Of a DNA stretch of 32,331 bases, positions 1 through 32,331 are shown in pieces. Each line of letters begins with the position of its first letter. Position 1 is the stretch's first letter. The notes beneath the pieces are model-generated. The model was not told the origin of the DNA, did not search any database, and saw only the letters and a list, made by a program, of their open reading frames with translations. Source of the DNA: an uncultured Clostridia bacterium (lineage in GTDB: Bacteria > Bacillota > Clostridia > Oscillospirales > Oscillospiraceae); NCBI GenBank assembly GCA_947165595.1, contig CAMVAV010000022.1, positions 1 through 32,331 of the forward strand, given 5' to 3'. The translations under genes were made by a program, and so were the position numbers.

Positions 1-857
1 GTCCCTACCTTGCCGTAACCGGGAGCCGCGCCGGGCGCGCCGTAGCCGGGAGCCGCGCCGGCAGCGCCGTAACCGGGAGCCGCGCCGGCAGCGCCGTAAC
101 CGGGAGCCGCGCCGGGCGCGCCGTAGCCGGGAGCCGCGCCGGCGGCGCCGTAGCCGGGAGCCGCGCCGTATGCCGCGGCGTCGGGAGCGCCATAGCCCGG
201 CGCGGCGGAGCGGGTAAACTGATTCGCCTGCAGCAGCGCGTCCCGAATCTCGTTGCCCATCTGAACGTAGTCGTCATATTCGCCCGAAAAGATGCCGGCG
301 CGCGGATTGCTGCTTCTGCGAGACATGGAGCGCTCGCCGGTGTTGATCGAGCTGGAGTTGAGCTTGAAGCGAATGTCGTCGAAGTACGGGTGATTCACGC
401 GGAGCGTGATGTAGAAATCGTAGGAGTACTCAAAGCGCGGCGGGGAGTAGCTGACCTCGTCGCCGTTGGCGTCCTTGCGCTTGATCTCGTCGCTGTCCTC
501 GTCGATGTCGAAGTCGCAGCCGGTGACCTGGGAGAGCTCGATCACGTCGGGGTTTGCCTCCTCCAGACGGCTCGCGTTCGTCACCATGAACTTGCCCGCG
601 TTGTCGTCGATGAGCACCTTGTAATACTTGCCGAAGGTGCGCGTGGCATGGAACGCGCCGACCGCCTTGCGGTTCTCCTCGCGGTAGGCGAGCTGCTCCT
701 TGATGCTCTCGACCGTGCTGTGCCGGCGCTCGCTGAACCAGGGCGAGAGCTTTGCCGCGCAGTTTTTGCACAGGTTGCCGTCCTCCAGCTTCCGGTTGCC
801 CAGAAGGCCGATCTTTTCTCCGCAGACGTCGCAGAATTTCTTGTCAAACAGTCCCAT
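1..857 (-). CDS. DUF4428 zinc-ribbon protein with PGYGA repeat tail (3' end outside window)
   Basis: The reading frame starts at ATG 857-855, behind an AAAGGGGAA ribosome site, and stays open to the window edge, so the C-terminus is missing. The N-terminus has two CxxC pairs (C9/C12 and C30/C33) in a context (MGLFDKKFCDVCGEKIG) typical of DUF4428, a small predicted zinc-ribbon family common in Clostridia. A mixed alpha/beta region follows to about residue 215, including YSPPRFEYSYDFYITLRVNHPYF. From about residue 218 the protein becomes an Ala/Pro/Gly/Tyr repeat with a 9-residue period (AAPGYGAxG), probably disordered. Homologues often carry a second zinc ribbon after such a tail; that part cannot be seen here. 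The molecular function is unknown. It lies downstream of the two metallophosphatase genes on the same strand, separated by a palindromic element, and no promoter of its own is obvious. Confidence 0.85.
   Translation of the reverse strand, partial: MGLFDKKFCDVCGEKIGLLGNRKLEDGNLCKNCAAKLSPWFSERRHSTVESIKEQLAYREENRKAVGAFHATRTFGKYYKVLIDDNAGKFMVTNASRLEEANPDVIELSQVTGCDFDIDEDSDEIKRKDANGDEVSYSPPRFEYSYDFYITLRVNHPYFDDIRFKLNSSSINTGERSMSRRSSNPRAGIFSGEYDDYVQMGNEIRDALLQANQFTRSAAPGYGAPDAAAYGAAPGYGAAGAAPGYGAPGAAPGYGAAGAAPGYGAAGAAPGYGAPGAAPGYGKVG
14..166 (-). repeat. 27-bp in-frame tandem repeat coding AAPGYGAxG
   Basis: About 5.7 units of a 27-base direct repeat begin at 14, 41, 68, 95, 122 and 149 (last unit partial). 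They read in frame in the DUF4428 gene. Units differ mainly at gtaacc/gtagcc and at the codon giving Ala or Pro. There are no unique spacers, so this is a coding repeat, not a CRISPR array. Confidence 0.9.
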
Positions 858-918
858 GACGATTCCCCTTTCTTGTATTTGTCAGCTGTCCTTTACTGCT
901 TTTTATCGCCTTTTTTGT

Positions 919-1086
919 TTAAGGAAGCGCTGATTAAATCAACGTGTGCGGATTGGCGAGCAGATTTTTCGTCTTGCAAGCCAAAAAGCCGCAGGAATAC
1001 TAACGTATTTCAAGGATTTTTGGCGCAGTCAAGACGGAAAAGATGCCGTCAAGACGTGCGCGGGGATTTATTCAGCGGTTCCTTAA
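919..1086. mobile_element. Palindromic MITE-like element
   Basis: The ends are imperfect inverted repeats of about 32 bases: TTAAGGAAGCGCTGATTAAA at 919 and, on the other strand, TTAAGGAACCGCTGAATAAA from 1086. Internal segments also pair (TTTTTCGTCTTG with CAAGACGGAAAA, CCAAAAA with TTTTTGG, GAATAC with GTATTTC), so the whole 168 bases can fold into one long interrupted hairpin with its apex near 1000. It has no coding capacity. A related shorter copy lies at 28127-28181. This fits a non-autonomous palindromic repeat (MITE or REP-like). No clear target-site duplication is visible. The right end overlaps the 3' end of the upstream metallophosphatase gene and supplies its stop codon. Confidence 0.75.
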
Positions 1087-2571
1087 GTACTTGCTCAGCC
1101 TCTTGCAGTTCAGAATGGTCAGACGGTCTCCGACCTGATGGTCGAGATGCTGATGCTCGGAGAGGTATTCCTCCAGCACGCCGCGGCAGGAGGTGGCGAT
1201 GACGCGCGGCTTCATGTTCGCGGAGATCTCCTCCGGATCGATGTGGAAGATGTCCTTGAAATTCTTGAAGTGGAAGTTTTGCAGGCCGACGGTGAACAGC
1301 TGCTCGTCCGGGACGTCCGCGCCTTCAAACTGAAACTCCCTGAAATCGTGCAGCGTGCCGTCATAGACCACGTGCAGTCCGCGGGAGAGCTGATAGAACT
1401 CGCAGTGCACGCCCTCCCAGACCTCGTCGCGTAGCATGTGCCGGAGCATCGCCTTGAGCTGCTTGCCCGTCACCTTGATCATGTACGCCGCGTCGTCGTA
1501 GGGGAAGGCCTCGACCAGACTGCCCAGCATGACGATGGGACCCATCCAGTCGCTGCGGATGCTGCCCGAGCCGAGCAAAAAGACGTCGACGCCGAGGCTG
1601 TCCTTCATCGCGTCCGCGAAGACGCTGCCGAGCTCCGTCTCCCGCTCGCGTTCCTCATGCTCCAGACGGCGCTTGAAGCGCGTGAGGACGCGGCCGTATT
1701 TCTCGTCGGTCTTGCTTTTGTAGATGGTGATGAGCTTTTCGAGGTCGCGGTCGTAGGGGCAGGTCTCCTCGTTGATGGGGATCGCCTGCCACTTCCAGCT
1801 GTCCACGCAGTTGTTGTCCGTGTCCACCATGAGGTCGAAGCGGCCGATCTGATCCGTGCCCGTGCCCGCCTGCACGATCAGGATGCCGTTGACCTGCGCC
1901 GGCTCGTCGATAAAGGTGTGGCTGTGCCCGCCGATGATGACGTCCACGCCGCAGGCGGGGTCGATCGCCGCGGCGAGCTTCTTGTCCTCCTCAAAGCCGA
2001 TGTGCGTGAGCAGCACGGTGAAGTCGATATCGATGGCGTTGTGCGCGTTGCAGATGCGCTCGACCTCCTTCGCCGCGTCCTCCACGCTGACGAAGGTGCC
2101 GATCATGCCGTCGTTCTTCGTCTGTGCCATGACCTCCTTGGTCAGAATGCCAATGAAGAGGATCTTCATCCCGTCGATCTCGAGAATCTTGTAGGGGCGG
2201 AACAGATGCGCGTGGTTGGTGCTGATGTAGAGGTTGGCGTTGACGATGGGGAACTTGGCGCACTTTTCGAGGAACAGCAGATGCGCCACGCCGTAGTCCG
2301 TCTCATGGTTGCCGAGCGTGACGATGTCCGGGGAGATCATGTTCATGATCTCGATGGTGGACATGCCCTGGAACTCCGAGTCGATGACGCTGCCGCGGAA
2401 CATGTCGCCCGCGATGCAGTAAAGCGTGTTCGGCTCCTCCTGACGGACACGGCTCACATAGCCCGAGAGCAGGGACACGCCGCCGACGAGCTTTTCGTCG
2501 ATCTTCTCGGCGAGGAAGTCGCCGTGCATGTCGTTGGAGTGCAGCAGCACCAGCTTTTTGAGATTCTTCAT
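1072..2571 (-). CDS. 5'-nucleotidase/cyclic phosphodiesterase-family metallophosphatase (copy A)
   Basis: This 499-residue protein has the two-domain layout of the UshA/CpdB family: an N-terminal dinuclear-metal calcineurin-like phosphoesterase and a C-terminal 5'-nucleotidase substrate domain. Visible metal ligands are D14 and H16 (HSNDMHGD), D56 (AGDMFRG), N88-H89 (GNHE), H190 (THIG) and H216/H218 (GGHSHT). The C-terminal domain contains FPYDDAAYMIKVTGKQL, the usual substrate-pocket region. There is no signal peptide, although many family members are exported, so it should act in the cytoplasm on nucleotides or related phosphate esters; the substrate cannot be read from sequence. The start follows AAGGAGG at good spacing. 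It lies 28 bases after its paralogue and is probably co-transcribed with it. The last residues (LRNR) and the TGA stop come from the palindromic element, giving a tail a few residues longer than in copy B. Confidence 0.92.
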   Translation of the reverse strand: MKNLKKLVLLHSNDMHGDFLAEKIDEKLVGGVSLLSGYVSRVRQEEPNTLYCIAGDMFRGSVIDSEFQGMSTIEIMNMISPDIVTLGNHETDYGVAHLLFLEKCAKFPIVNANLYISTNHAHLFRPYKILEIDGMKILFIGILTKEVMAQTKNDGMIGTFVSVEDAAKEVERICNAHNAIDIDFTVLLTHIGFEEDKKLAAAIDPACGVDVIIGGHSHTFIDEPAQVNGILIVQAGTGTDQIGRFDLMVDTDNNCVDSWKWQAIPINEETCPYDRDLEKLITIYKSKTDEKYGRVLTRFKRRLEHEERERETELGSVFADAMKDSLGVDVFLLGSGSIRSDWMGPIVMLGSLVEAFPYDDAAYMIKVTGKQLKAMLRHMLRDEVWEGVHCEFYQLSRGLHVVYDGTLHDFREFQFEGADVPDEQLFTVGLQNFHFKNFKDIFHIDPEEISANMKPRVIATSCRGVLEEYLSEHQHLDHQVGDRLTILNCKRLSKYLRNR

Positions 2572-2599
2572 GCGGTATCCTCCTTATTTTCAAACAATT

Positions 2600-4081
2600 T
2601 CATTGTTTTTCCCGTTCCAGCAGGATCAGACGATCCCCGACCCGGTGGTCGAGCCGCCGGCTGTCCGAGAGATAGCCCTCCAGCACCGTGCGGCAGGAGG
2701 TCGCGACCATCCGCGGCCTTCCGTTGGCGAAAATCTCGTTGACGTCGATCTGGAAGCTCTCGCCCATGATGTTGAAGTGAAACGCCTGGAGCCCCACGGT
2801 GAAGACGCGGTCGTCCGGCACGTCCTCGCCGCAGTACAGGAATTCGCGGTAGGCGTGCTCCGCCTTGGAGTAGACGACGCGCAGCCCGTCGGAGAACTGG
2901 TAAAACTCGGAGTGCACGCCCGGCTCCCAGACCTCGTCGCGCAGCATGTGGAGCAGCATCCGCTTGAGCTGCGCGCCGCTGACCTTGACGACGTACGCCG
3001 CGTCGTCGTAGGGGAAGCCCTCGTTCAGATCGCCCAGCATGACGATGGGGCCCATCCACTTGGCGCGGATGCTGCCGGACGCCATCAGGAAGATGTCCAC
3101 GCCGAGGCTCTCGCGCATCGCGTCGGCAAACACGCAGCCCAGCTCCGTCTCCTGCGTGCGCTCGGGGTGGGTCAGGCGGCGCTTGAAGCGCGTGACCACG
3201 CGGCCGTACTTCTCGTCCGTGCGCGTTTTGAACTTGGTGATGAGCGTCTCGATGTCCCGGTCGTAGGGGCAGGTCTCCTCGCTGATCGGAATGGTCTGCC
3301 ACGTCCAGCTGTCCACGCGGTTTTGATCCATATCCACCATGAGGTCGAAGCGTCCGATCTGGTCCGTCCCGACGCCCGCCTGCACGATCAGAATGTCGTT
3401 GACCTTCAGCGGCTCTTCCATCAGAGTATGGCTGTGCCCGCCGATAATGACGTCCACGCCGCAGGCGGGGTCGATCGCCGCGGCGAGCTTTTGATCCTCC
3501 CGGAAGCCGATGTGCGTGAGCAGCACGGTGAAATCGACGTCGAGGCTTTTGTGAATGTCGCAGATGCGCTTGACCTCCTGCGCGGCGTCCTCCACGTCGA
3601 TGAAGGTCGCGATCAGGCCGTCCTTCTTCGTCTGCGCGATCACCTCCTCGGTCAGAATGCCGATGAAGAGGATCTTCATTCCGTCTATCTCGATGATCTG
3701 ATAGGGCTTGAACAGGTGCGCGTGATTGATGAGGATGTACAGGTTGGCGTTGATAATGGGGAACTGCGCGCACTTTTCCAGAAACAGCAGGTGTGCGAGC
3801 CCGTAGTCCACCTCGTGGTTGCCGATGGTGACCACGTCGGGCGCGAGCATGTTCATGATCTCGATGGTGGAGATGCCCTGAAACTCCTGGTCGATGATGG
3901 AGCCGCGGAACATGTCGCCCGCGATGCAGTAGAGCGTGTTGGGCTCCTCCTGCCGGACCCTGCTCACATAGCCCGAGAGCATGGAAACGCCGCCGACGAG
4001 CTTTTCGTCGACCTTCTCGGCGAGAAAATCGCCGTGCATGTCGTTGGAGTGCAGCAGCACCAGCTTTTTGAGGTTCTTCAT
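2600..4081 (-). CDS. 5'-nucleotidase/cyclic phosphodiesterase-family metallophosphatase (copy B)
   Basis: This 493-residue protein is a close tandem paralogue of the next gene downstream; the two align end to end with few gaps. It keeps all metal-binding motifs: HSNDMHGD, AGDMFRG, GNHE, THIG and GGHSHT. The C-terminal 5'-nucleotidase domain contains FPYDDAAYVVKVSGAQL. It has no signal peptide or membrane segment, so it is predicted to be cytoplasmic. The start is ATG 4081-4079 after a GAAGGGGGA ribosome site. It is the first gene of the minus-strand unit that runs from the promoter at 4193-4220 through copy A and possibly on to the DUF4428 gene. It is divergent from the REC-HD-GYP operon. A role in breaking down nucleotide products of second-messenger turnover is possible, but that is only inference from position. 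Confidence 0.92.
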   Translation of the reverse strand: MKNLKKLVLLHSNDMHGDFLAEKVDEKLVGGVSMLSGYVSRVRQEEPNTLYCIAGDMFRGSIIDQEFQGISTIEIMNMLAPDVVTIGNHEVDYGLAHLLFLEKCAQFPIINANLYILINHAHLFKPYQIIEIDGMKILFIGILTEEVIAQTKKDGLIATFIDVEDAAQEVKRICDIHKSLDVDFTVLLTHIGFREDQKLAAAIDPACGVDVIIGGHSHTLMEEPLKVNDILIVQAGVGTDQIGRFDLMVDMDQNRVDSWTWQTIPISEETCPYDRDIETLITKFKTRTDEKYGRVVTRFKRRLTHPERTQETELGCVFADAMRESLGVDIFLMASGSIRAKWMGPIVMLGDLNEGFPYDDAAYVVKVSGAQLKRMLLHMLRDEVWEPGVHSEFYQFSDGLRVVYSKAEHAYREFLYCGEDVPDDRVFTVGLQAFHFNIMGESFQIDVNEIFANGRPRMVATSCRTVLEGYLSDSRRLDHRVGDRLILLEREKQ

Positions 4082-4192
4082 GCGTCCCCCTTCGTCTGAA
4101 GCCGGACCGGCCGCGGTGCGCGAAAACGCCGCGGACCTTCCGCCGGCCTCCTTATTTTTCCCGCGCGGGCGGGTATTCCTTTACAATTTGGC

Positions 4193-4220
4193 ATTATAGC
4201 ATAAAGCAAAAGGGTTTGCA
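4193..4220 (-). promoter_or_regulatory. Promoter for the metallophosphatase unit
   Basis: On the minus strand an extended -10 element, TGC followed by TATAAT, lies at 4193-4198. A weak -35 match (TGCAAA, 4215-4220) sits 16 bases upstream. Transcription would start near 4186, giving a leader of about 105 bases before the ATG at 4081. Confidence 0.65.
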
Positions 4221-4230
4221 TCGTCCTTTT

Positions 4231-4255
4231 GGACATTTTTTCAAAAATACTGTCC
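4231..4255. promoter_or_regulatory. Inverted repeat between divergent promoters
   Basis: GGACA-TTTTT-TC-AAAAA-TAC-TGTCC forms an inverted repeat with one bulge. It lies just upstream of the minus-strand promoter and about 94 bases before the plus-strand -35 box. It could be an operator or just a small hairpin. The rest of 4256-4348 shows nothing recognisable. The whole gene-free stretch 4082-4432 otherwise holds only the two divergent promoters. Confidence 0.3.
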
Positions 4256-4348
4256 GACGCCCCTCCGATGCCTGTGAGGGCCCGCGGCGCCGTGCGGGCG
4301 GAAACCGTGAAAATGACCCAAAATAAGGGCAAAAACGGCATTTTATTC

Positions 4349-4377
4349 TTGCGGTCTGACGAAAAGACTGCTATAAT
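4349..4377 (+). promoter_or_regulatory. Promoter of the HD-GYP/kinase operon
   Basis: A -35 box TTGCGG (4349-4354), 17-base spacer and perfect TATAAT (4372-4377) with the extended TGC in front. Start of transcription is expected near 4384, about 50 bases before the ATG at 4433. Confidence 0.8.
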
Positions 4378-4432
4378 GAACTGTAAGAATACTATGCCGC
4401 GTCAAGCGAATGCGGCGGAGGGGGAAAAGAAC

Positions 4433-5440
4433 ATGGCTGATTGGATCGTCGTGGTGGACGACGACGTGACGAATCTGAAGCTGGCGGGCCACATCCTGAG
4501 CAAGAGCCATATGCGCGTGTCGGCGCTGCGCTCGGGACAGGCACTTTTGGATTATCTGGTGGACAACAAACCGGATCTTATCCTGCTGGATATCCTGATG
4601 CCGGAGATGGACGGCTTTGAGACGCTCAAGCGGCTGCGCGAGATGGAGATCGGCGAGGAACAGATTCCCGTCATCTTCCTGACGGCGAACGAGGACGAGG
4701 GCTCCGAGCTGCGCGGCCTGCAGCTCGGAGCGATGGATTTTATCAAAAAGCCCTTCGTGCCGGAGGTGCTGGCGCTGCGCGTGCGGCACACCATCGACCT
4801 CATCCGGCTGCAGCGGAGTCTGGAGTCGGAGGTGGCGCGCAAGACACAGGTGGTCGAGAGCCTGTCGCTCCACGTGGTGCAGACGCTGGCGGAGGCGATC
4901 GACGCGAAGGACACCTACACCAACGGCCATTCGGGGCGCGTGGCGAAGTACTCCCGCGAGATCGCGAAGCGCGGCGGCTTTTCGGAAAAGCGGCAGAGCG
5001 ACATTTACATGATGGGCCTGCTGCACGACGTCGGCAAGATCGGCGTGCCGGACGCGGTCATCAACAAGCCCGCGTCGCTGACCGAGGACGAGTGGGAGCT
5101 GGTCAAGAACCACCCGGTCATGGGCGCGCGCATCCTCAAGAACATCAAGGAGATGCCGGAGCTGACCATCGGCGCGCGCTGGCACCACGAGAAATACGAC
5201 GGCACCGGCTATCCGGACGGCCTGTCGGGAATGGACATCCCGGTGGAGGCGCGGATCATCGCCATCGCCGACGCCTACGACGCCATGACGAGCCGCCGCA
5301 GCTACCGCGACGTGCTCTCGCAGGGCATTGTGCGCGAGGAGCTTGAAAAGGGAAAGGGGAAGCAGTTTGACCCCGAGTTCGCGGACATCATGCTCGACAT
5401 GATCAACGAGGACACGGGCTATGAGATGAGGGAGACGTAA
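4433..5440 (+). CDS. Response regulator with HD-GYP domain (c-di-GMP phosphodiesterase type)
   Basis: This 335-residue protein has RpfG architecture. An N-terminal receiver (about 1-120) carries the acidic cluster VVDDD, phospho-acceptor D53 in LLDILMPEMDG, and the conserved K in IKKPF. A linking helix leads to an HD-GYP domain (about 145-325) with H198-D199 in LLHDVGKIG, the following HH in RWHHEKYDG, and G259-Y260-P261 in GTGYPDG. Family members hydrolyse c-di-GMP to pGpG or GMP, with activity set by receiver phosphorylation. The start at 4433 is chosen because it follows GGAGGGGG and lies just downstream of the promoter; the frame is open further upstream but without a ribosome site. It is the first gene of a four-gene operon and the only receiver here with an enzymatic output. 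The partner kinase is probably the adjacent hybrid kinase, whose ATG follows its stop codon directly. Confidence 0.95.
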   Translation: MADWIVVVDDDVTNLKLAGHILSKSHMRVSALRSGQALLDYLVDNKPDLILLDILMPEMDGFETLKRLREMEIGEEQIPVIFLTANEDEGSELRGLQLGAMDFIKKPFVPEVLALRVRHTIDLIRLQRSLESEVARKTQVVESLSLHVVQTLAEAIDAKDTYTNGHSGRVAKYSREIAKRGGFSEKRQSDIYMMGLLHDVGKIGVPDAVINKPASLTEDEWELVKNHPVMGARILKNIKEMPELTIGARWHHEKYDGTGYPDGLSGMDIPVEARIIAIADAYDAMTSRRSYRDVLSQGIVREELEKGKGKQFDPEFADIMLDMINEDTGYEMRET

Positions 5441-8173
5441 ATGGACAGCAAGCTGCGGAAAAACGAAGTCTTCAAAACCTCCCATCTGGTGATCCTGGTC
5501 TCGCTGACCAACCTGACGATCATCCTGTTCGCCTCGACGCTGGTGCAGGGCTGGGAGACCTGGGTGCTTCCGCTTGCCGCCATCGGCGTGATCACGAGCT
5601 GGACGCTCCACATCCGCCAGTCGATGAGCGAGTCCGCGCGGCTGTGGGTCTATTCGCTGCTGCTGCTGGTTACGGCGTTCATCTACGGCATTCACGCGGA
5701 GAGCATCTTCGACATGACGACGATCCTCTCCGCGCTGATCCTGGTGTTCACCATGACGGGCGAGCGGCGGCTGATCGTGCTGAGCGTGGTGACCTATTAC
5801 CTGACGATGGCCTGCGCGGTGGTGAGCCTGTGGAACACCGGCGAGCTGGGCAGGGATTCGCTGCTGCGGCTTTTGCTGCACGCGGTGCTGATCGCCCTGA
5901 TCGGCTGGACGGCGTGGATCAACATCAAGAAGTGGAGCCAGCTTCTGTTCAACGTGGACAGCGACATCGCGAAGCTGGAGGACGAGACCCACCGGATGGA
6001 CGACTTCCTCACCAACCTCTCCCACGAGATCCGCACGCCGGTCAACGCGGTCATCGGCCTGACGACGGTGATCCTCAAGCGGGAGAAGGACGACGCGCTG
6101 CGCGAGGATATGCAGACCGTGCAGAACGCCGGCCACCGCGTGGCGGAGAAGATCAGCGACATTCTGGACTACACCGAGCTGGACGTCGGCAAGCTGATCG
6201 TCTCCCGCGAGCCGTACATGATCGCCTCGGTGGTGAACGACCTGGTGACGGATATCCGCCTGCGCGGGGAGCTTGCCTGCGAGCTGATCTTCGATATCGC
6301 GCCCGAGATTCCCTCCGCCCTCGTCGGCGACGCGGCGAAGGTCAAGAAGATCATGAACCACCTCGTTACCAACGGCGTCAAGTTCACGCCCAAGGGCGGC
6401 GTATACTGCCGCGTTTACACGCTGCCGCGCCCCTACGGCGTCAACCTCTGCATCGAGGTGTCGGACACCGGCATCGGCATGACGCAGACCGAGCTGGAGC
6501 ATATCTTTGAAAGCTTCTATCAGCGCAACTCCGGGCGTACCCGCGGCACGGGCGGCCTGGGGCTGGGCCTCACCATCGTGCACGGGCTCGTGCGGGAGAT
6601 GGGCGGCTTCATGACGATCGACAGCGAGCTGGGCGTCGGGACGACGGTCTCCGTCAGCATCCCGCAGGCGGTCGCGGACGCCGACCACTGCATGTCCGCG
6701 GAGGACCGCGAGCAGCTCTGCCTCGCGTGCTTCGACCGCCTGGAAAAGCTGGAGGTCCCGCGCGTGCGCGACTTCTACAACCGCATGATCGCCAACCTGA
6801 CGCGCGGCCTCGGCATCCCGCTGCACCGCGCCGAAAACGAGGAGGAGCTGCGCAGGCTGCAGCGGCTCTACCGCTTGACGCACATCTTTGTCGGCGCGGA
6901 GGAATACCTTGCCTCGGCGGACTACCTCGAATCGCTGGCGGACGAGCTGGAGGTCATCGTCATCGCGGACGAGCGCTTCCAGCCGCGGCGCAGCTCCTCG
7001 GTCAAGATCCTGCGCAAGCCCTTCTACTGCTTCCCCGCGGCAACGGTGGTCAGCCTGCCGTCGACGCGGCAGGAGGAGCTGGAGGACAACCGCCGCATCT
7101 ACACGCCGGGGCTCGAGGCGCTGGTCGTGGACGACGAGCCGATGAACCTGCTGGTGGCGGAGGGTATCTTCAGCGACTATGGGATGCACGTCACCACCGC
7201 GCGCTCCGGACCGGAGTCGATCGAGCTGTGCCAGAAGCGCCGCTTCGACCTGATCTTTATGGATCACATGATGCCCGAGATGGACGGCGTGGAGGCGATG
7301 AAGCGCCTGCGGAGCGAGGCGGCGCAGCGCGGCGAGGAGCTGACCATCCTCGCGCTGACGGCGAACGCGGTCAGCAGCGCGCGCGAAATGTTCCTGGCAG
7401 AGGGCTTCGACGGCTTTATTCCCAAGCCTATCGAGCTGACCGATCTCGAGCGCGTGCTCAAGCGCGTGCTGCCCAAATCCGCGATCCGCTACGACCGCCC
7501 CGAGCCGGGGGAGGAAAGAAGAGCGGCGTCCTCCGCGGAGCCGGAGGCCGCGGAGGAGCACGAGGGCCCCTTCGCCGCGCTGGACGCTGCGGGCATCCAC
7601 TCGCAGCAGGGGCTGCGCTACTGCCGGGGCGACAAGGATTTCTACCGCTCGATGCTGCAGGAATACGCCCAGAGCGCGGCGGGCAAGCTGGCCAACATCC
7701 GCCGCTTCCACGACGCCGGCGACTGGCAGAACTACTCCATCCTGGTCCACGCGCTCAAGAGCACGTCCAAGATGATCGGCGCGGAGGACCTGTCCGAGAC
7801 GGCGCGCACGCTGGAATTCGCCTCCAAGGAGGGCGACACGGGAACGGTCGCCGTCCACCACGAATCAATGCTCAAGCGCTACGCCGAGGTGGCGGACACG
7901 GTGCTGCGCTTCCTCGGCCTGCCCGCGGCGGGAGCGCCCTCCGCGGGCGGCGGGAACGACGATGAGGTGCTGGAGTTTGCCCCCGAGGGCGAGGAGGCCG
8001 GCGACGAGGTGCTGGAGTTTGCCCCGGAGGGCGAGGACGAGCCCGAACGCGTGACGCTGGAATTTGCCCCGGAGGAAGAAGCAAAGCCCGAAGGGAAGGA
8101 ACCGGGTCCCCACCCGGAGGACGGGGACGCGTCCGAAGACGGGGCGCTGGAATTCATGCCGGAGGAGGATTGA
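5441..8173 (+). CDS. Membrane hybrid histidine kinase (HisKA-HATPase-pseudoREC-REC-HPt)
   Basis: A 910-residue protein with five or six membrane segments in about residues 15-165 and no large ectodomain, so it probably senses within the membrane. H195 (LSHEIRTP) is the phospho-accepting histidine. The ATPase domain (about 295-410) has NHLVTNGVKFTP, SDTGIGM and GTGGLGLGLTIV. Residues about 430-545 look like a degenerate receiver without an acceptor Asp. A complete receiver (about 557-680) has VVDDEP, D608 (FMDHMMPEMDG) and PKP. An HPt domain follows with H770 (VHALKSTSK). The C-terminal 70 residues are an acidic repeat tail (LEFAPEGE). The ATG directly follows the TAA of the HD-GYP gene, with GAGGGAG as ribosome site inside it, so translation is coupled. 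The HPt could donate phosphate to the HD-GYP receiver, which is an inference from adjacency. Confidence 0.93.
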   Translation: MDSKLRKNEVFKTSHLVILVSLTNLTIILFASTLVQGWETWVLPLAAIGVITSWTLHIRQSMSESARLWVYSLLLLVTAFIYGIHAESIFDMTTILSALILVFTMTGERRLIVLSVVTYYLTMACAVVSLWNTGELGRDSLLRLLLHAVLIALIGWTAWINIKKWSQLLFNVDSDIAKLEDETHRMDDFLTNLSHEIRTPVNAVIGLTTVILKREKDDALREDMQTVQNAGHRVAEKISDILDYTELDVGKLIVSREPYMIASVVNDLVTDIRLRGELACELIFDIAPEIPSALVGDAAKVKKIMNHLVTNGVKFTPKGGVYCRVYTLPRPYGVNLCIEVSDTGIGMTQTELEHIFESFYQRNSGRTRGTGGLGLGLTIVHGLVREMGGFMTIDSELGVGTTVSVSIPQAVADADHCMSAEDREQLCLACFDRLEKLEVPRVRDFYNRMIANLTRGLGIPLHRAENEEELRRLQRLYRLTHIFVGAEEYLASADYLESLADELEVIVIADERFQPRRSSSVKILRKPFYCFPAATVVSLPSTRQEELEDNRRIYTPGLEALVVDDEPMNLLVAEGIFSDYGMHVTTARSGPESIELCQKRRFDLIFMDHMMPEMDGVEAMKRLRSEAAQRGEELTILALTANAVSSAREMFLAEGFDGFIPKPIELTDLERVLKRVLPKSAIRYDRPEPGEERRAASSAEPEAAEEHEGPFAALDAAGIHSQQGLRYCRGDKDFYRSMLQEYAQSAAGKLANIRRFHDAGDWQNYSILVHALKSTSKMIGAEDLSETARTLEFASKEGDTGTVAVHHESMLKRYAEVADTVLRFLGLPAAGAPSAGGGNDDEVLEFAPEGEEAGDEVLEFAPEGEDEPERVTLEFAPEEEAKPEGKEPGPHPEDGDASEDGALEFMPEED
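7958..8170 (+). repeat. Acidic LEFAPEGE repeat tail of the kinase
   Basis: Four imperfect copies of a (V/T/A)LEFxPE motif occur in the last 70 residues: VLEFAPEGE twice, TLEFAPEEE, and ALEFMPEED at the very end. The spacers are Glu/Asp/Gly/Pro-rich. The pattern resembles a linear docking motif repeated on a disordered tail. Confidence 0.75.
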
Positions 8174-8176
8174 GAT

Positions 8177-10846
8177 ATGGGCATCAAAAAGTATTTGGAG
8201 GCCGTATTCGATTCCGAGCAGGATCTCCAGACCCGCCTTTTCATGCAGCCCACGATGATGCTGCTGTGCGTGCAGCTGTTCATGTTTTTCTACTGCATTG
8301 CCGTCGGACAGCGCAAGTGGGTCATCGGCCTGATCGGCATCGTATTCCTGATCACCGCCGTTGTCGCCCAGTGGGGCTTCACCGTGAAAAAGGTGGCAAT
8401 CAGCGCGGCGGTCATCACGCTGATCATTGACTTTATCATGATGCCCGCGATCTTTTTCTTCAGCGGCGGCGGCGCGGGCGGCTCGCCGATCTGGTTCGTG
8501 GCGTTTTCGCTCTACATCAGCCTGGTGATGGCGGGGAAGCAGAGGGTGCTTTTCCTCATCGTCAACAGCGCCACCGCCTCGGCGTGCTACGCGCTCAATA
8601 TCGTCCATCCCGAGTACATGATGGTGCGCTCGACGGGCTACGCCAACCGCAGCTCGCTCTTTGCCGTGCTGATCGTCAGCCTGGCCTGCGGCATCGTCGT
8701 CAGCTATGCCGTGCGCGCCTTCGACGGCGAGATCAAGCGCTCCGACCTGCGCGGCAAGGAGATCGAAAAGCTCAACAAGGCACAGAACCAGTTTTTCTCG
8801 AACATGAGCCATGAGATCCGCACGCCGATCAACACGATCATCGGGCTCAACGAGATGATCCTGCGCGAGGACATCTCCGAAGAGGTCGCCGAGGACGCGA
8901 TGAACATTCAGGCGGCGAGCAAGATGCTGCTTCACCTCATCAACGACATCCTCGACATGTCGAAGATCGAGTCCGGCAAGATGGAGATCACCGCCGTGAC
9001 CTACGACACCGGCGCCATGCTCTCCGAGCTGGTCGGTATGCTTTGGATCCGCGCGAAGGAGAAGGGGCTGGAGTTTCACATCGACGTCGACCCCATGCTG
9101 CCGGCGCAGCTCATCGGCGACGAGGTCAAGATCAAGCAGATCCTCATCAACCTGCTGACCAACGCGATCAAGTACACGCGGGAGGGCTCCGTCACCCTGT
9201 CCATCCAGTATCAGCCGCAGGAGGGCGGGATGGGCCTTGTGACCTACTCCGTGTCCGACACCGGCATGGGCCTCAAGAAGGAGAGCATCCCCCACCTCTT
9301 CTCCGCCTTCCGGCGCGTGGACGAGGAGAAGAACCGCTTCATCGAGGGCACCGGCCTGGGGCTTTCCATCGTCAAGCAGTTCGTCGACCTGATGGGCGGC
9401 ACCATCCGGGTCAACAGCGTCTATATGCAGGGCTCCACCTTCATCGTCGAGCTCCCGCAGAAGGCGGCGGCGGACAAGCAGATCGGCGAGCTCAATCTGG
9501 AGCTGCGCCACTCGATGGGGCACCGCCGGCAGTACCGGCAGAGCTTCGAGGCGCCCGACGCCCGCATCCTGGTCGTGGACGACAACTCCACGAACCTGCT
9601 GGTCGTGCGCAAGCTGCTGCGCGACACGCGCGTGAACGTCGAAACCGCGGAGAGCGGGAAGGAAGCGCTCAAGATGACGCTCGAAACGCAGTATCACCTG
9701 ATCTTCATGGACCACATGATGCCCGAGATGGACGGCATCGAGTGTCTGCATGAGATTCGCCGCCAGGTCGGCGGACTGTGCCGCGAGACGAAGGTCGTGG
9801 CGCTCACGGCGAACGCCGGCAGCGACACGCAGGCGCTCTATGTGAAGGAGGGCTTCGACGGCTATCTGCTCAAGCCGGTGAACGGCGACGAGCTGGAGCG
9901 CGAGCTGCTGCGGATGCTGCCGCGCGAGCTGATCCGCGTCATCGACACGGAGCTTGCGGCGGCGGACGACCCCAGCCTCTCCGTCCGCCGGAGGGAGAAG
10001 AAGCTGCAGACGGTCATCACGGCGGACAGCGTGTGCGACCTGCCCAAGCAGATGATCAAAAGCCGCGAGATCGAGCTGCTGCCCTACCACATCCGCACGA
10101 AGAACGGCCTGTTCCTCGACGGGGTGGAGGCGGAGTCGCGCGACGTGCTGGAATACATGTCGCAGGGACGCGGCGAGCTGCACTCGGAGCCGCCGGCGGA
10201 GGCGGAGTACGAGGCGTTCTTTGCCCGCCAGCTCGTGCGCGCGAACAACGTCATCCACATCACCATGGCAAACGGCGCGAGCGAGGGCTACGCCGCCGCG
10301 AAGGAGGCGACGCGGACCTTCGACAACGTCTTCGTGGTCGACAGCGGACACCTTTCCACGGGTATGGGGCTCATGGTGCTCGCCGCGGATCAGATGGCGA
10401 AAAACGGCGTTCCGCCGGAGAAGATTCTCAAGGAGCTCGAGCTGCTCCGGCCGCGCCTGCACACGAGCTTCATCGTGGACAGCACGGAATTCCTTGCCCG
10501 CGCGGGACATATCAGCCGGGGACTGAACCACCTGATCGACGGGCTGATGGTGCATCCGGTGCTGGTGATGCGCAAGTACAAGATGGTCGTCGACCGCATG
10601 TTCATCGGCAGCCGCGCCAAGACGTGGAAGCGATTCATCGCGTGGTCCTTCGGCAAGCATGACAATGTGGACCGCAAGATGCTCTTCATCACCTACGCGA
10701 GCCTCAGCCGGAGCGATCTGGAGGAGGTTGCCGCGGAGATCAGAAAGTACGTCGACTTTGAGGAGATCATCTTCCAGGAGACCTCGCCCGCCATTTCCTC
10801 GAACTGCGGGCCGGGCACGCTGGGGCTGTCCTATTGGACGGTTTGA
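8177..10846 (+). CDS. Membrane hybrid histidine kinase fused to a DegV domain
   Basis: An 889-residue protein. About six membrane segments lie in residues 25-190, followed by a short coiled linker and the H-box with H212 (MSHEIRTP). The ATPase domain (about 312-425) has NLLTNAIKYT, SDTGMGL and GTGLGLSIV. A full receiver (about 461-585) has VVDDN, D512 (FMDHMMPEMDG) and LKP. Residues about 608-889 match a complete DegV/EDD domain: ADSVCDLP with S618, HITMANGAS, VVDSGHLSTGMG, STEFLARAGHIS, HPVLVM and a terminal CGPGTLGL. DegV (FakB-type) proteins bind one fatty acid. The usual His of the final H-x-GPG motif is N876 here. There is no HPt. The start overlaps the GGAGGA at the end of the preceding gene (3-base gap), so it is translated in the operon. 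Fatty-acid sensing is inferred from the family, not shown. Confidence 0.93.
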   Translation: MGIKKYLEAVFDSEQDLQTRLFMQPTMMLLCVQLFMFFYCIAVGQRKWVIGLIGIVFLITAVVAQWGFTVKKVAISAAVITLIIDFIMMPAIFFFSGGGAGGSPIWFVAFSLYISLVMAGKQRVLFLIVNSATASACYALNIVHPEYMMVRSTGYANRSSLFAVLIVSLACGIVVSYAVRAFDGEIKRSDLRGKEIEKLNKAQNQFFSNMSHEIRTPINTIIGLNEMILREDISEEVAEDAMNIQAASKMLLHLINDILDMSKIESGKMEITAVTYDTGAMLSELVGMLWIRAKEKGLEFHIDVDPMLPAQLIGDEVKIKQILINLLTNAIKYTREGSVTLSIQYQPQEGGMGLVTYSVSDTGMGLKKESIPHLFSAFRRVDEEKNRFIEGTGLGLSIVKQFVDLMGGTIRVNSVYMQGSTFIVELPQKAAADKQIGELNLELRHSMGHRRQYRQSFEAPDARILVVDDNSTNLLVVRKLLRDTRVNVETAESGKEALKMTLETQYHLIFMDHMMPEMDGIECLHEIRRQVGGLCRETKVVALTANAGSDTQALYVKEGFDGYLLKPVNGDELERELLRMLPRELIRVIDTELAAADDPSLSVRRREKKLQTVITADSVCDLPKQMIKSREIELLPYHIRTKNGLFLDGVEAESRDVLEYMSQGRGELHSEPPAEAEYEAFFARQLVRANNVIHITMANGASEGYAAAKEATRTFDNVFVVDSGHLSTGMGLMVLAADQMAKNGVPPEKILKELELLRPRLHTSFIVDSTEFLARAGHISRGLNHLIDGLMVHPVLVMRKYKMVVDRMFIGSRAKTWKRFIAWSFGKHDNVDRKMLFITYASLSRSDLEEVAAEIRKYVDFEEIIFQETSPAISSNCGPGTLGLSYWTV

Positions 10847-10902
10847 CGCGGCGTCGGGTACGGACGGAAAAAATACGATCAGGGAACGGGAGGCGGTGAC
10901 GC

Positions 10903-13900
10903 ATGAAAAAGCTTGCATATACGGTGAAGCTTCTGTTCCTCGTCATCCTCGCCCTGACCACCTGGCTGTTTTTCTACGCGGTTTTCCGCCTCTATGACCC
11001 GAAGGCGGAGACGTACGTCGGCTCCTTCGACGTGCATGAGCTGTCGGAGGGCTGGACGCTGACCACGGACGACGGCGTGACCTTTGAAAATGTGAGCCTG
11101 CCGCTGGACGGATTCGAGCGTTCCGGCGAGCGGGTGTGGTTCCGCAATACGCTGCCGGCGGACGTCCGGGAGGGAATGCGGCTGTGCGCGCGCGCACAGC
11201 GGCAGGATATTACGATCCGGGTGAACGGCGTCGAGCGCGGGCATTACTACGCGGAGGACATCGGACCGGGACGCAGGACCGCTCCGAGCGCGTACCTGCT
11301 GGTCGATCTCTATGACGAGGACGCGCTCGGCACGCTCGAGCTTGAGATCGTGCCCAATGAGAGCGAGATCCTGCGCTACCACGCGGTGACCTACGCCTAC
11401 GGCAACAACGTCTGGTTCCCGCTGCTCGCGCGCAACGTCGTCAAGGTGGCGATGGCGGATATCCTGGTCGTGGTCGGCGTGCTGGCCGCGGCGGCGTATT
11501 TCCTCAGCCGGAAGAAGCTGCACTTTACCAAGGGCATCCTCTACCTTGCCGAGACGATGTTTGTGGCGGGCATGTGGATACTCAGCGAGTCGGAGATCCG
11601 GCAGATCATCTTCCGCTCGCCCTCGCTGAGCAATGTTTTTGCGTTCCTGCTGATCGAGATCATGCCGCCGTTCCTGCTCATGTATTTCGACGAGATCCAG
11701 GACCACCACTACGCCAGGGGCTACGTCGCGCTCGGCGTCGCGTTTCTTGTCAACGTGCTGCTGGCCTCCGCGCTGAACGCCGCGCGCATCGTCGGGTATT
11801 ACGACATGCTGCGGTATTTCCACGGCATCTGCGGTCTGGCGATCGCGTGGGTCGTGGGGACGCTGGTGCAGGATATCCGCAGAAAACGCATTCAGTCGTA
11901 TTCGATCACGGCGTTCGGCATGCTGCTGCTGCTCGGCTCCTTCGTCGCGGAGCTGCTCAAATTCTACTTTACCAGCGCCGCGGGCATCGGCGCGCTGATG
12001 GGTCTCGGACTGATCCTGCTGCTGGGCGCGACGGTGATGCAGGCGGTGCGGGACGAGCTGCGCCTGACGGAGCAGAAGCGCATGGCGGAGGCGGCAAACC
12101 GCGCGAAGTCCTCCTTCCTCGCCAACATGTCGCATGAGATCCGCACGCCCATCAACGCCATCCTCGGCCTGGACGAGATGATCCTGCGCGAGAGCGGCGA
12201 GGGAGAGACGGTGAAATACGCCGCGGATATTCAGGCCGCCGGACGGACGCTGCTCTCGCTCATAAACGATGTGCTCGACCTGTCCAAGGTGGAGGAGGGC
12301 AAGATGGAGATCGTTCCGGCGCAGTACGAGCTGCGGCGGACGGTCAACGATCTGGTGAACCTGATCCGCCGCCGCGCGGAGAAGAAGGGCCTGCGTTTTG
12401 AGCTCCGCCTGGACGAGAACGCGCCGTGCCGGCTGGTCGGCGACGAGGTGCGCATCCGCCAGTGCGTGCTGAATCTGCTGACCAACGCGGTGAAGTATAC
12501 GGAGCGGGGCACGGTGACGTTCGAGGTGGGCTTTGAGCGCCTGTCCGACGAGAAGGCGGCGCTTCGCTTCCGCGTTTCCGACACGGGCATCGGCATCAAG
12601 CCTGAGGATATGGACAAGCTGTTCGCCCCGTTCGCCCGCTTTGAGCTGGAGCGCAACCGCACCGTCGAGGGCACGGGGCTCGGCATGGCGATCACGCGGC
12701 AGCTGCTGGAGCTGATGGGCAGCCGCCTGGAGGTGGAGAGCGTTTACGGCGTCGGCTCGACCTTCTCCTTCTCGGTGGAGCAGACGGTCGAGGACTGGAC
12801 CGGCGTCGGACCTGCGGAGGAGGCCGCGGAGCCGGACGCCGGGCGCCGGACCGGGTATCACGAGCGCTTCCACGCTCCGGAGGCGCATGTGCTGGTCGTG
12901 GACGACATGCCGGTGAACCTGACCGTGATCTGCGGCCTGCTGAAGCGGACGCAGCTGCGGGTGGACACGGCGGAATCCGGGCCGGAGGCACTGGAAAAGG
13001 CGGCGGGACAGCGCTACGACATCGCGTTCATCGACCACATGATGCCCGGAATGGACGGCGTCGACACGCTCGGCGAGCTTAAAAAGCTGCCGGGCACGGA
13101 GCGGACCGTCTGCATCGCGCTGACGGCGAACGCGCTGGTTGGCTCGCGGGAGAAGTATTTGGCGGCGGGCTTTTCGGACTATCTGCCCAAGCCCGTGGAC
13201 AGCGTGCGGCTGGAGGAAATGCTGATGCGGTGGCTCCCGCCGGAGAAGGTCATCATTCCGGAGGAGGTCCCGCCCGAGGAGAACGCCGGGACGGAGGAGA
13301 CCGGGCTGCTGCCGGCGTGGCTGAAGCAGGTCGAGGGGCTGGACACGTCGGCGGGGATGCGCTTTTGCGGCTCGCAGGAGGATTATCTCGAGGCGCTGGC
13401 GATCTTTGCCGGGAACGCCCCGTCGATCGAGGACGAGCTCGAGGTGCTGCGCCTCGAGAGCGATACGGACGGCCTGACGGTGAAGGTACACGCGCTCAAA
13501 AGCGCCTCCCGCGCCATCGGAGCGGGCGCGCTGAGCGACCGTGCGGAGCGGCTGGAGCTTGCGGGCAAGGGCGGCGACGCGCGGACGCTCTACGGCGGGC
13601 TGGACGAGCTGCTCTCGGGCCTGCGCGCGCTGGGCGAGCAGCTTGCCCCGCTGCGCGAGACGGCGGAACGGGAGGAGGAAACGCTGCCGCCGATCTCGCC
13701 GGAAAAGCTGCGCGAGGCGTACGAGGACCTGCGCGTCTCCGCCGACAGCTTCGATTCCGAGGGGGCGTGCTTCGTGCTGAACTATCTCGCCGGCTGCCGC
13801 CTGCCGCCGGAGGACCGCGCCTGCTGCGACGAGCTGCTGCTGGCGGCGCGGCGCTTTGACTGGGACCGGTTCCTGGAGCTGCTCAACGAACGGACGCTCC

Positions 13901-13938
13901 ACCCCGGCGGAGCCGAAACGGAAACAGAAAACGCCTGA
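10903..13938 (+). CDS. 7TM-type hybrid histidine kinase with REC and HPt
   Basis: A 1011-residue protein. It has one N-terminal membrane helix (about 6-27), then an extracytoplasmic region (about 28-175) rich in beta strands that resembles a galactose-binding-like sandwich. Seven membrane helices follow (about 180-385), a layout like the 7TMR-DISM receptors. The H-box holds H411 (MSHEIRTPINAILGL). The ATPase domain has NLLTNAVKYT, SDTGIGI and GTGLGMAI. The receiver (about 658-780) has D711 (FIDHMMPGMDG) and PKP, and the HPt has H863 (VHALKSASRAIGA). A final helical segment (about 925-1005) recurs in two other kinases of the window. It is 56 bases after the preceding gene and is preceded by a GGGAGG site. 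It is the last gene of the operon: the stop codon lies inside the terminator stem. Paralogous to the kinase at 28179-31250. Confidence 0.93.
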   Translation: MKKLAYTVKLLFLVILALTTWLFFYAVFRLYDPKAETYVGSFDVHELSEGWTLTTDDGVTFENVSLPLDGFERSGERVWFRNTLPADVREGMRLCARAQRQDITIRVNGVERGHYYAEDIGPGRRTAPSAYLLVDLYDEDALGTLELEIVPNESEILRYHAVTYAYGNNVWFPLLARNVVKVAMADILVVVGVLAAAAYFLSRKKLHFTKGILYLAETMFVAGMWILSESEIRQIIFRSPSLSNVFAFLLIEIMPPFLLMYFDEIQDHHYARGYVALGVAFLVNVLLASALNAARIVGYYDMLRYFHGICGLAIAWVVGTLVQDIRRKRIQSYSITAFGMLLLLGSFVAELLKFYFTSAAGIGALMGLGLILLLGATVMQAVRDELRLTEQKRMAEAANRAKSSFLANMSHEIRTPINAILGLDEMILRESGEGETVKYAADIQAAGRTLLSLINDVLDLSKVEEGKMEIVPAQYELRRTVNDLVNLIRRRAEKKGLRFELRLDENAPCRLVGDEVRIRQCVLNLLTNAVKYTERGTVTFEVGFERLSDEKAALRFRVSDTGIGIKPEDMDKLFAPFARFELERNRTVEGTGLGMAITRQLLELMGSRLEVESVYGVGSTFSFSVEQTVEDWTGVGPAEEAAEPDAGRRTGYHERFHAPEAHVLVVDDMPVNLTVICGLLKRTQLRVDTAESGPEALEKAAGQRYDIAFIDHMMPGMDGVDTLGELKKLPGTERTVCIALTANALVGSREKYLAAGFSDYLPKPVDSVRLEEMLMRWLPPEKVIIPEEVPPEENAGTEETGLLPAWLKQVEGLDTSAGMRFCGSQEDYLEALAIFAGNAPSIEDELEVLRLESDTDGLTVKVHALKSASRAIGAGALSDRAERLELAGKGGDARTLYGGLDELLSGLRALGEQLAPLRETAEREEETLPPISPEKLREAYEDLRVSADSFDSEGACFVLNYLAGCRLPPEDRACCDELLLAARRFDWDRFLELLNERTLHPGGAETETENA

Positions 13939-13963
13939 TCCCTCACCGGGATCAGGCGTTTTT
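13930..13963. terminator. Bidirectional rho-independent terminator
   Basis: A perfect 13-base stem (AACGCCTGATCCC / GGGATCAGGCGTT) with loop TCACC is followed by TTT. On the other strand the stem is followed by TTTTCTGTTTC. It sits between the convergent ends of the plus-strand kinase operon (stop codon inside the stem) and the minus-strand double-receiver gene, and can serve both. Confidence 0.92.
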
Positions 13964-13977
13964 GACGCTTTGTTATA

Positions 13978-14730
13978 TTATGCGTGCGAGGCGAAGAACT
14001 CCTCCACCGCGGCGAGCACGCGCTCCTTTCCGGCGGCCTTGAGCAGATAGCCGTCCGGCTCGAGCAGCGCGGCGTTCTCCGCGCTTTTTTCATCGCACTT
14101 GCCCGTGAGGAAGAACACGGGAATGTCGGCGGCAGGGCTGTCGCGCAGCATTTTCAGCACCTCGGGGCCCGTCGTTTCCGGCATTTCATAGTCCAGCAGG
14201 ATCAGGTCCGGTCTGCGGGACGAGACAAAGCTCATCGCCTGCTTGCCCGAGCGCACGGCGCTGACGCGGTACTCCGTGGAGAGCCACTTCTGCATCATCT
14301 GAAGGAACGTGACGTCGTCGTCGACCAGCAGCACGCTTTTCTGACGCTTGCGCGCCTCATTCGCGGCGACGAGCGGGGCAAGCTTTTCGACAAAGGCGGG
14401 CGCCTCGACCGGACGCAGGAACTCGTGCTGGACCAGACTCTTGGGCACGACCATCTCAATGGCGGCGATCTCCTCCCGATAGCCGAGAAGCCACAGAAGC
14501 ATACTCTTCCGGACGCACAGCTCCTTCAGACGGTCCAGGATCTGCGGCGTGCTGAACAGGAAGTCTCCCGCGATGAGCAGGACCGCGTCGGCGCTTTCCG
14601 CCTCGCGCTCCAGTCCCTCCTCGCTTGTTTTGAACTGCGCGGTGGAGATTCCCTTTTCCTCAAGTCCGGCGACGATCGCCTCCATTGCGGCGGATGCTTC
14701 GTCATGGATCAACAAGAGCTTGCCGGCCAT
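13978..14730 (-). CDS. Stand-alone double-receiver protein (pseudoREC-REC)
   Basis: A 250-residue protein. Residues 1-120 have a receiver-like alpha/beta pattern (KLLLIHDEAS at the start, ADAVLLIAGDF where the acceptor strand should be) but no acceptor Asp. Residues about 128-250 form a true receiver: VLLVDDDVTFLQMM, D180 in LLDYEMPETTG, and FFLTG. The conserved Lys is in YLLKAAG, without the usual Pro after it. There is no output domain. The start at 14730 follows GGAAGG and is preferred to an ATG 48 codons upstream, which lies close to and upstream of the transcription start. It has its own promoter and a shared terminator. It is a paralogue of the protein at 27353-28099, with D180 at the same position, and a more distant relative of 17758-18531. 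Possible roles are phosphate sink, connector or protein-interaction output. Confidence 0.9.
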   Translation of the reverse strand: MAGKLLLIHDEASAAMEAIVAGLEEKGISTAQFKTSEEGLEREAESADAVLLIAGDFLFSTPQILDRLKELCVRKSMLLWLLGYREEIAAIEMVVPKSLVQHEFLRPVEAPAFVEKLAPLVAANEARKRQKSVLLVDDDVTFLQMMQKWLSTEYRVSAVRSGKQAMSFVSSRRPDLILLDYEMPETTGPEVLKMLRDSPAADIPVFFLTGKCDEKSAENAALLEPDGYLLKAAGKERVLAAVEEFFASHA

Positions 14731-14836
14731 ATGTGAAACCTTCCTTTCTGACAGCGGCGCGCTGCGGGGGAGCGGCGGCGCTTGGGTTGTGGAAATCGGC
14801 GGTTGCGGCGATCGACTGATCGTGTCCGCTTTTGCT

Positions 14837-14865
14837 ATTATACCGCAATGTTGTTTCCGATGCAA
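14837..14865 (-). promoter_or_regulatory. Promoter of the double-receiver gene
   Basis: Minus-strand -35 TTGCAT (14860-14865), 17-base spacer, perfect TATAAT -10 (14837-14842). Transcription would start near 14830, about 100 bases before the ATG at 14730. No terminator was found for the upstream kinase gene ending at 14908, so read-through is possible. Confidence 0.8.
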
Positions 14866-14907
14866 GCAAAACACATGATATTGCAGGATATCTTTTTTTG
14901 CGGACCA

Positions 14908-17751
14908 TCACTGGATCAGGCTTTCCAGCGTCGCAAACAGACTTTCCGGCTCCACGGGCTTGCTGAGGTGCGCGTTGAGCCCCGCCTGCAGGCTGTGCTG
15001 CACGTCCTCGTCGAAGGCGTTCACGGTCAGCGCGATGATGGGGATGGTCTTCGCGTCGCTCCGGTCCATCGAGCGGATCGCCGCGGTCGCCTCCAGGCCG
15101 TCCATCTCCGGCATGCGCAGGTCCATCAGGATCGCGGCGTAAAAGCCCGCCGGATGGGAGGAAAAGAGCTCCACCGCCTCCACGCCGTTTTTGGCGTGGT
15201 CCGCCTCGAGTCCGCGCATGGACAGGATCTCGCGCAGGATCTCGGCGTTGATCTCAATGTCCTCCGCCAGCAGCAGCCTGCGGCCCGCCAGCTCGACCCT
15301 GTCGCCCTGCTCGGCGGCGCCGTCCTTCTTCTGTGCGCGCCGGAACTTCTCCAGAATACCCGCGGCGGAGAGGGGCTTGACGGCGAAGCTGTTCACGCCC
15401 GCCGCGACCGCCTCGTCCGGCATCTCGTCCCAGTTGTAGGCGGTGAGGATGATAACGGGGGAGTCGCCGCCCGGAAGGGCGCGGATCTGCCGCGTCGCTT
15501 CCACGCCGTCCATCTCGGGCATTTTCCAGTCCATGAGGATGAGGTCGTAGGGCTCGCGCCGCGCGTGGTGCAGACGCACCAGCTCCAGCGCCTCCGCGCC
15601 AGAGCGCGCGAGCTCGCAGGAGATGCCTGCCTGCTCGAGCACGAGCTGCGTCTGCTCGAGCGCCAGAGAGTAATCGTCGACCGCCAGCACGCGGAGCCCG
15701 TGCGCTCGTCCGTCCGCCTCCGCACCGCCGGCGCCGCGGTCGGAATCCGGCAGCGTGACGGAGACCGTAAATGTCGAGCCGACGTCCTTTTCGCTTTCGA
15801 CGTCGATCTTTCCGTTCATCATCTCCACGATGTTCTTCGTGATCGACAGGCCGAGACCGGCGTTGCCGCTCTTGTCGGAGGAGGGCTCCTCCTGACTGAA
15901 CGCGTCGAAAATTTTGGGGAGGAAGTCCCTGTCCATACCGATGCCGGTGTCCTTTACCGTGAAGCGCAGGGTGGAGTTTCCGTCGCTGTGCGCCGTGCGC
16001 TCTGCCAGGAACGTCACGGAGCCGTCCGCCGGCGTGAACTTCACCGCGTTGCTCAGGATGTTGATGAGCATCTGCTTGAGCTTTATGGGATCGCCGATAA
16101 AGCAGCCGCCGAGCGCCTCGTCGGCGCGGCTCTCATAGGTCAGCCCCTTCTCGCGGCACTGAGCGGCGATAATGGTATTGACCTGCTCCAGCAGGTGCGG
16201 GAAGGAAAACGACTCGTTCCGGAGGACCATGCGCCCCGATTCGATGCGGGACATGTCCACCAGGTCGTTGGTGAGGTCAAGCAGATGACGGGCGGAGGCG
16301 TCGATCTTTTCGAGATAGTCCCGCGATTTTCCTGTGATCTCCGGGTCGCTCAGGGCGATGCTGTCGAGCCCGATGATGGTGTTCATCGGCGTGCGGATCT
16401 CGTGGCTCATGCCGGAGAGGAAGACGGTCTTGGCACGGTTGGCGTCCTCCGCCGCGGCGAGCGCGTCGCTGAGCGCCTGCTTCTGCACGAAGGAATCCCG
16501 CGTTTCCCTGTCCACGTCCGTAAAGCCCAGGCCGATGGCATGGATCGCGCGGCCGGCACGGTCCCCCGGGTCGCGCACGCCCGCCATGCGCAGCATCTCA
16601 TAGGATTCGTGTCCGTCGCGCACCACCAGATAGCGATGCGCCACGACGGACTCGCTCTCCAGCTCGCGGCGGATGTTCTCCGGCGTGACGATCCGCAGAA
16701 ATTCCGCGCGGTCGCTCTCCGCGACGTAACGGTTGGCGTAGTCCCGGATGGTGCTGAAGAACGGGAAGCGCTGTCCCTCGCGCAGGCCGTCCTCGATCCT
16801 CGTGTGCGAGCGGTAGCAGACGCCCTCGTTGGCGTCCAGATCGACATAGTACAGGCTGCGATAATCCGAGGCGAGCGCCGTGAGCATGCCGTTTGTCTGA
16901 AGGTGGCTGCGGTCGAGGAACTGGCGAAGCGCCTCCTGCGCGGCGTGGACCCGCTTGCCGAGCGCGTCCGCCTCGTCCGCGTCCTCCGCGATCGCCGCTT
17001 GCGCGGGCGCGGCCTTCGCGTCCGCGTTAAGCTCCGCCGTCAGCTTGTCCAGGTCCTGCGTCAGTCCGGAGAGCTTTCCCCTGAGCGAGCGCAGCTGCCT
17101 GCGCATCTGCGCGGTGACGATAAAGACGGCCAGCGCGCCGACGAGCATGACAAACAGACTGAAGAACACGAACAGCCGGCTGTAGTCGGCGAGCTGCTCG
17201 TCGTACCAGTCGGCGCGGAAATCCACCGCCACAATGCCGGCGATCCTGCCGTCCAGATCAAACACGGGGCTGTAGGCGCTGTAAAACCGTCCCCACTGAT
17301 CCTCGTAGGGCTTCTTGTCCACCGCGCTCGTACCGGTTGCCGCCATGCGCAGCGCCGGGGTCGGCGTGGCGAGCTGCCCGAATTCGGAGGCGTTCTCCTC
17401 GGCGGGGTCGACGAGGAAGATGAACGTGCCGTTCCCCATGTCGCGCAGGGTATAGATAAATTCGAGATCAATGTTGTCCTGAAATACGCGCAGCGTATTG
17501 TAGACGGAGCGGAACTCGGGTGAGTTTTCGTCCCCGTAGGAGATGCTCTTGAGCGCCTCGGGGTCCAGCAGGTCCGCGGAGGTGTTGGCAATGTCCAGCA
17601 TTCGGTTGTTGATGAGCTCCCGCATGCGCGCCTGCGACCACTTCAGAAAGGAAGAGCCGGTCAAAATGCTCACGGCGAGCAGCAGCAGGGCTACGGCGAC
17701 GGCGAGATAGGCTGCCGGTCCGGCTTTTTGCTTTTTCACAGGCTTTCGCAC
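14908..17751 (-). CDS. Cache-type hybrid histidine kinase with PAS-like domain and two receivers
   Basis: A protein of up to 947 residues. TM1 (about 14-34) and TM2 (about 196-218) flank an extracytoplasmic Cache/PDC-like sensor with YSAYSPVFD and GRIAGIVAVDFRA. A coiled coil (about 220-285) and a PAS-like segment (about 290-420) lead to H450 (MSHEIRTPMNTIIGL). The ATPase domain has NILSNAVKFTP, KDTGIGM and GNAGLGLSI. Two receivers follow, with D741 (LMDWKMPEMDG) and D877 (LMDLRMPEMDG), both with K-P. There is no HPt, so onward transfer would need another protein's HPt. Two GTG codons compete as start: 17751, which almost touches AAGAAAGG, and 17739 (residue 5), which has that site at better spacing; the second may be the real one. 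It is 6 bases after the double-receiver gene, so the two are one unit. Confidence 0.92.
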   Translation of the reverse strand: MRKPVKKQKAGPAAYLAVAVALLLLAVSILTGSSFLKWSQARMRELINNRMLDIANTSADLLDPEALKSISYGDENSPEFRSVYNTLRVFQDNIDLEFIYTLRDMGNGTFIFLVDPAEENASEFGQLATPTPALRMAATGTSAVDKKPYEDQWGRFYSAYSPVFDLDGRIAGIVAVDFRADWYDEQLADYSRLFVFFSLFVMLVGALAVFIVTAQMRRQLRSLRGKLSGLTQDLDKLTAELNADAKAAPAQAAIAEDADEADALGKRVHAAQEALRQFLDRSHLQTNGMLTALASDYRSLYYVDLDANEGVCYRSHTRIEDGLREGQRFPFFSTIRDYANRYVAESDRAEFLRIVTPENIRRELESESVVAHRYLVVRDGHESYEMLRMAGVRDPGDRAGRAIHAIGLGFTDVDRETRDSFVQKQALSDALAAAEDANRAKTVFLSGMSHEIRTPMNTIIGLDSIALSDPEITGKSRDYLEKIDASARHLLDLTNDLVDMSRIESGRMVLRNESFSFPHLLEQVNTIIAAQCREKGLTYESRADEALGGCFIGDPIKLKQMLINILSNAVKFTPADGSVTFLAERTAHSDGNSTLRFTVKDTGIGMDRDFLPKIFDAFSQEEPSSDKSGNAGLGLSITKNIVEMMNGKIDVESEKDVGSTFTVSVTLPDSDRGAGGAEADGRAHGLRVLAVDDYSLALEQTQLVLEQAGISCELARSGAEALELVRLHHARREPYDLILMDWKMPEMDGVEATRQIRALPGGDSPVIILTAYNWDEMPDEAVAAGVNSFAVKPLSAAGILEKFRRAQKKDGAAEQGDRVELAGRRLLLAEDIEINAEILREILSMRGLEADHAKNGVEAVELFSSHPAGFYAAILMDLRMPEMDGLEATAAIRSMDRSDAKTIPIIALTVNAFDEDVQHSLQAGLNAHLSKPVEPESLFATLESLIQ

Positions 17752-17757
17752 CCTTTC

Positions 17758-18531
17758 TTACGTGCCGGCGCCGTCCAGCGCCCTTTCGATCGCGTCGATC
17801 AGCTTGCCCGGAACCGCGGGCTTGAGCAGATAGCCTGCCGGCAGGAGCCGGATCACCGCCTGGATGTTGTCCTTGTCGTTCACGCTGGTGAGGAAGATGA
17901 CGGGGATGTCGCGCAGGTCCTCGTCTCCGCGGATCATCTCCAGCGTCTGCCGCCCGTCGCAGATGGGCATTTCGTAGTCCAGCAGCAGCACGTCCGGCTT
18001 GTTCTTTCCCATGGCGGCGATCGCCTTGATGCCGGAGTTGGCGAGCGTGACGTTGTATTTGCTCTCCAGCATGGTCTTGATGCTGCGCAGCGTCGCGGGA
18101 TTGTCGTCCACCACAAGCACCTTTTTGCGCCGGTCGTTCACCGCGGCGGCCTCGTCCCGGACGTTTTGCTCGCCCATGCCGAAGCGCGAGCAGACCGCGG
18201 AAAAGATGTCCGAGTTCTTCAGCGGGCGCGTCAGGCTTTCAAACTGCCCGCCCGTGCCGAAGGAGGCGAAGGGCAGCAGCTCCTTCTCCGTGCCGATCAT
18301 GAACACGGGTATCTTGGGAAAATCGTTTTGAATGCCCACAAAGACAGATCGGTCTCCGTAGGAAAAGCCGGTCAGGTTGATCACGATCATGTCGGGGCTG
18401 ACCACCTTGATCGTGCCCAGAGCGTTTTGTGTTTTTTCCGTGCTGGACTGGATGCGGAAGAATCGGCGAAGATAATCGCCGACCTCCTGCGTCAGGTCGT
18501 TGGCCTTTCCGATTAAAACGATGGTTTTCAT
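17758..18531 (-). CDS. Stand-alone double-receiver protein (pseudoREC-REC)
   Basis: A 257-residue protein. The first half (about 1-125) is a receiver-like fold in which the acceptor position is an Asn or Leu (MIVINLTGFSYGD) and the acidic pocket is missing. The second half is a typical receiver: VLVVDDNPATL, D185 in LLDYEMPICDG, IFLTS, and the full K-P in YLLKPA. There is no output domain. The ATG follows AAGGAG. It lies 52 bases downstream of the 1605-residue kinase and 6 bases upstream of the Cache kinase on the same strand, so it sits between two kinases in one operon and may be phosphorylated by either. It is the most divergent of the three double-receiver proteins in the window. Confidence 0.9.
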   Translation of the reverse strand: MKTIVLIGKANDLTQEVGDYLRRFFRIQSSTEKTQNALGTIKVVSPDMIVINLTGFSYGDRSVFVGIQNDFPKIPVFMIGTEKELLPFASFGTGGQFESLTRPLKNSDIFSAVCSRFGMGEQNVRDEAAAVNDRRKKVLVVDDNPATLRSIKTMLESKYNVTLANSGIKAIAAMGKNKPDVLLLDYEMPICDGRQTLEMIRGDEDLRDIPVIFLTSVNDKDNIQAVIRLLPAGYLLKPAVPGKLIDAIERALDGAGT

Positions 18532-18583
18532 TCCGACTGTCTCTCCTTACTGGGCGTATCCTTGGATAACGCTTCCTGAAATA

Positions 18584-21500
18584 TCACACAGAGTTCTGTG
18601 ACAGCGCGCTTTCGATCCGGTCCATGATGGCGCACGCCGCGTCCTGGTCGAGGTCTGTCACCGCGGCCGCCAGCGCGGTCAGCTCCGCCTCGGCCTCCGG
18701 CGGGCAGCGGTAGGAGCGAAGCTTCGCCACGGTCTCGTCCGCCGCGTCGACGTCAAAATCGTCCAGCGCCGTGCGCAGCATGTCGAACAGGACCCGCAGC
18801 ATGTCCGCGTCCGCCTCTTCCTTTTCTTCGGCGGGGACCTCCGGCTCCTCCGGGGCAAGGACGCCCCGAAGCTTTTCGCCGTAGGAACGCCACTCGGCGA
18901 CAAAGGTGCCGTGCAGACGCGCGAGCGTGTCCGTGTCGCCGTCGCGCGCGGCGAATTCCAGCATCTTCGCCATGCCCGCCAGCGGCACGATGCCGATCGT
19001 CGCCGCGGCGCTCTTCATGCCGTGTACGTGGATGCGGTAGGCGGCGAGCGCCTCCGCGTCCCCGGGACGCGCGCCGAGCTCCGCGTACATCCGGTCGAGC
19101 TTGTCCGCCTGCAGCAGCGCCGTCTCGCGGAAATCCCGCACCGTCGAGGCGAGCAGCTCGCGCTCCGGCAGATGGAGCCAGGCGTAGTTCCAGTCCAGCC
19201 CGTCCACCGTCGGAAGGTCCTCCGGCAGGGAGCCCCCGGCGCTCTCCCGCGCGGAGGGCGCTTCCGCTCCCTCCGCGGGCTCGAAGGGCTTGAGCAGCTG
19301 CGGCGGCAGCGCGTCGCGGATCGCGTGCTCCAGCTTGTCCGAGACGACGGGCTTGGAGATGAAGCCGTCGAAGCCCGCCTCGAGGTACTGCTCCTTCGCC
19401 CCGGTCACGGCGTTCGCCGTGAGGATGTAGATGGGGAGCGTTTCGTAGCCCTCCATCGTGCGCATGCGCTTCATGGTCTCCACGCCGTCCAGATCGGGCA
19501 TCATGTGGTCCATGAACACCATGTCGAAGCGCTCGTTTTTGGCGATCTCCAGCGCCTCCAGACCGCCCGACGCCTCCGTGATCTGAATCTGCGTCACCTT
19601 GAGAAGGCTGCGGAACACCTTGCGGTTCATGGCGTTGTCGTCCACCACCAGCACGCGGGCGTCCGGCGCGATGAACGCGCCCTCGTGGCTGTAGCGCTCC
19701 TCCGGCGCGTGCATGGTCTCGTTGAAGTCGCCGATGGGCGTTGGGTCGATGATCTTCTGGCGGAGATTGAAGTAGAATTTGGAGCCCTTGCCGTAGACGC
19801 TCTCCACCTCGAGGCGGCTGCCCATCATATCGAGCAGCCGGACGGTGATCGCCATGCCGAGGCCCGTGCCCTCGATGTGGCGGTTGCGCCCCTCCTCGAT
19901 CCGTTGGTACGCCTCGAACAGCTTGGGCAGGTCCTCCTCCCTGATGCCGATGCCCGTATCCTCCACCTCGAAGCGGAGAATGGCGTCGCCGTCCTCCCGC
20001 GTCCCGCTCACGCGGAACCACACGGTGCCGGAGGGGGTGTATTTCACGGCGTTGGTCAGGATGTTGGTGACCACCTGCCGGATGCGCACGTCGTCGCCGA
20101 ACAGCACCCGCGGCAGCGTCTCCTCGATGCACAGCTCCAGGTGCAGGTCCTTTGCCTGCGCGCGCTGGCAGACCATGTTGTGCAGGTCGCGGATCAGGAC
20201 GGCAAGCTCGTATTCCACGGGCACGATCTCCATCTTGCCAGACTCGATCTTCGAGGAATCCAGAATGTCGTTGATGAGCGAGAGCAGCGTGTTGCCGGCG
20301 GTGTAGATGTCGGCGGCGTAGCCCTTGATCTCGGGCTCGGTGCTCTCGCGCAGGATCATTTCGTCCATGCCGAGCACGGCGTTGATCGGCGTTCGGATCT
20401 CGTGGGACATGTGGGCGAGGAAGCGGGACTTTGCCTGATTGGCGTACTCCGCCTCCTCCTTTGCCTCGCGGATCTGATCGTACTGCCGGTGAATGACCGC
20501 CATATTGCTCATCTTGGCGCCCGTCCACGCGAGGAACGCGACCAGCATCGCGCTGACAAAGGCGCAGTAGAGCTTGAAGAAGACGCGCTCGTAGAGCTCC
20601 GCGTCCTTGTGCATCGCGAACACGGCTTCCTTTTTCGCCGCTCCGCTCAGCTCGTCGAGCACGCGGACGCGCAAACGGAAATCGCCGTAGGGCAGAGACG
20701 TGAGGGATTCCGGCGTCATCTCGCTCTGGCGCTGGAGCGTTTCGGAAAAGCTCGTGCCCTCCAGCGTCACGGACACCAGCGGGTCGGACATGGCGTAGTT
20801 CAGCACCGCGGGGCGTATCTGGATGCGCCCGCGCCCGGAGGGGATCTGATACGCCCCGTCGCGGAATTCCACCTCGGCGCCCTCGTCGGTGAAGGAGGAG
20901 ATGACGATGTTGAAGCTGCTGTTGAGCTCGTTGAAGTCCCGCAGGCCGACGCGGCGCACGCCGTCCGTGCAGCAGAGATACAGCGCCTCGTCGGAGACGG
21001 CGTTCCACGCGTTCGCCGTCAGGCTCGCGTCGAAGCCCCAGTTGTGATTGAGCAGCGTGCAGGAATAGCCGCTCTCGTCCGCGAGCATACGCTCCGTGTC
21101 CGTGACGTACACGCCCGCGCTGGAGCTGACCCACGCGAGGCCGTCGGGCGAAAAGCAGACGTCGTAATCGTTCTTGTAGGGGAAGTTTTCCAGCCGCCGC
21201 AGCGTGCCGTTCGCCTCGCGGTAGTAGAGGCCGCCGCTCGTCACGCAGAGCAGCCCGTCCCCGCAGCGCACGAGGCGCAGCACGACCGGGGAGCGGAGCC
21301 CCTCCTCCGTGCCGATGTGTCCGGTGACCTGCCGGTTTTTGATCTGATAGATGCCGTCGCCGTCGGAGCCGGCGTAGATCGTCCCGTCGTCGCACTCCAC
21401 CGCGGTGAGAATCTTCGGGAGAACCAGCCCATCCTCCGAGCTGAGGACGGAGGTCACCCTGCCGTTTTCAATGAAGTTGAGCCCGTCCGTGGACGCCGCC

Positions 21501-23401
21501 AGCACGCAGCCGTCCGAAAGCTCCATCGTGAAGCGGAAGCGGTTGCCCAGCACCGTTTCGTCGTCGCCGCCGTAGTGCTTGAGCGTTCCGTCCGGCGCGA
21601 CGCGCACCAGGCCGGACTGGCTGTAGGTGCTGACCCACAGGTTTCCCTTGGAATCCTTCATCAGGTGCCGGACGCGGTCGCCCCGGAACAGCTCGGAGAT
21701 CGGGTCGTAGAGATTGACGCAGTTCCCCTCGTCCAGCACCTCCAGCCCCGTGTCGGTGGCGACGTAGAGCTTCCCGCCGTCCAGCAGGAGTGCGTTGGTC
21801 GGCGAGGACTCCAGCCCCGCCTTGTGCGATATGTTCGTGAACGGGGTGTAGGCGAGCTTCATCACGCCCTGCTGCGAGGAGGAGAACCAGATGTTGCCCT
21901 GATAGTCCTCGATCACGTCGGAGGCGGCGCTGCCGAAATCGTCGCGCGTCAGGATCTCCGCGTCCAGCCGTCGGTCGACAAAGGCAATGCCCATGGAGGA
22001 GGCGACGAAATAGCCGCCCTGGTTCTGAACGTAACGAATCCGGTTGACGTCGCTCAGCCCCTGGATGGAGGTCTTCGAGAGCGGCTCCAGGCTCCCGCTC
22101 CGGCTCACGCGCATGCGGATCAGCTCGCTGCCCGAGGTGCCGACGAGCACCTGCCCGCCGTCGTCATAGGCGACCGCGCTGTAGGAGAGCTCGGGATCTC
22201 TGCTCTGCCCCGAGAAGAGAAGCTTGTCGTCCTGGATCAGGAACAGCAGCCCCCGCGAGGTGACGCCGCAGACGCGCCCGTTTCGCAGATTGACGAGGGA
22301 GGAGATGTTGTTGATCTGCGGATATTTGGTGTAGACGTGGACCTCGCCCCCGGCGTCGATCCGGCACAGCTCCGAGGTGGTGCCGACGTAGACGCAGCCG
22401 TTTTCGCCCTCGCAGAGGGAGCGGATGGAATCGGAGGAGAGCCCGTCCGCCGCGGTGTAGAACTCGATGGCGCCCGTGTCGGCGTGATAGCGGGCGAGCC
22501 CGCTGTCGTTCGTGCCGATCCACAGCGCGCCGGAGTCGTCCTCACAGAGGCAGATCGCATTCTCGATCCGCTCGTCGAGCTGGATCTGCTCGAATTTCGA
22601 GCCGTTGCAGCGATAGAGCCCCGAGTACGCGCCCGCCCAGATATAACCGTCCGAGGTCTGGGCGATGGCGTTGATCTCGGAGGAGACGAGTCCGTCGCTC
22701 CTTCCGTAGACCACGAAGTCATAGTCCGCGCCGAAGTCCGCCGTCGCCGAGGCGGGGACCGTCAGCGCCGCGGCGAGCGCCGCCGGCAGCAGCACAAGCG
22801 CGAGAGCGAGCGCGGAGACGTCCGTCGTTTTTTTCTTTTCCTCCTGCTTTTCGCGCCGCTTGCGGACGAAATAGAGGATGCTCATGGCGATGAGAATGCT
22901 GATCGTCTTGTCCGGCATGTTGACCAGCAGCTCGCCCGCGACGCAGCACACGACGCGAAAGTCGATGTAGTACGAGAGCATGTCCACCAGGGCGTCTCCC
23001 CAGGGATGCCCCACATAGCCGCCGTTGAGGTACATGTTCAGCGGCGTCGAAACCACGGTCATGACGAAGCCGGTGAACAGCGCCGTCGCGATCACAGAGA
23101 AGGAGTCGATCTTCCGGTCGCGCGGGAACGCCCAGCCCACCGCGAAGCCGCCGGCGATGCTGACGACGGAGTACCAGAGCTCCGCCGGATCGAACAGGGC
23201 GGCGATCAGATTCATCAATCCGCCGGAGATCGCGCCCGCGACCGGCCCCAGCAGCACCGCCGAGAGAAACGTGCCGACGGAGTCGAGCCAGAAGGGCAGA
23301 TACAGACGGAGCGCCAGCTCCCTGCCCAGCAGATTCACCCCGATCCCGAGCAGGATCAGGGCGAGGTTGGCGACGGTAACCGGAAAACCCCACTTTTTCA
23401 T
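18584..23401 (-). CDS. Giant hybrid kinase: ECF-S-like membrane module, beta-propeller, kinase, REC, HPt
   Basis: A 1605-residue protein. Residues 1-180 form about six membrane helices with PFWLDSVGTFLSAVLLGP, resembling ECF transporter S components. A Lys-rich stretch (about 180-192), a hydrophobic helix and ASATA (about 217-221) then look like an internal signal peptide. Residues about 225-815 are two-component-regulator propeller repeats (IWAGAYSGLYR, LWIGTNDSGLARY, IWFSSSQQGVMKL, LWVSTYSQSGLVR), followed by a Y_Y_Y-like domain (about 855-920) and a TM helix (about 944-964). The kinase has H1000 (MSHEIRTPINAVLGM), NILTNAVKYTP, EDTGIGI and GTGLGMAI. The receiver has D1298 (FMDHMMPDLDG), the HPt H1460 (VHGMKSAA), and a helical C-terminal module follows. 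The propeller architecture is that of HTCS sensors, but the AraC DNA-binding domain is absent. The ATG overlaps the stop of a 10-codon leader ORF. Confidence 0.93.
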   Translation of the reverse strand: MKKWGFPVTVANLALILLGIGVNLLGRELALRLYLPFWLDSVGTFLSAVLLGPVAGAISGGLMNLIAALFDPAELWYSVVSIAGGFAVGWAFPRDRKIDSFSVIATALFTGFVMTVVSTPLNMYLNGGYVGHPWGDALVDMLSYYIDFRVVCCVAGELLVNMPDKTISILIAMSILYFVRKRREKQEEKKKTTDVSALALALVLLPAALAAALTVPASATADFGADYDFVVYGRSDGLVSSEINAIAQTSDGYIWAGAYSGLYRCNGSKFEQIQLDERIENAICLCEDDSGALWIGTNDSGLARYHADTGAIEFYTAADGLSSDSIRSLCEGENGCVYVGTTSELCRIDAGGEVHVYTKYPQINNISSLVNLRNGRVCGVTSRGLLFLIQDDKLLFSGQSRDPELSYSAVAYDDGGQVLVGTSGSELIRMRVSRSGSLEPLSKTSIQGLSDVNRIRYVQNQGGYFVASSMGIAFVDRRLDAEILTRDDFGSAASDVIEDYQGNIWFSSSQQGVMKLAYTPFTNISHKAGLESSPTNALLLDGGKLYVATDTGLEVLDEGNCVNLYDPISELFRGDRVRHLMKDSKGNLWVSTYSQSGLVRVAPDGTLKHYGGDDETVLGNRFRFTMELSDGCVLAASTDGLNFIENGRVTSVLSSEDGLVLPKILTAVECDDGTIYAGSDGDGIYQIKNRQVTGHIGTEEGLRSPVVLRLVRCGDGLLCVTSGGLYYREANGTLRRLENFPYKNDYDVCFSPDGLAWVSSSAGVYVTDTERMLADESGYSCTLLNHNWGFDASLTANAWNAVSDEALYLCCTDGVRRVGLRDFNELNSSFNIVISSFTDEGAEVEFRDGAYQIPSGRGRIQIRPAVLNYAMSDPLVSVTLEGTSFSETLQRQSEMTPESLTSLPYGDFRLRVRVLDELSGAAKKEAVFAMHKDAELYERVFFKLYCAFVSAMLVAFLAWTGAKMSNMAVIHRQYDQIREAKEEAEYANQAKSRFLAHMSHEIRTPINAVLGMDEMILRESTEPEIKGYAADIYTAGNTLLSLINDILDSSKIESGKMEIVPVEYELAVLIRDLHNMVCQRAQAKDLHLELCIEETLPRVLFGDDVRIRQVVTNILTNAVKYTPSGTVWFRVSGTREDGDAILRFEVEDTGIGIREEDLPKLFEAYQRIEEGRNRHIEGTGLGMAITVRLLDMMGSRLEVESVYGKGSKFYFNLRQKIIDPTPIGDFNETMHAPEERYSHEGAFIAPDARVLVVDDNAMNRKVFRSLLKVTQIQITEASGGLEALEIAKNERFDMVFMDHMMPDLDGVETMKRMRTMEGYETLPIYILTANAVTGAKEQYLEAGFDGFISKPVVSDKLEHAIRDALPPQLLKPFEPAEGAEAPSARESAGGSLPEDLPTVDGLDWNYAWLHLPERELLASTVRDFRETALLQADKLDRMYAELGARPGDAEALAAYRIHVHGMKSAAATIGIVPLAGMAKMLEFAARDGDTDTLARLHGTFVAEWRSYGEKLRGVLAPEEPEVPAEEKEEADADMLRVLFDMLRTALDDFDVDAADETVAKLRSYRCPPEAEAELTALAAAVTDLDQDAACAIMDRIESALSQNSV

Positions 23402-23430
23402 GCCGCGAGCCTCAGTTCAGATTCGTCCAT
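23398..23430 (-). CDS. 10-codon leader ORF overlapping the giant kinase start
   Basis: ATG 23430-23428 lies six bases after a strong GGGAGG site and opens a frame MDESELRLAA ending in TGA at 23400-23398. That stop overlaps the kinase ATG as ATGA. The kinase itself has only a weak GAGG in front, located inside this small ORF. The arrangement fits translational coupling through a leader peptide. Whether the peptide has a function is unknown; chance placement of an ATG is the alternative. Confidence 0.45.
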   Translation of the reverse strand: MDESELRLAA

Positions 23431-23441
23431 GCGGCGCCTCC

Positions 23442-23975
23442 CTATGCCCAGGGGTCGGAGGACGCGGGCTCGCGGATGTCGCTCAGGCACTGCAGCTCGT
23501 TGAGGAACCACTGCCCCGTGGAGGGCTTGCGGCGCAGCTTGACCGGACGCGGCGAATCGGCGCCGCCGCTCGTCACATAAAGCGTCGCCCAGTTCTCGTC
23601 CGGGTAGGAATAGGGGTTGTCGCTGACCGTGATCGAATACGGCACGGCGGGCGTATAGCTGTTTTGCGGCGTCGCTCCGGCGAAGAAGGACAGCGCTTTG
23701 TAGCCCTTGCCCTTCAGGCGGTCGCGGATAAACTGCTTTTCGTAGTCGGACACCGGCTCCGGCCCCTTCAGAAAGCCGAGCATTTCATAGACGGCCGCCT
23801 CGTCCTTTTCATAGCCGCACAGCGCGGCGATCGCCAGCGCGGCGGTCTTGAACGGAGAATCCAGCGCCGCCTCCGGCAGAGCCCGAAGCTCCGCGAGCGC
23901 GGCGGGCAGGGCGGAGAAGGTGAAGGTCTCGCTCCGATTGCCTCCGTTTGCGCCGTTGTTGCCGAACAGTCCCAT
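23442..23975 (-). CDS. DUF6935-like protein of unknown function
   Basis: A 177-residue soluble protein with a start at ATG 23975-23973 after AAAGGAG. It contains TFTFSALPAALAELRALPEA, an Ala-rich helical segment (FKTAALAIAALCGYE), FLKGPEPVSDYEKQFIRDRL, GATPQNSYTPAVPYSITV, and a C-terminal QWFLNELQCLSDIREP with DPWA at the end. I recognise this as the DUF6935 type of small Clostridia protein, whose function is not known; the match is from memory. The MGLFG start resembles the start of DUF4428 proteins such as the one at the left edge of the window. It is the first gene of the minus-strand operon leading into the giant kinase, 40 bases before that kinase. The MoxR/VWA pair is transcribed divergently from it. 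Confidence 0.75.
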   Translation of the reverse strand: MGLFGNNGANGGNRSETFTFSALPAALAELRALPEAALDSPFKTAALAIAALCGYEKDEAAVYEMLGFLKGPEPVSDYEKQFIRDRLKGKGYKALSFFAGATPQNSYTPAVPYSITVSDNPYSYPDENWATLYVTSGGADSPRPVKLRRKPSTGQWFLNELQCLSDIREPASSDPWA

Positions 23976-24079
23976 GACACGTGCTCCTTTCCGTATTTAC
24001 GGCGGCGTGTCCGCCGCCGCGCTTCCCGCCGCGCGCCGTTTGCTCCGGACGGGCGGCGGATCGATACCATGATTAATAT

Positions 24080-24108
24080 ATTATACAACAAAAATCCGGC
24101 GGACGCAA
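24080..24108 (-). promoter_or_regulatory. Promoter of the DUF6935/giant-kinase operon
   Basis: Minus-strand -35 TTGCGT (24103-24108), 17-base spacer, perfect TATAAT (24080-24085). The start of transcription is expected near 24073, leaving a leader of about 100 bases that includes a GC-rich hairpin (GGCGG/CCGCC around 24001-24018). Confidence 0.8.
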
Positions 24109-24181
24109 GCGTTCCTGTGACGCAAACCGGGTAAAATGCGGTAAAATTTGCGCGCGGGGAAAGGTTTTTTCACCGCCCTGC

Positions 24182-24210
24182 TTGCCAGACGGGCGGGGTT
24201 GTGGTACACT
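24182..24210 (+). promoter_or_regulatory. Promoter of the MoxR/VWA operon
   Basis: -35 TTGCCA (24182-24187), 17-base spacer, -10 TACACT (24205-24210). Transcription would start near 24217. It is back to back with the promoter at 24080-24108; the gene-free stretch 23976-24282 holds nothing else that I can identify. Confidence 0.7.
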
Positions 24211-24282
24211 CGGTACGGAAAAATGCCGCGGGGAGCTTCCCGGCTCCCGCGCGGCGGAAAACAGGGTTGGAAGGGATCGCTT

Positions 24283-25206
24283 ATGGAAGAGCTGTTTTCG
24301 TTTTTGGAGACCGAGGGCGCGGACGCGGCGCTGCTTGACGGCGTGCGGGAGTTCCGCGCGAAGTATCCCCCGGCGGAGGAGCAGAAGGGGCGCGTACCCG
24401 CGCCGGAGTATTTCTACTACGGGAAAAAGACCTGGGAGCTGGCGCTGGCGGCGCTGCTGTCGGGAAAGAACCTGCTGCTGGCGGGACCGAAGGCGACGGG
24501 CAAGAACGTACTGGCGGAGAACCTCGCCGCGCTGTTCGCCCGCCCGATGTGGAACGTGTCCTTCCACATCAACACGGACGCCGCCTACCTCGTCGGAACG
24601 GATACCTACGACGGGCGCGCGGTCGTGTTCCGCCCCGGCCCGATCTGGCTGTGCGCGGCGCAGGGCGGCTTCGGCGTGCTCGACGAGATCAACATGGCGA
24701 AGAACGAGGCGCTGGCGGTGCTGCACGCCGCGCTGGATTTCCGCCGCAGCCTCGACGTGCCGGGCTACGACCGACTCGACCTGCGCCCGGAGACGCGCTT
24801 TATCGCGACGATGAACTACGGCTACGCCGGCACGCGCGACCTCAACGAGGCGTTGACCTCCCGCTTCGTCGTGCTGGATATGCCGGTGATCGCGGAGGAA
24901 AACCTGCAGAAGCTGATCTCCCGCCGGTATCCGGCGATCCGCGTGAAGATCCGCGACCAGCTCGTCAAGCTCTACGCCGAGCTGGAGCGCAAGGCGGAGA
25001 GCGCCGAGATATCGGACAGCGCGCTGGACCTGCGCGGGCTGCTGGACGCGATCGCGCTGATGGAGCGCGGGCTCTCCTCGGGCGACGCGCTGGACATGTG
25101 CGTGGTCAACAAGTCCTTCGACAGCTATGAGCGCGGCCTGATCCGCGATGTGATCGCCGCGCGCATCCCGGCGGACCTGCGCCGCGCGGACGTGTTTGAG
25201 GCATGA
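24283..25206 (+). CDS. MoxR-type AAA+ ATPase
   Basis: A 307-residue cytoplasmic ATPase. Walker A is GPKATGKN (68-75, with K74), Walker B is GVLDEIN (D134-E135), and sensor 1 is in IATMNYGYAGT. DLNEALTSRF contains the conserved Arg region of AAA+ proteins. The size fits the MoxR family, whose members act with VWA-domain proteins in assembly, metal insertion or remodelling of partner proteins. The start at 24283 is chosen because it follows GGAAGGG and lies downstream of the promoter; the frame is open upstream without a comparable site. Its stop overlaps the next ATG as ATGA, so the two are translationally coupled. The target of this pair cannot be read from the window. Confidence 0.9.
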   Translation: MEELFSFLETEGADAALLDGVREFRAKYPPAEEQKGRVPAPEYFYYGKKTWELALAALLSGKNLLLAGPKATGKNVLAENLAALFARPMWNVSFHINTDAAYLVGTDTYDGRAVVFRPGPIWLCAAQGGFGVLDEINMAKNEALAVLHAALDFRRSLDVPGYDRLDLRPETRFIATMNYGYAGTRDLNEALTSRFVVLDMPVIAEENLQKLISRRYPAIRVKIRDQLVKLYAELERKAESAEISDSALDLRGLLDAIALMERGLSSGDALDMCVVNKSFDSYERGLIRDVIAARIPADLRRADVFEA

Positions 25207-26933
25207 TCAAGAAACGGGTTTCCGACAGCGCCCGCCGCGCGCGGAACATCATCTGGAACGCCGCGGGGCGCTACGACTTCGATCCGCCGTTCCTCGCCTA
25301 CTTCCCGAACGGCGCGCCGGACGATTACTTCGACATGGTGATCGGCCTGACGGACAAGTGGCTCGAGCTGCCGCGCATCTGGGATTTCTTCGCGCGCTAC
25401 GGGCGGGACCATCGGGCGGAGGAGTTCGACGAATTTCTCTGGCTGGGGATCGAAAACTGCGTCTTCGAGAAGGAGCTCGCGGAGCGTCCCGTTCTCGCGC
25501 GCCTGCGGCGGGAGCGCGCGGAGCGCTTTTACCGCATGAACCAGGCGCTCTCGCGGCAGCAGATGGAGATGCAGAGCATGCCCGTCTACACGCAGCACGA
25601 GGCGCGCTGGGCGGAGGTGCTGGGCCGGCGCGCGCTGCTCCTGCCGCGGGAGAAGCGCATGGCGGAGGCGCTGCGCTTTCCCGGCACGCTCGACACGGAC
25701 GGCGTGCTGGCGGCGATGGAGGCGTTTTTGCGCGAATTTTTCCGCTATGTGCCGGGGGACGCGGACAGGGAGCCGGAGAAGCCCGGCGCGCTGGCGCGGC
25801 TGCTGCTGCGGCATGAGCACCGCCGGCACGACCGGCTGCTCGTCCGCGCCGGGACCGGGGAGGGCGACCACCCCCGGGCGGTGCATCAGCGGCATTGGGG
25901 CATGGGGCGCAGCGTCGGCCCCACGGAGGAGGACACGGCGTATGTCCGCGCGGTGTTCGGGCCGTGCCTGCTGACCGGAAAGGAGCTGCGCGCGCTGGAA
26001 AACGAGCTGTGCATCGGGAACGACGAGGGCTGCCGCCTGTGGCTTGCCGGGCGCGGCGGCGCGGCGGAGGACTGCGCGGACCGTGACGCCGCGGAGGTAC
26101 GGCGGAGCGCGGCGCGGCAGCGGGAGCGCAACGAGGCGTTTTTGCGGGAGCACGCCGCGCAGGCGCAGGGCAGCGTCCGGCGGCTCTCCACGCGCATCGA
26201 CACGATCCTCTCCTCGTATCTTCGCCGGATGCCGGAGCCCGCCCGCGCGGGGCGCGTCCGGCCGGAGGCGGCGTACCGGCTGCCGGTGCTGAACGACGCG
26301 CGCGTGTTCCTCCGCGGCGGGGAGGAGGTCGAGAGCGAGCTGTGCGTCGATCTGCTGCTCGACGCCTCCCAGTCGCGGATGAACGTGCAGGAGATATTGT
26401 CGACCGAGGCGTACATCATCGCAAAAAGCCTGGAAAAGGTACGCATCCCCGTGCGGGTCTGCGCGTTCCGCAGCCTGCGGTGCCACACGGTGCTCGAGGT
26501 GCTCAAGGACTGGAAGGAAAAGGGCTGCGAGGGCGTGCTGCGCTACTTCGCCGGCGGCTGGAACCGCGACGCGCTGGCGCTGGAGGCGATCGGACGCCTG
26601 GACGGCGGCGCGGCGGCGCGGGATAAAAAACGCATCCTGCTCGTGCTGACGGACGCGAGCCCCAACGACTCCACGCCCTTTGCCGCCTCCGATACGCTGC
26701 TGCCGCAGGAGTACGAGGGCGCTGCGGCGGTCAAAGCGGCGGAGGACGCCGTGCGCGGCCTGCGCGCGGAGGGGCTGCGCGTGGGCGCGGTCTTCCACGG
26801 CAGCACCGCGCACCTCGAGAGCGTGCACCAGATCTACGGACACGCCTACGTCCGCATCCAGAAGGCGGCGCAGCTGGCGCAGGGCGTCAGCGACCTTCTG
26901 CTGATGCTCCTGCGCGAGACCCGGACGGACTGA
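25203..26933 (+). CDS. VWA-domain protein (NorD/CoxE-like partner of MoxR ATPase)
   Basis: A 576-residue protein, soluble by sequence. The N-terminal two thirds are helical and charged, with a region rich in Arg and Glu (about 90-330). The C-terminal VWA domain (about 380-570) has a MIDAS motif D387-A-S-Q-S391 (LLLDASQSRM) and LVLTDASPND. The middle MIDAS position is in AGGWNRDALALEA, the NorD-like pattern, rather than the classical Thr. VWA domains of this group bind divalent metal and present a client to the MoxR ATPase. The ATG overlaps the ATPase stop codon by 4 bases. It ends 16 bases before a bidirectional terminator, so the two genes form a closed operon. Confidence 0.88.
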   Translation: MIKKRVSDSARRARNIIWNAAGRYDFDPPFLAYFPNGAPDDYFDMVIGLTDKWLELPRIWDFFARYGRDHRAEEFDEFLWLGIENCVFEKELAERPVLARLRRERAERFYRMNQALSRQQMEMQSMPVYTQHEARWAEVLGRRALLLPREKRMAEALRFPGTLDTDGVLAAMEAFLREFFRYVPGDADREPEKPGALARLLLRHEHRRHDRLLVRAGTGEGDHPRAVHQRHWGMGRSVGPTEEDTAYVRAVFGPCLLTGKELRALENELCIGNDEGCRLWLAGRGGAAEDCADRDAAEVRRSAARQRERNEAFLREHAAQAQGSVRRLSTRIDTILSSYLRRMPEPARAGRVRPEAAYRLPVLNDARVFLRGGEEVESELCVDLLLDASQSRMNVQEILSTEAYIIAKSLEKVRIPVRVCAFRSLRCHTVLEVLKDWKEKGCEGVLRYFAGGWNRDALALEAIGRLDGGAAARDKKRILLVLTDASPNDSTPFAASDTLLPQEYEGAAAVKAAEDAVRGLRAEGLRVGAVFHGSTAHLESVHQIYGHAYVRIQKAAQLAQGVSDLLLMLLRETRTD

Positions 26934-26948
26934 ACCGAAAACAGAAAA

Positions 26949-26983
26949 ACAGGGAGGAGCTGCCACTCCTCCCTGTCATTTTT
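26949..26983. terminator. Bidirectional rho-independent terminator
   Basis: An 11-base perfect stem (ACAGGGAGGAG / CTCCTCCCTGT) with a 6-base loop CTGCCA is followed by CATTTTT on the plus strand and by TTTTTCTG on the minus strand. It separates the convergent ends of the VWA gene and the small gene at 26994-27338. Confidence 0.92.
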
Positions 26984-26993
26984 CGACATAAAT

Positions 26994-27338
26994 TTACGGG
27001 TAGTATTTATCCGCGCGGTTTTTGCGGAGCGCGGCGTCGGTCATCAGGTTGTATTCATCCTCGATGGCGGAGACGATCCCGTTTTGCCGCAGAATTTCCT
27101 GCGCGCGCTCCCGGTCCGCCTCGACGACCCTGACCCAGTAGATATCGCGGTCGATCCTGCCCTTGCCGCCGAAGTCGCGGGGATCGAGCTTCGCCCCGCA
27201 GCCGCCGGGCATGACGGAGTCCTGCAGGTAGTGCCCGGCGCGGACGCCGCGCAGCCCCGCCTCCCTGAGCGCCTGACGGATTTGAAGCCAGGTCTCCCGA
27301 TCGCGTTTCTTGAAAATCTCCACACGTTTTTCAAACAT
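26994..27338 (-). CDS. Small protein of unknown function
   Basis: A 114-residue protein with ATG at 27338-27336 behind a GAGG site. It is highly charged and has no signal peptide or membrane helix. Visible parts are ETWLQIRQALREAGLRGVRA, a Gly-rich loop (MPGGCGAKLDPRDFGGKG), and a beta-alpha segment IYWVRVVEADRERAQEILRQ that recalls the ferredoxin-like DUF2007 signal-transducing fold, though only weakly. I do not recognise the family. It is 14 bases after the double-receiver gene and the last gene before the terminator, so it is part of the kinase/receiver operon starting at 31250. Confidence 0.7.
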   Translation of the reverse strand: MFEKRVEIFKKRDRETWLQIRQALREAGLRGVRAGHYLQDSVMPGGCGAKLDPRDFGGKGRIDRDIYWVRVVEADRERAQEILRQNGIVSAIEDEYNLMTDAALRKNRADKYYP

Positions 27339-27352
27339 TCGCGTTGCCTCTT

Positions 27353-28099
27353 TCAGAAGAAGAAGTTGTCCACCGAGGTCAGAATTTCGTTTTTGCCCAG
27401 CGATTTGAGCAGATACCCGTCCGGCTTGAGGCGCATGACGTTCATCACGCTCTCCCGGTCGGACTTCGCCGTCAGGAAGATGACGGGTATTTTGGCGGAG
27501 TTGGGCTCGCTGCGGATCATCTCAAGGATCTGCGGGCCGGGCGTGATGGGCATGTCGTAGTCCAGCAGGATCAGGTCGGGCGTGTGCGCGCCGATGAAGG
27601 TGATCGCCTGCATCCCCGATTTCACGACGGTCACGCGGTAACGCGTCGAGAGCCACTTCTGCATCATCTGCAGGAACGTGACGTCGTCGTCGACAAGCAG
27701 GATGTGGCGCTTTTTCTGCTTTTCCTCCTTCATCGAGACGATCTGGTGCATCTGCTTGGAGAGGACCTTGACGTCGATGGGGCGCTCAAACTCGCACTCG
27801 ATCAGGCTCTTGGGGATAATCTCCTCGATCTCCGCGATCTCCTTGCTGTAGCCCACGATGCACAGAATTTTGGATTCGCCGAAGCACAGGTCCTTGAGAT
27901 AGACCAGCACCTCCGGCTCGTCATACACGAAGTCTCCCGCGAAGAGCAGAAGGATATCCGCGTTATTTTTTTCCTTGGAGATCTTTTCAATCGTCGGCTC
28001 CGCCTGGATGATCGAAACATCGGCGCCCTTCAGGTTGGTCACCAGCGCGTCGGTCAGAAGCGCGGCCTTATTGTTGATGAGCATTACCTTGCCCGGCAT
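27353..28099 (-). CDS. Stand-alone double-receiver protein (pseudoREC-REC)
   Basis: A 248-residue protein and the close paralogue of the one at 13978-14730. The first domain (about 1-120) starts KVMLINNKAALLTDAL and has ADILLLFAGDFVYDE where an acceptor Asp would stand, so it cannot be phosphorylated in the usual way. The second (about 126-248) is a receiver with ILLVDDDVTFLQMMQKWLS, D180 in LLDYDMPITPG, and FLTAK; the conserved Lys is in YLLKSLG without Pro. Both paralogues share the segment VDDDVTFLQMMQKWLST and the PKSLI/PKSLV motif at the end of the first domain. The ATG follows GGGAGG. It is separated from the upstream kinase by 79 bases that hold a short palindromic element. The likely phosphodonor is that kinase. 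Confidence 0.9.
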   Translation of the reverse strand: MPGKVMLINNKAALLTDALVTNLKGADVSIIQAEPTIEKISKEKNNADILLLFAGDFVYDEPEVLVYLKDLCFGESKILCIVGYSKEIAEIEEIIPKSLIECEFERPIDVKVLSKQMHQIVSMKEEKQKKRHILLVDDDVTFLQMMQKWLSTRYRVTVVKSGMQAITFIGAHTPDLILLDYDMPITPGPQILEMIRSEPNSAKIPVIFLTAKSDRESVMNVMRLKPDGYLLKSLGKNEILTSVDNFFF

Positions 28100-28126
28100 A
28101 TTGTTTGCCTCCCTTTGGTGGAATCG

Positions 28127-28181
28127 TAAGGAAGCGCCGAATCCATCAGCGCGTGCGTGGAATCTGTTCAGCGCTTCCTTA
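28127..28181. mobile_element. Short palindromic element related to the one at 919-1086
   Basis: TAAGGAAGCGC (28127-28137) and GCGCTTCCTTA (28171-28181) are perfect inverted ends around a 33-base core. The left 30 bases match the left end of the 168-base element at 24 of 30 positions by my count, including AAGGAAGCGC and GTGCG. It looks like an internally deleted relative. The right end supplies the TAA stop codon of the kinase gene. Confidence 0.65.
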
Positions 28182-31100
28182 ATCCAGGATCTCGCCGATC
28201 TGATCCCAGTCGAAGGTCTCCGCCGCCTGCTTGAGCCGTTCGCGGCGTTCGCGCTCGCCCTCGGGCAGACGGAAGCCGTCCAGCGTTCCGATCATTTCCG
28301 CGGCGCGGTCAAATTCAAAGTCCTCCGCCAGCCGGCGGATCATGCCGTAGGTCTCCCGAAGCTGCTTTTCCGAGATATCCGACAGCTCCTCGCCGTTCTC
28401 CGCCTCCGTTTTGATCAGCGGAGCCAGGGCCTTCCCCAGCGCCCGGTAGCGCGCGAGCAGCCCGTCCAGCTCCGCGTCCAGCGTCCGCGTGTCGCCGGCC
28501 TTGCCCGCGAACTCCAGCTTTTCCGCCAGCGCGCCGAGCGCGTCGGCGCCGATCGCGCGGGACGTGCTCTTGAGCGCGTGTACCTTGACGATGGTGTCCG
28601 CGGTGTTGCCGGAGCGGTGCAGCTCCTCGATCTCGGACGCGAACGCCTCGGTGTTCTTCGCGTAGATCTCCAGCGTGTCGAGATAGGTCTCCTCCGTGCC
28701 GCAAAAGCGCAATCCGGTGGGAACGTCGATCTCCTCCACCCGGCAGAGCCATTCGGGCAGCCCGGGCGACGCCTCCTCGTCGGGAACGTCCCCGGCCGGG
28801 GCGCTTTGTATCTTCTCCGCCGGGAGATAGCGCCGCATCATCTCCTCCAGCTCGGCGCTCTGCACCGGCTTGGAGAGGTAATCGGTAAAGCCCTCGCTGA
28901 GGTAGGATTCGCGCACGCCCGTAATGGCGTTCGCGGTCAGGACGATCACCGGCGTGTTAGCGCACAGGCTGTCCGTCATGGCGCGCATCCGGTGCAGCGT
29001 TTCGATGCCGTCCATCTCCGGCATCAGGTGGTCCATGAGGATCAGGTCGTAATGGTTGCTCTTCACCAGCTCCAGCGCTTCCCTGCCGCTTTCGCAGGTG
29101 GTGAGCCGCACCTGCGTGCGCCGCAGCAGCGCCGTGAGCAGACGCCGGTTCAGCGCGTTGTCGTCCACGCCGAGGACCTTCGCCTCCGGCGCGGTGAAAA
29201 GCGCCTGATCGCGCTGTTCGGTGCTTTGCGTCCGGCGGCGCTTTTCCAGCGAGCCGAGCCGCTCGCCGGGCAGCTCCTCCTGCGGGAGAATGACCGTGAA
29301 CTGCGAGCCGACGCCGTAGATGCTCTCCACCAGCAGAAAACCGTGCATGAGCTGCACGAGCGTGCTGACAATGGAGAGCCCCAGGCCGGTGCCCTGCACG
29401 CCCGCGTTCTCCTTGGGGTCGAGGCGGTGGAAGCTGTCGAACATGACGGCGAAGTCCTTCTGCCGGATGCCGATGCCGGTGTCCCGCACCGCCATGCGCA
29501 GATAGACGGGGGACTCGATGTCCGTCGGCGTGCCCCTGACGACCGCGTCCGCGCCCAGCGCCTCCGCCTCCTCGCGCGGGATCGCGTCCACCGAGAAGAT
29601 GATGCGTCCGCGCTTGGTATACTTCACCGCGTTGTTGAGCAGGTTGATGGCGATCTGCCGGATGCGCGACGGGTCGCCGCGGAGCCGGTTGGGCGTGACG
29701 GCGTGGATGTCCAGTTCAAACTTGAGGTTCTTCTGGTCCGCCTGAATCTGGATGAGGTCGATCACGTCCGTCAGCACCGAGGACAGGTCGTAGCTGTCCT
29801 CCGCGATCTCCATGCGCCCCGACTCAATGCGGGAGATATCGAGGATATCGTTGATGATGGACAGCAGATGCTTGCCCGCCTGCCGGATGTCCTTGGCGTA
29901 GCCTGCAACGGCGGGGTCGTTCGTCTCGCGCAGGATCATCTCGTCCATGCCCAGCACCGCGTTGATGGGCGTGCGGATCTCGTGGGACATGTTGGCGAGA
30001 AAGTCGCTTTTGGCGCGGCTCTCCATCTCGGCGCGCTGCGCCTGATCGATCATGCGCCGCTGCGTGCCGGACTGCTCGAAGGTCAGTCCCACCGCGTAGG
30101 CGAGCAGTCCGACGGACATGCAGACGCCGCGAAAGCGCGAGCGGAAAAAGTAGAGGTCGAGGTACTCGCCCAGCCCGCCCAGCGCGAGCGCTATGTAGGA
30201 AAAGATCGTGAGGCGGAGGGAGTGGAACATCTCATAGTCGGTGACGGCGATGCTGCGGAAGGTGTAGAGCACGAACACGGCGGCGAGCCCCAGCGTCAGC
30301 AGGATCAGCCAGAGCATGCGCAGCAGGTTGAAAACGCCCGGCAGCGCCAGCACCATGATCACGAGGTCGATCCCGAAGATCAGGGCGCAGAGCGAATTGG
30401 CAAGGGTCCTGAAGCGCCCGCGCTCGATATAGTTGAGCGAGAGGACGATGGGCACGGGCAGCATCATCAGCGTCAGGAATTCCATGTTGCGGATGTACAG
30501 GACGTTCTGGAAAAGCACCTGCCGCACCTCGGAACTGCACACGAGCCAGCTGGCGAACAGGATCAGGACGATGCCGAAGTAGAGGTTTCGCTGTCCCAGC
30601 TCCTTGCGCGAGGCGCGCGAGATCTGCCGCAGCAGGAACGCGACGCCCATCATCAGCAGCACGACGCTGCTCACAAAGGGAAAAGAGTTTTCGCCGACCA
30701 GCTTAAAGATGACGTCCGCCCGGTCGCCGAGGTAAATGCTGCTCAGCGTCTCCGTATAATCGTTTTGCATGCGAACGAGGGAAATCTCCAGGTCCGCGCC
30801 CTCGCTTTCCCTGTCCAGCGGAACGCAGAGCCACTGGGAGGGCGGAAAGTTGGACTCGCTCCTCCACCACGAGGAAAACTCGTAGCGGTAGATCTCCTCG
30901 CCGTTGCGCCGCACGACGACGTTCTGGTGGTTCGAGCGGACGAACAGGGCGTTCGTTCCGGCGGGAAACACCTCCGGCAGCTGCCGGCGGATGACGATCT
31001 CCTCGCCCAGTTCGTCGTCGAGGTCGGCGGGGAGGGCCGTGACGGGCCTGATCTGTCCGTCCGGGAGCACCTGTATCCAGCCGGTCGACAGCGACGCATA

Positions 31101-31250
31101 GGAGTCGTTGTCAAATCCCCTGTGGTCGTAGGGCCGGAAGTAGCTCATCACGGAAAAGACGACCAGACAGACGGCCATAACGGCGTAGAGCCGGATCAAC
31201 AGCTTTTCATCCGGCACAAGCTTTTGAAAAAGCTTTTTTACGTCGTTCAT
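28179..31250 (-). CDS. 7TM-type hybrid histidine kinase with REC and HPt
   Basis: A 1023-residue protein, paralogous to the kinase at 10903-13938. TM1 (about 19-38) is followed by an extracytoplasmic beta-rich domain (about 39-190) containing NALFVRSNHQNVVVRRNGEE, which resembles a galactose-binding-like sandwich. About seven TM helices follow (about 195-400). H423 lies in MSHEIRTPINAVLGM; the ATPase domain has NLLNNAVKYT, RDTGIGI and GTGLGLSIV. The receiver (about 690-810) has D740 (LMDHLMPEMDG) and SKP; the start of its first strand reads LGVDDN. The HPt has H891 (VHALKSTSRAIGA), and a helical C-terminal module (about 950-1020) follows. The ATG sits behind GGGGG. It has its own promoter at 31324-31352, and its TAA stop is the end of the palindromic element. 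First gene of a three-gene unit. Confidence 0.93.
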   Translation of the reverse strand: MNDVKKLFQKLVPDEKLLIRLYAVMAVCLVVFSVMSYFRPYDHRGFDNDSYASLSTGWIQVLPDGQIRPVTALPADLDDELGEEIVIRRQLPEVFPAGTNALFVRSNHQNVVVRRNGEEIYRYEFSSWWRSESNFPPSQWLCVPLDRESEGADLEISLVRMQNDYTETLSSIYLGDRADVIFKLVGENSFPFVSSVVLLMMGVAFLLRQISRASRKELGQRNLYFGIVLILFASWLVCSSEVRQVLFQNVLYIRNMEFLTLMMLPVPIVLSLNYIERGRFRTLANSLCALIFGIDLVIMVLALPGVFNLLRMLWLILLTLGLAAVFVLYTFRSIAVTDYEMFHSLRLTIFSYIALALGGLGEYLDLYFFRSRFRGVCMSVGLLAYAVGLTFEQSGTQRRMIDQAQRAEMESRAKSDFLANMSHEIRTPINAVLGMDEMILRETNDPAVAGYAKDIRQAGKHLLSIINDILDISRIESGRMEIAEDSYDLSSVLTDVIDLIQIQADQKNLKFELDIHAVTPNRLRGDPSRIRQIAINLLNNAVKYTKRGRIIFSVDAIPREEAEALGADAVVRGTPTDIESPVYLRMAVRDTGIGIRQKDFAVMFDSFHRLDPKENAGVQGTGLGLSIVSTLVQLMHGFLLVESIYGVGSQFTVILPQEELPGERLGSLEKRRRTQSTEQRDQALFTAPEAKVLGVDDNALNRRLLTALLRRTQVRLTTCESGREALELVKSNHYDLILMDHLMPEMDGIETLHRMRAMTDSLCANTPVIVLTANAITGVRESYLSEGFTDYLSKPVQSAELEEMMRRYLPAEKIQSAPAGDVPDEEASPGLPEWLCRVEEIDVPTGLRFCGTEETYLDTLEIYAKNTEAFASEIEELHRSGNTADTIVKVHALKSTSRAIGADALGALAEKLEFAGKAGDTRTLDAELDGLLARYRALGKALAPLIKTEAENGEELSDISEKQLRETYGMIRRLAEDFEFDRAAEMIGTLDGFRLPEGERERRERLKQAAETFDWDQIGEILD

Positions 31251-31323
31251 TCGACCCCCGTTTCCTTCCGCCCGATAACGCTCCCGGGTACGCGGGAAGA
31301 CAGCCGTATAATTTAACTATTCT

Positions 31324-31352
31324 ATTATAGCAATTCTTTTCCATAATTTCAA
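31324..31352 (-). promoter_or_regulatory. Promoter of the 7TM kinase/double-receiver operon
   Basis: Minus-strand -35 TTGAAA (31347-31352), 17-base spacer, extended -10 TGC-TATAAT (31324-31329). Transcription start expected near 31317, about 65 bases before the ATG at 31250. Confidence 0.85.
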
Positions 31353-31432
31353 CACAATTTCATCGGGAACGCGAGGAACGGAAAGAAAGTGCCAAAGCAA
31401 GTGCCATTGGCAAAAAACGCGGCACGCTTTTC

Positions 31433-31461
31433 TTGCAGAACCACATATGCTATGCTATAAT
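31433..31461 (+). promoter_or_regulatory. Promoter of the Pro/Glu-rich protein gene
   Basis: -35 TTGCAG (31433-31438), 17-base spacer, extended -10 TGC-TATAAT (31456-31461). Transcription start near 31468, about 80 bases before the ATG at 31550. It is divergent from the kinase promoter, with about 80 AT-rich bases between the two -35 boxes. Confidence 0.85.
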
Positions 31462-31549
31462 AACCGCATCGCAGTTTTGGTCCATCGGAAGGTACAGGCA
31501 GACGGCCGGTCCCCACAGGGGAGCGTGGAGCAGAAAGAAGGAGCTGCAA

Positions 31550-32331
31550 ATGGCGGACAATCAGAAATTGCTGGAAGCGATCGACAAGGCGATGGCCGCG
31601 CTGGAGGAGTTGAAGGCCGTGCTGGCGGAGACCGCCGCCGGGGCGGAGAACGACGAGCCCCGGTTCGACGCCGTACCGGAGGAGCCGGCGGAGGAACCTG
31701 CCCTCGGCGACGAGCCGCCGGAGGAGGAGCCCGCCGCCGCGGAGCCGGCAGCCGCGGACGAGCCCGTGCCCGAGCCCGAGGAGGAGCCGGAGCCCGAACC
31801 GGAGCCCACGCTCGAACCGGAGCCCGAACCCGAACCGGAGCCGGAACCCGAGCCTGCGCCCGCGCCCGTGTCGGTCTACGATGTCGGCTTCATTCTGCCG
31901 CAGACGACCCAGAAGATGGCGGAGGCGGCGCAGATCGCCGCGGTATCCTGCCGGCAATGGAAGTTCCGGGACGAGGCGGGCGAGCCGATGGACGCCGCGA
32001 TGCTCCTCGGCGCCTGCGCGGAGCAGGACGCGGCCTCCGGGATCGATCCGGACGATGAGGAGAATTACTACATCATTTCGCCGGACGGCGCGATCGGCCT
32101 GACCGAGAACGGCGGCAATGCCATCGACTGGCTTTTCCTGCCGCTGGAGCGCACGATGGATTCCCTACCGAAGAAGCTCAAGCTCGGCGCGCCGTGGCCG
32201 CGGAGCGATGCGGCGCAGCCGGTCACGCAGCCCGCGCCGGAGCCGATGGCGCTGCCCGCGCCGGAGCCGATGGCGCCGCCCGCGCCGGAGCCGATGGCGC
32301 AGCCCGCGCCGGAGCCGGTCGCGCAGCCCGC
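31550..32331 (+). CDS. Pro/Glu-rich protein of unknown function (3' end outside window)
   Basis: ATG 31550 follows AAGAAGGAG. At least 260 residues are present and the frame is still open at the edge. Residues 1-30 form a short amphipathic or coiled-coil helix (LLEAIDKAMAALEELKAVLAE). About 44-105 is an acidic Glu/Pro-rich linker ending in EPEPEPEP-type runs. About 107-215 is a folded segment (VSVYDVGFILPQTTQKMAEA, ENYYIISPDGAIGLTENGGN, PLERTMDSLPKKLKLGAPWP). From residue 228 an 8-residue PAPEPMAx repeat begins and continues out of the window. There is no signal peptide and no membrane segment in the visible part. I do not recognise the family. It has its own strong promoter and is divergent from the kinase operon. 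Confidence 0.8.
   Translation, partial: MADNQKLLEAIDKAMAALEELKAVLAETAAGAENDEPRFDAVPEEPAEEPALGDEPPEEEPAAAEPAAADEPVPEPEEEPEPEPEPTLEPEPEPEPEPEPEPAPAPVSVYDVGFILPQTTQKMAEAAQIAAVSCRQWKFRDEAGEPMDAAMLLGACAEQDAASGIDPDDEENYYIISPDGAIGLTENGGNAIDWLFLPLERTMDSLPKKLKLGAPWPRSDAAQPVTQPAPEPMALPAPEPMAPPAPEPMAQPAPEPVAQP
32231..32331 (+). repeat. 24-bp in-frame repeat coding PAPEPMAx
   Basis: Four units of 24 bases (32231, 32255, 32279, 32303) encode PAPEPMAL, PAPEPMAP, PAPEPMAQ and PAPEPVAQ, and a fifth begins at the window edge. It is a coding repeat in the Pro/Glu-rich protein. Confidence 0.88.

Follow-up and report, generated by a model that had tools for sequence, protein, structure and literature searches.

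A DegV-fused hybrid histidine kinase and its partner kinase in Clostridia: a possible lipid-sensing phosphorelay

Results

A hybrid histidine kinase ending in a DegV domain

The window, by which we mean the whole stretch of 32,331 nucleotides analysed here, from an uncultured Clostridia bacterium, carries a response regulator gene, a hybrid kinase gene that we call the partner, and a second hybrid kinase gene whose product ends in a DegV domain (Table 1). This last gene, at 8177-10846, is one stop-free frame of 889 residues. Its domains follow one another in the order HisKA, HATPase_c, Response_reg and DegV, all far above the Pfam cut-offs, and with a HisKA histidine, an ATPase and a receiver phospho-aspartate in a single chain the protein is a hybrid histidine kinase. 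Pfam, AF2 and PDB comparisons agree with the original prediction, made from the sequence alone, that a single frame joins membrane helices, HisKA, ATPase, receiver and a whole DegV domain. H212 and D512 are both invariant among 11 relatives. Across the 99 fused loci described below, the H-box pattern is present in 98 and the receiver pattern likewise in 98, the one receiver exception (L181) retaining D, T and K by eye.

Table 1. Coordinates of the genes, domains and residues discussed in the text.
Feature	Position	Strand	Basis and remarks
Response regulator, REC-HD-GYP	4433..5440	+	Pfam Response_reg 98.8 bits, HD_5 117.6 bits
Partner hybrid kinase, 910 aa: membrane part, HisKA, ATPase, receiver-like stretch, receiver, Hpt	5441..8173	+	Pfam HisKA, HATPase_c, Response_reg, Hpt
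ATPase-receiver stretch of about 150 residues, signature of the partner family	6671..7129	+	Alignment of 26 partners; conserved, no Pfam match
DegV hybrid kinase, 889 aa	8177..10846	+	Pfam domains
N-terminal membrane part, residues 1-190	8177..8746	+	Hydropathy scan with overlapping segments, about 5-6 hydrophobic segments
HisKA with H212	8780..8977	+	Pfam; HisKA match at this place also in whole-genome search
HATPase_c	9116..9463	+	Pfam
Receiver, D512	9566..9901	+	Pfam; D invariant, 11 relatives
Flexible linker, residues 594-607	9956..9997	+	pLDDT under 50 in REC-DegV model
DegV domain, residues 613-886	10013..10834	+	Pfam, AF2, PDB matches
His778 at FakB1 Arg173 position	10508..10510	+	Alignment
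Asn876 at FakB1 His270 position	10802..10804	+	Alignment

The DegV assignment was examined by domain search, by comparison with the PDB and by structure prediction. The Pfam DegV match is significant and full-length (147 bits against a cut-off of 27, profile positions 3-277 of 280), and the C-terminal domain also scores above the cut-off of TIGR00762, the NCBIfam DegV model. A search of the PDB with the C-terminal 300 residues gives 20 distinct sequences at E values up to 0.001, nearly all of them DegV or Fak B by name. An AF2 model of the domain, made with the 11 relatives, recovers the DegV fold (pLDDT 89, pTM 0.88), and Foldseek and VIA-align group it over its full length with solved DegV/FakB structures.

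That the DegV domain follows the receiver, as had been predicted, is borne out by the Pfam domain order and by a nearly constant spacing of 28-32 residues between the two matches in 99/99 loci. In a model of the receiver and DegV domains together, built from 98 sequences, the individual domains are good, the pTM is 0.65 and the linker is disordered, so no direct contact between receiver and DegV domain is predicted. Rigid packing of the DegV domain on the receiver is unsupported for the same reason, and a PDB comparison of this model retrieved the DegV and receiver folds separately.

The partner hybrid kinase

Directly upstream of the DegV kinase, on the same strand, 90 of the 99 loci carry a hybrid kinase of a distinct family. 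With a profile built from 63 of these partners, 89 of the 90 score at least 733 bits, the remaining one being a cut fragment, and other hybrid kinases of the displayed loci score at most 432 bits. The partner in the window scores 1168 bits, against 262-404 bits for the window's other hybrid kinases. Seven of the nine loci without a partner end less than 700 bases upstream; L174 has only a receiver gene before the contig end, with no partner in view, and at L054 a partner is absent upstream of the DegV kinase despite there being room for one.

The stretch between ATPase and receiver that marks the partner family looks, by eye, like a degenerate receiver. We used this stretch, as the 26-row alignment, to search genomes for the partner, which was found in the identical 10/392 genomes of the class sample and 7/18 genomes of the genus sample that hold the DegV kinase, plus a weak match in genome G520 (67 bits) in the class sample. 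The G520 gene, at the edge of a contig, encodes a more distantly related HK-REC-Hpt protein, and what follows it is a gene for a receiver and not for a DegV kinase. Chance odds for the co-occurrence (5e-19 and 3e-5) ignore kinship and should not be read literally. Two fragmented genomes have unequal copy numbers, with three DegV kinases and two partners in G004 and two and three in G008. The partner is a near-obligate companion of the DegV kinase.

Distribution of the Hpt domain across the pair

In 89 pairs both ends are visible, many of them from closely related loci, and the Hpt lies on the partner only in 80, on the DegV kinase only in 5 (L044-L047 and L173), on neither in 4 and on both in 0. 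Exactly one Hpt per pair is thus found in 85/89, and none in 4/89. Among the four pairs without an Hpt, L051, L060 and L180 have a REC-Hpt gene just upstream of the partner, and the locus of the fourth, L099, ends too early to tell. The active histidine is present in 80/80 partner copies of the domain, 71 by pattern and 9 by eye (HxVK, HxMK or HxIK), and in 8/8 copies on DegV kinases.

A stricter rule of one Hpt per gene cluster fails, since extra Hpt genes lie near at least four loci: a further Hpt gene upstream at L056 and L086, a REC-GGDEF-Hpt gene downstream at L044, and further Hpt genes downstream at L045. The rule stands at the level of the pair.

The response regulator and the gene neighbourhood

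The regulator gene most likely starts at ATG 4433, after a GGAGG-like stretch, the start in the list of open reading frames being TTG 4229, and it ends one base ahead of the partner start. Translation of 4433-5440 gives a receiver followed by the HD-GYP motifs HDVGK and HHEKYDGTGYP. Where the partner is complete (85 loci), what precedes it falls into these classes: a frame with an HD-GYP match (48 loci), with a receiver alone (15), with Hpt or REC-Hpt (5), with two receivers (2) or with no recognised domain (12), and no called frame (3). At the 37/85 loci without an HD-GYP match, often just the last few hundred bases of the preceding gene are in view. A GGDEF domain occurs at L175 and L177, in the latter between two receivers (Pfam).

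The wider surroundings in the window form a hybrid-kinase island (4433-31250), in which several receiver proteins lie between the kinases; 6/26 HisKA matches of the genome fall in the 32-kb window. Antisense open frames of more than 1000 codons run opposite the kinase genes (4343-7861, 7865-10918 and 10879-13902 on the minus strand, 18911-23503 on the plus strand), as is to be expected with G or C at 91% of third positions, the figure for the 8177-10846 gene. On the minus strand, at 1075-2571 and 2600-4081, lie two adjacent, similar 5'-nucleotidase/metallophosphatase genes, the first recognised by Pfam and the second by eye.

Distribution and origin of the fusion

A survey for the same architecture gave a working set of 99 loci that share the fusion, after four repeats were dropped, with a complete DegV domain in 98. 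A pattern scan of contigs found 481 stretches confirmed as DegV-domain relatives, and fusion status was examined in the best 80 of the 481, of which 78 have HK-REC-DegV as a single frame, whereas a contig start truncates the remaining two; these 80 loci are from Clostridia-type organisms wherever titled. A fusion unique to this window is thereby ruled out, and the identical architecture across independent assemblies rules out an assembly join or a frameshift.

Fused frames were found in 7/18 genomes of the genus sample, where the gene of G013 is split over two contigs, in 3/150 genomes of the family sample, plus one cut at a contig edge (G108), and in 10/392 genomes of the class sample, the window's own included. 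Among the 398 genomes of the phylum sample, fused frames above threshold occur only in G000, G241 and G264, all of the window's class, and the remaining four DegV matches are stand-alone. The kinase pair is carried by some gut and rumen Clostridia; among cultured relatives, Schaedlerella arabinosiphila DSM 106076 has a fused locus (L114). The window's own genome, a 78% complete assembly of 2.8 Mb in 165 contigs, yields five DegV matches, of which all but the fused one are stand-alone.

We built a DegV tree from 54 stand-alone and 45 fused domains, the latter comprising 23 from profile or protein searches and a random draw of 22 from the pattern scan. By a quick method, one branch of length 1.16 splits fused from stand-alone domains with SH-aLRT 100; row L180 is long and its placement unsure. 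Longer proteins that carry an Hpt after the DegV domain form a subgroup of the fused group. As judged from these sequences, the fusion is old and recurs in Clostridia, and is not a single oddity.

Two observations on DegV genes may be added. A stand-alone DegV gene lies immediately downstream of the DegV kinase at L099:5981-6877. The DegV frames at L186:5701-7590 (630 aa) and L187:6820-8559 (580 aa) are without a second Pfam domain and are perhaps just long upstream frames.

Pocket residues and constraint

In S. aureus FakB1, a network of Thr62, Ser95, Ser171 and His270 holds the acid, Arg173 acts as a latch and Asp164-Lys186 form a mobile lid (PMC8892158), and Arg173 is reported essential for the FakA reaction (PMC9136124). 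We mapped these positions via 2dt8 and motif context, rather than by alignment to the FakB1 structure. The lowest-confidence part inside the DegV model (residues 171-190) coincides with the position of the mobile lid as described there.

The prediction of Asn for His in the final motif holds well beyond the window: the His270 position is Asn in 97/98 fused domains, with His in one (L174), and His in 52/52 readable stand-alone domains, with one gap. One of the two scan patterns contained NCGPG, which biases the 75 scan loci towards Asn; the 23 fused domains found by profile or protein search have Asn in 22 and His in one (L174), the DegV search profile itself having been made from Asn-bearing rows. 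The alignment indicates that the swap characterises the fused family and is not peculiar to one gene, and locus L185, the edge-cut piece from G108 with Asn at this position, is most likely a fused member.

Other positions have drifted as well. Arg173 is kept in 30/98 fused against 54/54 stand-alone domains, and Ser95 in 39/98 against 54/54; at the Thr62 site 72/98 fused domains have Ser or Thr, with Pro in 21-24/98 and Ala in 2/98, and Thr62 is kept in 53/54 stand-alone domains. In the window, then, neither the His270 of the carboxylate network (Asn876) nor the Arg173 of the FakA reaction (His778) is present. Only 22/98 fused domains retain Ser/Thr62, Ser95 and Arg173 together, which, with the Pro at the Thr62 site, suggests that some members of the family may no longer have a working acid-binding site. 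Gly275, His91 and Asp45 (model numbering) are each found in 98/98 fused domains.

Between the window and L036, a single orthologue pair and thus thin evidence, the dN/dS values of the membrane part, kinase core, receiver, linker and DegV domain are 0.36, 0.09, 0.03, 0.23 and 0.34, respectively. In this one pair the DegV domain appears to evolve like the input part and not like the catalytic parts; a fast membrane part and a fast DegV domain around a fixed core is the pattern that a sensor would show.

Discussion

We read the DegV domain as a FakB-derived ligand sensor within a two-kinase phosphorelay, the best of the readings considered and one to which we give an even chance. The domain would be a ligand-binding module, tethered by a short flexible linker to the receiver that precedes it in a membrane-anchored hybrid kinase and able to reach the inner face of the membrane, where its candidate ligand is most likely amphipathic, a fatty acid or a relative. 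Opening or closing of the DegV lid would alter how the receiver takes or gives phosphate, control presumably running from DegV domain to receiver. We infer that the two kinases form a complex and work as one relay, as a rule sharing one Hpt, through which phosphate would pass from the receivers to the neighbouring response regulator; in the window the output would be HD-GYP, a domain of the c-di-GMP phosphodiesterase type.

The original prediction left a choice between a sensor and an output. We favour the sensor, because Arg173 is mostly lost and the DegV domain evolves like the membrane part, in the one pair compared. The carrier half of that choice, in which the domain would hold or release a fatty acid for FakA upon phosphorylation of the receiver, has come out as very improbable. 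A FakA-type protein (244 bits) is encoded in the genome beside the four stand-alone DegV proteins, but replacement of Arg173 in 68/98 fused domains (by His here) and of His270 in 97/98 makes a carrier for FakA unlikely, and the neighbour clusters listed include no FakA gene.

Two further readings concern the DegV domain. It may no longer bind a small ligand and may instead hold the two kinases together as a surface for docking or dimerisation, which we consider unlikely, the near-obligate partner, the drift of the ligand site (Ser95 kept in 39/98 and Arg173 in 30/98, Pro or Ala at Thr62 in 26/98, His270 lost in 97/98) and the lack of any predicted fixed contact between it and the receiver in the same chain (pTM 0.65) being in favour of this reading. 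Such a surface should be under receiver-like constraint, yet the DegV dN/dS is 0.34 against 0.03, in one pair; moreover, the whole DegV fold is retained, and Asn (97/98) and Gly275, His91 and Asp45 are near-invariant, as if a site were kept. Somewhat less doubtful, and still short of the sensor of fatty acids and their relatives, is a sensor whose ligand is not a free fatty acid but, say, an isoprenoid, a neutral amphiphile, an acyl phosphate or an acyl thioester; the Asn swap would then mark a loss of acid binding. Asparagine can still form hydrogen bonds to a carboxylate, as a matter of general chemistry, and the other three sites are kept in 22/98, both of which speak against this reading. 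In its favour stands the systematic change, in the fused group, of the FakB1 carboxylate network (Thr62, Ser95, Ser171, His270) described in PMC8892158.

Returning to the ligand sensor, we tentatively propose, at a little under even confidence for the proposal as a whole, a putative lipid-sensing phosphorelay of Clostridia. A fatty-acid carrier would have been captured once by a membrane hybrid kinase and, with His270 changed to Asn and Arg173 relaxed, would have given up the chemistry of acid phosphorylation; as a sensor on the cytosolic side it would now sample inner-leaflet amphiphiles and set c-di-GMP enzymes through a co-inherited partner and a single Hpt, shared and movable. The original prediction did not include the partner kinase, the way Hpt is distributed across the pair, the response regulator or the recurrence of the fusion in Clostridia.

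To our knowledge, anaerobic gut bacteria have few known cytosolic proteins that sense free fatty acids or membrane amphiphiles. If the proposal is right, a sensor domain has arisen from a carrier protein of lipid metabolism, and a lipid-to-c-di-GMP signal in Lachnospiraceae- and Oscillospiraceae-type bacteria becomes directly testable. The family also provides a natural experiment, one kinase pair with the Hpt on either member or on a separate REC-Hpt protein. Our search, which covered the full text of published papers outside subscription, gave no description of a DegV-kinase fusion; the accessible part of PMC3146951 deals only with DegV genes that adjoin hemolysin III genes. The parts are of known kinds, and their combination and pairing appear undescribed in the literature searched. 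Automatic databases may well hold the architecture without comment.

Compared with known systems, the fused domain shares with the FakB/DegV family (PF02645, TIGR00762) the whole fold, Ser15, Asp18 and the GPG motif, at about 20-24% identity to solved members such as S. aureus FakB1, T. thermophilus 2dt8 and G. stearothermophilus 1pzx; unlike that family it is joined to a hybrid kinase, and it forms a separate group in the tree. Hybrid kinases of the BarA, TorS and ArcB type have the HisKA-HATPase-REC and REC-Hpt layout in common with the pair, and their NCBIfam models match the kinase core, far below cut-offs. In those kinases the Hpt usually comes after the receiver, whereas here the DegV domain takes that place and the Hpt lies on the partner or after the DegV domain. 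The 4433-5440 product has a receiver and then an HD-GYP domain in common with REC-HD-GYP response regulators of the RpfG type. Its nearest NCBIfam model is that of the NosR family (NF053512, 178.6 bits, below the cut-off of 400), and unlike the RpfG type its gene adjoins two paired hybrid kinases, one of them with a DegV domain.
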